From contig NJAL01000004.1 of assembly GCA_002591725.1 (NCBI GenBank), positions 186,046-250,045 of the forward strand: a stretch of 64,000 bases of DNA. Direction: 5' to 3'. Both the position numbers and the translations under genes were made by a program. Shown here in pieces: positions 1 to 64,000 of this stretch. Each line of letters begins with the position of its first letter. The first letter of the stretch is position 1. The notes below the pieces were generated by a model. It was not told the origin of the DNA. It searched no databases and saw only the letters and a program-made list of their open reading frames with translations. The DNA comes from Candidatus Didemnitutus mandela. Lineage in GTDB: Bacteria > Verrucomicrobiota > Verrucomicrobiia > Opitutales > Opitutaceae.

Positions 1-1391
1 ATCACATTAACCTTGGATTAAATGTACTTGACTGGGCGGGGTTGGTCATAATTTCTGCGAGTATGGCTAGCGGACGAGCTGCTGCCAAGGTTGATTGCTG
101 GAGATACGAATGGAATATTGTCGCAGCTTCGCTGCCGGAACCCGAGTACCGAATAAGAGTCGCGGTAACTGGTGACTTTCACGGAGCAGAGATGTAAAAC
201 TAAACTTGCTGGGGTGGGCTGAGGAGCTTCTGAACACACTGTGTTCGGCCGTCGGGGGACTAGAATCGTCAGCATTTTCTGCTTGGGGGGCTGTCTCCAG
301 GCGACCAATGTGCAGCCTAGGCAGCGTCCTTAGGCTGTTCGCCGACCATTATTAAGATAGGAAGTAGGCTCCCTAGGTGGATTGGTTCGCTTGCAAAATC
401 GCTGGAAAGACAGCGAAATTGGATGAGACGGCTTCATTTTTGATCCATCCGCTCTTTCAGGCCACAAGTGAACGAGAGCAGCTGGGCTTGTCAAAGCTGC
501 TACCGCCCATTAGTTTGAGCAACGAATGAGCGTAGTAAAACTAATCGCGATGGCTAACAGCGGAGTTAACACGATTAGGATGGTGAAGGCCGAAGACTAG
601 TGCACACAACCCCTTTCAGGCGGAAAAAAGAAACCGGAGTAGAGACAGGAAAGCAAGCTGCATAATGTTATTATGCTATTGCAGACTCCCTCGATGCCGG
701 ACGGTCGTGACTCCGTACTGTAACAAAAAGGCGAGTTTGCGCATAGGTGTCTTCCGGAAAAAACGGCCAAAGAAATATCAGCCCGACTGCGGTCAGGTTG
801 GCCCAGTTTAACGGAACCAGGCAGATTTTTCTGACGAAGAAAAAAGAAATGCTGAGAGAAGCCTCGAAATTAGTGTTCAGGCTAGAAGGAAGCTGATTAG
901 CGTATGGAGTCACCTGGCTGGACGCGGCAAGCAGACTGGCCAGAACTATTGAGGGCGATCAGTAGCAAACAGGGCGACTGCTCCGATGGGCCACTATTCC
1001 GCGGCACCCTTTGTTCCAGCCCGGAAAGGCCAGTGTGCAGGCTTTCGTGCAGTAGCATGGAAAGACAATCCGTAAAGATGCCGTTCGAGAGGTCGGGATT
1101 GTTGGCGCCAGTGTTGGCCAAAAAGCCAGGCTATAGTTGCAACCCGGGTCAATTTTTCAGCGTCAACCAAAATATATATATATGGACTTGTCCATGCGGC
1201 TTGGCCGTGATTGCCGGTTTCCGGACCGGTTCCGCCGGTGGGGACAAGCGGGGACGTAGGACGAGAGGGTATAGGGGAATACGCTAAGATTTTCTTTCGG
1301 TCGGGCAAAGGAACACAACCTGCGCTCTGAAAGCTTTGATGTGCACTTCTTTCTTTCTTTCTTTCTTCAACAAACGAGCCCTTGTCCCCCT
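1..1391. other. Non-coding debris, no gene recognised
   Basis: No reading frame here resembles a protein family I know, and no long frame has the codon texture of the intact genes further in. A short TTCT tetranucleotide run lies at about 1346-1367 and a short TA run near 1172-1183. The stretch reads as eroded former coding DNA, like the other gaps in this window. Confidence 0.5.
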
Positions 1392-1561
1392 ATGAAAAAA
1401 CGCATTAATTTTTCATGTTAGCCGTTTTCAGAGGAACATTCCTAAACAATTTGTGCGCAGCTTTTGAAATCGGTCAGGCTCTCCCGAATTTCACATTGAA
1501 GGACGTCAATGGCAAGACTCACTCGCTGTTCGACTCTAAGGGCAAGGTGATTTCATACTGA
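1392..1561 (+). pseudogene. Redoxin/thioredoxin-like gene remnant (N-terminal part)
   Basis: From an ATG at 1392 the frame gives MKKRINFSC then a stop. A second frame starting at 1415 continues through a hydrophobic signal-like stretch into IGQALPNFTLKDVNGKTHSL and SKGKV, ending at the TGA at 1559-1561. The spacing of PxFTLKDxxGK and the following KGKV strand is the hallmark of AhpC/TSA or TlpA-type periplasmic redoxins. The expected WCxxC segment that should follow is not readable, so the gene is frameshifted near its start and truncated or decayed afterwards. Family is fairly clear; the exact member is not. Confidence 0.65.
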
Positions 1562-1922
1562 AATAGGTGAAAGCTTGGTGAAAAAAGGTTCACTCGTCCC
1601 GGACTGATTTGTTCTCCGCGCTCAAGGCAGAAAAATTGACAAGCCTTACGATGTCCTTAACGAAGTTGCTCCTTTTTATCATCAACGAACAGAGGTGACT
1701 GGTTTGTGAGGGCGACATTGGCAATATTCGGTCCGGCTGGTCCGGAGGACATTGCGAAGACTGCAAATTATGTAATAAGCTGCACTTGGCGAAATGAAGA
1801 CTGGCGAACCGGTGAAAACCTTGATGTCGAAGTTCCATGGTTGTAACGTGAAATATGCGAATTGAAGTCCGTGCTCATTCTTTGAATGGGCCGAAGCTTC
1901 GCGTATCTGTTTTTTTGTTTGT
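1562..1922. other. Decayed stretch after the redoxin remnant
   Basis: This probably contains the rest of the dead redoxin gene. I could not read a continuous homologous frame, and no other feature is visible before the end of dapF. Confidence 0.4.
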
Positions 1923-2774
1923 TCAGGCGGGGAAGGAAAAAATCTCGGAACGGATCGAGCCGTCCGCGACAGGAGTGACCGGCCCGGTCATACAAATAAA
2001 AAAATCTGGGCTGATCTCGATGTCGATCCGCCCCCCGGGCATGTGTACGGCGACCGTGCGATCGACGAGACCGAGTCGGTGCGCAACCGCGGCTGCGGCG
2101 CTTGAGCTGCTGCCAGAGGCGAGTGTATAACCGGCTCCGCGCTCCCAGATTTCTATCTCGATGGACGACCGGTTGAGGACGCGGAAAAACTGGACGTTGG
2201 TGCGATGGGGAAATAACGAGTGTTTTTCGATTTCGGGGCCGTAGCGGTGGGCCAGGGCGGAGGAAATTTCCGGCAGTGGCAGTACGCAATGCGGATTGCC
2301 GATGGTCGCGGCGCAGAAAGTGAAGTCGCGGTCCGAAAGAGAAATTTTTTCGTTCAGCACTTCGCGAACGGGACCCGTGACAGGAATCTTTTTGCTTAAG
2401 AAGCTGACTTGCCCCATCTCGACTGTGATAGAGTCGCTGCTTTTATGCATGGTTATCCCGACGATTCCGCCTGTCGTTTCGATCGTAAATGGCGCGGTAC
2501 CGGCTTTGCTGTAATCGTAGAGATAGCGAAAAAAAATACGGAGGCCATTGCCGGATTTTTCAGCTTCGGAGCCATCTGGATTGAAGATCCGGAGTCCGAA
2601 CGAAGCGTGCGTGCTGGGCAGAGGGCCCCATAAGATACCATCGGAACCCACTCCAAAGTTTCGGTGGCAGATGCGCTGAATGTGTGCTGGAGAAGGAGCC
2701 GTGAGCCCCGGTTCCCTGGTAGGATCGATGACGATGTAGTCGTTCCCAAGGGCGTGATATTTGGCGAAGTGCAT
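1923..2774 (-). CDS. dapF: Diaminopimelate epimerase family protein, catalytic Cys replaced by Ser
   Basis: DapF converts LL- to meso-diaminopimelate for lysine and peptidoglycan. The N-terminus (MHFAKYHALGNDYIVIDP) and the fold-marking motifs NPDGSEAEKSGNGLR (about residues 66-79) and ERGAGYTLASGSS (about 211-223) identify the family. Length, 283 residues, is normal. I chose the ATG at 2774 over a TTG three codons upstream. In classical DapF the two acid/base residues are cysteines in CGNG and ACG. Here both positions are serine (about Ser74 and Ser220). A Ser-containing subgroup exists in databases as I recall it, so this may be a subgroup trait rather than damage. Whether it epimerises DAP is uncertain. 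It lies 73 bp downstream of a dead gene on the same strand. Confidence 0.85.
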   Translation of the reverse strand: MHFAKYHALGNDYIVIDPTREPGLTAPSPAHIQRICHRNFGVGSDGILWGPLPSTHASFGLRIFNPDGSEAEKSGNGLRIFFRYLYDYSKAGTAPFTIETTGGIVGITMHKSSDSITVEMGQVSFLSKKIPVTGPVREVLNEKISLSDRDFTFCAATIGNPHCVLPLPEISSALAHRYGPEIEKHSLFPHRTNVQFFRVLNRSSIEIEIWERGAGYTLASGSSSSAAAAVAHRLGLVDRTVAVHMPGGRIDIEISPDFFICMTGPVTPVADGSIRSEIFSFPA

Positions 2775-2847
2775 GCTGAGCAAATACGTTTTCCCCAGCT
2801 TGTGGTCGGCGTGGGGGACATTTGTCTCGGCTGTGAAGAGGCGATTC

Positions 2848-4306
2848 TACTTGGCTGGCGTCGTGGGTGTCACCTTATTGGCCGAAGCCGACCGGACAAA
2901 GTCGAGGAGATGGTACCTCTTAATGGAGTTCGCTACTTCCACAGGGACGAGACGTTCCCAGCTCGGATCGCCGGATTTGATGCGTTGCAAGATATTGCGT
3001 GAAAGAATGTGGAGGTAGCCATCGGCTAAATCTCATGATATTAATTATTAATAGATATAGTGATTTTTCGATCAGATGTACGTATCGACCAGATGTACAT
3101 AGAAACGTAGGGGTCTTTTCAGGCGTTTAACGATATAAAGGTTGTGTGCGGTGATCAGCAAGCGTGAAGGGAAGGCGTTGTCCGGCGTTCCGAACGAGCT
3201 CCCCGGCTGGCCTCCGGAAACAATAAAGATCATAGGCGCCTTGCATGCCGTCTTAGAGATTTTTGTAATTTTTCATTAAAGGCTTTGACGAGGTTGTTGA
3301 TGTCCATTGCGACTCCGATCATTTCCTTCGTGTAAAGGAGAAAATAGGAAAATTAGTAAAACTCCGAATAGTTTAAAATGAGCACGGTGAATACGATCTA
3401 CCCGAGCGTATCGAGGAACGACAGGAATTCATCCGGATCGAGCTCCCTGGCTGCGAGGAAGTTGTTCGTCGCGATTTTTCATCAGCACGACTACTGCTTT
3501 TCTCTTGATCATCGGGTCTTGGATGAACTGTACGGTGGCACAACTCAGTATGTCGACGTTTGCGTGCGTGGCTGGGCAGAAAATGCCATGTTTTACGAGC
3601 ATGAGGCAGTTAAAGATGACTTCCGATGGCTGTAGCACACCTCGGTGGGGATAAATATCACAGTTTTGGTAAAGCCGTGCTTTTCGAGAAAGAGTGAGAA
3701 ACAGAGGCGCTTATCGCGATGTGCGAAAAGAATGTGCGAAAAGATAGAGCCGCTGAGGTCCAGTATATCGACCTCGACACGGCTTGTGCCGAGGTTGTTG
3801 GCGAGCAATTTGATGAGTTTCCCCGGCTCATCGTGGTAACAAAAGTCACCATAGATCAGGTTGGTGCCGACCCACGATGTCGAGCGTTCTGCTATTGTAA
3901 GATATTTTTTTGTCCTAGAAGCGGATGTGAATGACAATTTTGTTTGGTTGTTCGAGTGGCGAGGCTGAAAGCGAATGCCAAGCGAGCTATGGCCGGGTCT
4001 TTTGCTGGCCTTGTTCCAAGTCGCCACGGCATCTGCGAAGACAAAAAAGCGGGTACGGTCGCCGGGCTGGCTGTCTAGTTGCTTTTCGAAGATTGTGTAT
4101 TCATGGTGGAGCATCGTCTGCAGGCACTCGAGTGAGACATAACGTGGTACTTCCCCTTAGATCGCGTTGGCTGAATGTCATGTCGTAAGCTGCCATCGTT
4201 TTGTGATCGAATTGGATGCGCTGCTAGACTGAAAGAACGCACGGGCAGCCTTCTAACCGGCGCCGATTCCGACGACCGTGCTGTAGTGAGTGCCATTGAG
4301 GTTCAT
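2848..4306 (-). pseudogene. Full-length dead copy of a conserved ~486-residue bacterial protein family
   Basis: Reading the minus strand across several frames recovers an entire decayed gene. It starts at ATG 4304-4306 (MNLNGTHYSTVVGIGAG) and continues with RYVSLECLQTMLHHEY, FFVFADAVAT, LGIRFQP, TNLIYGDF, SRVEVDILDLSG, PTEVCYSHRK, ANVDILSCA, QFIQDPMIKRKAVVVLM and KEMIGVAMDINNLVKAF. It ends with DGYLHILSRNILQRIKSGDP and SWERLVPVEVANSIKR before a stop at 2848. These pieces are collinear and match a widespread, very conserved family that I recognise by sequence but whose function I cannot state with certainty. At least five frameshifts or stops separate them. The span fits an intact length of about 486 residues, so the gene died by point and indel decay, not by deletion. 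Confidence 0.85.
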
Positions 4307-7300
4307 GGTGGGAGCCTTGCGACTTGTGGTGAGAAACTCTTGCTTGGGCGGGCATGGCGTGATGGATAGTACGTATACAGACGAAAAATAAGTGTCTAGC
4401 GGTTGTTCTAAAATGATACGCTGTGACCGTTCGTCGGGGCCTCGCTGTTGTTTGCCTTTTCGCGTTTTCCAGAGTTGCTTTTCAACTGGCGTACTAGAAG
4501 GTCGGCGTTTACTGATCTCCCGGACCTTCTCTCATAAAAAACTTTTCCACTTTTTACGAGCCTAACGGCGATTGCGGCGATGGGCGAAAAGAAGCCACTG
4601 ATGGCAAAAGGCAACTATGCTCGTCTTCGACTTTTCTGCCAATATCCAGGGTTCGCCAAATCAGATGGAGACACTGGGTCAGATTTTTAAGCCCTTCGGC
4701 AGCTAGCGGGACCAAACTTTGTAACTGCACAGCATGATGCGCACTTTTCGCTTAGCGGTGGGCGGTAAAGACGTCGATGGTGTGCCTATATCGGAAACTT
4801 GCATCCGGGTAGTTGTGAATCTGGTTATGCGACCACGAGCGAAGTGTACGCGACTCTGGCGGACTTTGTTTTGCGGGAAAACCAGTGTAGGTTTACCTCA
4901 GCGAAGCTGACGACGTGCGATTACTACGTCACTTCCGTTGTGACCGAGGTCACCGTAGACCCCTGTGTTTTGATTTTATGCTGGATCTAACCTTGCAGCC
5001 ATTTTTTTACCGGAGTACTCTAGACTCTAGAAACTTGGTGTGGATGTGTAAGTGGCTTGTGTTGGAAAATACAAGAGTAATAACGCCGGAAAAATCGCCA
5101 GCAGACGTAGGAGTTGCTTGGCGACCCTTGGGATACGTTCGTTGACGACATCGAGAATGCGGAAAAATTGTTCGCGGACACCCTACAGAACGAAGCCGAT
5201 GCCCATGGCATTTTGTGTCCCGCGGCTGCTCTTTAGGCGAAGCTGATAGATTCGATCGCCTATCACGGCGAGGAACTGACTGATTTGAAAGGCGAGATGG
5301 GCCAGGTAGGATCGCATACATGCGGTTTACGGAATACGCTAAGCTAGCTTTCGGCAACAGCGCGGCGTGAAGCGGTGACTGTGGGCGCTGGGACTGAGGA
5401 AAAACTGCTATCGTTTATACGGGGGGTTAGATCGTTGATGGTGTTGGTACGACCGTGTTGCGGTAAATAGTCTGGGTCGAAGTGCGTTTGCTTCGGAAAC
5501 GATTCAGCGCGAGTTCCGGCTGGTCTTGAAGGAAAACTCCGTGGTGGTCTCGATGGGTGCCGTTGTGCCCCTGGGTGCCGTTGTGCCCCCGGGGGTACTG
5601 GGCCTCGACCTGTCCGAATCGGATTTTCCCAAACCAACGACGGCTACGGAACTGGGTTTAATGTGCAAAGCTTAGCAAACAAAAAATTTGGACTTTTTTT
5701 GACATGGCGAAGACTGGCAAACTTGCTGATCTCAAACCTCATAACATGGCGGAAGACGTTCTAGGAATTCGCCGTTTTTTAATATTTCTTAGGTTGGATC
5801 TACGATCATTGCATCACGAAGGTGTTACTAACCGTAACACCTAAAGCCCGGGGAATGCGGGAAACCATCAAAAGTCGAGTGTGGTTCAGCGAGGAAGCGC
5901 AGAAGCTCGGCTTTTGGTCGATGAAGCCCGTGGCTTTGATATCGCTGTTAATTTTGCTGCAAGCGAAGCTGGCTGATTTTCTTCCATGTGGTCGAAGCAG
6001 CCGAATGATGCACCGTGACTTCGCACTGGGCTACGCCAAGGCCGGTGGGTGTAGTCGGACGCGCTGATGCAGCAAATTTTGTGGCAGCTCGACGCCCTGT
6101 GCCGCTTGAATGGTCCCAGGGGGATATGTACGGTTGCCGCTCGGATTGGATGTTCCATAACTTTGTCATGGCTAACGAAGAGTCGGCTTTAATCGTTCAA
6201 CCCCTCGGCGACAATACTATGGCGTGTATCGATCATGGGTTGTTTCGCATCACTTGCAGGATGCCGGAGCGGTTGTCCGGCTATACGTACGTGGAGAAAG
6301 GTACTGTGGCGGCCGCTGAGTTCAGCGAAGAAGCTGTCTTAGATGCGCTGAAAACTTATTTCGATCTGGAGTGTCCCAGCGAACACCGTGGTTCTTGGCT
6401 TGGTTTACGGTCTCTCAGTCAAAGCCGCCCCGGGTGGCGGACATGATGTACGGTGAAGATGGTGCTGGTCACGACCGAGTGCGGCATGGGATCGGTGATC
6501 GCTGGAGATACGCGTAAAAAAATGACGTATTCTCTAAGCTGAAGAAAATTGAAGTGCATGTGGTCTAGTATCCGTAAAAGACGTCCCAAATGATTTCTCC
6601 GATCGGCCGGCATGTACTGGGGATCGGGCAATTTAGACGCTCACGCTGTCGAGCAGGTAGCTCTTGGTCGGAGCCTTGCAATTCGAGTGCGCGATAATAC
6701 CCGTGATAGAGTTCGGGTCAAAACAACGTCTGCGAAGCCCTGATCAGGTATCGGTCGAAGATAGGGGAAAGTTTCTCTTCCATTATAGCCAGGCGCATGT
6801 CGTTAAGGAAAGCGCCGTCGACACGACATCTACGTTTTCCCCGACGGAATTGAAATACTTTTTCATCTTTGCGGTATGTTCGCGCTCCGGTTTCTTGGGT
6901 TGGCAAGTTTTGCGGTAAAGGTGCTCGACAATATTTGCGAGGGTCGGTGAGGGAGAGGTTTATGACTGAGCTGTCGCAAGGCTGCTTGTTCGTCTGCCGG
7001 AAGATTCAAGGGCTAGGAGTCGATTGGCGACCGATTCATTGCTTGGGCGATACCAGTTTCCGGCGAAAACTTCCACGGTGTTCTTGGCGGAGGTAACTTT
7101 GTCATTGGCCAGCATTAGGCAGCACACGCGAGAGACAGCTTGGCCGATGAAGTCGTAGCGCACGTTGCTTAGGATATATCTCCTTCGCCGTGCGGCTGTA
7201 GATACTTTAGCAGACCGACAGTTTGTTTGTCGACGAGGCCTAAACACGATAGCGTAGTCCTCTGGGAGGGCCGAAACCGATGGGCACTTTTACCGTCAAG

Positions 7301-7732
7301 AGCCCAAGGGTGGCACTTGCATAGCGCACTAAGGATATTAGTTGATATTAGTTGTTTTTTTCTTGGTCACACAAAAGGCTACAATCGACGTTATTTTATA
7401 GGTCTTTGGCGGCTGGATAACCAATGTTTAGATAGGTGCTGGCAATAAGGGTAGCGCTTCAATTCCGGAGCAGTCCGCACCACCTCGGGAATATCTTCGC
7501 GAATCAGCTGCGAAAAAACCGGCCGGACCTGTTTGGTTTTCCGTGACAGAGCGAAAAATGTGTCTCTTGGAACGGGGTTGTTGAATGGACGAGAAAGGAC
7601 TCCGTGAATAAATAGCAAGGTACTCCGTAGTGTGCGATTGCATGGATGAAGAGCAAATTGGTCACGTCCTATATCGGTGCACAGCGCCGTGAGCGCGTGC
7701 TGTGCAGGATGTTTGCAAAGCTAGAGGATTAT
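4307..7732. other. 3.4 kb of debris, no gene identified
   Basis: Several short coding-like islands are visible but not identified. Examples are a plus-strand stretch at about 6070-6446 (contains NFVMANEESALIVQPLGDN), one at about 5150-5300 (contains NAEKLFADTLQNEADAHGIL) and a minus-strand stretch at about 7000-7200. None runs the length of a normal gene. An 18-bp perfect tandem duplication sits at 5554-5589 and a 10-bp one at 7334-7353. I interpret the region as two to four dead genes. Confidence 0.5.
5554..5589. repeat. 18-bp perfect tandem duplication
   Basis: The 18-base unit tgggtgccgttgtgcccc occurs twice head to tail, at 5554-5571 and 5572-5589, inside decayed DNA. It looks like a replication-slippage product. 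Confidence 0.9.
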
Positions 7733-8257
7733 TCAGATGTCTTCCTCTTCCTCTTCCTCTTCCTCTTCCTCTTCCTCTTCCTCTTCCTCTTCCTCTTCCT
7801 CGCTGGCCTGTTTTCCCTTCTGCTGGTATAGCACACGTTCAAGAATTTCGGTCATGTCATCCACTGGATCGAAGACGCGGCGGGAGACGAAAATCGGCCG
7901 CTTTTGCTTGAGCGCGAGGACTAGGGAGTCGCTCGGTCGTACGTCCAATTCGAGGATTTTGCGCCCGAGTTCGTTGCTCATGCTCAAGATGACCCGGGCG
8001 AAATAGGTACCTTCGCTGACGTCGTTGATGATGACGCTATCAAGCTTGATGCCAAACCCGAAGAAAACGTGTTCGATCAAATCATGGGTTAGCGGACGCT
8101 CCCTTTTGACGTTGTTGATCGTCATCGAAATGGCGCTGCCAACGCTAGGGTCGACGTAGATGACGAATGTTTTTTCATCATTGCCGAGAAACACGGCACA
8201 ACCATTAGCGGTTGGCATGAGCCCTTTAACAATAACTTCTACAACATCCGAATTCAT
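7733..8257 (-). CDS. Bifunctional nuclease (DUF151/BFN) family protein with poly-Glu tail
   Basis: The protein (174 residues from the ATG at 8257) opens MNSDVVEVIVKGLMPT and carries the family pattern GCAVFLGNDEKTFVIYVDP, then SISMTINN-type and LELDVRPSDSLVLAL segments that mark the DUF151/bifunctional nuclease domain (about residues 1-140). The domain is followed by a region ending in about 20 consecutive Glu residues and then DI. The acidic tail is encoded entirely by a hexanucleotide repeat. Upstream in-frame codons from 8299 look like non-coding leader, so I prefer 8257. It sits 53 bp downstream of lpxI on the same strand and is likely co-transcribed. Members have been described as RNase/DNase in plants and Mycobacteria; the role here is unknown. 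Confidence 0.85.
   Translation of the reverse strand: MNSDVVEVIVKGLMPTANGCAVFLGNDEKTFVIYVDPSVGSAISMTINNVKRERPLTHDLIEHVFFGFGIKLDSVIINDVSEGTYFARVILSMSNELGRKILELDVRPSDSLVLALKQKRPIFVSRRVFDPVDDMTEILERVLYQQKGKQASEEEEEEEEEEEEEEEEEEEEDI
7741..7800 (+). repeat. Hexanucleotide microsatellite (cttcct)x10 inside the BFN gene
   Basis: Ten perfect copies of cttcct run from 7741 to 7800. On the minus strand they encode the poly-Glu C-terminus of the BFN protein. The six-base unit means copy-number change alters tail length by two residues without shifting frame. Confidence 0.95.
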
Positions 8258-8310
8258 ATTAAAAATCTGTGTGCGGGCGGTGAAAGTGCAAGTCAGCAAA
8301 ATATGCTGGC

Positions 8311-9150
8311 CTAAAAGCCGAATAGATCGATTCCCAGCTCGCTCGCCTTCGTCAGGAGCAAACTCTTCTCCAGCATGATGACTTTGCCGGCTTCGAGAGC
8401 GGCGGCGTTCAGTCCAGCTTCCTGCATGGTTTCGAGGGTACGGAAGCCAAAGTCGGAAACATCAAACCGGAAGTCTTGCTTGATTTTTACCGTTTTGACG
8501 AAGAGAGAATCGTTGACTTTGAAAGTGCCGGCGCGACGCAACATTCGGTCGGTGCCTTCAAAGGCTTCCACGGCGAGTACCGTGCCTTTGCGGACGACAC
8601 AGCCTTGACCGATGTCGAGCTGGGCTATCTTGCGAGCGATGTGGATGCCATATTTGAGATATTCGGAACCGATTGGAAATTTGCGAGAGGTCATTCGCCC
8701 GGGTGAGGCAAGCTGGTTGTCGAGAAAAGCGCGGGCATCGAGTTGCACGATGCCGATATCTTCGATTTCGCGCATGACGACCCCAAAGATGGTTTCAGCG
8801 TTGCGACGCTTGAGGGTAAGCAGGGTTTTTTCGATTTTAAGGTCGGGAGTGAGCCTATGAAAAAGCTTCTTGGGTTTTATCTGACCGGCCATCAAGGTGT
8901 AGCCAACATCGAAATTTTTGAGAACCGACAGAAGTTTGCCGAGCTGGTCGACGTTGACCTCAATGCGATCGCTGGGAGCGAAAGAAGAAAACAGTTCTGG
9001 CTCGGTTTCTCCTCCAAGCGCGATCAGCCGTAGTGGAACATTCGCTGCGCGAATCGCAGCCGCGGAGATGATCGGGTAGCGACCGCGACTGGCGATGAGT
9101 GCAATCGGACGGCTTGAGTCGAAAGAAGGCGGAAAAAAAATGGATAGCAA
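8311..9150 (-). CDS. lpxI: UDP-2,3-diacylglucosamine pyrophosphatase LpxI (DUF1009)
   Basis: LpxI hydrolyses UDP-2,3-diacylglucosamine to lipid X in lipid A synthesis and replaces LpxH in many Gram-negatives. The 279-residue protein shows the N-terminal domain (RPIALIASRGRYPI, then MAGQIKPKKLF at about 95) and the C-terminal catalytic domain with VVRKGTVLAVEAFEGTDRML, VKTVKIKQDFRFDVSDFG and a final KASELGIDLFGF. The start is a TTG at 9148-9150, which gives the usual family N-terminus (FFPPSFDSSRPIALIA). No in-frame ATG offers a better start. It is followed after 53 bp by the BFN gene. Its presence shows the cell still makes lipid A or did until recently. Confidence 0.93.
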   Translation of the reverse strand: MLSIFFPPSFDSSRPIALIASRGRYPIISAAAIRAANVPLRLIALGGETEPELFSSFAPSDRIEVNVDQLGKLLSVLKNFDVGYTLMAGQIKPKKLFHRLTPDLKIEKTLLTLKRRNAETIFGVVMREIEDIGIVQLDARAFLDNQLASPGRMTSRKFPIGSEYLKYGIHIARKIAQLDIGQGCVVRKGTVLAVEAFEGTDRMLRRAGTFKVNDSLFVKTVKIKQDFRFDVSDFGFRTLETMQEAGLNAAALEAGKVIMLEKSLLLTKASELGIDLFGF

Positions 9151-12100
9151 AGCGTGGAAATAAATAACGCAAAGTGCACCGGGCGTGCGACTAAAAACCG
9201 CGTAGGGGGGGTGACTTGGAAACGACTACGGCTTGGTCCGTAGTATTTTTAAGTTTCGGTAGTAGCGATAGCTCGAATAGCATTACACTATTACACGATA
9301 TGCCGCTGCCGAGTTCGTTTTGCTGTCGCGGAAACTCTTTTTATAGAGAAGAATGGATTTCCGGTAGGGTACGATTGAAGAGGCAGGCAATAGGTGACCT
9401 TGTTGGTGCGCTTGGTGATCAACAAAGCGTCAGTCCCTGTGTCCATCATGCCGCGAGTTGGTCACGAAAAAATCGAAGCGATGCTTGAGGGCGTCCATAA
9501 ATTGGCCAAATTTTTCGGCTTCGAGCAGCCGGAGCTGAGCGTGGCAGATAAAGATTATTTTCGACTTTGGTTATGTCCAGCAATGGGGAATTCGCAAAAG
9601 ATCGCCTCGGACCTTTTTGCGGTGCTTTTTAACCAGGCGATGAGTCCAGCTTCATTTACCATCTTGAGGTAACGATGAATTATCGTGCGTCTGCTGTATC
9701 TCGCAATCCATGAGTATCACGCGTTTGCTGTAGTTAACTAGGGAAGCTATCAAGTTGATGACACATTATTGATGCGCACTGCTTCCGATTAATCAGCCAG
9801 CATAGCGAGAATGGCTGTAGGAAAAGACTGAGTTTTGACCGAGTTGTAAATGCTCAAGAAGGCTTCGGAGTCTGAGGGCGGCGCGATTGTTGCTGATAAA
9901 CAGTCATTTTTTCCCGTCCGGACATTTTCAAGTTTCGGGATCATTCGGGGAGGTTGGCGCCGATTAAAACTTCGACGCTGCATGCGCTTTTTGATGCAGT
10001 TGTCGAGGAAGTTGAGGCCGACTGGAATACCGCAAAAAATGGCTATTCCGAGTCCGACACAGGTTATGATGACGCTGGGAATTGGGGGGCCAAGACGCAT
10101 CGAGCGGCATGGTCGGGATGTTTCCCCATTTTTTCGAGGTAATGGTCTGCTTAAGACGATCGAGGACCTGGATGTTGTCGTTTTCGGGATTTGGCCTGGG
10201 ACCTGATTTTCGAGGCTTTTGAATTCAACTGAAGGGTCGACTAGATGAAAATTGACTGTTTTTCTGTTTGTTTTTATTTTTTGTCGAATGAGTGGTTTCG
10301 AAACCCTGTGTTTTGGTGTAATTGCGTGCGAAAGTCGGTGATCGCCTAGCCGACATTTTTGCGAATCTGAATTTGCTGTTTGATGACGTCGATCGAATTT
10401 GCGGAGTTAGATCATCTTGAAATGGCGCTTGGGATAGAGATAGATGTACTGCTGTTTTATGAGTTCGGCGAAGTTGCTTGCGCAGAGCAGCCAATATTGG
10501 TGCAAGCGGAAGTGTAGGCGATTTCGAGGAGGTTGCTATGCTCGGTTTGGGTTTTTCGATTTGCTGGGTTTTGTTCCGAGATCAAAATGGGTCAAGTGTG
10601 CAGCTGTCAGCGAGGCGTTAATGGATTTCACCCGACCAGCGACAGTGTCGATGTTGGCTGAAATGGAGACAAAATTCTGCTGACGTTTTCGATCGGGTAA
10701 TTCATGAACTCCCGGGCTTAATGATTTGCGATGAGTGCCGAACCTCCGGAATTTCGATCTCGTATGGGAAATCGCGATGAGAGGCTGTTGCAGACGAGCT
10801 GGACCGAAACGCTGCCGAGAAACACGCCTGCGTGCGGCAGATTGTTGTGGGGCTTCTTTATGTGGAGATTCTGGAGAATCTTGATTCCCTTGGGCACAGC
10901 AATTGGGCGACTTTAATTTGCAGCTGGCTGCTGGTTAAAGATCTGAATATAGGCGTTGAGACTTATATCCGAGAGGATGGATCGATCACCTACTTAGTTC
11001 AGCATGACGTAGCTCGTGGCGCTCAAACTGGATCGTGACGTTAGAATTTATGCATCGGGGTTCCGGTTCCCTGTGCTTTATGCATAGCTCCAGGGGTACC
11101 GAAACGAAAAGGGCGGTCCACAGCTGTTTGCACAGGACCATGTAGTAATCTAGCAATCGTGGAGAAAACGATATTCAACGAGCTATTCGTCATTACCGTA
11201 CAGGGAGGTAGACTTAGCGGAGCTGGTGTTGGAGGTGGATATCGAAGTTTAGGTAAGGTTCGTTCTGGAATGTAAATAATGCCTCTTGATTGAAGGAGCA
11301 GAACATTGTCTTCGCTTTTGCTACTTTTCTTATCTTTGATCTCAGAGTTGAAGTTGGCGGTGATGACCTTTTTCTCCGTTTGGCAGTACGAGTGACCGTT
11401 GACGGTGTTGCCCTTCCCAATTCCGGCTATGCTTATGCTACCGGGCTTGGTGACGAGTTCGACCACCGCGAAAGTTGACTGGATTGGAATCGGGTAACGA
11501 CCTTGGCTACGGACTTAGCTTAGAACCTTTGCGAGGAGGGTATTCCTCGACGTTGAATGTTGCCTGCGGTTCCGGCTGCGGCAAGCTTTCCCGATGATTT
11601 GTTGGTTTTTGGCGACAGGTTTTTCCGCTGATCTGTACATTCATGACAAACGGACGGTTAGCTATCGCGTGCATCAACGCGCTGAATGGTGGGGTGGTGA
11701 GGTCTGGTTTTTGATAGGTGTTGGCTTACAAGTTGTAGGCCAGATGCAGGCTATGAACGTAGTGTTTTAGCTGGAGGCCTCGTCGACGAAGATTATGGGT
11801 GCTGGGTGCAGCTTAGGGCGATCCAGAAAGCGAAGAGGAAATGGTAGATTTTTATAAATCCAAAAACGGCTGGAAATATCGGTCAAAAATCTACTTTGCT
11901 CGAAGCCTGGGGGTGCTGAACGGAGGACCAGCTGTGAAGGTATTTTGTGGGTGGCGCTGACGCTCAAATGTTTGTTGAACCTTAGTCTACCTACGCCCCA
12001 CGAAAATCGCTTCCGCGGTAAGAAACATTACGTCCGAGAAGTTTTTCTACCGTAGCCGCTGCAAGGCCTGGATGCGTTGGCTAAAGACATACATGTAAAA

Positions 12101-13656
12101 GAATATATATATATGGTGCGAAGAGTTGCCGAAGGGGAGGAGCCAACTGAGGTGCGGGTGACGGTTGTATTGTTTAGTCGCTGGCGGTCTAGCTGGTGAA
12201 TATGAATTTGCGATTTGCGGATGGCATTCCAGACAAGCGTGGCATTGGTGGAGATCTGGTCGAAGCGTCCGTCAATCGAGCCGTCGTTTCAGAATTCGAT
12301 AGGTTAAACGGACCTAACCATTGAGTTTTGGCAACACGAAAACTCCAAGGGAGAAATTGTGGTCCAACGTATGTATCGCCACGGGTGCTTTCGGAGTAGC
12401 GGACACGGTAGCCGCCGAACAAGTCCAGTTTCGATGTGTAGATATTACATAAAGCGTCGACCCCGTAGAATAGCTGGTCGGATTCGTGAGGTTTTAATCC
12501 TGTACAAATATTGCCGTCGAAGATAGCTTGTCTATGAAGTCAAATAACAGCGACCATTTATCAAGTGTTTGACGCTTCAATCCCCAAGGGGCAATTTCAC
12601 GAACTGGCGCGGAGATTGGCCGCATTGTCGATCTGTTGGAAACAGTGGTCGTTTCATCGTAAAAGGTGTCCCCCGTAGCGGGGCTGATCGATTTTATTGT
12701 TTATTGAGCTCTAGACAAAAAGTGGGATCCTAAGCGTCTTTGGGGTGTGTTTGTTGAACCGCTTGCAATCTAAGACGGCGCTGGCTTTGATGGAAGTGAT
12801 GCCGGTCCGCTCCTTCAGCTCGGTGCCGATGGTTACGGTCGTGGTATATCGCATCGCTTGCATTGCAAGCAGCCGTTACTTCTTAGCCAAAGGTTGCGCA
12901 CTGCATTGCCGTTAATGGGTCCGGCTTGAATTATGCCGGGAGTCCTCCCGACGCCCCGGGGGTGCTCCCTTGAGTCGAAGACGGTACCTCCGACATTAGT
13001 GCTGGATTTGACGGCGGCGTCGCTTCCATTTCGGGAAGGTAAATAGTGGCCTTGTTCCTGGATATTTTGATCGATAGTTTCCCTCTGAGGATGTATTATT
13101 GGCAGTTTTTGGCATTAAATTAAATAGTTTATGTCGTGCGGGAACCCAGTTGATCCGTGCACAAACTAACTTAATTAACCGCGCGAAATGAAAGTGTAGT
13201 TAGCGGGAGATGGAGGGTCCGACTTGGGTGTTGATTATGTTTATGTTCGGTCTGAAATGGCTCCTGAAGCAACCGATACACTTCCATGCGGATGTCTTCG
13301 TCTATATACATGCCGATGCCGTTCGAATACGCGAATGGCTTGGTGGGTATCTTCTTTTGGTTCGATGACCGCTTCTGGCGTGTCAAAGGGGGAGGGAGCT
13401 CTTTCTTTCCCGTGGTGATTCTGCTTTTAATCTTTGACTTCAACTAAGCAGAGCTTAATAACTAAATTTTTCTTGTCGAGCTGGCGTTAGGTTAAATGGA
13501 GCTGACACAAAAAGCAAGCTTACGGATCAAATACGAAAATATAGGTTAGAAAGCGTCTTAATGACAGATTCCGGTCGGGTTGATATATACCAATAGCAGC
13601 TTTTATATAGAATATCTATGCAAGCGATTTTGCGTTATTTGGGTGTCTCGAAAATG
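9151..13656. other. 4.5 kb of debris, no gene identified
   Basis: This is a long stretch of short broken frames. Coding-like islands include plus 9446-9600 (HEKIEAMLEGVHKLAKFFGF), plus 10850-11020 (QIVVGLLYVEILENLDSLGH) and minus 12330-12430 (DLFGGYRVRYSESTRGDTYV, which has the feel of an outer-membrane beta strand segment). I cannot name any of them. A short TA run lies near 12105-12116. It is probably the remains of several genes including an outer-membrane protein, but that is a guess. Confidence 0.45.
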
Positions 13657-16227
13657 TTAAATAACAATCATATTGATCAGTTTACCTTTTACATAAATGG
13701 CTTTCTTAATGGTCTTTCCGAAAACATGAGGGGCGACTTTGGGGTGCTTATGGGCAAGGGTAAGGAGTTTTTCCTCTGTCATGGTTGTAGGCACTACTGC
13801 ATTGCCGCGGACTTTTCCGTTCACTTGGAAGACAACCTCGAATTCGTTGGCTACAAGCTTGGCTGGATCGAAGTTAGGCCAAGGGGTAGCTGCGATTGAG
13901 CCAGATTGGCCGAGACGTTCCCAGAGCTCCGCGCTGAGGTGTGGGGCAAGGGGGGCTAGTAATTGGAGAACGGTTGTCAGGGCCGTGCGCGGGATGGCCG
14001 ATTCCTTTTGCAGGGAATTTACGCAAATCATTAGCTGGGAAATGGCGGTGTTAAATCGAAGCCCATCGAAATCCTTGGTCACTTTTTTGATCGTTTGGTG
14101 CAGAACTTTTCCCGCAGCGGGGGATAACTTTGCATCATCTTGCACCCTCGGGTTGAGGTTGCCTTCATCGTCAAGGCATTGACGCCAAATCTTACCCAGG
14201 AAACGGTGTACACCTTCGATCCCTTTCGGGTTCCATGGCTTCATTGCTTCAAGTGGACCGAGGAACATCAGGTAGAGCCGGAGTGTGTCAGCGCCGTAGC
14301 TGCGGATGATGCCGTCCGGGTTTACAACGTTGCCGCGGCTCTTCGACATTTTTTGCCCGTCTTCGCCAAGGATGATGCCTTGGTGGAACAGCTGTTTGAA
14401 GGGCTCGTCTTGTGGCACGGCACCAAGATCAAAAAGAACCTTGTGCCAGAAACGCGCATAGAGCAGGTGCAGCACGGCGTGCTCGGCGCCGCCGATGTAG
14501 AGATCCGGCGTATCCCAATAAGCCATTGCTTCCGGGCTCGCGATTGCGGATGCATTGTGCGGATCGAGGTAGCGTAAATAATACCAGCACGAACCGGCCC
14601 ATTGCGGCATCGTGTTCGTCTCTCGACGCGCCCGCACCCAAACATCGCCGGCGGGTTGTGGTTGAGTAGCCGGTACCGCGGCGCCGGTTTCGAGATGGAG
14701 CCAGATTTCGAGCCAGTTGGTGACGTTGGCGAGCGGGCTTTCACCGCTTCCGCTTGGAAGGTAACTTTCGATTGGGGGTAACTCCAGCGGCAGCGCGGCG
14801 TCGGGCAATGGCAGCGCATATTGCACTTTCCCGTCTTCACGGAAAGTTACAGGTTCGGCTGGGAAATCGGAGCGCATTTTGGCGGCGCGCGCGTAGTCCG
14901 TTTCGTTGACCCATGCGATGGGGAACGGTTCGCCCCAATAGCGTTGACGTGAAAAGAGCCAGTCTCGCAGCCTGTAATTAATTGTACTTTTGCTGATACC
15001 CCGCGCGGCGAGGTCGGTGGTAATCTTTTTTTTTGCTTCCTGCCAAGTTAGACCGTCGTAACCCGGCGAATTGATGAGTTTTCCGACGCCGGTGTAAGGA
15101 AGCGTTTCGCTGCCGTCGTCCGAGGCGATTACGCGCGTCGTGGGCAGTTGATATCGCCTTGCGAACTCGTAGTCGCGTTCGTCGTGCGCAGGTACCGCCA
15201 TGATCGCGCCGGTGCTGTAGCCTATAAGAACGTAGTCCGCGATCCAGATGGGGACTTTTGCGCCGTTGATGGGGTTGATCGCATAGCTGCCAGAAAAGAC
15301 ACCACTCTTTTCTTTTGCGAGGTCGGTACGTTCGAGATCGCTCTTTGCTGCCGCCTTGTTTCGGTATATGTAGACAGCTTCCTTGTTTTCTGTCGTGGTG
15401 AGTGTTTCCACAAGTGGATGTTCGGGGGCTATCACCATGTAGGTACACCCGAAAAGCGTGTCGGGGCGCGTGCTGAAAACCTTCAGGTCGCCGAGCGCGG
15501 TGTTTTCCAATTTAAAGGAAATTTCCGCGCCCTCGCTGCGCCCGATCCAAGCTTCCTGGATGTGCTTAGTGGAGTCGGGCCAGTCGACTTTTTTCAAGCC
15601 ATCAAGCAGTTTTTCCGCATAGGCGGTGATACGCAAAACCCATTGGCGAAGATTACGTCGCTCGACGGGAAAACTGCCGACCTCGCTCTTTCCGTCGGCG
15701 ACTTCTTCGTTGGCTAGTACGGTACGCAATTCCGGGCACCACCAGACGGGGCGCTTGTCCACGTAGGCGAGACCGTGTTTGAAAAATTGGAGGAAAATCC
15801 ACTGGGTCCAGCGGAAGTATTTCGGATCTGTTGTATCGATTTCGCGATCCCAATCGTAGGAAAAACCGAGCGCCTTGATCTGACGGCGGAAATTGGTGAT
15901 GTTGTTTTGTGTGTTGACCGCCGGGGGCGTTCTGGTCTTGACTGCGTGTTGTTCGGCAGGCAGGCCAAAGGCATCCCAGCCGATGGGGTGGAGCACATTG
16001 AATCCGCGGGCACGTTTGTAGCGGGCAAGGATGTCGGTAGCTGTGTAGCTCTCCGGATGCCCGATATGCAGGCCGGCTCCGGATGGGTAGGGAAACATGT
16101 TCAGTACGTAATATTTTGGTTTTGTACTGTGATTTTCCGCGCAAAATATTTTGGTATTTTCCCAAATTCGTTGCCAATGTTTCTCGATCTTGGAAAAATT
16201 ATAATCTTTACAATCTGTTGCTGCCAT
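13657..16227 (-). CDS. leuS: Leucine-tRNA ligase
   Basis: This is a class I aminoacyl-tRNA synthetase that charges tRNA-Leu. The 856-residue product has the HIGH signature in FPYPSGAGLHIGHPESY (about residues 45-60), the editing-domain motifs FSTRPDTLFGCTYMVIAPEH and GAIMAVPAHDERDYEF, and the KMSKS loop in EDGQKMSKSRGNVVNPDG. A C-terminal anticodon-binding region and LeuS tail (FQVNGKVRGNAVVPTTMTEE) follow. The ATG at 16225-16227 begins MAATDCKDYNFSKIEKHW, the expected N-terminus; a TTG nine codons upstream is less likely. The zinc-ribbon region reads WCPELRTVLANEEV where family members usually have CPALGTVLANEEV. Its start codon lies only 3 bp from the start of the divergent deg gene, so each promoter must sit inside the other gene. 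Confidence 0.97.
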   Translation of the reverse strand: MAATDCKDYNFSKIEKHWQRIWENTKIFCAENHSTKPKYYVLNMFPYPSGAGLHIGHPESYTATDILARYKRARGFNVLHPIGWDAFGLPAEQHAVKTRTPPAVNTQNNITNFRRQIKALGFSYDWDREIDTTDPKYFRWTQWIFLQFFKHGLAYVDKRPVWWCPELRTVLANEEVADGKSEVGSFPVERRNLRQWVLRITAYAEKLLDGLKKVDWPDSTKHIQEAWIGRSEGAEISFKLENTALGDLKVFSTRPDTLFGCTYMVIAPEHPLVETLTTTENKEAVYIYRNKAAAKSDLERTDLAKEKSGVFSGSYAINPINGAKVPIWIADYVLIGYSTGAIMAVPAHDERDYEFARRYQLPTTRVIASDDGSETLPYTGVGKLINSPGYDGLTWQEAKKKITTDLAARGISKSTINYRLRDWLFSRQRYWGEPFPIAWVNETDYARAAKMRSDFPAEPVTFREDGKVQYALPLPDAALPLELPPIESYLPSGSGESPLANVTNWLEIWLHLETGAAVPATQPQPAGDVWVRARRETNTMPQWAGSCWYYLRYLDPHNASAIASPEAMAYWDTPDLYIGGAEHAVLHLLYARFWHKVLFDLGAVPQDEPFKQLFHQGIILGEDGQKMSKSRGNVVNPDGIIRSYGADTLRLYLMFLGPLEAMKPWNPKGIEGVHRFLGKIWRQCLDDEGNLNPRVQDDAKLSPAAGKVLHQTIKKVTKDFDGLRFNTAISQLMICVNSLQKESAIPRTALTTVLQLLAPLAPHLSAELWERLGQSGSIAATPWPNFDPAKLVANEFEVVFQVNGKVRGNAVVPTTMTEEKLLTLAHKHPKVAPHVFGKTIKKAIYVKGKLINMIVI

Positions 16228-16230
16228 CTC

Positions 16231-17601
16231 GTGAAATTTAGAATCTTTTCCCAATCGTTGTTATTACCGTCAATCTTTCTCCGTTCGGTTGCTTTTGCGA
16301 TTTTTGCGATGATTGCTTTACCGCTCCAGGCGGGCATGAACTCCGGTTTTACCCAGCTCCTTGATGCAGTGGTTCGCATCGACGTTCGAAAGGTGAACTT
16401 CGAAAAAGGCACCAAGCGCTTAAACTGTTGCATCGGCTCGGGTGCCATTATTTCGCCGGAGGGGCTCGTCGTTACCAACGCCCACGTGACCAGCCCGAAG
16501 GCTGTTGAGATTTCAGTTACCTTGGCCAACCTCGAGCGCGTCAGTGCCAAGCTAGTCGGCTGGGATCACTGGACCGACATTGCGCTTATCCGAATCGATA
16601 TGGACGACATCCGCCGCCGCAAGCTTAGCTTCAACGTTGCCACCTTCGGCGATTCCGACAAGATTGCAGCCGGCCAGTCAGTTTACGCGGTTGGTACGCC
16701 TTACGGCCTCACCCGTACGGTTACGCGCGGCATCATTTCTAACATCGCCCGTCCGTTTGAAGATTCGTGCGGGATCGATGGCTATGAAGTTGGTACCTTC
16801 AACAACTGGCTCCAAACCGATGCATCGATCAACCCTGGCAACAGCGGCGGTCCGCTCGTAACAGAGGATGGGAAAATCATCGGCGTCAACTCCCGCGCAT
16901 ACATCGGTGCAGAGAATCTCGGTTTTTCGATTCCCTCGAATGTTGTTCGCCGCGTCGTCGATGGGCTTGAGCACAACGGTTGCATGACTCGCAGCTACAT
17001 TGGCCTGGACCCGGGGGTGTTACAGGATCTTGAAGATTTTTATGCGCTCGAAGCCAATACTGGCATGCTCATCAATGGCGTCGATCCCGGTTCGCCCGCG
17101 GCGAACGCCGGTATCCATCCTGGCGACGTTGTGCTGGCTATCAATGACCGCACCATCGATGGCCGTTTTCCGGAGCAGCTCGCGCCGATCCAGAATATCA
17201 TTGCCAGCTTCCCTGTAGGATCCACTATCAAACTCAGGGTTAAACGTAGCTCACAGGTGCTATCGATTTCGGCTGTTACCGAAAAGCTAGAAAGTCACGT
17301 AGGCGAGGAATGGGCATTCGAGAAATGGGGCCTCAGTGTTCGCAAGGTTTCCCGCGCCTTTGCGCGCGAAAATCAACTAGCGGATGATTCGGGCGTGCTT
17401 GTCATCGGCGTGCTCTCCGACTATCCGGCAGCGAAATCCGGAATCTTTTGTGGTGACATTATCATAAAGGTTGCGGGCAAGACGATCAAAGACTTTGCGG
17501 ATCTGAAGGCGATCTACGAAGCTTATAAAAAAAATTCTCAGCCAACGCTCATTGAAGCCAAGAAAAACCGGCGCATTTCACTCCACGTTTTCAAACCATG
17601 A
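16231..17601 (+). CDS. Trypsin-like serine protease, Deg/HtrA type, with two PDZ domains
   Basis: This is a periplasmic quality-control protease. With the GTG at 16231 the 456-residue protein has a signal peptide (hydrophobic to about residue 33, cleavage after LQA). The protease domain has His85 (VVTNAHV), Asp116 (WTDIALIRID) and Ser205 (NPGNSGGPLV), an intact triad. PDZ1 follows at about 245-345 (ITGMLINGVDPGSPAANAG-type and IHPGDVVLAIND) and a shorter PDZ2 at about 365-450 (GVLVIGVLSDYPAAKSGI). The frame stays open far upstream, antisense to leuS, but only the GTG at 16231 gives a proper signal peptide. An ATG at 16309 would remove most of it. The stop overlaps the next start (ATGA), so the two are co-translated. 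Confidence 0.9.
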   Translation: MKFRIFSQSLLLPSIFLRSVAFAIFAMIALPLQAGMNSGFTQLLDAVVRIDVRKVNFEKGTKRLNCCIGSGAIISPEGLVVTNAHVTSPKAVEISVTLANLERVSAKLVGWDHWTDIALIRIDMDDIRRRKLSFNVATFGDSDKIAAGQSVYAVGTPYGLTRTVTRGIISNIARPFEDSCGIDGYEVGTFNNWLQTDASINPGNSGGPLVTEDGKIIGVNSRAYIGAENLGFSIPSNVVRRVVDGLEHNGCMTRSYIGLDPGVLQDLEDFYALEANTGMLINGVDPGSPAANAGIHPGDVVLAINDRTIDGRFPEQLAPIQNIIASFPVGSTIKLRVKRSSQVLSISAVTEKLESHVGEEWAFEKWGLSVRKVSRAFARENQLADDSGVLVIGVLSDYPAAKSGIFCGDIIIKVAGKTIKDFADLKAIYEAYKKNSQPTLIEAKKNRRISLHVFKP

Positions 17602-19016
17602 AGTTTTTTCGAGCTTTCCTCCTTGTCGCTTTCATTCCTGTTTCGCTGACGCATGCTGAAACCTTGCACAAACTGCTCGAGGAGCGACTCAAGTCCATTG
17701 TGGTGGTGGAGTTTACAATCGAAGCTGAAATAGAATCGGTGTTGACAAAGGCGTTTGGTACCGTGGCGGACGACCAAGGCACGATTATTTTGCCGGGCGC
17801 CTCGGTCAGTTCTATGGTTCCAGCTAGTCAGCTGAAGGAATTTAAAGTCTACCGGCCAAACTCCACGGAGAGTTTCTCTGCGACCTACCTCGGGCAGGAT
17901 GCATTGACAAAGTGGCATTTTGTGCGTGCCGAAGCGAAAATGCTACCGTTCCTTGTTCCTGTAACGCGCTTTACGGCGAGAAATCCGGTCCCACTGGATT
18001 TGGGCGACGAATTGTGGGGCATAAGCCTGCGCAATAAGGACGAGAATTTCATTCCCTGCGTGTTTAGTTCGCGCGTGGTGCTGATTCCGAATCTGTCGAA
18101 TAAGACCGCCATTACCGCGCAGGGTGTTGCCGGTCCTGGTTTGCCAGTTTTCAACCGTGCCGGCGAGTTTTTTGGTCTTGCTGAAAATTCTTTGGGGAAA
18201 AAATTCTTTTTATTTTCGGCGCGGGGTGGCGGGTATCCGGTCGTCCTCATGAACTTCGATGAAAGCAACATGGTGATGCTCGCCGATGTGGTGGAACCGT
18301 GGTTCAAACGCATTCCTAAAAACGTCAACGGGCGCCCGATCCCTTGGCTTGGTGTTTACGGCTTTCAGCTGATCGATCCCAGTGTGGCAAAACTTTTGAA
18401 ACTGCAGGGCCAGTCGGGCGGCGCCGTGCTCAGCGATATCATGGAAGGCAGCCCGGCGGCGGAAGCGGGTCTGAAGGATCGTGACATCGCGTTCTTGATC
18501 GATGGAAAACCGCTGCCGCATTTTCGGCCGGATTCCGCGGTGATCCGATTTGTCGGACAGGAAATCCTGAGCCGCCGGCCTGGAGACAAGATGAGATTTA
18601 CGGTGTTACGTGGTTTGGAACGCAAGGATATTACCGTAACGCTTGGGGATAGGCCTAAGATGGAACGGGAGGCGGCGCATCGCTATTTTGACCGGCTTGG
18701 TTTCGTTGTTCGGGAATTCCTAAAAGCCGACAGCATCCCTAATCTTACAAAACCGGACGAACACAGCGGCGTGATAGTGCGGTTTGTGAAACCTAATAGT
18801 CCTGCTGCATCGGCTGGTCTCGAGCCGAATGTGTGGATTCGCAAAATTGACGGTAACGAAATTCCAAGCTACCATGATGCTGTGACTAAACTCGCTGCTA
18901 TCGAAACTAATCCTATGCGGCGCGAGGTCGTGTTGCTGGCCAGCTGCGATGGCAAGACGGAGGTTTTGCGAATCAAACTCGATTCAACATGTTTATCGGA
19001 ATCATCAAAGAAGTAG
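17598..19016 (+). CDS. Catalytically degenerate Deg/HtrA-like protein with PDZ domains
   Basis: This secreted 472-residue protein has signal peptide MKFFRAFLLVAFIPVSLTHA and a trypsin-fold-like region at about 25-220 in which the triad is gone. The position of the His motif reads GTVADDQGTIILPGAS, and the usual GNSGGPL has become GVAGPGLPVFNRAGEFFG. Two PDZ domains follow, at about 250-355 (GQSGGAVLSDIMEGSPAAEA, DRDIAFLIDGK) and 375-465 (GVIVRFVKPNSPAASAGLEP). Start ATG at 17598 overlaps the stop of the active protease by 4 bp. The conserved pairing suggests it is a substrate-presenting or regulatory partner of the active protease rather than a protease; this is inference. The last 28 bases overlap the ribE remnant. 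Confidence 0.85.
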   Translation: MKFFRAFLLVAFIPVSLTHAETLHKLLEERLKSIVVVEFTIEAEIESVLTKAFGTVADDQGTIILPGASVSSMVPASQLKEFKVYRPNSTESFSATYLGQDALTKWHFVRAEAKMLPFLVPVTRFTARNPVPLDLGDELWGISLRNKDENFIPCVFSSRVVLIPNLSNKTAITAQGVAGPGLPVFNRAGEFFGLAENSLGKKFFLFSARGGGYPVVLMNFDESNMVMLADVVEPWFKRIPKNVNGRPIPWLGVYGFQLIDPSVAKLLKLQGQSGGAVLSDIMEGSPAAEAGLKDRDIAFLIDGKPLPHFRPDSAVIRFVGQEILSRRPGDKMRFTVLRGLERKDITVTLGDRPKMEREAAHRYFDRLGFVVREFLKADSIPNLTKPDEHSGVIVRFVKPNSPAASAGLEPNVWIRKIDGNEIPSYHDAVTKLAAIETNPMRREVVLLASCDGKTEVLRIKLDSTCLSESSKK

Positions 19017-19596
19017 GAAAATCGTTTCATTTCAACCGGATACGGGCAGCTGGCGGCTCGAGACCTAATCACCGCGGACAGCGGCAGGGATCACCATGGG
19101 CGACAGCGTGGCCGTGAACGGTTGCTTCCTGACGGCGGTTGGTTTTGGCGAAGGCCGGATTCGTTTCGATGTGCTGGAGGAGGCCCATCGTCTTACAAAT
19201 TTCGGCGAATTGACTGTGGAAAATAGGGTCAGCCTTGAGCTTAGTTTGCGAGTGAATACGCGATTAGGAGGGCATTTTGTGGCCGACTACAACGATGCTG
19301 TCCGTCGCGTTGAGATATTCGGGGCTCGGAGCAGGGGGCATTACCTGCACGTGCGTTTTCCGGAGGGCTTCGGAAACTATGTTGTCTATAATGGCTCGAT
19401 CGAGATCGATGGCGCTTTGCTTACCGCTGCGCAGATCGGTTGCGATACGCTTGATGTCGTCTGGCTGATTCTTCATACTTTGGCCGCGACGATTCTTCCC
19501 CAAAAGCGCGTTGGGAGCGCGGTGAATCTCGAGTTGGACCTGTTGGCAAAGTATGTCGAAAAGTTATCAACCTCGTCTCAGCTTGCCCTGCTGTGA
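18989..19596 (+). pseudogene. ribE: Riboflavin synthase alpha subunit, frameshifted in the N-terminal domain
   Basis: Riboflavin synthase joins two 6,7-dimethyl-8-ribityllumazines. The start MFIGIIKEVGKSFHF is at 18989. The next piece, ARDLITADSG, is in another frame, and the main body from 19096 (MGDSVAVNGCFLTAVGF) is in a third. From there the frame is open to the stop: LEEAHRLTNF, RLGGHFVADYNDAV, GFGNYVVYNGSIEIDG, RVGSAVNLELDLLAKYVEKL. The second domain is well preserved, although the usual IPHT reads ILHT. Two frame breaks within about 60 bp mean either a recent pseudogene or assembly errors. The start overlaps the upstream PDZ gene and the stop overlaps the UDG start (GTGA), showing a former four-gene operon. 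Confidence 0.85.
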
Positions 19597-20519
19597 ATGT
19601 TCGGAGACACTTACTCGCGTTGGTAGAAGAATTGCTCCGTTTGAAAGCAAACGGTGAACAAAACGTTGTTGTGACCGAAGCATCCCTCGCGAAGCTGCGT
19701 CGGGCGATCGCGCCTTCAACGGTCGTGCCAGAAGTGGCGGAGCCGCCATTGGCTCCCGAATCGACTGCGATTTTTTCCCCGCCGCTGGCTCCCGTTCCTA
19801 AGAAGCCCTTGCTAGTCACCTCGGCGGCTTCGTCGTTACCTTCTATTCCCGCAAAGGCTCCGGTGTTTATTTTGCCGGCGGGTGACAAGCGGGCACGTTG
19901 GGAGGCGTTGAAAGAAAAAGTGCTCGGCGATCCGGTGTGTCAGCAGCATGTACGTCCTAGAAAAAAGATGGTATTGGGTATGGGCAATTTCGATGCGCAA
20001 GTCTTCTTTTGCGGCGAGGCGCCGGGAGCGGAGGAGGAAATACAGGGTGAACCCTTTGTTGGGCCCGCTGGGCAATTACTCACCCGAATGATCCGGGGTA
20101 TGGGCTTAGAGCGGGAGGAAGTCTACATTGGCAACATCATGAACTGGCGGCCAGAAATGCCGATTGATTTCGGCGGTCTGCAATTTGGCAACCGCCCGCC
20201 GACACCTAAGGAAATGAATTATTGTTTGCCTTATCTAAAAGCGCAGTTGGAGATTGTACAACCGAAGTTGATCGTGGCACTGGGAGCGACGGCGGCCGGA
20301 GGCCTACTGGGGACGGAGAGCGTCCGAACTTTGGGAGAAATTCGCGGTAGATGGCATACTTTTGACGGATTACCTGTCATGGTGACGTATCACCCGTCAT
20401 ATATACTGCGTAACCAGAGCAACCGCTCGAAGCGTATGATATGGGAGGACTTGCTCAAGGTGATGGAACGTGCTGAGCTGCCCATCTCGGAAAAACAAAG
20501 GCGCTACTTTTTAACGTAA
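19593..20519 (+). CDS. Uracil-DNA glycosylase, family 4/5-like, with altered Fe-S ligands
   Basis: The enzyme removes uracil from DNA. The 308-residue protein starts at GTG 19593, overlapping the ribE stop. Residues 1-100 are a low-complexity Pro/Ala/Val-rich extension, as in many family-4 enzymes. The catalytic domain shows CGEAPGAEEEIQGEPFVGPA (motif A, about 140-159), GNIMNWRPEMP, FGNRPPTPKEMNYCLPYLKA, KLIVALGATAAGGLLG and VMVTYHPSYILRNQS (motif with the catalytic-loop His). Family-4 proteins carry four Cys for a 4Fe-4S cluster. Here I see only Cys116 of the first CxxC pair (the partner is His119), Trp185 where NIxKCRP is expected, and the Cys of NYCLPYL. I recall similar sequences from Verrucomicrobiota, so this may be a cluster-less or modified-cluster subgroup. 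Confidence 0.88.
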   Translation: MNVRRHLLALVEELLRLKANGEQNVVVTEASLAKLRRAIAPSTVVPEVAEPPLAPESTAIFSPPLAPVPKKPLLVTSAASSLPSIPAKAPVFILPAGDKRARWEALKEKVLGDPVCQQHVRPRKKMVLGMGNFDAQVFFCGEAPGAEEEIQGEPFVGPAGQLLTRMIRGMGLEREEVYIGNIMNWRPEMPIDFGGLQFGNRPPTPKEMNYCLPYLKAQLEIVQPKLIVALGATAAGGLLGTESVRTLGEIRGRWHTFDGLPVMVTYHPSYILRNQSNRSKRMIWEDLLKVMERAELPISEKQRRYFLT

Positions 20520-22645
20520 AACGGTCCTTCTGGGGCCTGATGCTTGTTTTCTGCTGCTGCGCCCGTTTTGAGGGCGGCAGAGAACAACTTAATATTCGAG
20601 TATCTCTAACTCCGGGCCAGCGCCCTCGCTACACAGCCTTATCACGTTCCGGAACTCCGTTTCCCGGACTCGCTTGGCAAAATGAATTATTCCAAATGTC
20701 CAAAGCTCCATTTCGGTCCGATGAGGGCTTTCTGGTCGGCTTTTGCCCACAAGACGATCAAGGTTACTAAAGTGGGCGACCATAAGCCAAGGGGGCAGGG
20801 GCATCGATTTCTCTCGACAGCTTTTCGCTTATGGCGGATCGAAACCCTTGTTTGTACCGATGAATATGGGCTTCGTAGGTCTCTGCGTGTACTATGGATG
20901 AACTGGCCGGGCTATCTTGATTAGATCTCTCGCATTCCAGAGAGCCAGTTACTTTCTGGTGCTGGCGAAGGACACGCATCCTGGCATGCTCGCGCACGCT
21001 CTGGCGATCAACATAAGGAGATTTGGGAACAAAGAAGGAGCTCCCTTCCTTCGAGGAGTTCTGAGGAACGTTCTGCTCCAAATGCGAAAAAACTAGACCA
21101 TCTGCGCACTGCTGGATGTCTCGAGGGTCAACGGTTCCTATCGCTTTATCCTGGCGCTGAACAAGAAAGCTGTGACCCAGGTAAAGGCCACGGTTTTTTG
21201 CCACGAGAGACCGAGGTCCTTCTTTATGGGTCTTTCTGTAAAGCTCTTATTACCAGCATGTTTTGCTCCGGTAGGATCGGGAACGGTTCGTTGGTGATAT
21301 TTCGGTCGGAGGTGTACGATCCCGATTTGCTGCTCGTTGAGTGCAGCAATAGCGAATGACTCTGGCGCCGGCTGATGAATCTCACGATGTTGCGGATGAA
21401 TTCCTTTTTCGACGAAAACCAGAAGGATTTTAGCCTGCTGCAACGTAATCTCTAGCTCAATGATTACAATGATCTTGAGGCCAATGATTATAACACACGC
21501 TACGAGCACGTGGGTTGAGCCAGTAGGTCAGTGTGAGTGGGGGATGGACAGGTACGGCTCCTCGAATTGCCCACGTCGGACGAAACCAACTATAACATTG
21601 TGGCATTTGGAACCTGGGGTCCGGCCACAGGGCTGCGGTGCCCAGCGTACTTGATCGATTTTATAATAAAAGTTGCACTGAATTCCCAATTTGGGGCGCG
21701 ATTGCCGGCCGGTTATATTTCATCCACGCGCATCGCGAATGTGCTGTTTAGACCGGTCTTTAGGCGCTTCGTGATCGAGTTCGACGGAATTACCTGAACG
21801 CATAGCCGGAGAATCCAACGGTTCAGGCGACGGCGTCAATCGGAGCGGTGGCGCGATGCAAAAGAGCTCGGCTCAGGCTGGACCGGATCTTGCAGTGCCT
21901 AGCATAATGCCGCGCCAGACCGATTCAGGTATGTTGTCGGAAGTTTCGAGAGAGTCGCTGGCTAGCCAACCGACAGGCGTCCAAGACCTGCGCGCTATGG
22001 TACTCTTAACGCTTCCCCTGACGGCAATGGTAGCCGTGTCTTATGTGGCTCGCTGAGCAATGGCGTCTACGATTTTTACTATCGACCAGGCTGAAATAAG
22101 ACACAATACAAGCCAGCGCTACGTTTTCTTCACGACTTTTCCTGCTCGCTAGCCTCGAAGGTGTTTTTGGCAGGCTTGTTATGGCGCGATGGGGTGGTCA
22201 CGGTTGCTTCGACACTGTTCGTACTGCTCGCTGGCAACATTTCACGACCTGCGTTTTAAGCAGGGTTGTCGCTGCTGGCTATGGGTTTTAATTTTAAGGG
22301 ACTTGCGTTCGGGGTGCTTTCCGTTTCCAATGCGAAGCACCTGATGCGTTTACTTTGTTCGTCCTGCCGATCTGATTCTCTTCTTGTCGAATTGGCGGCT
22401 CCGTGGTTGCAGCTAAAACGGGACTGCGGTGGTTTTGGCGAAGCGAGGCGCATGGTGGTGTGTGCTCGTCGTCCACAAAATTGTGATAACCGGGACTGCT
22501 TGCGCCGATAAACATGATATTTAGCACACAAGCCTGTGCTCTATATCTATAACATCTATACACTCCTTGGTCAGAACATTAGTTGAGAGATGAAAAATCG
22601 ATTGTTGGCCTGATGGTACAAAGCGACTCGGATGCATAAAGATAT
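20520..22645. other. 2.1 kb of debris upstream of the opgH remnant
   Basis: There is no readable conserved frame. Because a piece of the OpgH C-terminus follows on the plus strand, part of this stretch is probably the rest of that gene, but I could not align it with confidence. A plus-strand island at about 21900-22055 (QDLRAMVLLTLPLTAMVAVS) looks like a membrane segment. Confidence 0.4.
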
Positions 22646-22906
22646 ATGCTGTTCGGCGTTGTTTTTTGGAGCTTACTTATGTTGTGGTTCTATGTGGTGG
22701 GCGCCATTTTTATCTGGTGGTTCAGCCCTGTTCTTCTAGGATTGCTGATTTCCATTCCGATCTCGGCCTTTTTGAAAAAAGCGAGTATAAGCCAGCGAGC
22801 GAAGAAAGAACGGGGTTTTCTGACGTCCGATGAGACGGCGCCCCAGAATATGTTCATCTTTCGACAGCTTGCGGATGAAGGTTGGCGGCAGCGAGGCTTC
22901 CTTTGA
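22646..22906 (+). pseudogene. opgH: Remnant of glucans biosynthesis glucosyltransferase OpgH/MdoH (C-terminal membrane end)
   Basis: OpgH builds the beta-1,2-glucan backbone of osmoregulated periplasmic glucans in the inner membrane. The 86-codon frame carries IFIWWFSPVLLGLLISIPIS followed by KKASISQRAKKERGFLTSDE and TAPQ. This matches the last transmembrane helix and the SRxSxGxxAxxxGLFLxPEExxPP tail of the family. The large glycosyltransferase domain that should precede it is not recognisable, and the sequence stops before the normal cytosolic tail. It is a truncated, dead gene. Confidence 0.65.
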
Positions 22907-23242
22907 TTTCGGTGAATTGCAGGGATGGAGTGTCTGCTAGATAACATTCATCAATTCTCGGGGGAAAGTGCCGTTGTCATCCTGCGACATCGAATAAAGG
23001 TTTCCAATGGTCTGGGGGGGCCGAAAAGCGCGGGGAACATGAATCAGGTCATCAAGGAAAACGAAAAATCGATCTGCTCCAGCGCATTCGTTGGTGGAGG
23101 GGATGAAGTTTCCGCGAGGTGAAGGAGAGGAAGCTATATTGTTTAGCGTCCAGTTTAATGGTGCCTTGCACGCATCATGAAATTAAGATATGATGATATT
23201 ATCCTTGTCTCCCCCCTCGCTAATCTACTTTGTTCCTCGATT
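22907..23242. other. Gap between opgH remnant and metK
   Basis: There is no gene. I looked for an S-adenosylhomocysteine or S-adenosylmethionine riboswitch before metK and saw no matching core. The metK promoter must lie here, but no convincing -35/-10 pair stands out. Confidence 0.4.
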
Positions 23243-24415
23243 ATGGCTAACTCTTTTGTCTTTTCTTCCGAGTCGGTTGGCGAAGGACACCCTGATAAAG
23301 TTGCTGACATAATCTCAGACAGCGTGTTGGATGCCTGTCTCGCTCAGGACAAATATAGCCGAGTTGCCTGCGAGACAATGGTCAAATCAAACGTTGTGAT
23401 CGTCGCTGGCGAAATTACGACGCGCGCAAAACTCGATCACGAGGCGATCATTCGCAGCGCTATTCGCGACATCGGCTACGTCAACAAAGACGACATCTTC
23501 CACGCTGATACCGTTTTTATCAACAACTACCTGACGCCGCAATCGCTCGACATCGCACAAGGCGTAGATAAAAAGAAAGCCAAAGGCAAGAAGATTACAG
23601 AGCAGGGGGCGGGTGATCAAGGCATCATGTTCGGTTACGCGTGCAACGAGACTCCTGAACTTATGCCGACATCGATTATGTTTGCTCATCGCCTTGGTCG
23701 CGAGCTCACTTCCATTCGCAAATCCGGAAAAGTAAACTGGCTCCGTCCGGACGCGAAATCGCAGGTGTCGGTTCGCTACGAGAACGACAAACCAATCGAA
23801 GTTGTAAACGTCGTCATCTCGACGCAACACACTGAAGATGTCGACCACGCAACGATCGAAAAATATCTTATCGAAAACGTTATCAAGAAGGTATTCCCAG
23901 CGAACATGCTGAATAAGAAAACGGAATATCTGATCAATCCGACCGGCCGCTTTGTCATCGGTGGTCCCCAAGCCGACTCTGGCCTGACCGGCCGCAAGGT
24001 TATTGTCGACACCTACGGCGGCTGGGGCCGTCATGGTGGTGGTGCGTTTTCTGGGAAAGACCCTTCAAAAGTCGATCGTTCGGCCGCCTATATGGGACGC
24101 TGGGTTGCGAAGAACATTGTTACTGCCGGCCTCGCAACGCACACCGAAATCCAGTTCGCCTACGCCATTGGTCACCCACAGCCTGTATCGATGCACGTAG
24201 AGACATTTGGCACCGCCAAACCCGGTGTTTCCGACGAGCAGATCACGGAAGCCGTGCGCAAGGTTTTCAGCTTCAAGCCGGCCGACATCGTTTCACAGCT
24301 CAATCTGTTGCGTCCGATTTACCGTCAGACCACAAACTACGGCCACTTCGGGAAAAAGGGTTTGTCTTGGGAAGTCGCCAATAAGGCCGCTGCTTTGGGC
24401 GCTGCGATCAAATAA
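23243..24415 (+). CDS. metK: S-adenosylmethionine synthetase
   Basis: MetK makes S-adenosylmethionine from methionine and ATP. The 390-residue protein begins [20 protein letters not shown] with the catalytic His of GEGHPDK. It has [20 protein letters not shown] (active-site loop), [20 protein letters not shown], and [20 protein letters not shown] with the P-loop-like GGGAFSGKD. The ATG at 23243 is chosen because the family N-terminus starts there; the frame upstream (from 23177) has no family similarity. Only 15 bp separate it from ahcY, so they form a methyl-cycle operon. Confidence 0.98.
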
Positions 24416-24430
24416 CTAAAACTGTAAGCC

Positions 24431-25858
24431 ATGGCTAAAGCAAAAAAAACATCTTCCAAAGACTACCAAGTCAAAGATATCGGTTTCGCCGGTTGGGGCC
24501 GCAAGGAAATCTCCATTTCCGAGCACGAAATGCCCGGTCTGATGTCGGTCCGCAAAAAAATTGGTCCGAAGAAACCGCTCAAGGGCGTGCGCATTACCGG
24601 CTCATTGCACATGACGGTCCAAGCAGCGGTCTTAATCGAAACGCTGGTTGAACTCGGCGCCTCCGTGCGCTGGGCTTCGTGCAACATCTTCTCGACGCAG
24701 GATCACGCGGCTTCTGCAATCGCGGCGGCTGGAGTGCCCGTTTTTGCCTGGAAGGGGGAGACGCTCGAGGAGTATTGGGAGCTTACTTGGAAGGCTCTCA
24801 GCCACCCGGACGGCATGGGTCCCGAGCTCGTTGTTGACGATGGTGGCGACGTGACGTTGCTTCTCCACAAAGGCTACGAAATGGAACAGGGGAGCAATTG
24901 GGTGAACTCGCCTTCCAGTTCACATGAAGAGCAGGTGATCAAGAAACTCCTAAAAAAAATCGCGAAAACACAGAAGGGGATTTTTGCGGCGATAGTGCAG
25001 GGTTGGCGCGGTGTGTCCGAAGAAACGACGACAGGCGTGCACCGCCTTTATAAGCTTTATGAGCAAGGCAAGTTACTCGTCCCTGCTATCAATGTGAACG
25101 ACTCGGTCACTAAGTCGAAATTTGACAATCTCTACGGTTGCCGCGAATCGCTCGCTGACGGCCTTAAGCGCGCTACCGATGTGATGATTGCTGGTAAGAC
25201 TGCTTGTGTTTGCGGCTACGGCGACGTGGGAAAAGGTTCTGCGCACTCGCTCAGGGGTTTCGGTGCTCGCGTCATCGTGACCGAGATCGATCCGATCAAC
25301 GCCTTGCAAGCCGCGATGGAAGGCTTCGAAGTTAACACTGTCGAATCGACGCTCGGCGCCGCCGATATCTATGTGACGACGACGGGCAATCGTGACATCA
25401 TCACGCTTGAGCATATGTTCAAGATGAAGGACCAAGCGATCGTTTGTAACATCGGCCATTTCGACAACGAGATTCAAGTCAGTCGCCTTTACGAGGCGAA
25501 GGGAGTGAAGCGCATCAATATCAAGCCACAGTATGACCAGTTCGTGCTGCCGAGCGGCCGCAGTATTTACCTGCTCGCGGAAGGCCGGCTTGTGAACCTC
25601 GGCTGTGCCACGGGTCACCCATCGTTCGTGATGTCGAACAGCTTTACCAACCAGACGCTCGCACAGATCGATCTCTGGAAGAACAAGGACGTCTATAAGG
25701 TGGGCGTTTATCACTTGCCGAAGCATTTCGACGAAGAGGTTGCCCGGCTGCACCTCGAAAAAATTGGCGCCAAGCTAACAAAGCTCTCGAAGTCCCAAGC
25801 CGATTACCTCGGGATTCCCGTCGGAGGTCCCTACAAGCCAGAACATTATCGTTACTAA
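24431..25858 (+). CDS. ahcY: Adenosylhomocysteinase
   Basis: AhcY hydrolyses S-adenosylhomocysteine to adenosine and homocysteine using bound NAD, relieving inhibition of methyltransferases. The 475-residue protein shows [18 protein letters not shown] and [15 protein letters not shown] near the N-terminus, [20 protein letters not shown] (substrate/NAD loop), and the NAD-binding GxGxxG in [20 protein letters not shown]. It ends [11 protein letters not shown] with the conserved C-terminal Lys/Tyr that reach the neighbouring subunit. Start ATG at 24431, 15 bp after metK. A hairpin with a T-rich tail follows the stop. Confidence 0.98.
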
Positions 25859-25870
25859 GTTAGCTACCAC

Positions 25871-25897
25871 GCCACTGAGAAATTCGTGGCATTTTTA
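25871..25897 (+). terminator. Candidate intrinsic terminator after ahcY
   Basis: A gccac/gtggc stem (25871-25875 with 25886-25890) encloses a 10-base loop and is followed at once by atttttat. It lies 12 bp after the ahcY stop. The stem is short, so strength is uncertain. Confidence 0.5.
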
Positions 25898-25898
25898 T

Positions 25899-27194
25899 AT
25901 TCCCTTTCTATTCTATTCTATTCTTATCCTCACTTCCCAGCCAACCTTATTTAGGGAGTTGGCAATAAACTGAAATTGATAGAGAAGCTTTTCCGGTCGG
26001 GTAAGCAGCTGTACAGCCGCCACGAGCATCGCCTCCATACGCAGTCCAGAGCGGGTGGTTGGAACTGCGACAGGTGCCGGGATTTTGACGAATACACGGT
26101 CGTGCTCAGAAGGGCGCTCTGGCTGGAAATCCAAACCCGGTGTCCTCACGGCCCGTGCCCGGTCAAGCTTCCCACACACCGAAGGGCGAGTCGGTGCTTT
26201 ACTCGACGCCCCATGCCGACAGTGCATGGCAGTATCGCCATTTTCCTGTAGGTCTTTCCTCCCGACACGGTGCACCGCTATGCATGAGGGACAGCCTCAG
26301 ACACTTACTAGGTTGTAAATCTTTCCGTGCTTCACGACGCGGAGTTTTTATCTGAAAAATTGTGACAGCTTTGCCGACGTGAATAACTTGCCCCTTAGGT
26401 CAATCGACGGTGATGGCGTTTTTTGTCATGATCACGCGATCGATTCACAAATGATGTTCGCAATGTGTGCGGATCACGAAGAGGATGGCTTTGGCTGCTA
26501 TGGGCGGGTTTGCTCAGCAAATTATGGGATTCTCGCCCGGCGTCCGCATTCGAAACTGGTGTTTTTTGTCCAGTATAAGCGATTCCTGGTGGTGAATCAG
26601 CGCGCATCTGACTTTCGTCCGCTGCTGTTTTCCGAAAGACGCCTTAATCTTCCTTAATCTTTCTTATGAAGCGGACGGCCGGTCAGGAAATCGATTCCAA
26701 GAAAACGGAAGATTTTGTTTGTAGCCCGTTGCTGTTTTGGCTTTCCCCAATAATGGAGCTAGAGTCTGACGCTTTAAAAAACAGAAAGCACGAGTTTGCG
26801 AGCCGTGATCGTGGTGACCATGCTGTAGGGCGAACTTGCTGAACATATTTTGCAATAGGTCTAATTGCTACGATGCTGGTATGTGCGCGCAGCTCGGAGA
26901 TAGTCCAATCTTCCTCGCCGAGTACGTTGAACCGAAACCCGTGTTCGTTGCTGCCGAACGCATAGAACTTACTTATAAGCATCTTGATAAATGTGAATTT
27001 TCCGCAGTGGGTTTTTAGGACGAAACTGAGGAGGCTTAGGAGGACAGCATTGTCCCCTTCTGGACGATGGTGACTTTTAGCAGTAGATAAGGAGATCCGA
27101 TCCGGTCATTCATTTGACTGAGTTGACGGGAAGCTGCACCGCAAATCCTATCCGTGTATCAATTTTTGCTGCCGCCGGTGGAAGCTGTTGAGAC
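25899..27194. other. 1.3 kb of debris between ahcY and the dead amidohydrolase
   Basis: No gene is identified. A minus-strand island at about 26700-26990 (contains HGFRFNVLGEEDWTISELRA) is coding-like but I do not recognise it. Short tandem duplications occur at 25906-25920 (ttcta x3) and 26642-26661 (ccttaatctt x2). Confidence 0.45.
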
Positions 27195-28323
27195 ATGAAA
27201 CATGTGTTGCTTTTTTTGCACCTCTTTTTTACTTATGATCGTGGGTCAGCTCTTCCCAGAGAGACCGGCGGTGTTGTTGTTTGCGCCCGGCGCGTGTTTT
27301 TGAGAGGAGAGATTTTATACGATAACTGAAGTCTGTTGGTTTGCGATGGCCAAACCGCCGTCGGCGGCTTGGAAGAGGAGATCGCGGCAACGATCGATTT
27401 GTTGGTCATTGACTTTACTAGGGTGGCTCTTCCCACTAGTTTATATCGAGGTGCGTTCGAACGTGTTGCTGCATCTTTACAAAACGCCTTCGAATGGCCA
27501 GGTGGTGCACGACTCGGAGACGCTCTGCATGGTGCGCGCGACCAGCCTCCTGCGTACCACTCTGTTGGCGGATTTTGCTACCCTTTGCGATCTGGGCACA
27601 GAGAAAGCCGGCTGGCTCGATGTCGGTTTAAAGCAGGCGGTTGAGCAGGGAATTATTCTCTTGCCCGTGCATGATCATGGCGGCAGGGAGCTGCGGACTC
27701 AAAGACTACGAGGCTGACTGGGTCCTATCCCAGGGCACGTTGGAGTTGTACGGGCACGATACGCTGATCCGGGAAGTTTGCAATCAGATCGACCACAAGA
27801 GGGGTTTAGTGAAGGTTTACATCGATTTTCGTTGGGGGACCACACGGCTAGGCTGAGCAGGCTTTTTGTTAGAGAAGTTGAAATTGGCTGTGGAAACGGT
27901 GTGCAGCAACGGTCGTCCGGCGGGGGCTGTCCACATGGTGATGCGCAAGGGCATGTGGGGCTGTGGGGCTTGCCCGCTGGAGTGTAAATGATCGAGCATG
28001 GACGCTGTATTGATTCCCCACGCTGGCGGTGACGGGTTCGCGTGCCGGAGCGAGAGAAGCATTTCAGGCGGCGCTGGCGATAGTTGCGGCTATTTGCAGT
28101 GGCAGCAATGTGGGTATTTTTGCGCATGGAAACAATGCCGCGAGCTCGAGGCAATGGTCGACTTCGGGATGAAACTGATCAAAGTATTGTGCGCTACGGC
28201 CTCTATCGAGAGGTCCGGCTCTTCCACTTTTGAAGAAAAAATTGGCCGCGTCCTTCCTGGCTTGGAAGCCCATCTCATCGCTATCGGTGGTGATCCGACT
28301 ACCATGGTAGTCGGCATCGATTG
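27195..28323 (+). pseudogene. Dead imidazolonepropionase-like amidohydrolase (prolidase-type)
   Basis: A full-length decayed gene is readable across frames from the ATG at 27195. The pieces are a hydrophobic leader, LPLVYIEVRSNVLLHLYKTP (the metal-binding HxH region decayed to RSN), VRATSLLRTTLLADFATLCD, LGTEKAGWLDVGLKQAVEQG, later DPGSLQSD-type fragments, ARGNGRLRDE in one frame with MVDFGMKLIKVLCATASI in another, and TFEEKIGRVLPGLEAHLIAI with GGDPTT. Order and spacing match the amidohydrolase family that includes Xaa-Pro dipeptidases. The stop at about 28323 is at the natural end. There are several frameshifts and stops. Confidence 0.85.
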
Positions 28324-28499
28324 AGCGAATGCTCTTTGGTGGTTAAAGTTGGCGTTGTCTACAAACGGCCATAAGCACTAGGTTAAAGAACGGTCAAGCG
28401 GATCGGCGAGTTTGTGAAGCTCTATCGCTGAGCTGGCTCGCAGATCGAATTGAAACCGATCTGATAGAATGATTGATTACGTTTTGGTGGTGGTGGTTT

Positions 28500-28911
28500 T
28501 TAGACCGTAACCATTTGATGGCGGTTGCGCAGTAGCCGTTCTGCGGCGAGTTCGAGAACGATGCTGCGGGTCTGGTCTTTTGCTCTGGTCTTTAGGGCAT
28601 CGGTTGTTGGGAGAGAAAATGGGATCAACTGAAGTTCTTTGGTTTGTCCATCGATACTCAAGAGGAGGTCGTTGGCCAGGCGTTTGACGTAGGCTTCCTG
28701 TTCGTTCGGGAAAAGGGCTATCATTTCGCCGCTGTCAATGCCGGCCAGCACGAAAAAACGACGCTAACACCTGAAACAAGGATCAGGCGCAACGCCATCC
28801 GTTTTATCTCCAGCGAGACGGTGGTGGCTTTGAAATATTCGTCTGGCTGGTCTAAAAAACGAGTGTCGATAGCAACAGAAGGAGAATGCGCCGACGACGG
28901 TCTCGGACCAC
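28500..28911 (-). pseudogene. Dead gene for a HupE/nickel-transporter-associated N-terminal domain protein
   Basis: Three frames in series give RRILLLLLSTLVF (signal-like), then DQPDEYFKATTVSLEIKRMA and LRLILVSGVSV, then LAGIDSGEMIALFPNEQEAY, VKRLANDLLLSIDGQTKELQ and LRNRHQMVTV. This follows the pattern AHRLDEYLQAT...TPGV...ID.NGDG.IS..E...Y...L..DL.V.LDG found at the start of some HupE/UreJ-like and nickel/cobalt transport proteins. The membrane part is not recognisable downstream. Family assignment rests on pattern memory; decay is plain from the frame changes. Confidence 0.5.
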
Positions 28912-30285
28912 TTTACTGGATCGTAAACGTGATTCCGCAGTCCCCAGTACGATTGGCGGTAGACCCGTGTGGATATGTGTTGCGATAAATTGTCGCCGAT
29001 TTTCTGACGAAAACTCTGATAAACAGCTTCAGCTGTTGGATGCGGTAGTAAGCGTTCCTGTTTTCCCCGGGTTCGTGTTGTCCATTCCAGGGGAATAGAC
29101 GTTATTGAGGCCGGCTTTGGCTTCGTCCAGACGGGCGCTAGTGTAGGCTGGATTGATACAACGGCCGGACTCTGGTCTATTCCGAAATGACGTTCATCAG
29201 CAGACGGTTTGGTGCTCATTTATGGCGGATGCCTTCAGCTCCTTTGGTACGATGGGTTTCCCAGCGTGGCTAGGACCCAGCACCAGATTGCTGATTTATA
29301 TAGTCCAAATAGCCTGTTTATGCCGTTTCTCGACATAAGTATTGAGCAAAGCGAAAGCTTTCTGCTTTTCTTGGTAAGCGCCTCCGCACGGGATTGCCGT
29401 GAAACATATAGGTGGCTGGCTGGGTGTCTGTGAAAGTGGGTGCAAGTGCGCCATAGTTGGCGGCGATCACGATATTTAGCCTGAAATGACAACTTCTGAA
29501 TTGTACCAACCAAAGCGCTGTACAACTTGGCGCCAAGAAAATGCCGAAGACGAGACATAAACGTCGGGGCCAGAGGGAAATGAAAATGATATACCGGCGT
29601 TCGCAAGAGCTATGGTTGAATACCATGGTTCGATGACATCCTTGTCCTTGTAGTCTTTCGCACTGAGGAGCACTTGCAACAGGTCCATCGGCAACTGCAC
29701 GTTGTTCGGTATTTAGGTTTCCGAATAGGTTTCCGAATGGGAAACGAGGCGAGACACACTCATTATTGACTGGAAAATTTGGCCAGACAGCTTGATAATT
29801 ATTATTCGCTAACGAAGCTGTTGTTGTGACCTATATCTGGTCTGCGCTTGGCAGGAGCGCTTATCGTTGTTAGGATCGTTCGCTGCAGCCTTGAAGCTTT
29901 CTTATATGCCGTCATGTCCAACTATTTTATCCGCGGTCCATTGCTGGGGCCGGTTTTTTTGAAGTGGGCCACGGTTGCGTTCTTTTGTTCGGTAAAAGGG
30001 AACTGGGTAGGGCTTGGTCGAGCGATTCGAAGAACACGTCTGCTGCGGTTGCGATTATCTAGGTTTTGTTTGGCCGGAGCAGCTTGAAGGGGAAGGGCGA
30101 GGGCGGAAACAGAAAAAGAAAAGGGAAAAGCTATGGTGATGAATTGATGAACAGTCTTTTGAACATTTCCGTCTTAGGAGCGGTAGCAAAGCGGAAACCA
30201 TTACTTGGTTGGGATCTACACGACTATTTCCGATGCTGCTCCCTAACCAAGATTGTGGTATTTTGGCGAAAAATTGCCCAAACAC
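28912..30285. other. 1.4 kb of debris before the tRNA
   Basis: No gene is identified. A minus-strand island at 29540-29700 (MDLLQVLLSAKDYKDKDVIE) is coding-like. A 12-bp perfect tandem duplication sits at 29715-29738. Confidence 0.45.
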
Positions 30286-30379
30286 TGGCGGAGAGAGGGG
30301 GATTCGAACCCGCCGGTAGGGGCTTTACTCCTACAACGCTTTAGCAAAGCGCCGCTTTCGACCACTCAGCCATCTCTCC
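30286..30379 (-). tRNA. tRNA-Ser (anticodon GCU)
   Basis: On the minus strand the gene runs from ggagaga (30379 down) to tctctcc plus discriminator G and an encoded CCA (30288-30286), giving a perfect 7-bp acceptor stem. The anticodon stem-loop ctttGCTaaag-type (flanked cgctttgctaaagcg) reads GCU, for AGC/AGU serine codons. A long variable arm and the T-loop ggttcgaatcc are present, as expected for a type II tRNA. It is intact in the middle of eroded DNA and so is clearly under selection. Confidence 0.97.
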
Positions 30380-30426
30380 TCAACAGTACTCAAACGCTCT
30401 CGCCAGGCGAGTGCAAGGTGTTTCCC

Positions 30427-31013
30427 CTAGTTCTTTCTCAGGCAGTTTTTTGGTTTGAGCACTCCGATGTAGGGCCAAATTTCGATAGATTTCATTGAAA
30501 TCGAGCCAAGTAGCTGGCCACAAATTTGCTGGGTATCTTGAAACCCACATATTCGGTATCGAACGGTACAGCGCGTTGGATTTTTTTGTCGAGGAGGACG
30601 CAGATTTTTCCGGACGCGGCTTTTTTGGCGAGCAGTAGCTCGCGGACGGCGGACAGGATGTTACCGATGTTGAGGATGCCGATCGGCGGGCAGCACGTAG
30701 TTCCTTTGCGGTGTGAGTTTGAGATTGCCAACCATAACGACGGGTCCGTCGGCGGCCTTCGTGTCAGTGTAATAGCTGGAAGCACGGATGCAATCGAGTT
30801 GGATTGGGCCCACGAAGCTGTCGAAGCAGGTCTCTGCGGCAAGTACAACAGCTCCGCTGACAGTGGCTATCATGGTAAAAGTGTTAGTGTTGGCCGCGGT
30901 AGTCGTAATTGATGTTTTCGCTGGGCATCCGCTATGCGCTGTTTGATCGCGGTTTCACTGATCAGTACGTGATCGAGGTGTTTGAGTTCGGAAAATGGAG
31001 ACTTCGCGGCCAT
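30427..31013 (-). pseudogene. hpt: Dead hypoxanthine phosphoribosyltransferase
   Basis: Hpt salvages hypoxanthine and guanine. Reading from ATG 31013 gives ELKHLDHVLISETAIKQRIA, then in another frame TVSGAVVLAAETCF and GPIQLDCIRASSYYTD. Later pieces are LSAVRELLLAKKAASGKICV, LLDKKIQRAVPFDTEYVGFK and IPSKFV, then DFNEIYRNLA and IGVLKPK before a stop at 30427. These are in family order with the normal total length of about 190 residues. The central VDDIxDTG PRPP-binding loop is lost to frame breaks. It is divergent from the ABC gene at 31123. Confidence 0.9.
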
Positions 31014-31122
31014 GCTCGACTAAAGGGAATTCCGCTGAAATTGGCAGTTTGTTACGCTAGAGATAGAATTTTTGTTTGACTCTGCGCGGCCAGGACGGTT
31101 GTATCTAAACCAGGCAGCCCAA

Positions 31123-32202
31123 ATGACTTCCATACAGGTTAAAAACCTTACCAAACGATTTTTAAATTTAGTGGCGCTCCATGGGCTGAATCTCACAGTC
31201 AATCCCGGGGAGCTTTTTTTTCTGCTCGGTCCGAGCGGTTGCGGAAAAACAACATTACTGCGCTCGCTCGCCGGCTTCTACATCCCCGAGGGGGGAGAAA
31301 TTTGGTTTGGTAACGAAAACGTTACTCATCGCGAACCCCACAAGCGCAATACCGGAATGATCTTTCAAAGCTATGCGCTCTGGCCGCACATGACGGTGGG
31401 GGAGAACGTATCTTTCGGTCTTGAGGAGCAGAAAGTGCCGAAGGTTGATATTGCTCGGCGTGTGAAGGACGCTCTCGCTTCGGTGCAAATGGAAAAATAT
31501 GCGGAGCGCAAACCCAGCCAGCTTTCTGGAGGCCAGCAGCAACGGGTTGCGCTGGCTCGGGCTCTTGTGGTCCGGCCGCGTTGTCTTTTGCTCGACGAGC
31601 CACTCTCAAACCTTGATGCGAAGCTGCGGCTCGAAATGCGTAAAGAAATCCGTCGCGTGTGCAAGGAGTTCAAATTGACCACAATATACGTGACGCATGA
31701 CCAGGCGGAAGCGTTGTCAACTGCTGATCGCATAGCGATTCTCCAAAGTGGACACATCTTGCAGGTTGGTGCGCCACGCGAGGTCTACAAACGGCCGTCT
31801 TGCAAAAAGGTGGCCGATTTTATCGGCGAGAGCGATTTTTTATCGGGCAAGGTTATAGGTATCGATGGCGAAAACGCCACGGTCGAGACTGCTGTCGGGC
31901 GGTTCACTGGCCTCCTCGGAGCTCGAGATCCGGTGTTATTGCCTGCGTTAGGGGCAGATGTGACGGTTTCAATTCGACCGGAGTGCTGGAAGCTTCATCA
32001 GGAGTTACAAACCTATAACGCCATCCGCGGTCGGATCGGCGATGCTACTTATCTTGGTGATATTGCACGGTATGAACTTATCACGCCCAGCGGCGCGAAG
32101 TTGAAAAGCTTTGAGTGTAACCCGCCGCTTGTTGACTCCAAGCCGCGGGGGGAGCTGTATGCGACAGTCGCGCCCGAAGACGTGGTCGTTCTTGTTTCCT
32201 GA
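31123..32202 (+). CDS. ABC transporter ATP-binding protein (FbpC/PotA type)
   Basis: This cytosolic ATPase powers an importer. The 359-residue protein has Walker A GPSGCGKTT (about residues 36-44), the Q-loop MIFQSYALWPHM, signature LSGGQQQRVALARAL, Walker B CLLLDEPLSNLDAKLR, the switch His in YVTHDQAEAL, and a C-terminal TOBE-like domain from about 240. The ATG at 31123 starts MTSIQVKNLTKRF; earlier in-frame codons have no similarity. The next gene, 12 bp on, is a binding protein. The closest families import ferric iron, 2-aminoethylphosphonate, spermidine or sulfate, and substrate cannot be fixed by the ATPase. A two-domain permease fitting this system lies at 44754-46448. Confidence 0.93.
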   Translation: MTSIQVKNLTKRFLNLVALHGLNLTVNPGELFFLLGPSGCGKTTLLRSLAGFYIPEGGEIWFGNENVTHREPHKRNTGMIFQSYALWPHMTVGENVSFGLEEQKVPKVDIARRVKDALASVQMEKYAERKPSQLSGGQQQRVALARALVVRPRCLLLDEPLSNLDAKLRLEMRKEIRRVCKEFKLTTIYVTHDQAEALSTADRIAILQSGHILQVGAPREVYKRPSCKKVADFIGESDFLSGKVIGIDGENATVETAVGRFTGLLGARDPVLLPALGADVTVSIRPECWKLHQELQTYNAIRGRIGDATYLGDIARYELITPSGAKLKSFECNPPLVDSKPRGELYATVAPEDVVVLVS

Positions 32203-32214
32203 GCGAAAGCCGCT

Positions 32215-33828
32215 ATGAAACGCATTTTGCTAGTCCTAGCGTTGATGGCGGTAATTGCTTTGCCGCTTTTTTTGCGGCCAAAACAATCTACATTTAGTCA
32301 TGCTGACCGGACGCTGCTCATCATGAGTCCGCATAACGAGGCGATACGCTTCGAATTCAGCCGTGGGTTTGAACGTTGGTACAAGAAAAAGACTGGCTAC
32401 ACCGTGAGCATCGACTGGCGTGTGGTTGGCGGAACGAGCGATATCGCCCGTTTTTTGGAGTCGGAATATATTGCTTCCTTCCACAACTATTGGACCAACA
32501 AACTAGGCAAGCTGTGGAGCATGGATGTACAGGCCGCTTTCGCGAATGCCAAACTCCCTAAGGATATGGGAGCGATTGCCAAAGAAGCTCGCCAAGCATT
32601 CCTTGCCTCGAATGTGGGCTGTGGTATCGATCTCTTCTTTGGCGGAGGTACATTCGATTTTAGCCGCCAGGCCGATGCCGGACGCCTTGTTGACTCCGGA
32701 ATCATACAGATGCACCCGGAATGGTTTACAGAGGACGTGATCCCGAAAACTTTCACCGGTGAATTTTATTGGGACGAACAAGGGCGCTGGTTTGGCGATG
32801 TGCTAAGCAGCTACGGAATAATCTATAATTTCGATGCGCTTAAACGGCTGGGCATCACGCATGCGCCAGATGATTGGTCGGATTTGGCTGATCCCATGCT
32901 TGAGGGCGAAGTTGCGCTTTGCGACCCAACGAAAAGCGGTTCGATGGCCAAAGCATTTGAAAATGTAATTCAGGAACAAATCTACATCGAAATTGACCGC
33001 CTGGCTAAAATTACCGGGAAACCAGAGGCCGAAGTCGAGGCCGACGCGGTGCGTTCAGGTTGGCTCCGCGGTATGAGGCTGTTGCAGCGCATAGGTGCGA
33101 ATGCCCGCTACTTTACAGATTCATCGCAAAAACTGCCTATTGACGTGCTGCAGGGAGACTCGGCCGTGGGTATGTGCATTGATTTCTACGGGCATTACCA
33201 GGAAGAAGTCTCTGGTCGACGCGCCAATAAGAGGCGGCTTGGTTTTTACTCGCCTGCTCGCGGTACTTCCTATTCTCCCGATCCCGTAGGGATCCTTCGC
33301 GGCGCGCCGAATCGCGATGTTGCTGTCGCTTTCATCGAATATTGCCTGTCGATGGAAGGGCAGCTGCTGTGGAATTTAAAAGTTGGAACCGAAGGTGGAA
33401 CGGAACGCTTTGCGTTGCGCCGGTTGCCGATTCGGAAGGATTTTTATCAGAATCCAACCTACTCCGATCGGCGCTCCGATCCAACAATCAATCCATTCGG
33501 GAAAAAGAAACCGCTATTCTACAATTCGGGTTGGACCGGCGGGATTTTTCGCGAAATGGCCCTTGTCATTCGCGTGATGTGCGAGGACACGCACGAACAA
33601 CTGGTCGATGCTTGGCGCAAGATTATTGCTGCAGGTATGCCATCGGTAGCATTGGACGAGTTGGGCGATATTTCGTTCGTTAGCTACGAACAAATGTTCG
33701 GTCCCATCAAAAAGGCGGTGAACCCGAAGAACAAGGTCGAGGAAGTGCAGTTGGCTAGCGATCTCGCGGCGAAATTTCGTAAGCAGTATGCGCGGGCGGC
33801 TGCTATTGCCGAAAAAAGCCGCCGTTGA
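32215..33828 (+). CDS. ABC transporter substrate-binding protein (ferric-iron/AfuA-like), membrane-anchored
   Basis: This periplasmic binding protein of 537 residues is longer than the usual 330-370 of FbpA-type proteins. An N-terminal hydrophobic segment (MKRILLVLALMAVIALPLFL) is a signal anchor or uncleaved signal. Family-like segments include LLIMSPHNEAIRFEFSRGFE, VDWRVVGGTSDIARFLESE-type text, FGGGTFDFSRQADAGRLVDS, GDVLSSYGIIYNFDALKRLG, PDDWSDLADPMLEGEVALCD and PTKSGSMAKAFE. These match the type of extracellular solute-binding protein in iron or phosphonate uptake. It starts at ATG 32215, 12 bp after the ATPase, in the same operon. The matching permease is not next to it. Confidence 0.85.
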   Translation: MKRILLVLALMAVIALPLFLRPKQSTFSHADRTLLIMSPHNEAIRFEFSRGFERWYKKKTGYTVSIDWRVVGGTSDIARFLESEYIASFHNYWTNKLGKLWSMDVQAAFANAKLPKDMGAIAKEARQAFLASNVGCGIDLFFGGGTFDFSRQADAGRLVDSGIIQMHPEWFTEDVIPKTFTGEFYWDEQGRWFGDVLSSYGIIYNFDALKRLGITHAPDDWSDLADPMLEGEVALCDPTKSGSMAKAFENVIQEQIYIEIDRLAKITGKPEAEVEADAVRSGWLRGMRLLQRIGANARYFTDSSQKLPIDVLQGDSAVGMCIDFYGHYQEEVSGRRANKRRLGFYSPARGTSYSPDPVGILRGAPNRDVAVAFIEYCLSMEGQLLWNLKVGTEGGTERFALRRLPIRKDFYQNPTYSDRRSDPTINPFGKKKPLFYNSGWTGGIFREMALVIRVMCEDTHEQLVDAWRKIIAAGMPSVALDELGDISFVSYEQMFGPIKKAVNPKNKVEEVQLASDLAAKFRKQYARAAAIAEKSRR

Positions 33829-34274
33829 CTTCATATTGGTGAGCGCAATAAATGCTGGAGAAACGAAGAATTATGTAGCTTTCTTAATTTTTATCAGCCG
33901 GAGACGGAATCACCTTGCAGAGAATGATTGATAACCCGTGTCGTGTTGTCAATAAACAGTAGTCCATGCAAAAGCGGATGGGCTAGAGTGGGGGCGAGCA
34001 TAGCTTTGGAATGCTAGAAACCATGGTATTTCTAAGGCTTTTTGGGACCATCGCAACAGGTAGGGAAAGAAGGTGGAAAATCTGAGATAATACGGATAAC
34101 TTCCACTTACGAATCGCCTATCGAATAAGTGCTATGATCAGAGCTCCGTCGAGGAGCTGCTGTACGATTTTTAAAAGGAATGTGAATGTCTTTGGCCTAG
34201 TAGTGGATGACTGCAATAGGTGTAAATAGCCTCGCTATCGCGGAACCCTGGATCTGAAGTGAGGCCTTGGCGTG
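33829..34274. other. Gap between convergent genes
   Basis: I saw no gene, repeat or RNA in these 450 bases between the end of the binding-protein gene and the end of rpe. Confidence 0.5.
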
Positions 34275-34293
34275 CTGTTTTCCATGAAAACAG
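34275..34293 (-). terminator. Hairpin directly after rpe
   Basis: A perfect 8-bp stem, ctgttttc/gaaaacag, with a 3-base loop abuts the rpe stop codon. There is no long T run after it on the minus strand. On the plus strand it is followed by tttatac. It may end or stabilise the 3' end of the envelope operon transcript. Confidence 0.4.
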
Positions 34294-34294
34294 T

Positions 34295-34954
34295 TTATAC
34301 TAGCTTGGCGAAGCTGTGGGCAAATTGGATGTGGTCCTTGGTCTGAAAAAACGACGTGCCGGTTACAAAGGTGTCTGCACCAGCCGTTTGGCATTCGGCT
34401 GCGGTGGAGAGGTCGATCCCCCCATCGACTTCCAGGCGGAACGTCAGGTTACTCTCGCGCCGCCAGCCGTCGATCCTATTGATTTTTGTTAACATGTCGC
34501 GACGAAAAGTCTGGCCACCAAATCCGGGCTGCACGGTCATGACCAGAACAAGGTCGACTTGATCGAGCAGAGGTTCTATCGCTTCGGCTGACGTGTCTGG
34601 ATTCAGGACGATACCACACTGGCAGCCGAGATCGTGGATTCGGGAGAGTGTCTCGTTATGGTTGTAGTCAAGCTCGATATGGATACTGATGTTGTTGGCG
34701 CCAGCGCGCGCAAAAGCTTCGACATAGCGGTGCGGCTCGGAGAGCATAAGATGGGTATCAAAGAAAAGCTGAATGCCTGCACGCCGCAAAGCCGCTGGCA
34801 CTTCTGGGCCGAAGGAAAGATTCGGCACGAAATGCCCGTCCATGATATCGAGGTGAATCCAGGGAAGCCCGGTATCGGCGACGAGTTGGGCACTGAAGGC
34901 GAGTTTGGCATGATCTCCGGCGAGAATAGAGGGAACGAGCAAAGGTGTGTGCAT
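34295..34954 (-). CDS. rpe: Ribulose-phosphate 3-epimerase
   Basis: Rpe interconverts ribulose-5-P and xylulose-5-P in the pentose phosphate pathway. The 219-residue TIM-barrel protein shows LVPSILAGD, WIHLDIMDGHFVPNLSFGPE (metal-binding and catalytic Asp), FDTHLMLSEP, VLVMTVQPGFGGQTFRRDML and LEVDGGIDLSTA, all diagnostic. The start is the ATG at 34954; the frame continues open upstream to 35149 but that part has no similarity. It follows the broken lptE by 73 bp and ends the minus-strand block. Confidence 0.96.
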   Translation of the reverse strand: MHTPLLVPSILAGDHAKLAFSAQLVADTGLPWIHLDIMDGHFVPNLSFGPEVPAALRRAGIQLFFDTHLMLSEPHRYVEAFARAGANNISIHIELDYNHNETLSRIHDLGCQCGIVLNPDTSAEAIEPLLDQVDLVLVMTVQPGFGGQTFRRDMLTKINRIDGWRRESNLTFRLEVDGGIDLSTAAECQTAGADTFVTGTSFFQTKDHIQFAHSFAKLV

Positions 34955-35027
34955 AGATCTCTCAGCCTCGACAAAAGATCTGGCGCTGCAAAGCGAGAAA
35001 TCCCATCCGTTCCGATGATAAAGGAGC

Positions 35028-35537
35028 TTACCAAGTGTTGAGCGTTGCGTGGACGGCTGCTCTCGCCAGTTCATTTGCGAGCAGGGACATGGTTTTGTAT
35101 TCCGCTTGCAGCTGACCGCTGTCGGTAAAGATGCTGCGCTTGGCCACAAGTTTTCGATTTTCGAAAAGGGTTTTCCCTTTCTGAGTCAGTGTTGCAGAGG
35201 CTTTTAGCAAAACGTCGAAACGGCGGGTAAGCGTGGTGTCATCAGAGCGTGCGATCGTGGGCTCGCGGTTATAGCTGTCGAGCTGGATGGCTAACACCGC
35301 TTCAGCGGCCGACGGAGAATCGGCGACCTGCACGCGTCCGTCTTTGATGAAAGCTTGTGTGAACCACAAGCCTCTGCTTGGGGAACTATCACGTTTACTT
35401 TGACGGGAGCGATGTTGAGGGTCGAGAAGGTGAGCTCGTCGCCGTTTTGGAGGTGGTAGTGAGCGCAAGAATTGGCAAGTATTCTGAAAACGACTAACAA
35501 AAACAGGCGCGACCACGATGAGGCCAAGGAGAGCCAT
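35028..35537 (-). pseudogene. lptE: LptE-like LPS-assembly lipoprotein, single frameshift
   Basis: LptE plugs the LptD translocon that inserts LPS in the outer membrane. One frame gives LFLLVVFRILANSCAHYHLQ (lipobox ending in Cys, then CAHYHL) and IAPVKVNVIVPQAEA. The other, entered at about 35370, gives TQAFIKDGRVQVADSPSAAE, AVLAIQLDSYNREPTIAR and LLANELARAAVHATLNTW. Together they form a continuous LptE-type protein of about 165 residues with one one-base slip. Both halves look well conserved, so the break is either very recent or a sequencing error. It lies between bamD-like and rpe on the same strand. Confidence 0.75.
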
Positions 35538-35571
35538 CTTTCAAAACGGCGAGAACCAATAAAAATATTGA

Positions 35572-36618
35572 TCAGAAGAAAAAGAAGGGGAAACGTTTTT
35601 TCTTATTTGGTTTTTCCGCTGCTGAGGGGTTTTTTATGTTGAAGTGGGCGTCGATATTGGTTATTCTATCATAAGCTTTCTTGCCGATATCTGAATCGGG
35701 GGAAATGGTGATTGTTTCATTATAAAGTATTCTTGCCGCTTTGTAATTGTGTTGGTGTTTGTAGTAATAATCACCGAGGACTAATTTGCTCTCGGCAAGT
35801 ATGCGAATCATCTGGAAGAGACCTTTTTCTGCAGCGGCAACACCATCACCGTTGGGAAAGAGAGCGAGGTAGTCTTGATAGAAGGTCATCGCGTTTTGCG
35901 TCGACGCCTGGTCGTAGTAGGCTCCGGAGGCCATTGAGGCATATATATTTGCGACTTCCAGGTAGGCCTTTGGGACTAGCGGGCTTCTGGGATAGAGATT
36001 GATTATTTGATCGAGTGCGTCGATGGCCCCTTCGGGCTTGCCGAGCTTTTTCTGACCGCGCACGATATTCATCAACGCTAGCGGCGCGTATTTGCTGTGA
36101 GGCGCTCTGGCGATGACTTTTATGGAGTATTCTATGCCGCGCTCGAGGTTGTGGAAACCGGGAATCCAGCCCCAAAAATAGACGCGTTTGCCTTCGAGAA
36201 GATAAGATCCGATTTGGTATTGCTCTCTGATGGTTGAGTCAAAATTTTCTGTTTCTGGAAAATGCACGAGTAGCTTTTCGAAGGAATCGAAGGCTTTGTG
36301 GTATTGGTAGATACTTTTGTAAAGCAGGCCTGCGCGGTGGAGTGCCTCGGCAGCGTAAATCGAATCCGGACTCTCTTCCACGGCTTTTTCATAGAGATTG
36401 ATGGCCTTACTCGTGTTTCCCCCCCCCTCATTGATGCGAGCCTCATTTATTATCGAGAGGGCGTTGCGTTCCTTCTCGTTGTTTACGATGGGTATCTCAC
36501 CATTCTCTGTCCGCCAACCGGTTTCTAGAGACCATACAAGTTTGGTCCGACCTACTAAGGCGGAGAAAATGAAGATCGCGAAAACTAGGAGAAAGCGAAG
36601 GGTGTTAAGCAGGTGCAT
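35572..36618 (-). CDS. BamD-like outer-membrane assembly protein with TPR repeats
   Basis: BamD is the lipoprotein partner of BamA in outer-membrane protein insertion. The 348-residue product has an N-terminal hydrophobic segment (LRFLLVFAIFIFSALVG) and a run of TPR-like helices: SKAINLYEKAVEESPDSIYA, YHKAFDSFEKLLVHFPETEN, EGAIDALDQIINLYPRSPLV and the ALFPNGDG/GDYYYKHQHNYKAARILY region. I see no Cys lipobox near the N-terminus, unlike classical BamD. The tail ends KKKRFPFFFF, encoded by homopolymer-rich DNA, and may have been altered. ATG at 36618, 9 bp after fabH, in the envelope operon. Confidence 0.78.
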   Translation of the reverse strand: MHLLNTLRFLLVFAIFIFSALVGRTKLVWSLETGWRTENGEIPIVNNEKERNALSIINEARINEGGGNTSKAINLYEKAVEESPDSIYAAEALHRAGLLYKSIYQYHKAFDSFEKLLVHFPETENFDSTIREQYQIGSYLLEGKRVYFWGWIPGFHNLERGIEYSIKVIARAPHSKYAPLALMNIVRGQKKLGKPEGAIDALDQIINLYPRSPLVPKAYLEVANIYASMASGAYYDQASTQNAMTFYQDYLALFPNGDGVAAAEKGLFQMIRILAESKLVLGDYYYKHQHNYKAARILYNETITISPDSDIGKKAYDRITNIDAHFNIKNPSAAEKPNKKKRFPFFFF

Positions 36619-36627
36619 AAAAAAAGT

Positions 36628-37614
36628 TTACCACCGAACGAGCGTAGCTCCGTAGGTAAAGCCGGCTCCGAAAGCGATCATCAGAGTAAGGTCGCCGGGT
36701 TTGATACGGCCTGCGCGCCGCGCCTCATCCAGAGCAATTGGAATAGAGGCGGAAGAGGTATTGCCGTAGCGGTCGAGATTAACGTAAAATTTCTCGGGAG
36801 GGAATCCAAGGTTGTTTGCGAGAGCGTCGACGATGCGGGAATTTGCTTGGTGCGGGAAAACGAGGCTGATCTGATCAGGGGTCAGCTGGTGTTGTTTCAT
36901 CATTTCTCGGGCAACTGTTTCCATGATACGGACGGCGCTTTTGAAGACTTCGCGGCCGTTCATCTGGATAAAGTGTTTCTTGGTTTCAACAGATTTTACA
37001 CTTGCTGGACTGCGACTTCCGCCGGCCGGAATGTAGAGGTTATCGACGAATTCTCCATCGGCACCGAGGTCCGAACCGAGAATGCCAATGTCGGACTGAT
37101 CGACTTTTGTGAGCACAGCCGCTCCGGCGCCGTCGCCGAAAAGTACGCAAGTCGTGCGGTCAGACCAGTCGACCACGGAGGAAAGCTTTTCCGCGCCAAT
37201 AATTAGGGTGTTTTTGTAGCGATAGGTTTGGAGCTGAGCGTAAGCGATTTCTAATGCGTAGAGAAAACCTGAGCAGGCTGCCGCGATGTCGAAGCAGGTA
37301 GTGTGAGCCGGGATGCCGAGGAGGCGCTGTACGATACAAGCGGTTGAAGGCAGCATCAAATCGGGGGAGGCGGTGGCGACGATCAACAGATCGATGTCTG
37401 CGGGCTTTATCTTAGCATCGGCGATGGCGCGTTTGGCCGCTTTGACGGCGAGGTCAGAACAAGCTTCCTCCTCGTTGGCGATGTGGCGTTCACGGATGCC
37501 CGAGCGGGTGCGAATCCATTCGTCGGAGGTGTCGACAATTTTCGAAAGGTCCTCGTTGGTTAAGACGCGTTCAGGGAGAAAAGATCCAACACCGGCAATA
37601 ATCACGGAGGCCAT
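36628..37614 (-). CDS. fabH: Beta-ketoacyl-ACP synthase III
   Basis: FabH condenses acetyl-CoA with malonyl-ACP to start fatty-acid chains. The 328-residue protein begins MASVIIAGVGSFLPERVLTN and contains SDEWIRTRSGIRERH, the active Cys114 in DIAAACSGFLYALE, the His of VFPHQANSRI and the Asn of RYGNTSSASIPIAL, so the Cys-His-Asn triad is complete. ATG at 37614, 12 bp after plsX. The rpmF-plsX-fabH order is widely conserved. Confidence 0.97.
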   Translation of the reverse strand: MASVIIAGVGSFLPERVLTNEDLSKIVDTSDEWIRTRSGIRERHIANEEEACSDLAVKAAKRAIADAKIKPADIDLLIVATASPDLMLPSTACIVQRLLGIPAHTTCFDIAAACSGFLYALEIAYAQLQTYRYKNTLIIGAEKLSSVVDWSDRTTCVLFGDGAGAAVLTKVDQSDIGILGSDLGADGEFVDNLYIPAGGSRSPASVKSVETKKHFIQMNGREVFKSAVRIMETVAREMMKQHQLTPDQISLVFPHQANSRIVDALANNLGFPPEKFYVNLDRYGNTSSASIPIALDEARRAGRIKPGDLTLMIAFGAGFTYGATLVRW

Positions 37615-37626
37615 GAAGAGAAAAGG

Positions 37627-38673
37627 TTAGACGTTTGCTGAGGTCGGTCGAACGGATACAAGGGGAGTTGTCAGGAAGTTCGCCTTGGCGACATCGGTTT
37701 CGATGCGATGATAAAGATTTTGTCGAATGACCTTATTGGCGGCTCGGATGGCATTGGCCCAAGCATATCGGTTACTGGAACCGTGAACCTTCAGAATATT
37801 GCCACAGACGCCGAGGAGCGGGGCGCCGGCGTAGAGATCCGGATTCATATGTGCTTTTAGGTGATTCAGTGCCCCTTTGGCCAGTGCAGCGCCAGCTCGC
37901 CGAACTAGATTTTTTTTTAATTCGGTTTTTAGGATGCTGTTCATAAAATTCGCGAGCGATTCCCACGACTTTAGGAGAATGTTACCGACAAAGCCGTCGC
38001 ATATGACAACGTCTACTCCGCCAAAGAAAATCTCAAACCCCTCGATTGGTCCTTGATATTCAATGATGGCTGGAGAAATCTTTTTTAACAGTCTGTGCGT
38101 GTCCGCTGTGAGCTGGTTGCCTTTGCCCTCTTCAGTTCCGATGGTTAACAGCCCCACGCGGGGTTTGGAGACATCGAAAATCACTTTGGCGTAGTTGGCG
38201 CCGAGAATCGCGTTGTGGACAAGATGCTTGGCATGAGCTTCGGGATTGGCGCCGGCGTCGATCAGGATAAAATACCCACCTTTGCGCGGGACTACGGCAC
38301 TCAGTGCAGGACGCTCGATGCCGTCGATCATGTCCAGTTGCAGCGTGCTACTGGCCATGAGTGCGCCGGTGTTGCCAGAGCTCACGGCAGCGCCTACTTC
38401 GCCGTTCTTCACGAACTCGATCATGCGGATCATGGAAGCGTCTTTTTTCGCTTTTAGCGCTTTCAAAGGCTTGTCGGTCATCGTAATCACTTCTTCGGCG
38501 TGTATGACGGAAACCTTGGGATGCCCTTTCAGGCCAGCCGCACTAATTAGTGGAGCTAGAACGGGTTCCTGGCCGATAAGCAGGATAGCTTCTACTTCGG
38601 CGAAGGATGTGAGTACTAGACGGACTGCTTCAACGACTTCATATAAGCCGAGATCTCCCCCCATAGCGTCCAC
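37627..38673 (-). CDS. plsX: Phosphate acyltransferase PlsX
   Basis: PlsX makes acyl-phosphate from acyl-ACP for phospholipid synthesis. Motifs are VDAMGGDLGLYEVVE at the N-terminus, SMIRMIEFVKNGEVGAAVSS with GNTGALMA, FILIDAGANPEAHAKHL and VDVVICDGFVGNILLKSWES. With the GTG at 38673 the protein has 348 residues. However, in-frame codons just upstream read SRIAVDAMGGD, the typical family start, with no ATG, GTG or TTG between them and the rpmF stop. The true start may be a rare codon, or the original start codon has been lost and the GTG now serves. Confidence 0.93.
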   Translation of the reverse strand: MDAMGGDLGLYEVVEAVRLVLTSFAEVEAILLIGQEPVLAPLISAAGLKGHPKVSVIHAEEVITMTDKPLKALKAKKDASMIRMIEFVKNGEVGAAVSSGNTGALMASSTLQLDMIDGIERPALSAVVPRKGGYFILIDAGANPEAHAKHLVHNAILGANYAKVIFDVSKPRVGLLTIGTEEGKGNQLTADTHRLLKKISPAIIEYQGPIEGFEIFFGGVDVVICDGFVGNILLKSWESLANFMNSILKTELKKNLVRRAGAALAKGALNHLKAHMNPDLYAGAPLLGVCGNILKVHGSSNRYAWANAIRAANKVIRQNLYHRIETDVAKANFLTTPLVSVRPTSANV

Positions 38674-38745
38674 AGCGATGCGGGAGGGTAAAGATGCGAA
38701 ATTTGTGGCTTTGGGGGTTATAGTTTGAAAGTGGACCAGTCTCCG

Positions 38746-38922
38746 TCAAACGGTGACATCCAGTACTTGCCGGTTGCGATACATGCCGGTCTTGGGATTT
38801 ACGTGGTGAAAACGAAAAGTGGTGCCGTCCGCGCTTTTGGAGAACTGTGGGGTCTTAAAGGCGTTGGCAGCACGACGGTTGGCGCTGCGTCGTTTCGATT
38901 GTTTACGTTTCGGGTTAGCCAT
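38746..38922 (-). CDS. rpmF: 50S ribosomal protein L32
   Basis: This small 58-residue protein of the large ribosomal subunit reads MANPKRKQSKRRSANRRAAN followed by AFKTPQFSKSADGTTFRFHH and VNPKTGMYRNRQVLDVTV. It has the basic N-terminus and HHVxPxTGxYRxRQV end of the Cys-free L32 form. ATG at 38922, stop at 38746. It is immediately upstream of plsX, the common rpmF-plsX-fabH arrangement, and 97 bp downstream of uppP on the same strand. Confidence 0.96.
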   Translation of the reverse strand: MANPKRKQSKRRSANRRAANAFKTPQFSKSADGTTFRFHHVNPKTGMYRNRQVLDVTV

Positions 38923-39019
38923 AATGGAAGCGCAAGGGATGGACTTATGAAGACCACGTTGGTTGCTTAAAAATGAAATAAGAAAGATTTTATCTTTGTC
39001 TCAGTCAAGGCATTTTATT

Positions 39020-40015
39020 TTAATTTAAATAGGTAAAAAATACAAGAATGATCGCGAGCACTGCTCGGTACCAAGCGAACGGCGCTAATCCATAGCGCGT
39101 AAGATAGCTGACCATAAATTTCACCGCTACCAGCCCTGTTACGAGTGCAACTGCGATTCCGATGAGCGTATTGGTCCAGCCGAACACTTCGATCATAGCC
39201 GTACCGCTTTTGATAAATTTATATAAAGAGGCGCCAGCGAGCGTTGGCAATCCCACTAGGAAGCTGAATTCGGCAGCTTTTTTTGCGTCCAGGCCGGCAA
39301 GCTCGGCAGCCACGATCGTGACCATCGAGCGGCTAGTGCCTGGCCACAGCGCGAGACACTGGCTGAAGCCGATCGCGGCCGATTTGCTTGCGGAAAGTTC
39401 ATAAGGTTCTCTCGACGTGACGGCGTATGCGGCAATCGCACATTGGCGACGATCCGCCCAAATCATCAGAGCGGAACCAACGACGAGCGAGCTGATGACC
39501 GCTTGCTCAGAGAATAAGTGCTGATCAACCCAATCGTGCAACAACAGTCCCAAAATTACAACGGGAACAAAGGCGAACATAATGTTCCGAAACAGGCGCA
39601 AACCGTTGGCGTTGCGACCGAGAAGACCCCAAACTATGCTGAGCAATTGCTTCCAATAGATCAGGAGTACGGCAGCGATCGCTCCGACCTGAATAATGAC
39701 CGCGTAGGTGTCCGCTGCGAGCTTAACCGTGAGCGGCTCGCCTTCGGGGTGTTTCGTGGATTTTTTTTTATACCAAAGCGGCTCGCCATTTTTTCCGACC
39801 AGCGGGTTTTCCGAGTCGATCCCGAGTACGTGATTGGCAATGATCAGATGGCCAGTGGATGAGATGGGGAGAAATTCCGTTACGCCTTCAATCACGCCGA
39901 GTATCATCGCGTCGGTGCGCCTCAGTTTGGCAACAGGTTCCTGCTGGACATCAGCGGTGCAGCAATTGGCAACGACGATGGAACAAAAAAGGACTAGGGG
40001 AAAGACTTTATTCAC
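39020..40015 (-). CDS. uppP: Undecaprenyl-diphosphatase UppP/BacA
   Basis: UppP dephosphorylates undecaprenyl pyrophosphate to recycle the peptidoglycan lipid carrier, in the inner membrane. The protein (331 residues from the GTG at 40015) has the two signature regions: LGVIEGVTEFLPISSTGHLI and CLALWPGTSRSMVTIVAAEL. About eight hydrophobic helices are visible. The N-terminus has an extra 30 residues including a hydrophobic segment before the family start; a later start near residue 37 would give the standard form. Residues 70-95 form a charged loop insertion. It is the first gene of the minus-strand envelope block. Confidence 0.95.
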   Translation of the reverse strand: MNKVFPLVLFCSIVVANCCTADVQQEPVAKLRRTDAMILGVIEGVTEFLPISSTGHLIIANHVLGIDSENPLVGKNGEPLWYKKKSTKHPEGEPLTVKLAADTYAVIIQVGAIAAVLLIYWKQLLSIVWGLLGRNANGLRLFRNIMFAFVPVVILGLLLHDWVDQHLFSEQAVISSLVVGSALMIWADRRQCAIAAYAVTSREPYELSASKSAAIGFSQCLALWPGTSRSMVTIVAAELAGLDAKKAAEFSFLVGLPTLAGASLYKFIKSGTAMIEVFGWTNTLIGIAVALVTGLVAVKFMVSYLTRYGLAPFAWYRAVLAIILVFFTYLN

Positions 40016-40149
40016 GCCCTCTTTTCGTGAGAGCGGGAAACACTGTCGAGTTTTATACGTTTGCGCTGCGCGACAATGCTATCTGTTCTTGCTTGACATG
40101 TTTATCCGCTTTCACGAAAATAAGCTCTTTTCCCCCTCAGTTGATAATC

Positions 40150-41023
40150 CTTGTGCTGTTACCATGAGGTTTATCTCAGCCGAAGTTGCCGCCTAGCCGG
40201 AGAACCGATTCCTTTTGAGCCTTTTGCTGCTAGGGGGGAAATAACTGGCATAAGTGGCATTTGCAGAAACCACCTATTGTGCGAAAGTTTACGATTCCCA
40301 TGTGAAAGCATGGGGTAGCTGGTGCGATCGGTGCTGTTGACACTGGTCAGTAGTTTTGGTGCTTTCAGGGTCGTGATGCTTGTGTTCGGGAACAGTTGGC
40401 GTTCCCGTGATGAAACATGGCAATCGTGGTGTTACCTCAAAGTGCGGCAGCGTTGATCTGTTGTTGATATTGGGCTTAGATTTTAGAGGCGCCGCCCGGA
40501 AAAATCTACGTGGCCTTGCGTAAGTTTGGCTTTTTCTTTTTTATAACGTACCACCTATTGATAAGTATATATAAGTATATCTAATATAAATATGTTGCAA
40601 TATGTTGCGCTCGCGCTAGTGGACAAGGTGGAGAGGCTCTAGTGGGTGCGACTTCTCGCTTGGTGTTGTCGCGCGGCATGATCGTACCGGGGCCTGAAAT
40701 CGATGGAATGACCACAACTACCGAAAGTCATGTTCAGAAATTTGGATTTGGCCGGCTAAGGCTGGTGACTGTGGCATGGGCAAGCCGCCGATCTGAAGCT
40801 ATTTTTGGCAGACTTTGTCGATCTCGCTGGTCGCGGACGCGGACCGATGGGCTTCGTCGACACCATCGTGTTCAATGCCGCTTCCGATTTAATGTATTTA
40901 TGTATTTATTTATTTATCATGAGCCGAACCAATAGTCTGACAGAAGGGTTGAAATTGGCTCGCAAGCAATTGCTCGGTGGCTCCGTTGCTCGGAAGATTT
41001 CGGCGACAAAGAAATTTTTTTGA
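40150..41023 (+). pseudogene. trpD: Dead anthranilate phosphoribosyltransferase
   Basis: TrpD carries out the second step of tryptophan synthesis. Readable pieces in order are GVPVMKHGNRGVTSKCGSVD and LLLILGLDF (40400-40480), a KFGFFFF segment (40520), LVLSRGMIVPGPEIDGMTTT (40655-40715), then GPMGFVDTIVFNAASDL and RTNSLTEGLKLARKQLLGGS with VARKISATKKFF up to a TGA at 41021-41023. The KHGNR and GSxD motifs and the C-terminal FxDTIxxNAA...G.xLAR are diagnostic. The 5' end is too decayed to fix. The stop lies one base before the glmM ATG, showing the two were once translationally coupled. Confidence 0.88.
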
Positions 41024-41024
41024 A

Positions 41025-42377
41025 ATGACCAGAATTCCAAGACACAAGTATTTTGGCACCGATGGCGTTCGTGGGCCTTATGGAGGTCCAGTTATAAATG
41101 AGCCATTTGCTGCACGCTTGGGGGAAGCGGCTGGCCGATTTGTGCTGGCAAATGGTGCCCTAGCGGGATCGCAAGTGATCGTGGGCCGCGATACGCGTGC
41201 GTCTGGGCCGACGCTCGAAATGGTGCTGGCACGCGGGTTTGCGGCTGCGGGTTTACGCGTGGCTTCGGCTGGAGTGGTGCCGACGCCCGCGGTGTCGCTT
41301 GCTGTGGCCGAGGCGCGGGCAGCGCTGGGTGTGGCCATTACGGCTTCGCACAATCTTGCGATCGACAACGGCATTAAATTTTTTGGGCCGGCAGGGGTGA
41401 AGCTGACCGATGAGGAGGAAGCTGAAATCGAGCGCCAGCTTCCGGCCGAGCCGGCTGCGAATGTAGCTCCTGTTATCGATCCAAATGATGCGGGGCAACG
41501 TTATGAAACAAAGGTGGCTGCGCTGCTGCCACCGGAAGCGCTGAGTGGCTGGAAGATCGTACTCGATACCGCTAACGGAGCTGGTTACCGTACGAGCCGT
41601 GAAGTGTTGAAAAAGTTGGGTGCTGAGTTGATGCTGCTCGGGAATGAACCTGATGGCACGAATATCAACGCCGGCGTCGGCAGCCAGCACCCGGAAGCAA
41701 TGGCGGTGGCGGTGCGTGCAAGTGGTGCCCGGCTTGGCATTGCGCACGATGGTGATGCGGATCGCTGCATACTGTGTGACGAGGCCGGCGGCATTCTCGA
41801 TGGAGATGAAATCTTTATCATCCTGGCGCTGCATGCGCTAAAAAACAACAAATTGTCCAGTCGAACGCTGGTCGTGACATTGCAAAGCAACATTGGTGTC
41901 GATGCTGCCGTGAGAGCCGCTGGCGGTGAGGTTGTACGTTCCAGGGTGGGAGATCGCTATCTGATCGAGCGCATGGCCGCTTGTGGGTCCGCCCTCGGTA
42001 GCGAGCCGTCAGGACATGTTATTTGCCGCGAAATTTCGCCAACGAGCGATGGTTTGGTAGCTGCGCTGAAAGTGATCGAAGTTATGTTGGTGACCGGTCA
42101 ACCGCTTTCGTTTTTGCGGCGACACTTAAAAAAGTTTCCGCAGCGTACTGCAGCGCTGGCGGTGCGTGAGAAATTGCCGCTTGAACACTGTGCGCACCTA
42201 ACGAGTGAGATTGCAGCGCTTGAGAGCGAATTGGGAACGAGTGGCCGCGCGCTTGTCCGCTATTCGGGTACCGAATCTAAGTTGCGGCTTTTAGTGGAAG
42301 GCGAGAGCGAGGATATCGTGAGCGCGGCCTTGCTGCGATTGGAAACGGCTGCGCGCGTGGATTTGCCGCTTTCGTAA
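41025..42377 (+). CDS. glmM: Phosphoglucosamine mutase
   Basis: GlmM converts glucosamine-6-P to glucosamine-1-P for UDP-GlcNAc, feeding peptidoglycan and lipid A. The 450-residue protein shows KYFGTDGVRGPYG, the phosphoserine loop GVAITASHNLAIDNGIKFFG (Ser108), the Mg site AHDGDADRCI, GSEPSGHVI and the phosphate-binding RYSGTESKLRLLVEG. The serine loop has Leu where most members have Pro (SHNP). The ATG at 41025 is chosen as the family N-terminus (MTRIPRHKYFGTDG); an upstream in-frame ATG at 40977 lies within the dead trpD. Confidence 0.97.
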   Translation: MTRIPRHKYFGTDGVRGPYGGPVINEPFAARLGEAAGRFVLANGALAGSQVIVGRDTRASGPTLEMVLARGFAAAGLRVASAGVVPTPAVSLAVAEARAALGVAITASHNLAIDNGIKFFGPAGVKLTDEEEAEIERQLPAEPAANVAPVIDPNDAGQRYETKVAALLPPEALSGWKIVLDTANGAGYRTSREVLKKLGAELMLLGNEPDGTNINAGVGSQHPEAMAVAVRASGARLGIAHDGDADRCILCDEAGGILDGDEIFIILALHALKNNKLSSRTLVVTLQSNIGVDAAVRAAGGEVVRSRVGDRYLIERMAACGSALGSEPSGHVICREISPTSDGLVAALKVIEVMLVTGQPLSFLRRHLKKFPQRTAALAVREKLPLEHCAHLTSEIAALESELGTSGRALVRYSGTESKLRLLVEGESEDIVSAALLRLETAARVDLPLS

Positions 42378-44753
42378 GGTCCGTGCTTATGTCTGTAGAG
42401 AGAAGGGAGAAGGACGTTTCCGGAGTTTTCCCTCCTCCCTTGAACTGCGGCTGCAAAAACGGAAATTGCAGCGGAGTTCCTTCGAATGTATGGAACCTTC
42501 TCTATGGCGGTTGACTCGTCTTGGGCGGTGTTGCGGAAAAGCTTCCAGCTGCCTGTCGATGAAGAAACTGTACTAGAGAGCGAGAACCTTCCGTTCGAAG
42601 AAACCGGCCGTTTTTTTATTTGACGGTTATGGGTAGATTTCTCTCTCGAATGGCGCACAACTTGGTGTCGCTTTGAAGAAGGCGCAGCTGCTGGCAAATC
42701 GGTCGGATGCCTCTGTTCAGTGTGCTGAGCACGCGGTCGCTTGTATGCCGGGGTGCAGGTTTTGTTTAAAAATGCGTTAGTGGTCGCATGGATGAAGCAG
42801 AGACGTTGGTAGAGTAGGCGGAAACTACCGGAACAAATTGCGCGATGAATCGCGCGCTGTGGCAGCTGGAAACAGCTGCGAGAATCGATGGCTGTCTTGG
42901 AATGGGAAGTGCCGCGCTCGTTATGCAGGCAACGCCGAGTTGCTATCCTTTGCTCAAAACTATCTTGGCGATTTTTGAGTGTAGCATGAGCTGGGAAAAG
43001 CTATTTCAAGACGAGCTAACGGATGAAGCGATCGTTCATTTTCAGCAGGCGATGAAAAACCCGCGCGCATGAGATGGAGCGCTTCCTGGCCTTGGGCAGA
43101 GTTTCATGTGCAATGTTCAAAGGGATTGCCGATCTCTCTGTGAATGTAGTTTGAAATGGCGCAATGCGGACTCAGCGGAATGAATAATTTGAAAAAGGCC
43201 GTGTGATCTGTGAACCTTGTTTCTCCTATGAAAGCGGGGATTCCCGAAAAAAACTCGCTGAGTTTAAAGAGATTTACACATTGTGCATCTTGTTACCGAA
43301 TCGTGACGGAGAATCGCCGACTATTTGATTCCGGCTGGAAGGTTTTGGCAGAGGACTTATTTCCGCGGAGAACCAATTAGGTCTTGCAGCTTCTTTTGCT
43401 CGGCGGGAGTTCTTTCGTCACTGACGACGGCGGCAACTTGTTCGACGTCGAGTAAGGTAAACGGGATAGGATCAACTGGTGCGTCAAAGTGGAAACGTGA
43501 CCTCTTCTGATTGATTTCCCGAGTTCGGCTTTCCCGTTGATTTGAGTCGCTTTGTGGACGGTCGCCAGGTGGCTCCCTGTTCCAGCGGTAACAAAAATAA
43601 CCTGGAAGACGCAGCTCCGGGCCGGCGGAGCTCGATTGAGGCACTGCCACTGTTGCAGCTTTGAAAGTGGTTACCGAAATCGATAAATTTATCATTTATA
43701 GTGGATAAGCTAGTCGGCGTTTTTTCGATTAGCAAGGGGTAGGAGTGTGAAATCTTGCTGGGTGAGGAACGTTGTTTGAGGGGAGGGGGCGGTGTTCTCC
43801 CCATATTTGGACGTAAAATGGCTCGAAACGGCGGCCAGAGCTATCTCAAACGCTAACGGTCAATGCAATGGGTGCTTTCATAACGGACGGGATGCCGACA
43901 GCTAAAAAATATATCGCCAGGCTCGGCTTTTCTCTTTTTCTCTTCCGAAAAGGGGAGAAATTCCCAGTGCTGTTACCGGGAGCTGTCGTAATTGCTGCTC
44001 CGAAGGCTGCCAACCCTACGGGAAAACTCGCGGTTTTAAAAAATAGCAAATAGGCATCGCTGAGTGGAATCTTAGCGTTATTCACGACAGCAAAGGTGGC
44101 AGGCATTCCCCTGCTTAGTATTCAGATCCCAAAGGGAAAACAGAGTCCGGATACAACAGCACTCCTAGATAAAGCAAAGTCCCAATCTGGGTGGCCATGA
44201 TCGATGGGAAAACCCCCAGTTTCGAGCATGAAAAGAAGCAAAAAAAACCTCGGACGCGCAAACAGACCGAAAATACTGCGATCCCTCACACGGCGGTTAG
44301 GTGATTTGTGATTTGGGCGAATATAAAAACAGGATTTAAGAGCCTGAACGAGAAGAATACCGGTTTAAGGGGGGCCGCTGGGGAGGCGGTTGCAGTAGAC
44401 AGCTACCGTCGTGCTCTCGGTGGTGAAGACTGCTGGCAACAGCGAGCATTCGTTAAAATAAACGCCCGTGCCGCGATATCAGCTTGATCAGGGGAGCGAA
44501 CCAAATGGGCATGGTCAGGGCAAAAGAGCAGCCCTTCCAGGCCGGCCAGGTATCGAGGAAGCTTCCGCCGTAGGCCACGATACATAAACTGGACCTGCAC
44601 CCACACCGATGTGACCACAAAATTTAATGCAGTTTCCGTTTTTGATCTACGCAGCCGAAGGGGGATGGGAACACAAAGAAGCCACAAAACAAATCGTGCT
44701 GCGGAAACAAAATCCGTATCAAAATCGGCTATTGAGCTGAGAACCGTCAGCCA
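42378..44753. other. 2.4 kb of debris, no gene identified
   Basis: Coding-like islands exist (plus 42845-43072 containing LFQDELTDEAIVHFQQAMKN; minus 43357-43480 containing FTLLDVEQVAAVVSDERTPA), but I do not recognise them. The minus-strand island ends in a short open C-terminus. No repeats or RNA genes were seen. Confidence 0.45.
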
Positions 44754-46448
44754 TCAAACCCGGAAAATTACGCCGAGTTTCTTGCCAAGCAGAATCGCCA
44801 TACCCGATATTATGGTGCCGAGGAAAACCATTACCCAGACGCTTAGCGCCGATGCGATGAATTTGCCATCCCCGAGCAATTGCAAGAGCTCGTAAATTGT
44901 CTTCGTGATAGGATAATAAGACTGTTTTTGCGCAAGTACCAGCGAATCCGACACCTCAAGCATCGCAAATGTGAAGGTGAGCATGCCTCCTGCGATGAGG
45001 TTAGCAAAAATGAGTGGAGTCGTAATCTTAAAGATTGCCTTCAACGGCGGACAACCGAGGCTCTGGGCGGCTTCTTCCAGCGTTTCACTGGTCTGCTGGA
45101 AACCGGCGGCGACAGAACGCACGACGTAGGGAAGGCGGCGGATCGAATAGGCAATTATCAGCAGAATTGTGGGGTTTTTGATTGGGTTAAGGAAAGCGAG
45201 CAATGCTCCTTTCTGCGTCATCGCCAGGTAGCCGAACGCCAGCACAAGTCCAGGCACGGCGAGCGGCATCATCGCCAGAAAGTCGAGGATTTGCCGGCCG
45301 AATATCTTCGAGCGTACGATGACGTAGGCCAGCGCGGCCCCGAAGAAAAGATCGATTACCGTGGAAATGCTCGCATATTTGAGGGAGTTGGTGATAGCCG
45401 GCATGGTGAGTTCATGTCCGAGGGCAAGGCGGAAATTTTCCAAGGTGCAGTCCCTCGGCAGCACAGTCGAATACCAATCTTTGGAACACGCAACACCGAT
45501 GACGCCTAAATGCGGCAAAACGGCGATGAAGGCTGTGCTGAGAAAAAATAGCGTGCACAGCGCAGCGCGGAAACGAGTAAGTGAGCGAGTGCTGGCAGCA
45601 TGTATAGACTTTGGCATCATCGCAATGGGCTGGCGGCCAAAGAGGCCCTTGCCTATAGCGTAGAAGAGCACTGAAGTGGTGAGTACCACGCTGACAAGCG
45701 TGTAGGGGAACGGATTGCCGCCGATGTCCTTCAGACCATAGAAAATCTGAACCGAGGCTAGGTGTGGATAGTCAAATATCAGAGCGACGCCCAGGTCGGT
45801 GAAGGACCATATGAAAACGATCGTGCTGCCGGCGAAAAGGCCAGGCTTGATGAGCGAAAGGGTGATTTTGAAGAAACGCCGCAACCCGGTGCATCCGAGA
45901 TTTTCAGCGGCTTCTTCCATAGCCGGATCGATGTTGGCGAGCGATGCGACGACATTGAGATAAATGATCGGATAAAGGCTGAAGGCGTTGACGAGAGCGA
46001 TGCCCAAAAAACGGTTTGCTCTGAACCAATCAAAGGTCCAGCCTTCCGGCCGCAGGCCAAGGTCGATAATCAAGCTGTTCAGCGCGCCGTATTGCCCGAG
46101 GATTTGCTTAATCCCGATCGCCCCTACAAAGGGTGGCAAAATCATAGGCACAAGGACGAGTGAGCTCAGTAGGGCTTTCCCAGGAAAAACGAAACGATCG
46201 GAGATAAAAGCCAGTGGTAAAGCGATGGCAACTGCCAGTGCGGTGGCGGCAAGGGCCAGCAGGAAGGAGTTGGACAGCGCGCCAGTGTAGACAGGATCGT
46301 GCAACAGCACAGAGATGTAGGCTAGAGTAAACTTGTTGTCAGCGTCAACGAAGCCACCCTTTAAAATTTGCAGGATAGGCCAAAAAAAAAACACTGCAAA
46401 CAAAGTCAGCGTGAATAGAAAAACTCCTCGAGCAAAATTTCTCGACAT
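44754..46448 (-). CDS. ABC transporter permease, fused two-domain iron(III)/FbpB type
   Basis: This inner-membrane channel protein of 564 residues has about 12 hydrophobic helices in two homologous halves. Each half carries an EAA-type coupling motif: MEEAAENLGCTGLRRFFKIT at about residues 175-195 and LEEAAQSLGCPPLKAIFKIT at about 465-485. These contact the ATPase. The layout is that of FbpB/AfuB-like and 2-aminoethylphosphonate permeases. No ATPase or binding gene is adjacent; the partners at 31123-33828 are the obvious match. ATG at 46448, divergent from mntH across a 249-bp AT-rich region. Confidence 0.93.
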   Translation of the reverse strand: MSRNFARGVFLFTLTLFAVFFFWPILQILKGGFVDADNKFTLAYISVLLHDPVYTGALSNSFLLALAATALAVAIALPLAFISDRFVFPGKALLSSLVLVPMILPPFVGAIGIKQILGQYGALNSLIIDLGLRPEGWTFDWFRANRFLGIALVNAFSLYPIIYLNVVASLANIDPAMEEAAENLGCTGLRRFFKITLSLIKPGLFAGSTIVFIWSFTDLGVALIFDYPHLASVQIFYGLKDIGGNPFPYTLVSVVLTTSVLFYAIGKGLFGRQPIAMMPKSIHAASTRSLTRFRAALCTLFFLSTAFIAVLPHLGVIGVACSKDWYSTVLPRDCTLENFRLALGHELTMPAITNSLKYASISTVIDLFFGAALAYVIVRSKIFGRQILDFLAMMPLAVPGLVLAFGYLAMTQKGALLAFLNPIKNPTILLIIAYSIRRLPYVVRSVAAGFQQTSETLEEAAQSLGCPPLKAIFKITTPLIFANLIAGGMLTFTFAMLEVSDSLVLAQKQSYYPITKTIYELLQLLGDGKFIASALSVWVMVFLGTIISGMAILLGKKLGVIFRV

Positions 46449-46697
46449 GCGATTATCGTTAATTAATATGAAAAAATTGTATCAAAAAGATAATGTTTAA
46501 TATGCTAATTGAAACACAAACAACCCTAAATTTTTGCTTGTTAAAAAAAAATATTAGGTTAAGAACAGGAAAACTACCAGGCTAGGTAAATCAATGAAGC
46601 TAAATTTAAGTTAGATGAAATTAAGCTTTTATTTTTTTACTGTTAGTTAGAAGTAGAGTTACAAAATTAATATGATCTAATAAAGGATCTAAAGATC
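46449..46697. promoter_or_regulatory. AT-rich divergent control region between permease gene and mntH
   Basis: This 249-bp stretch is strikingly richer in A and T than its neighbours, with many taat, aaattaa and ttaaaaaaaaa tracts, and has no reading frame. It separates two divergent metal-transport genes and must hold both promoters. TATAAT-like words are too frequent to choose a start. I did not find a clean Fur or MntR palindrome by eye. Before mntH, an aaggatct word precedes the GTG and may serve as the ribosome site. Confidence 0.5.
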
Positions 46698-48083
46698 GTG
46701 AAATTTGATTCATCTGAAGGCTCCGATGTTCCGCGGTCTCGTTCTTGCGATTCGGCTTGGCGGACGACGGGCAAAAACAATAGATCGGGCCTTGCCGAAA
46801 ACGAAAAACATGGTTCGATGCTGAGCCCTGGAGGGGCTTCTTTCTGGCGAAAGCTTATTGCCTTTAGTGGTCCGGGGTTTCTTGTCGCTGTTGGTTATAT
46901 GGACCCGGGCAATTGGGCGACCGACCTGGGGGGTGGTTCGCATTTCGGCTATACGCTGCTTTCCGTTATCGTGATTTCGAATGTGATGGCGGTTTTGCTG
47001 CAGCACCTCTGTGTAAGGCTCGGTATCGCTACAGGCCGAGATCTCGCACAAGCCTGCCGTGATCACTATTCCCCGCGGGTCGTATTGTTCCAATGGATTT
47101 TGTGTGAGCTAGCAATCGCGGCCTGCGATCTAGCCGAGGTAATGGGCTCGGCGATTGCCTTGCAGCTGCTTTTTGATATTCCGCTGATTTGGGGCTGTTT
47201 GATCACCGTGGCCGACATAATGGTCGTGTTGCTGCAGCAGCAGCGCGGTTTTCGCTACATCGAATTGGTCGTTTTGGCTCTCATCTTGACGATCGGAGCT
47301 TGTTTTTCGATCGAGTTGTTTCTCGCCAAGCCCGACGTAGGGAGCGTGCTGGCCGGACTTGTCCCACGGGTCGAGATTTTGAAAAATAAAGATATGCTCT
47401 ACATCGCCATCGCCATCATCGGGGCGACGGTAATGCCGCATAATCTTTACCTTCATTCGTCGATCGTGCAGACGCGCAAATACGAGCAATCGGTGAGCGG
47501 AAAAAGAGAGGCGATTCGTTTCGCGACAATCGATTCGACGGTCTCGCTTATGTTTGCCTCCTTCATAAACGGAGCGATTCTTGTGCTGGCGGGAGCTGCT
47601 TTTCACGGAACTGGACACCAAGAAGTGGCCGAAATTCAAGATGCCTATCATCTGCTCGACGGTCTGCTGAAAGTATCATTTGCCGGTGCCCTCTTTGCTG
47701 TGGCGCTACTGGCTTCAGGGCAAAACTCTGCGCTTACAGGGACGCTTGCGGGACAGATAGTGATGGAGGGATTTTTGAATCTCCGCATACGGCCGTGGTT
47801 GCGCCGCCTGATTACGCGGGCGATTGCCATCGTGCCGGCGGTCGTGGTGATCGGATTTTTTGGCGAAAAAAAGAGCACCGACTTGCTCATCGCGAGTCAG
47901 ATCTGTTTGAGCATGCAGCTTGGTTTTGCGTGCTGGCCGCTGATGCGTTTTATCGGCGATAAAGCGAAAATGGGAGAGTTCGTGGGCTCTTTTTGGATCA
48001 AGGTTTTGGGGTGGACGACGACACTGACCGTTATCGGGCTGAACATTAAACTTCTGTTCGACATTTTTGGGCTTGGGGGCTAA
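46698..48083 (+). CDS. mntH: NRAMP-family divalent metal transporter (MntH type)
   Basis: This proton-coupled importer of Mn2+ and Fe2+ sits in the inner membrane. The 461-residue protein has a hydrophilic N-terminus of about 50 residues, then 11 or so helices. The metal-site motif is in GYMDPGNWATDLGGGSHFGY (DPGN, TM1) and the TM6 MPH motif in IGATVMPHNLYLHSSIVQTR; both metal ligands are intact. The start is the GTG at 46698. Some family members carry a C-terminal universal stress protein domain, and a dead USP region follows 27 bp after the stop. Confidence 0.94.
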   Translation: MKFDSSEGSDVPRSRSCDSAWRTTGKNNRSGLAENEKHGSMLSPGGASFWRKLIAFSGPGFLVAVGYMDPGNWATDLGGGSHFGYTLLSVIVISNVMAVLLQHLCVRLGIATGRDLAQACRDHYSPRVVLFQWILCELAIAACDLAEVMGSAIALQLLFDIPLIWGCLITVADIMVVLLQQQRGFRYIELVVLALILTIGACFSIELFLAKPDVGSVLAGLVPRVEILKNKDMLYIAIAIIGATVMPHNLYLHSSIVQTRKYEQSVSGKREAIRFATIDSTVSLMFASFINGAILVLAGAAFHGTGHQEVAEIQDAYHLLDGLLKVSFAGALFAVALLASGQNSALTGTLAGQIVMEGFLNLRIRPWLRRLITRAIAIVPAVVVIGFFGEKKSTDLLIASQICLSMQLGFACWPLMRFIGDKAKMGEFVGSFWIKVLGWTTTLTVIGLNIKLLFDIFGLGG

Positions 48084-48109
48084 TAATGCCGCCCCCTGGC
48101 CAAAGACAA

Positions 48110-48551
48110 AAAGCTATGTATCTATTGCATTCTTTTTAACTCTTGAGCAACTGGTCGGGCCGACACCGGCGCTCCTGTCGCACACCTGGTCGAGCTGGCA
48201 CAACATATAGCAGACCACAAGCTGTTCCTTATTCATGTGGCCGATTCCTGAATGGTTCGAAATTTCGACCAGCTGAAACTCGCGGAGTCGGAAAAAATGA
48301 AAGCTGATGTTGGCTATCTTGAGTATAGCGTCGACAATTTGTATCTACAGGGACTGCTAGTGGAAAGTAAGCTCGCGCTTGGCAATCTACCGATTAGAAT
48401 CGTGAAGATCACTAGCGAGCTCCAGATCCGATCTCAATTACGATGACTTCGCACGTACAAAAGATTACCGGTAATCTTTTGTACGGAAGCGTGATCGAGA
48501 AGGTGCAGCACAGCACAACGATTCCTTTGCTGGTCGTTCAGCGGAGACCTC
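48110..48551 (+). pseudogene. Dead universal stress protein (UspA) domain
   Basis: Pieces in order read GAPVAHLVELAQHIADHKLF-type text with LIHVAD, LKLAESEKMKADVGYLE, LLVESKLALGN, VKI-type text, MTSHVQKITGNLLYGSVIEK and VQHSTTIPLLVVQ. This is the UspA alternating fold with the C-terminal GxxxxxxxGSVxxxVxxxxxxPxLVV signature, here with the glycine-rich ATP loop damaged. Several stops interrupt it. It may have been a separate gene or the lost tail of an NRAMP-USP fusion. Confidence 0.75.
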
Positions 48552-48950
48552 TGCTCGCCGCTGCATTGAGATCAGCTTTCGGGAAAACTAAATTCCCATG
48601 TCCGACGCGAATAGCCGTAACTCAAGGGGATGTGCTTCGCTCAGCTGGGTTAATGAATTTTCTGGCGCGTAATCCGGCTTCGAAGGCGCTTCACTAGTTT
48701 ATCATAGTTGGCAAGTAGGCGCTTTTTGATCTTGGAATCGACCAAAGAAAACACAAACGAGTTGCGACCGAGCCATGGAGTAGCTTTCTCCACGGCATGC
48801 TGAAGAGAGTGGCCGTGATCTCGGTGTAATAAATAGTTCGTCGGCCAAGTTTGAGCCCTACATTCCACTGTCGTTCGCGTTCGGGAAGTCGCAATCCCAA
48901 TTTCCATTTTAGATCGAAAATAATTGATGCTGTGGCTCGGATTTGGTTGA
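48552..48950. other. Gap before the amidohydrolase operon
   Basis: There is a minus-strand coding-like island at about 48650-48907 (contains GRRTIYYTEITATLFSMPWR) that I do not recognise. The operon promoter should lie at the right end, but none is clear. Confidence 0.4.
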
Positions 48951-49841
48951 ATGCGAGTCGTGCAACGCGTCGATGCCCATGTGCACTTCTACCCTCCCGA
49001 GGTCAGCCGTAATTCGGCCGCCTGGGCCGCCGCCCGGGATGAGGAACATTGGGCTGTGATGTGTACACGCCAGCGGCAGGACGGCTTGCCTGTGCAGTTG
49101 TTCCCGAGCAAGGCGGGTTTGTTGCGTGACATGGATCAGGCTGGTGTGGACAGCGTGGTACTAGTGGGCTGGTACTGGAATCATCACGCAACCTGCGTGG
49201 AACAAAACCGTTTTTTTGCGCGCTGTATCGCAGAGCATCCGGATCGATTTGCGGCCTTTGCTACAGTGCAGGCGTCGGCTGGTCCAGCGGCGCTGGAGGA
49301 AATTCGCTGGGCGGCAGAGCGGGGATTTTTGGGGCTCGGGGAGCTCTCCCCGCATTCGCAGCATGTGGAGACGACCAGCCCTGTTTGGCGCGAGATGATG
49401 CAGCTTGCTGGTGAATTGCATTTGTTAGTAAACCTGCATGTAACCGAACCGGGCTCACTGCCATATCGTGGGCGAGTGGAGACATCGCTGGACGATTTTA
49501 GCGAGCTCGTGCGAGCCTTTCCGAAAACTAAGTTTATCCTTGCACACTGGGGCGGCGGCTTGGCATTTGATCGTGAGTTCGCTGCGCTGCCAAACGTGTT
49601 TTTTGATACCGCTGCCACACCCTTGCTCTACGGGACGGAGGCATGGAAGCGCGGCCGGGCTGCGGTGATGGCCGGCAAGGTGCTTTTCGGGTCCGACTAT
49701 CCTTTGCGACTTTATCCGCGAATGTTTACCGGGGCAGGATGGAAGGTGTTTGTCGATGAAGCAGCGGCTGGGGTAACCGATGATGCCTCTCGCGTAGTTT
49801 TTTTTTCCGGAGGTTTTAGCCAACTGCTACGATGGGATTGA
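48951..49841 (+). CDS. Amidohydrolase-2 family metal-dependent hydrolase
   Basis: This 296-residue TIM-barrel hydrolase has a metal-binding DAHVHFYP at residues 8-15, SVVLVGWYWNHH, FATVQASAGPAALEEI, GFLGLGELSPHS, HLLVNLHVTEPGSLPYRG, KFILAHWGGGLAFDRE and VLFGSDYPLRLYP. The HxH, second His, HWGG and GSDYP ligand motifs are all intact, so it is likely active. Its substrate is unknown. It starts at ATG 48951 and is followed immediately by an ABC importer of the NMT1/ThiY class. It may process the imported compound, for example a pyrimidine or amide; that is inference. Confidence 0.85.
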   Translation: MRVVQRVDAHVHFYPPEVSRNSAAWAAARDEEHWAVMCTRQRQDGLPVQLFPSKAGLLRDMDQAGVDSVVLVGWYWNHHATCVEQNRFFARCIAEHPDRFAAFATVQASAGPAALEEIRWAAERGFLGLGELSPHSQHVETTSPVWREMMQLAGELHLLVNLHVTEPGSLPYRGRVETSLDDFSELVRAFPKTKFILAHWGGGLAFDREFAALPNVFFDTAATPLLYGTEAWKRGRAAVMAGKVLFGSDYPLRLYPRMFTGAGWKVFVDEAAAGVTDDASRVVFFSGGFSQLLRWD

Positions 49842-49891
49842 CTGGCTATCCGCTGGTGTTTTATAGAACTTTCATTCTTTGTTGGCGGTTC

Positions 49892-50668
49892 ATGTCTGCT
49901 GCTTCCTCGTTCGTGGTCGGTTCCGCGTTGAGCAAACGCTATGGCGAAGGACCGATCGTGCTCGAAGGAATCGAGTTGACGATTAAGCGGGGCGATTTCG
50001 TGAGCCTGATCGGGCCAAGCGGCTGCGGAAAATCTACACTGCTCAAACTGATTTCCGGACTCAGTCCCGTGACCTCGGGCAAGCTTACGGTTGCCGGCAC
50101 GATTCCTGAAAAGGCGAGGAAACAGGCAGCGTTTATTTTTCAGGAGGCGACTTTGCTTCCTTGGCTCACCGTGCGGAAAAACGTGGAATTGCCGATGCGG
50201 TTGCGAGGGCTATCCAAGGAGGTACGTGCGCAGAAAACGAAAGATTTGCTCAGCCTTGTCCGGCTAAAAGTGGCGGCGGACAAGTTTCCGCGACAGCTTT
50301 CCGGTGGCATGAAGATGCGCGTCTCGATTGCGCGTGCGCTTTCTCTGACACCGGAGTTGCTGTTGCTCGACGAGCCGTTCGGCGCGCTAGATGAGATGAC
50401 ACGATACCACTTGAATGAGCAATTGCTGGCGTTACGGGAACGGGCCCCGTTTACGGCGGTCTTTGTCACACACTCGGTGGGCGAGGCGGTTTTTCTGTCG
50501 AATCGAATTTTCGTGATGTCTGCGAATCCAGGTCGAATTTTTGCGGAGGTGCGGGTAAACTTTCTCGGACCTCGGCTGCAGACGTTGCGTAACCAATCTG
50601 CTTATCACAAGAAGGTTTCCGAGGTTTCGGCGTTGCTTCACGCTGCCGAAGGGAGCAAGGCGACATGA
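49892..50668 (+). CDS. ABC transporter ATP-binding protein (NitT/TauT/ThiZ family)
   Basis: This ATPase of a small-molecule importer has Walker A IGPSGCGKSTLLKLISGL, Q-loop FIFQEATLLPWLTVRKNV, signature LSGGMKMRVSIARALSL, Walker B LLLLDEPFGALDEMTR and switch FVTHSVGEAV. All are typical of the NitT/TauT family. From the ATG at 49892 (MSAASSFVVG) it has 258 residues; an in-frame ATG at 49832, 9 bases before the amidohydrolase stop, would add 20 residues and is possible. The stop overlaps the permease ATG. Confidence 0.92.
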   Translation: MSAASSFVVGSALSKRYGEGPIVLEGIELTIKRGDFVSLIGPSGCGKSTLLKLISGLSPVTSGKLTVAGTIPEKARKQAAFIFQEATLLPWLTVRKNVELPMRLRGLSKEVRAQKTKDLLSLVRLKVAADKFPRQLSGGMKMRVSIARALSLTPELLLLDEPFGALDEMTRYHLNEQLLALRERAPFTAVFVTHSVGEAVFLSNRIFVMSANPGRIFAEVRVNFLGPRLQTLRNQSAYHKKVSEVSALLHAAEGSKAT

Positions 50669-51453
50669 AAATCCAGTCGCGTTGCGTCCTTTTGCCCGTG
50701 ATTTCTGGGGCGGTTGTGATTGGATTGTGGTATTTTATACGTCGAGCTAGCGGATTGGGAGATTGGATACTGCCAACGCCTGGTGAGACTTTGCAGGCAG
50801 CTTGGCATGAACGGGCACGGTTGATCGTTGCAGCGGGCCACACCGCAGTCGGTGCGTTATGGGGGTTCTTCGCAGCCGCCTTGTTAGGGTTTGGATTAGC
50901 GCTGGTGCTCGGTGGATCGGCGACCCTGTGGGCTAGCTTATATCCGTGGCTGTTGGTGTTGCAGATGACGCCGGTCATCGTTTTGACGCCGATTATCATG
51001 CTTTGGGCCGGGCCGGGCTATCCGGGCATTGTTACAATCACCTTTCTGATCAGTTTTTTCCCGGTTGTCGTAACGACCATCCAGGGTTTGGTCTCGGTGG
51101 ATGCAATGATGATCGATCTCTTCCAAATGAACGATGCCACCCGGTGGCAGGAACTGTGGTATTTGCGCGTTCCGGCGGCGAAACCCTATTATCTTTCTGG
51201 GTTGAAGATCGCCGCTACCTTAGCGCCTATCGGCGCGATTTTTGGCGAATTTCTTGTCGGTAATGCGGCAGGCGGGAACGGGGGACTCGGCTTTCTCGTT
51301 TATAGCTACAACGCCCAGATTAAAATCCCAGCGTTGTTTGCGACGGCTTTGACGAGTTGCCTGCTCGGATTCATTTTTGTTGCGGTGGTCGCTGGCTTGA
51401 ATTGGTTTGCACTTCATCAATGGCATGACTCCTTCGAACGCAGCGACCGTTAA
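50665..51453 (+). CDS. ABC transporter permease (BPD type, NitT/TauT/ThiX family)
   Basis: This 262-residue inner-membrane protein has about six helices. The family fragments are DWILPTPGETLQAAW near the N-terminus, MTPVIVLTPIIMLWAGPGYP, TITFLISFFPVVVTTIQGL and the coupling-helix region LWYLRVPAAKPYYLSGLKIA before APIGAIFGEFLVG. Start ATG at 50665 overlaps the ATPase stop by 4 bp, and its own end overlaps the binding-protein gene by 29 bp. Confidence 0.92.
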   Translation: MKIQSRCVLLPVISGAVVIGLWYFIRRASGLGDWILPTPGETLQAAWHERARLIVAAGHTAVGALWGFFAAALLGFGLALVLGGSATLWASLYPWLLVLQMTPVIVLTPIIMLWAGPGYPGIVTITFLISFFPVVVTTIQGLVSVDAMMIDLFQMNDATRWQELWYLRVPAAKPYYLSGLKIAATLAPIGAIFGEFLVGNAAGGNGGLGFLVYSYNAQIKIPALFATALTSCLLGFIFVAVVAGLNWFALHQWHDSFERSDR

Positions 51454-52483
51454 GCTGTACCGCCTGCTGGCTTTGGCTTTGGCCATGCCGTTAGCTGTGT
51501 TTACAGTGGGTTGCGGGCTCCAGAAAACGGAGACGGGATCTGCACCTGGGGTTGCGAAACGTCTTACAAAAATTCGCTTCCAAACCGACTGGTTTCCGCA
51601 GCCAGAACATGGCGGCTACTATCAGGCGTTGGCGAAAGGCTATTACGTCGCTGAGGGGCTCGACGTGGAGATTGTGCCCGGCGGCTCCAATGCACAGGTG
51701 ATGGCAATGGTGGCCACGGGCCGCGCGCAGCTGGGTATGGGGAACGGAAATGATGTGATTGTGGCTATCGCCCGCGGTGTTCCTATTAAAATAGTCGCGG
51801 CGGAAATGCAGCGCGACCCCCAGGGAATCTTGTATCACGAGGAGAATCCGGTCCAAAGCCTACTAGACCTAAACGGCAAGACGGTCATAGCTGGTGCGCG
51901 GTCGAGCTGGATTCCTTATGTGCGAAAACACTACGCGATCGATTTCAACATTCGCCCGTTTCTTGGGAATCTGGGCCAGTTTCTTAGTAATCCCAAGTTT
52001 TTTCAACAATGTTTCGTTACGAACGAACCCTATTTTGCCCGACAACACAGTTCCAAGGTTGGCGCATTGTTGATTGCAGAGCCGGGTTTCGAACCCTATC
52101 GTGTTGTGTTCACCAGCAACAAGTACCTGGTCGAACACCCCAATATCGTGCATTCCTTTGTGCGTGCGATGGTGCAGGGCTGGATTGAGTATCTCAGAGG
52201 CGATCCGACAGCGGGAAACGAAGCGATTCTAAAGCTGCGCAACGATCTGCGGGTCGATTTTTTTGCCTATAGCATCAAGGCGATGAATGATTACCAACTC
52301 GTGATCGGAGACCCGAAGCGCGGTGAGCAAATGGGGCAGATCACATCCGAGCGGCTGAATCGAGAAATCGCCACGCTTCTGGAAATCGGCGTTCTCGATA
52401 AACCGGTGAAAGCGGAGGACGTTGCTACGTTCCAGTTCATGAACGACTTACCGGAACGTTTCCCTATTGATTGGGGGCGATGA
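51425..52483 (+). CDS. ABC transporter substrate-binding lipoprotein (NMT1/ThiY-like)
   Basis: This is a lipoprotein: a hydrophobic signal (LLALALAMPLAVF) ends in TVGC, with the lipid-attached Cys at about residue 30. The body shows IRFQTDWFPQPEHGGYYQAL, AKGYYVAEGLDVEIVPGGSN and GRAQLGMGNGNDVIVAIARG, the NMT1/THI5-like fold of pyrimidine-precursor and related importers. Length is 352 residues from the ATG at 51425. An in-frame TTG at 51407 is less likely. FQTDWxPxxEHGGxYxAxAxGYY resembles ThiY-type binding of aminopyrimidines, but substrate is not proven. Confidence 0.9.
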   Translation: MTPSNAATVKLYRLLALALAMPLAVFTVGCGLQKTETGSAPGVAKRLTKIRFQTDWFPQPEHGGYYQALAKGYYVAEGLDVEIVPGGSNAQVMAMVATGRAQLGMGNGNDVIVAIARGVPIKIVAAEMQRDPQGILYHEENPVQSLLDLNGKTVIAGARSSWIPYVRKHYAIDFNIRPFLGNLGQFLSNPKFFQQCFVTNEPYFARQHSSKVGALLIAEPGFEPYRVVFTSNKYLVEHPNIVHSFVRAMVQGWIEYLRGDPTAGNEAILKLRNDLRVDFFAYSIKAMNDYQLVIGDPKRGEQMGQITSERLNREIATLLEIGVLDKPVKAEDVATFQFMNDLPERFPIDWGR

Positions 52484-52551
52484 GTGAGGAACGACTGGAC
52501 CTGAACAAGCTGCGCCAACTCCACGAAGCGCGGCGTATTGGCTGGTTTTAG
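52480..52551 (+). pseudogene. Truncated fourth or fifth gene of the ABC operon
   Basis: An ATG at 52480 overlaps the binding-protein stop (ATGA), as between the other genes of this operon, and opens MSEERLDLNKLRQLHEARRI before a stop after 23 codons. The tight coupling suggests a real former operon member cut off by a nonsense or frameshift change. Its family is not recognisable. Coding-like text continues downstream in other frames to about 52850. Confidence 0.5.
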
Positions 52552-52948
52552 GCTAGGTTTGAAGGATGGAGCAGATGGGGCGGGGTTTTCCCGCTCATGA
52601 AAAGTTTGCGGTTTAAGGTAGCCTCGCGCTCGAAAAGGAAATCACGACCAGCTCGCAGGATGTTGCGACATCTGACAGCGGAGTTTGTATGTGCATGGTG
52701 CTTTGCGCAACCTGCAGTGGCAATAGCATGGACAGTTATCCATCGCTGGCCCTATCAGACAGGGGATTCGTTCGCGCTGGTTCAACTTTTTTCCTTCTCC
52801 GATCCGGCTGCGTGTGTGGCTGGATTTGGATGCGTTCGAAGAATGTAACTATTGTTCGTGTGTTAGTCCCAGTGTTCGATGCGGCGAACGGGATTGTCGT
52901 GCTTGCGAACGGTTTGCACGCGAGCGAAGGACTGAGGCTGAGATGGCC
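52552..52948. other. Gap between convergent operons
   Basis: This probably holds the decayed remainder of the truncated gene before it. No other feature was seen. Confidence 0.4.
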
Positions 52949-54247
52949 TCAGCCTTTCTTCATAAGAATTTTGGAGTTCCGTCCGCTCTCTTCGTAACTT
53001 TTTAAACGCGATTTGGGCAGCACTTGTTTTTCCGCCTCTTCGAAGCCGCAAACCGAAGTGAAGAAAGAGTAAGCTTGCGTTGACAGGGCGATCACTATTT
53101 CGGCGCCCTGAGCCCTTGCCGTCAAGCAGGCGAAGTCGACCATCTTTTGTCCGATGCCGCGGTTGCTGTAGGGCGGCATGACGTAAAGCGATCCGAGTTC
53201 GGTGACCTTTGGCGATTCGGGATAGCCGGTGAGCGAGATGCAGGCGATAAGATTTTCGTCGATTTCGAAGACGTAGAATTGATCGATGCTCTTTTCGATG
53301 GTTTGCTGCGAGCGCTGGCGCAATTCTTCGCGTTTCATGCCTGAATGGGTGAGATTATAGATTGCCCGCACGTCACGCTTGACGGCCTTGCGGATCTGTT
53401 GGTATTCGTTACCGTGGATGAGGGTGCCGATGCCTTCATTGGAAAAGATTTCTGCGAGGAGAATTTCGGGCTCGCGACCGTCGATAAGGTGGATGCGCGG
53501 CGGCCCGGTGTCGACCGCTTTGACTGCGTGTACCGCCTTACTCCGAATCGGTTCGTTGATGGATTCGGGTTTGCTTTCGAGCAGTTTACGAAGGACGTCT
53601 ACAGGGATGTTGCGCTGCAGCTGGCCGTTGATCTCGAGTCCGCTATGCGGTGTGAGATAGATAATTTTCGTTGCCTGCAACACTTCGGCAAGCGCGGCGG
53701 CGAGGAGATCAGAGTTGATCCGGAGTGGTTTCCCGTCGCGGTCGAGTCCGATGGGGTTGACCACGGGCACGATGCCAAAGCCGATTAGCTGCTGCAGAAA
53801 TTCGCGATCAATGCGGTCGACACGGCCGGTGAATTGGTGATCGACGCCCTTAATGATGCCAAGCGGCATTGCGCGCACGGCGTTGGTTAGGGCGGCTTTG
53901 AGGCCGTTAGCAGTGATCCCCTCGATTATAAGGTGGGTTACGCTGGATGATGCTTGGATAGCGAGATCGAGGGTGGCGCCGTCGCTGGCTCCTGTACCAA
54001 AGACATCGGTGATGGCGATGTTGCGCAGCTTCGCGAGCTCGACGATTTGTTGGCCAATGCCGTGAACGATTACGACCTTGATACCGAGCGAGCGAAGTAC
54101 GACGATATCGGTGAGCAGATTTGGAATATTGTCGTCTGCTACAATGCTGCCATCGAGTGCGATTACAAAAAACTGGCCCTGAAAACGTGGGACGTATTTC
54201 AGAATGCTGCGCAAATCAGTGGGTTTGATGTCGGCTTCGGAGGCCAT
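52949..54247 (-). CDS. argA: N-acetylglutamate synthase (amino-acid kinase + GNAT)
   Basis: ArgA acetylates glutamate to start arginine synthesis. The 432-residue protein has an amino-acid-kinase-like domain (about 10-285: YVPRFQGQFFVIALDGSIVA, IVHGIGQQIVELAKL, GIIKGVDHQFTGRVDRID, INSDLLAAALAEVL) and a C-terminal GNAT domain (about 295-425: IGTLIHGNEYQQIRKA-type, TELGSLYVMPPYSNRGIGQK with the acetyl-CoA loop, FFTSVCGFEEAEKQVLPKSR). This is the classical ArgA architecture. ATG at 54247. It is transcribed away from the small gene at 54313-54897 on the same strand, with 65 bp between them. Confidence 0.93.
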   Translation of the reverse strand: MASEADIKPTDLRSILKYVPRFQGQFFVIALDGSIVADDNIPNLLTDIVVLRSLGIKVVIVHGIGQQIVELAKLRNIAITDVFGTGASDGATLDLAIQASSSVTHLIIEGITANGLKAALTNAVRAMPLGIIKGVDHQFTGRVDRIDREFLQQLIGFGIVPVVNPIGLDRDGKPLRINSDLLAAALAEVLQATKIIYLTPHSGLEINGQLQRNIPVDVLRKLLESKPESINEPIRSKAVHAVKAVDTGPPRIHLIDGREPEILLAEIFSNEGIGTLIHGNEYQQIRKAVKRDVRAIYNLTHSGMKREELRQRSQQTIEKSIDQFYVFEIDENLIACISLTGYPESPKVTELGSLYVMPPYSNRGIGQKMVDFACLTARAQGAEIVIALSTQAYSFFTSVCGFEEAEKQVLPKSRLKSYEESGRNSKILMKKG

Positions 54248-54312
54248 GAGTGGTGCGTAAATCTAAAATTGTGCCCGGCGCGTCAATTACTGTTTGCATC
54301 GTGGCACAGTCG

Positions 54313-54897
54313 TCACTTCACCGTAACACTCCAAATCGCGGCCGGGCCGTTGGCAACGAACTTTAGCGTGTAGGTGGCGGGAAGTAGGGGCTGGGTGGAA
54401 AACTTGGCGCAATATTCGGTGTCGTTCGACTGGCTGGGAAGATTGGGGTCTGGTAAGGAATCGAGATTGGAGACAAACACGAGTTCCATGCCGCGGCGAA
54501 ACAGGGTGAGGCTATTGAGTTTATAGTGTAGATCTGCGATGCTGGCGGTGAAGTGCAGCTCGTAGTCGGTGCCGGAGGCGACGACTGCGGGGGCGCTCAC
54601 ATTGTTGATGCTCGCAAGTAGCCGGGGCTTTTCGACGAAATTGGAATCAAAATCGAAACCGAGCCCAGTGGCGCCGCGGTGGATTGGCGCGAGGCTGATG
54701 GCCAGTACCTTGTTTTTCGAGCGGCGTACGTCGACATGCAGTTTTTCCCAGCCAGCCTCCTTGAGACGGACATCTGCCATCCGTTCGAGAAGATCGTGTG
54801 CGGGCTCGAGAGACCCGGGTCTACGGAAATAAATGTTAATGGCCGTGTAACTTACAATGAATACTATAATCGAGAGCAAAATCCACTTCAAATTCAT
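54313..54897 (-). CDS. Membrane-anchored hypothetical protein
   Basis: The 194-residue product has one N-terminal transmembrane segment (WILLSIIVFIVSYTAINIYF) and a hydrophilic, probably periplasmic, remainder rich in beta-type text (HVDVRRSKNKVLAISLAPIH, LHFTASIADLHYKLNSLTLF). It ends with a VNGPAAIW-like strand. I do not recognise a family. The frame is intact, begins with a good ATG at 54897, and diverges from proS across 117 bp. Being uninterrupted in an eroding genome argues that it is used. Confidence 0.65.
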   Translation of the reverse strand: MNLKWILLSIIVFIVSYTAINIYFRRPGSLEPAHDLLERMADVRLKEAGWEKLHVDVRRSKNKVLAISLAPIHRGATGLGFDFDSNFVEKPRLLASINNVSAPAVVASGTDYELHFTASIADLHYKLNSLTLFRRGMELVFVSNLDSLPDPNLPSQSNDTEYCAKFSTQPLLPATYTLKFVANGPAAIWSVTVK

Positions 54898-55014
54898 GGG
54901 CCAAGTTTTTTGCGTTGGGCGGTCATTCGATATTTATCAGGTCTGGATGGTTTTTATGGCAAATATGATTGCACTGTCACTGTGGAGGTTGACTTACTGT
55001 GTTACCGAGCTAAC

Positions 55015-57048
55015 ATGAAATATTGGTCTCAGACGTTTATTCCAACGTTGAAGAAAAGCCCGGCCGGTGCTGAAGCTGCGTCGCACAAGCTGCTCGTGCG
55101 CGCTGGCTTGGTGCGCAAGCTAAGCGGTGGTCTTTATACATTTTTGCCGATGGGCTTGCGCGTGATGCAGAAAATATCGCAGATCTGTCGCGAGGAAATG
55201 GAGCGAGTGCGTCCCGAATACGAACGTAACGGTGCCATCGAGGTTTGGATGCCGCACGTGCATCCCGTGGAATTCTGGAAACAGGGACCGCGCTGGGCCG
55301 CAGCGCGCGAGATTATGTTTCGTGCCGACAGCGCTGGCGTGAGCAAACACGGATCGAAGGAGCCAGAATTCGTACTCGGTTCGACGCACGAGGAGATTGT
55401 GGTGCCGCTGGCGAAAACCGAAATCACGAGCTACCGTGATCTACCGAAAAATTTTTATCAGATCACTACCAAGTTTCGAAACGAAATCCGTCCGCGCTGC
55501 GGCCTTATGCGAGCGCGCGAGTTTGTGATGATGGACGCCTACTCGTTCGACACGACAGATGAGGGTACGACCAAGAGCTATCAGGCGATGAAGGCTTCCT
55601 ATGAGGTCTTCTTCCGTCGGCTTGGTGTCGTCACGATCGCGGTCGAAGCGGATACAGGCGTCATGGGGGGTAGCTTTTCCCACGAATTCATAGTCCCGGC
55701 GGAGATCGGCGACGATGATGTCATCTACAACGAGGAAAGCGGCTACGCTGCGAACCGCGAAAAGGCGACGAGTGCGCTCGTTCCGGCGGACTTTGCCGAC
55801 GTATCGCCGGTTGGCTCGCTTGAAGAATTTGCGACGCCCGGTGTTATTACCATCGCGGCGCTTGAAGCGGCGCCTTACAACGTGGCGGCGGACCAGCAAT
55901 TCAAGACACTTGTCTTCGTCGATTCCGAAAAACTTTTCCTTGTGCTCGTTCGCGGCTGCGACGACGTTGAGGAGGCGAAGCTTGGCGCTTTTGGTTTTCA
56001 GTTGTGGCGCCAGGCGACGGCCGAAGAAATCGAGCCCGTGATGGGCGCGAAACCAGGCAGTCTTGGCGCTGTGAAGGGCACGATTAAAACCCCTGACGCG
56101 CTCGTCGGCATTTTTGCTGATCATGCGATCCGTCTCGTTGGTAACGGTACGACAGGTGCCAACAAGGACGGTTTCCATTTGCGCAACGTGAATGTCGGGC
56201 GCGACCTTGCGATCACGAAGTTTGGCGATTTTCGTCGGGTACGCGCCGGCGATCCTGACGTGAAATCGGGAAAACCACTCAAAGTATGCCGCGGTATCGA
56301 AGTAGGGCACATCTTCAAGCTAGGAACGAAATATTCGGAGAAATTCGGAGCGAACTATACCGACGACAAGAAACAATCGCATCTCATGGATATGGGGTGC
56401 TACGGCATTGGCGTCAGCCGCACTCTTCAAGCGATTATCGAGCAGAGTCACGATGCAGATGGTATCATCTGGCCGTGGACAGTCGCACCTTGGCAGGTCC
56501 TCTTGGTGAATCTCAATCCACAGGATGCGGTTGCAAACGGTGTGACCTCAAAGCTAGCCGCCGCTGCCGAGCTGGCTGGCGCTGATGTCCTAATTGATGA
56601 TCGCAGTGAGCGGCCGGGCGTAAAATTCAAGGATGCCGATTTAATCGGTGTTCCTCTCCGTTTGACTGTGGGCGGAAAGAGATTTAAGGAAGGTTTTGTG
56701 GAAATGAAGTGGCGCACCGAAAAAAAAATTCGCAAACTACCGCTGGAAGATGCGGAAAAGCTCGTTGGCGAGACTGTGCAAACTGCGGTAGCGAGGAAGG
56801 AAAAACCCGCGAACAAGTGGCGTGTGGTCGCGCTCAACGATCCCGTGAACCTCATGTCGTACGTCGTCATGGTCTTCAAAAAAGTCTTTGGTTTCGACGA
56901 GGCGCGTGCGCGCAAGCACATGCTCAAAGTGCATGAACAGGGACGGTCGGTGGTATGGAGCGGCGCTCGCGAGCCGGCGGAAGCCTTCGTTTTTACCCTG
57001 CAGCAATGGCATCTCAGAGTGGTTCTCGAATCCGATGAAACGGGTTAA
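55015..57048 (+). CDS. proS: Proline-tRNA ligase fused to a C-terminal ClpS adaptor domain
   Basis: Residues 1 to about 585 are bacterial-type ProS, class II: motif 1 region GLYTFLPMGLRVMQKI, motif 2 KFRNEIRPRCGLMRAREFVM, the YbaK-like editing insertion at about 225-380, motif 3 MGCYGIGVSRTLQAI and an anticodon domain (VLLVNLNPQD, VLIDDRSERPGVKFKDADLI GVP). From about residue 601 (position 56815) a complete ClpS adaptor follows in the same frame: WRVVALNDPVNLMSYVVMVF, KKVFGFDEARARKHMLKVHE, QGRSVVWSGAREPAEAFVF. ClpS delivers N-degron substrates to ClpAP. No stop lies between the two. The linker DNA contains gaggaagg (56792-56799), which may be the old clpS ribosome site. The start is ATG at 55015; the frame is open further upstream without similarity. 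Confidence 0.92.
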   Translation: MKYWSQTFIPTLKKSPAGAEAASHKLLVRAGLVRKLSGGLYTFLPMGLRVMQKISQICREEMERVRPEYERNGAIEVWMPHVHPVEFWKQGPRWAAAREIMFRADSAGVSKHGSKEPEFVLGSTHEEIVVPLAKTEITSYRDLPKNFYQITTKFRNEIRPRCGLMRAREFVMMDAYSFDTTDEGTTKSYQAMKASYEVFFRRLGVVTIAVEADTGVMGGSFSHEFIVPAEIGDDDVIYNEESGYAANREKATSALVPADFADVSPVGSLEEFATPGVITIAALEAAPYNVAADQQFKTLVFVDSEKLFLVLVRGCDDVEEAKLGAFGFQLWRQATAEEIEPVMGAKPGSLGAVKGTIKTPDALVGIFADHAIRLVGNGTTGANKDGFHLRNVNVGRDLAITKFGDFRRVRAGDPDVKSGKPLKVCRGIEVGHIFKLGTKYSEKFGANYTDDKKQSHLMDMGCYGIGVSRTLQAIIEQSHDADGIIWPWTVAPWQVLLVNLNPQDAVANGVTSKLAAAAELAGADVLIDDRSERPGVKFKDADLIGVPLRLTVGGKRFKEGFVEMKWRTEKKIRKLPLEDAEKLVGETVQTAVARKEKPANKWRVVALNDPVNLMSYVVMVFKKVFGFDEARARKHMLKVHEQGRSVVWSGAREPAEAFVFTLQQWHLRVVLESDETG

Positions 57049-57496
57049 AGTCAAACTGAACTTTGATGCGATCGCGCCGTCGCTCGATGTGATCAAGTCG
57101 GCTGCCGATGATCTCGAATCGCGGCTGGCGATCGATGCGGCAGTGCCCGAGCCGGAGCAAGAGTTTATCGACGAGTGGCGTGGCGAATTGCTGGCTGGGC
57201 AGACGAGCGATATTCGTCAACTCCTTACCCTTTTTGGCAGTGACTTTTTCACTACGGGTGCTATTGAAATCGATCCGAACAGCTGCGAGTCCATCCTTCG
57301 CGCTTGTTCAGCGCTGCGCCTGCGTCTTCGGGAGGCTCGTTTAAAGTTGCTGGGCGACGAAATTTTGGAGTCTGGGGAAGTGCTGCTCGATGAAATTCCG
57401 GAACCGGAGCGCCGGGTCTTTGCGGCTTACGTATTTTTAGCGACTCTGCAGGAACTTATCATCCAGCATCTTGATCCCATAATTTTGGAAAACTAA
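57035..57496 (+). CDS. DUF2017-like protein
   Basis: The 153-residue protein from the ATG at 57035 (MKRVKVKLNFDAIAPSLDVI) overlaps the end of the proS-clpS frame by 14 bp. It is mostly helical and acidic, with IDEWRGELLAGQTSDIRQLL, SCESILRACSALRLRLREAR and ERRVFAAYVFLATLQELIIQ. In Actinobacteria a DUF2017 gene commonly follows clpS, and size, helical pattern and place fit. The assignment rests on context plus faint similarity. It may assist Clp-dependent proteolysis. Confidence 0.6.
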   Translation: MKRVKVKLNFDAIAPSLDVIKSAADDLESRLAIDAAVPEPEQEFIDEWRGELLAGQTSDIRQLLTLFGSDFFTTGAIEIDPNSCESILRACSALRLRLREARLKLLGDEILESGEVLLDEIPEPERRVFAAYVFLATLQELIIQHLDPIILEN

Positions 57497-57534
57497 AGCG
57501 ATTTTTTCTCTGGAAAGAAAACAGATTTTTGCAT

Positions 57535-57562
57535 TTGACAGCTTAGAGTTTTTCGATAGCAT
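57535..57562 (+). promoter_or_regulatory. Sigma70-like promoter candidate upstream of the small RNA
   Basis: A perfect -35 hexamer ttgaca (57535-57540) is followed after 16 bases by tagcat (57557-57562), matching four of six -10 positions including the key TA and final T. It lies about 70 bases before the SRP-like RNA and could drive it. Confidence 0.35.
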
Positions 57563-57633
57563 CTGAACGATATCCTGTAGTGTTCGAGCTGCTTTAATAC
57601 AATACACGCTTTTTACCTTTCCTAATAATTTTT

Positions 57634-57706
57634 GGGGGCTACTGACAGATGGCGCTGATGTCAGATTGTAAAACGGAAGACAGCAGAAGCGTGTCAAGTA
57701 GCGCCC
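57634..57706 (+). ncRNA. ffs: Candidate signal recognition particle RNA (4.5S-like)
   Basis: The 73-nt segment begins gggggctact and ends agtagcgccc; these pair over 9 of 10 positions. Inside, gaca/tgtc and cgct/agcg extend the stem, and the apex reads gtcaga...cggaagacagcag. This resembles the SRP domain IV consensus GUCAGGnCCGGAAGGnAGCAG, and E. coli 4.5S shares the ggggg start and gcgtgt near the same place. The normally invariant GGAA tetraloop and CAGG/AGCA internal loop are altered. It is either a divergent functional SRP RNA, as in some reduced genomes, or a decaying copy. No gene overlaps it. Confidence 0.45.
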
Positions 57707-57782
57707 GCCTTTACCATAAAAAGGACATGAGCTTTTTAGCACACGGCACGAGCGGGGAGTCGTTCTCTTTTTTTCGCTAATC

Positions 57783-58127
57783 ATGGAGCCTCAGTTTTAT
57801 TACCTGCTTCATTTGTTCTCCCTGTTTGTTCTGACCGCACAAACCTATATGGTTTTCGCTAACCCGGATCAGATCAACCGGAAACGTACGATGATGATCA
57901 CGGGTATCGCTAGCCTTTTTGCCTTTATTAGTGGCTTCGGCTTGATTGCGAAAATCTATCAGAACCACTTCTGTGGTTGGATGATCGTGAAGATGGTGTG
58001 CTGGCTTGGTCTTTCGGCGCTCGCTGGTATCGCTTACCGCCGAGCCCATTTGCGCCCACTGCTCAGCGTGATGGGACTGGTGCTGATTTTTATCTCGATT
58101 ACGATGGTTTGCTTTAAACCGTTCTAG
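57783..58127 (+). CDS. Small four-helix membrane protein of unknown function
   Basis: The 114-residue frame starts at ATG 57783 (MEPQFYYLLHLFSLFVLTAQ) and has four hydrophobic helices with short charged loops: FANPDQINRKRTMMITGIAS, WMIVKMVCWLGLSALAGIAY, LSVMGLVLIFISITMVCF. It resembles small uncharacterised membrane proteins with a heme-free cytochrome-b-like or SirB-like layout, but I cannot name it. It is intact and flanked by debris on the right. Confidence 0.6.
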   Translation: MEPQFYYLLHLFSLFVLTAQTYMVFANPDQINRKRTMMITGIASLFAFISGFGLIAKIYQNHFCGWMIVKMVCWLGLSALAGIAYRRAHLRPLLSVMGLVLIFISITMVCFKPF

Positions 58128-61100
58128 GATAGAGGAGGTGACGGCCAGGAGCGGGTCTTTATTGCGACGTGCTAATCGAGCACCGAGAAGAGCGTGCCCG
58201 TCTTTCCCCTGGCTGGACGAAGCAATGGCGGCTGATTGCATTTTTTTCTGAAAGGCAAGAGGATTTTTGGGTGGCTTGGACTCTCGGCGAAGATCTATCC
58301 GTCTTAGAAGTTTACATTAAGGTGACGCGGAAAGAAGCTATCGGTTTTTGCGGCCGTATGAGATCTGGTAGCTGCTGCAGCGTCGTCAGCTCTGCTTTAC
58401 GGATATACACTTCCGGGTTCTGTGCCGATGTCAGCTCGAATATTGAAACGGTCGCGAGCGAATCGACGGGGTTCAGAAATGGCGCTCTTGCACGATGATC
58501 GAATCTCCTCCATCGGGCTTGGCTGCGGCGAGCGCAACGAATTTCTGGCGCTCGAAGAGCAAACAGGTGCTACCAAGCTCAAGTTGCTGGACCAATTCGC
58601 CCCAAAGCTGCACAAGCTGGGTTCTAGCTTTATCGAAGGCTACAATTTTTTTAAATCTATTTTTTCCGATTACCTCTGGCAGCGTTGCAAGCGCTACAAA
58701 CCCTTCTGCGCAGTGGCCTCGCTTTGGACTGGCTGCCGAGCTTCGCTTGAGGCTGGGTGTAGTTTCCGTTCTGCGATCTTTCGATTGCTGGGCGGCGATT
58801 GACACGTAGACAAATGTCTGCCTGCTCACTTCTGCGATATTGCGAGTCGCGAAATATGAACTTTGCGTGGCCTCAAGGAGGCTGCGATTTATTTCGGCGT
58901 AAGGCCGGAGTTGCACGAAGGCTGACCTGCACTAATGGTGCCGCAATCTAACACGAGTTTCGCCGCGGTCGGGAAAAGTTTTTCGTTTGTCTTCGCCGGC
59001 GTGCTTTTGTCGATTTATTAGTAGGCTCGGGTTTTCGCCATTTTGAGGAAGAAGCTCTGCTATGTGGAACAGCGAAAAAGGTCGTTTTGTTAGCATACAC
59101 ACTATGCACCCTGGTTTGCGCTTGGTTGTCACGCTTGCCTGTGGGGACTTTTGCTAGCTCCCATGGGAGTTTACTGGTTGGCGGTTTTTACGAATACGGT
59201 CTCTGGAACGACTATTCGCATCTGCGCGAGTTGTACGGAAGAGCTGGGGAAAACTGGTTTGGTTTACGACGTCGTAAAGGCTTGCTGCTTTATGACGTGT
59301 TACTTGAGTTGTCGTTTAGTCTACTCGGTCGTGTGCAATAGCTACAATAGCTGCGACTGCTTCCAGCCGGTCTGCTGGGATGCTGTTCTTGTGTGCTGTA
59401 GTGCCAGCTTGGTCGGCTTGGCTGGACGGCGCGAGAGGTAACGATGGCCTCGTTTGCTTCGCTTTTTCGCAGCCGGCGCAAGCTTCTGCGGCATGGGCGA
59501 TCGGATTCACGTGTGTCTCATTGTGCTGATTCTTGCGGCCGTGGGTTTTGTGGTCGTGGAACATAAAGTGTAAACTGAAGGGGGTCAGCGGCGCAGTGTC
59601 GGCTGTGTTGGCCGAATTTTTCATCTATTTTTTTGGTGATGATCTATCCATTGGATATCTTGTCTGTCGTTGTGCTAATCGGCTGCCGTGCTGCTACTGC
59701 GTTGGGACAAAAGTAGTCACGATGTGCCCAGTGTAACTGGCATTTGTTTGGATACGCTCTTAGTCTGATTGACGTTTGAGTATGGAGTGATGAAGCTGTT
59801 TTACGGTACCGATCTTTTAAAATTTTGTTGCAGATGGGCTTCGAACCCAACTGGTTCGACAAAATGACTTGTTTTTCCAGCAGCTGCTGGCGATTTTTTC
59901 ATTACGAGACATACAGCATGATAGCCGGCTGGTTTTTAGCGGCAGTACTTTTAGGAATAAAACCTTCGTCGTGCTTTGCCTGCTGACAGTGAGCAGCTGG
60001 GTCGCTTGTGTTGACATTAGTTGCCCACAGTGTTATTTTCTCAGCTCCGCTGAGTTGTTTTATAGCATATCGTATGTTGTGGGGGCCTCCGCCTCCGTAT
60101 GGATACTTCTTTTTTGGTTGCTTTCTTGTGGACGGTAGCGCTGGTTCGCGCAAGCCCGGTGGACAGAGTTTGTGCTTTCGATAAAATGAATGTCGACCTC
60201 GGGAACACTGGGCAGATGCAGCAGGCGGATAATCGCGAAAGTTTCTCTGCATCGTGCGTCTGCTGGCGATGGTAACTTCCTGCAATCACGTGGTGCTCAA
60301 ACTATCAATGATCGCCCCCCTCACTTCAGGCTTTTGCACGACTGCGGTTGATGGTTGGGCTAACGTTGACGACGATGGTGATGCGATGCACGTGCAGCGT
60401 ACATCCGGAGCCATACTTACTTCGCCAACCTTGGCGACATATCTCCGGTGATTGAAATGGAGGGCGATGCCCTGCCCGGAGTCGTCCGTCAGCTTTTTGC
60501 CCCAGCCGGTTTTTTCAGAAGCGAGCTTTAAAACAGCTTTTATTCAGCCGCCATCGTAGCGGCAACTCACGCGGATGGCCTCCTACTTTACAATTTTTTC
60601 CGAGCAGCTGGAAACGGAAATCTAGTAGGCCTTTTGGGGCTGTGGCTGTGTGGGCGAGCTCGCCGAAAAGCTTTGCATTGTAAATGCAATCGGACCACTA
60701 GTGAGGGTATGTAGCAGTATAGTGGCGACGGCTGGTTCCTCGAGGACGAAAATGGGCGAAGTGCACAGGACAGGAAAGTCGCTCGCGCTCATTCAAACGC
60801 TCGAACTAGGTTCGCTGGTTGCTGTAGAGACCGATAGCGACGAAGCGATCTTACTAGGCCTAAGGTTTGACTTTTCGTATCCACGCTGTCTTTAAAATAA
60901 TGTCGGCCTGCCGACCAGTAAAAATCGTACTAGGTGTTGTCCTTATGTCTTTACATCAGTTTTTATATTAGTTTTACGTATAGAATGGCACGGGGCGATG
61001 GCTGCGGCTTTGCAATGGCATAGCCATTGCAGACCCCTCCGGTCGACTTGGCAACCGATGTTGGTGAAGATTACTTCTACTTTCTCTTTCGAAACTTTGG

Positions 61101-63068
61101 GCAAACTGCTCTCGATATCTCGTGCACAGCTGCGCGCTTGCGAGGACACGAGTAGCTTCATGTCGCTGTCGTGGAATGGATAAAGATAGGGGGAGTAGAG
61201 GTCGGTTCGACCTTTGGTGACGGCGGAAGAAAGGTCCACATCGATGTCGCCATCGTGGTGAGATCTCTTTGCGGGACGGGCGGCCAGTTCCTTGGCTTGG
61301 GAAGCGAAGCTCTCCGACGGCTGCTCGTCGTGGCTAGTGCGGCTCCACTGCACATTAAATTATTTTTTCGGTAAAAGACAGCCCGGACGAAGTCGGGACG
61401 ATGGCGATTCTTGGCAACAATCCGATAATAACCATTTGTGCTTCTGTCGGACAACAAAGGCGTCAAGCACAGCCGATAAGTTTTTGATTTCTTCGAAATT
61501 GGTGCTGACGGCCGTGCTGCCGAAGAAGGACATTTTTAGTAAACAGTGTAGCGCAGGCTGGCGCGACCTTCTGGCCTACTCCAATAAACCGTTCCCCGGT
61601 GACGATGGCTATGGGGTGGGGTTATCCATGCCGTCGATGCCAGAACCGAGCAGAGCAGCGCGAAGTCTTTCTAGCTTTTTAGAGTAACGGGTTCCTCTTC
61701 GAGGGTCGGGAGGGGTTCGCGGCCTTTGGTGGCGAATTCGCTACGTGTCAGCTTGCGCTCTGTCGGCTGGTAAGTAACGCAGCCGGCCTGGGTGAGGCAT
61801 TCTGTCGGTAGCTACGCTCCACGTCTGCGCTGCGGCTTGGACGAGCAACGTGGGATTTAATGGGCCCGACGCAGTAGGAGGGCAGCATAATTTGTCGGAA
61901 TGGTAGTGCTGCTGCTGGCAAATTGGCCGCTATAGGCCGAATCGGACTGCACTTATCCGAGTTTGGCTTGGGCAAAATTGACATCGAATTCCTCGGCAAC
62001 GATCATTGACAGCAATGTCTTGATGCCCTAGCTGATTTCTGGGTTTTGGGGCATCACCCTGAGTACCGTTTCGCCGTGACGCGCAGAAGGCATTGGGCCC
62101 TGAAAAAGCAGGGAATATTGTCAAAAGGCCTTGCCCGGTGGGGCCAAGACATCAGGTGCATGGAACGCGGTACTGAGCAGAAAACTGCAGCGGGAAACAC
62201 AGTGCGGCAATTGGCGGGCTCATGCAGCGGTTCTTTTCTTGGCGACGTCCTTGATGGCAGTTCGGGTACGCAAATAGGCGCTAAAACGGCAGGGATCGCT
62301 GTCCATAGCGTCGTTAATGTCGCTGTCGGTTGGATGCGGGTTTGATTTTAGCAGAGCAACAGCTGGTCATGTATGACAGTAGTCGCACTTTGACACGTCG
62401 TGATCACACCAAGTCGTTTTGCAGCGGATGTGTACCGGATGCATCGAGGTCCTCAATAGTTGTCACTTTGTGGTCGCCGATAACTTGGCAGGCTCGAATA
62501 GCGGTGTCATCAAGATACGCAGTCCAAGCGTCAAAAAGACTGACACTGATACCGCCAGCCTTATTTGGTGCCGACGAGACCAAGGTGGTCGTGTAGCACC
62601 CACGGCAGGGGGGGGTGTGCGCGGACACGCTGAGCATACGCGTATGCGGCTTCATGCTTACTTTGAAAGCAAAGGTTGGCATAATAGGGGTAAGTTTCCC
62701 CGGAATTCAAACGATTCCAGCGTAGGTGAAATTCTAGCGCCATTCTAGCGCTCGATTTTTCAAAAAAACCAAGCTTACTGGTCAGCTTTGCTGTGCTGCA
62801 CCACCCAGAGAATGACTGCAGCATCGTCGTTTTCGTTGCGTCAGACCAAGTCTCTAAGCTAAGAATTTCTTCGGGATTGATGTCGTGCGTCTTGAAAAGC
62901 TTCCGATTGCTGCTGAAGCTACATATCGGAGATGCAGGGAGCTGCGATGCTGTTGGTGGCGTGGAATTGTGGAATTAACTTTCCTCTTCGGTAAAAAACG
63001 TTCGCTGCAGCGTTGGCTGAACGTATAGGCTTTCACCGCTACCGCGAAATTGGTCGACGAAACTTTGT
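58128..63068. other. 4.9 kb of debris, the longest gene-free stretch
   Basis: No intact or recognisable dead gene was found. Broken islands occur throughout, for example minus 60960-61200 and plus 60650-60890 (contains GKSLALIQTLELGSLVAVET). An inverted repeat with a T-arm-like centre sits at 59822-59865, and a nearly perfect 11-bp duplication at 62731-62752. It is probably several fully decayed genes. Confidence 0.5.
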
Positions 63069-64000
63069 TCATGAGCGGCCACAAAAGCCGCTTTGACGCG
63101 AAACGCAACTGGCCGCGATGGATTTTCCCGGCAGCTTCTGGGGTTGAGACACGAAGAAGTCGATTAGCCGTTTCATCCGGTCGACCTTGCCGACGACGAC
63201 TGACACCTGATGACCCAGTTTGAAACAGCGTTTGGTTTTCCGGCCGACGAAAGCGGTGCCAGAACTGTTGAGGTCGTAAAAGTCATCCTGAATTGACAAG
63301 AGCGGAACGAGACCAAAGGCGCTCGCTTCTGCGACTTCGACAAAAAAGCCGTTTGTGCGCACATCGGTGATTATGGCGTTGAAGTGGCGTTTCTTTTTCT
63401 TCTGCGCCTCGCGCTCGAAGTATTCCATCAGCTTTACCTTTGCCGAATCGCGTTCGGCATCCGTGCTGTTGGTTTCGGTGAGGCTGAGGTGTTCAGCGAG
63501 CGAGTCGGTGCGGGCCGCATTATTGCTACTAGAATGCGGGCTGGCCGGATAGTTGAGAAATTTGACGAAATAGTGTTCAAGCGCGCAGTGCACCATCAGA
63601 TCGGCATAGCGGCGGATCGGCGAGGTGAAGTGTGTGTAGTCCTTTTTCGCTAGGCCGTAGTGCCCGTCTGGCGTTACGCGGTAGGCGGCTTTGCGGAGGC
63701 TGCGGAGCAATTGTGTGCGCAGCAAATAGCCCTGCGGGTGGTCCTTGAGAAACGCGAGAAGTTTCACTATATCCCTGCGCTGGATGAGGTCGCCAACCTT
63801 GACGCCCAAGGTGCCGAGGAACTGGCGGTATTCGATCAGTTTTCCCTCATCGGGTTTGTCGTGGACACGGTAAAGAGAGGGAAGATTTTGCTTCCGGGTG
63901 AGGCGTGCGACGGCTTCGTTCGCTAGGAGCATGAACTCCTCGATGAGTTGATGGCTTTCGTCGCTTTCGATTTTTTCGATCCGGTCGGCGTAGCCTTTTT
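63069..64000 (-). CDS. rnr: Ribonuclease R, C-terminal part (cut by window edge)
   Basis: RNase R is a processive 3'-5' exoribonuclease acting in RNA turnover and rRNA quality control. The visible 310 residues contain the end of the RNB catalytic domain: IEEFMLLANEAVARL, LYRVHDKPDEGKL, FTSPIRRYADLMVHCALEHY (the SPIRRYxDL motif). An S1 RNA-binding domain follows (HFNAIITDVRTNGFFVEVAE, FGLVPLLSIQDDFYDL, LGHQVSVVVGKVDRMKRLID). A Ser/Asn-rich insert sits between the two (about 63480-63560). The frame stays open to position 64000, so the N-terminal half, with the metal-binding aspartates, lies outside. Confidence 0.93.
   Translation of the reverse strand, partial: KGYADRIEKIESDESHQLIEEFMLLANEAVARLTRKQNLPSLYRVHDKPDEGKLIEYRQFLGTLGVKVGDLIQRRDIVKLLAFLKDHPQGYLLRTQLLRSLRKAAYRVTPDGHYGLAKKDYTHFTSPIRRYADLMVHCALEHYFVKFLNYPASPHSSSNNAARTDSLAEHLSLTETNSTDAERDSAKVKLMEYFEREAQKKKKRHFNAIITDVRTNGFFVEVAEASAFGLVPLLSIQDDFYDLNSSGTAFVGRKTKRCFKLGHQVSVVVGKVDRMKRLIDFFVSQPQKLPGKSIAASCVSRQSGFCGRS

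Follow-up and report, generated by a model that had tools for sequence, protein, structure and literature searches.

How did a prolyl-tRNA synthetase (ProRS, encoded by proS) and the adaptor protein ClpS come to share one reading frame in Candidatus Didemnitutus mandela, and is the joined ClpS still used? We addressed this by analyzing a stretch of 64,000 nucleotides, hereafter the window, to which all positions below refer. Translation of the window gave a single stop-free frame of 677 amino acids on the forward strand (55015-57048), and its parts and surroundings are as follows.

55015..57048, + strand: fused proS-clpS open reading frame (translation, Pfam, NCBIfam).
55015..56799, + strand: ProRS part, residues 1 to ~595, with the catalytic core and its editing insertion, the anticodon-binding domain and a C-terminal tail (Pfam/NCBIfam; the tail is homologous to that of the sisters until their stop).
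56776..56778, + strand: GTG (V588), the nearest in-frame start-like codon 5' of the ClpS core (codon scan; no clear Shine-Dalgarno site).
56793..56800, + strand: gaggaagg word, judged to be there by chance (shuffling, spacing to starts).
56800..56817, + strand: new joint, residues 596-601 (E-K-P-A-N-K), where the three closest sisters carry 183-198 extra nt.
56818..57045, + strand: ClpS core, residues 602-677 (Pfam, alignments).
57035..57496, + strand: DUF2017 gene, 153 aa, whose start overlaps the clpS stop (Pfam, 30.4 bits against a cut-off of 25).

The ProRS-ClpS fused frame is a genuine observation, confirmed by the domain searches. Pfam placed tRNA-synt_2b at residues 116-477, tRNA_edit at 276-394, HGTP_anticodon at 494-585 and ClpS at 598-664, all above cut-off (64 bits against 23 for ClpS). 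The NCBIfam ProRS equivalogs NF006625 (631 against 558 bits) and TIGR00409 (541 against 306.7 bits) were both passed over residues 4-582 and, together with the class II core, the editing insertion and the anticodon domain, this identifies the first part as a bacterial-type ProRS. It resembles known bacterial ProRS enzymes with an editing domain (PDB 2j3l, 5ucm and 5znj), from which it differs in its added C-terminal ClpS core and in changes at 10 of 249 near-invariant positions. Matches in the PDB covered ProRS up to about residue 584 (5-579 to 5-584) and, in the best one, ClpS from about residue 601, and the onset of the ClpS core lies at about N600/W602. The best PDB matches for ClpS (9b1p and 9ayn, 60 bits), which presumably resemble actinobacterial ClpS, share its core, the NDPVNLMSYV motif and the pocket residues. 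Unlike these adaptors, the fused ClpS is not a free protein, has no N-terminal extension and stays under the NCBIfam equivalog cut-offs; its best score there (NF000668, 72.2 against 86 bits) may reflect a family-wide shortfall, as the scan covered the fusion alone. At the 5' end, the mechanical upstream start of the frame is 54679; the stretch 5' of 55015 gave no extra Pfam match, and the ProS of relatives aligns from residue 1 of the 677-aa version. The initial annotation had described a complete ProS followed by a complete ClpS in one frame with no stop. The frame, the ProS and a ClpS from about residue 601 were all recovered by Pfam and NCBIfam, but the word complete does not hold for ClpS, since the N-terminal extension present in relatives is gone.

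ClpS was matched in 136 of the 189 genomes searched, and the DNA of the locus was examined for part of these 136. Among 121 loci, clpS lay directly 3' of proS and was separated from it by a stop in 89, the two genes were more than 2 kb apart in 2 and fused in 2, and 28 were without one of the genes (24 had no ProS beside ClpS and 4 had no ClpS) and were left out of the junctions. Loci carrying both genes therefore had a stop between adjacent proS and clpS in 89/93 cases, the other 4 being the two distant and the two fused pairs. Both fused loci (L001 and L032) are copies of the Ca. Didemnitutus mandela genome. Similarly, the 80 named loci among 190 stretches encoding relatives comprised 67 adjacent and separate pairs, 4 pairs far apart, 9 stretches without clpS and no fusion. 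No second fusion appeared among the matches listed for 387 genomes across the phylum, stop-free coverage of the full residues 1-677 being found here only. The genome search had suggested joint frames in several other genomes, G001, G036, G066 and G077 among them; these four candidates were rejected, as their DNA (L036, L078, L093 and L098) has a stop between the genes.

When the adjacent, separate pairs of both sets were combined and each junction was counted once, 129 distinct junctions were left, which by construction have a stop and span less than 600 nt. The start of the clpS frame overlaps the proS stop in 66 of them, and the most frequent gap between the proS stop and the position of codon 600 of the fusion was 65 nt (55/129). 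At 4 of the 129 junctions the start lies on the proS stop, merely 8 codons ahead of this position; a long N-terminal extension is therefore not universal in this family. By eye, natural ClpS proteins that are nearly extensionless and start on the proS stop (ATGA) are seen at L158:5764, L201:5764 and L119, and L173:5764 is similar. These data agree with the initial annotation in that the ancestral clpS stood by itself directly downstream of proS, as relatives usually have the two genes adjacent and separate, and in that the proS stop was lost, as the stop of the relatives' adjacent pairs has no counterpart here. The proS-clpS neighborhood of the Opitutaceae has the same gene order as Ca. Didemnitutus mandela, and the next frame overlaps clpS likewise; unlike the fused pair, however, the genes of the relatives are separate. 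In the limited literature collection available, neither a search for ClpS fused to prolyl-tRNA synthetase nor, among the papers listed, a wider one on clpS, proS and Verrucomicrobia gave anything on such a fusion, and a word search of the main text of PMC5698493, which describes this genome, gave no mention of ClpS.

The closest sisters of this genome (G001, G007 and G008) share 82-84% identity in ProS, and their proS stop aligns with codon 596 or 597 of the fusion. Their ClpS has about 20-27 residues ahead of the core tryptophan, its start codon not being certain. The distance from the KWR of the ProS tail to the ClpS tryptophan is 111 nt here, compared with 306, 309 and 294 nt in G001, G007 and G008, respectively, and 167-309 nt across the 12 genus relatives measured. 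The shortfalls with respect to the three sisters are thus 195, 198 and 183 nt, every one a multiple of three, and in all three sisters the separate clpS shares the frame of proS. In the sisters, the extra stretch is made up of the stop of proS and the spacer, followed by the start of clpS and the N-terminal extension of ClpS. Since the shortfalls are multiples of three and the sister clpS is in the proS frame, the simplest account is an in-frame loss of all four. The ancestral order proS-clpS-DUF2017 of the Opitutaceae would thus have given the joined gene through a loss of some 183-198 nt; the sisters could have gained spacer, in which case less was deleted, and the comparison would be compatible with loss in one step or in several. 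Judging from the sisters, the ClpS N-terminal extension is lost along with the stop, a point that the initial annotation overlooked. At two sister loci (L034 and L036), the spacers between proS and clpS contain long palindromes that look by eye like repeat elements.

We also compared the frames of at least 150 aa on the contig (320 kb) with 280 kb of one sister, a scan for which the known proS-clpS fusion served as a positive control and was recovered. Three frames matched two sister frames each, namely proS-clpS and two others in which at least one piece is antisense to a gene found intact. What is new here is the joining of two well-known, already neighboring proteins by a lineage-specific fusion in a reduced genome. 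The origin of the fusion appears explained by the comparison with the sisters, and the function of ClpS within it is putative.

We then asked what the joined ClpS has retained. Six of six pocket residues (N608, D609, M614, M636, V639 and H640) are identical in alignments with PDB chains, presumably of E. coli ClpS, whose N34, D35, M40, M62, V65 and H66 we take to be the corresponding positions. A tree of 113 loci, shared by the two proteins, gave this genome a terminal branch of 0.255 in ProS (rank 5) and of 0.259 in ClpS (rank 11). These loci have both genes, with duplicates dropped, and G001 was left out because it shares an identical ClpS core with G008. The ratio of the ClpS to the ProS branch, 1.01, equals the median over the 113 loci (1.01), although so short a ClpS stretch (78 aa) gives little power, and a recent fusion would give the same ratio. 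The test thus suggests no sign of relaxed selection on ClpS and would not amount to proof of function. Where the other loci are conserved to at least 97%, this genome departs at 1 of 21 positions in ClpS (E638K; 128 others) and at 10 of 249 in ProS (124 others). Two comparisons with the sisters point the other way. ClpS identity to G007 and G008 is 76-77%, compared with 84% for ProS, and 81-83% to the more distant G003, G009 and G012. Third codon positions account for 32/53 (G007) and 30/54 (G008) of the ClpS differences, i.e., 56-60%, and for 286/410 and 281/404, respectively, of the ProS differences (about 70%).

The genome encodes a complete protein of 834 aa with two Clp_N stretches and a UVR motif. 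It scores under the cut-off of the ClpA model (779 against 993 bits), as is the case in all 19 genomes searched, and we take it to be ClpC. The ClpS partner thus looks like ClpC and not ClpA, as the initial annotation had assumed. ClpP was matched at two places, so that an unfoldase of the ClpC type with an N domain and ClpP occur in the same genome as the fusion. The ClpS match of the fusion is the only one in the assembly; since completeness is estimated at 74.5%, a second clpS outside the assembly is possible. The Leu/Phe transferase Aat was matched in 0 of 13 genus genomes (G000-G012) and in 1 of 19 in the searched set, though ClpS is kept; N-degrons would therefore need another source, such as cleavage.

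The host is a decaying, reduced symbiont genome, which the initial annotation had overlooked. Ca. Didemnitutus mandela has been described as a genome-reduced tunicate symbiont, with a Ver_v2 assembly of 2.17 Mbp in 10 contigs (N50 of 319.6 kbp, GC of 51.93%) and the mandelalide pathway on a 108-kbp contig (PMC5698493). The assembly analyzed here has 2,171,216 bases in 10 contigs, the contig of the window having 319,645 bases and a GC content of 51.8%, and its 108,264-base contig carries 17 of 21 ketosynthase matches in three giant polyketide synthase frames (6619, 6379 and 9403 aa). Gene integrity was scored from 70 placements, of which 22 below 45% identity were set aside. The remaining 48 genes of the contig, compared at 45% identity or more, were intact in 34 cases, broken in 11 and partial in 3, and clpS itself counts among the partial ones because the sister frame is longer at the N terminus. 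In the window, stops, frame changes or truncation with respect to the sister G008 were observed at 17310-18983, 35031-35497, 48969-49787 and 49993-51447; these damaged genes are in keeping with ongoing genome decay. A ClpB-like gene elsewhere in the genome (G000:C3:182063-183971; L225) is broken by eye, the stretch before the first Walker motif being missing and the last part lying in another frame, and we read it as clpB.

How might the fusion work? Most likely, a single product of about 75 kDa would be made, given one frame and no good internal start, and its ProRS part should function normally. Bacterial ProRS is a dimer, so that two ClpS cores would be presented on short joints. To judge from the pocket residues, the N domain of ClpC and the two ClpP genes, the core has probably kept its ability to bind N-degron substrates and to dock on ClpC. 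The extension of E. coli ClpS goes into the channel of ClpA, and delivery is inhibited when this entry is blocked (PMC9663308). The fusion has no free N-terminal extension of ClpS, and delivery would then be either independent of the extension or weakened. As a long extension is not universal in the family, extension-independent delivery to ClpC is plausible. The initial annotation had expected tethering to alter delivery, which seems reasonable as a prediction. Overall, we favor the reading that a lineage-specific in-frame deletion created a fusion that is translated as one protein and whose ClpS is probably still used, and we give it a probability of roughly two in three. A more specific version, in which a two-in-one protein carries the tethered ClpS on a dimeric synthetase in a fixed ratio and feeds N-degrons to ClpC without an extension, is put forward tentatively and as a possibility on the unlikely side.

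Four other readings were weighed against the favored one, two of which concern the DNA and its translation. The joined frame could be an artifact of sequencing or assembly, with two separate genes masked by a small indel or an incorrect join. There is a single assembly, whose contigs have been described as low coverage (PMC5698493), and a TAG in the +1 frame at 56789-56791 means that an indel just upstream would split the genes. However, the data are Illumina 2 x 101 reads assembled with SPAdes --careful (PMC5698493), the room for an indel is narrow (by eye, homology in the proS frame extends as far as about residue 588 and that of ClpS begins at 602), and a long shortfall with respect to the sisters is no usual base-call error, which makes this reading very improbable. 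A homopolymer error in the A9 run (56720-56728) was considered as a cause of the fusion and rejected, because the frame 3' of the run still matches the ProS tail of relatives. Comparison with relatives had been set beforehand as a possible refutation of the fusion: their genes are indeed separate, yet the data favor a genuine deletion over a read error. Alternatively, one frame could give two products if an internal start, GTG at V588 or later, also yielded a free ClpS of about 90 aa. This GTG is in frame just 5' of the core and would leave a 14-residue extension ahead of W602, and relatives with a short extension exist. We nevertheless find this reading doubtful, as no clear Shine-Dalgarno site precedes GTG588 and the later starts (604, 611 and 614) cut into the ClpS core. 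Nor does the gaggaagg word help, since it is no more frequent than expected by chance and its spacing is wrong. The initial annotation had seen in this word a relic of the clpS ribosome site, which we rejected: the window contains the word once where shuffling predicts 1.87 copies, it sits in codons of the ProS tail and linker where the three sisters do not have it, and no in-frame ATG, GTG or TTG follows it at a usable distance.

The other two readings accept the fusion and deny delivery. The ClpS tail could be an inert relic of decay, its frame being kept open either by the youth of the event or by the need for ribosomes to get as far as the clpS stop before starting DUF2017. The decay of the genome (11 broken and 3 partial genes among 48), the broken clpB and the loss of the extension all fit this picture. 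Furthermore, a frame follows clpS closely on its 3' side at 154 of 160 related loci, and at 98 of these 154 (duplicates kept), as in this genome, it overlaps the clpS stop by 14 nt (-14); the count takes in every frame longer than 110 aa located at the clpS stop, whether or not it matches DUF2017. Such an overlap with DUF2017 could hold the clpS frame open without any ClpS function. By contrast, ClpS evolved no faster than ProS on this branch, the pocket residues are retained, and the frames for the ClpC-type protein and ClpP are open, so that we consider an inert tail unlikely, if worth keeping in mind. Finally, the fusion could dock on ClpC without delivering, thereby restraining the protease or tying ProRS to it. 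ClpS of E. coli inhibits the breakdown of substrates with an ssrA tag, and delivery there depends on entry of the extension into the channel (PMC9663308); the fusion lacks this extension. But natural family members have merely 8 codons before the position of codon 600, and ClpC may behave unlike ClpA; a blocker or anchor of this kind has, in our opinion, a slim chance of being correct.

The favored fusion with a ClpS still in use has few parallels to be set beside it. ClpS-like domains occur within eukaryotic N-recognins of the UBR1 type, and in these, as in an engineered MBP-ClpS (4o2x), the ClpS fold is tethered to a large partner, as it is here. In contrast to both, ClpS is joined here to a tRNA synthetase, in a bacterium that has a ClpCP of its own. 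For reduced symbiont genomes, large differences in length between the orthologs compared have mostly been put down to gene fusions in a single lineage (PMC4007534), although fusions were set aside in that study and its available text names none. If the joined ClpS still delivers, the extension, which is the handle for pulling in the E. coli ClpA-ClpS model, would be dispensable for a partner of the ClpC type. A natural series of ClpS proteins with a long extension, with a very short one and, in the fusion, with none offers a cheap and direct test. If it does not deliver, a decaying genome would be losing its N-degron route through fusion rather than gene loss, the frame staying open. As one genome is concerned, the general weight is modest either way.

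The gene that follows clpS also has a distribution of its own. Of 29 related genomes searched for the DUF2017 family, 18 had a match, 13 of them above cut-off. Among 14 control genomes, only Corynebacterium glutamicum had it. A search for DUF2017 together with ClpS found nothing in the limited literature collection. A possible link between ClpS and DUF2017 seems worth attention.
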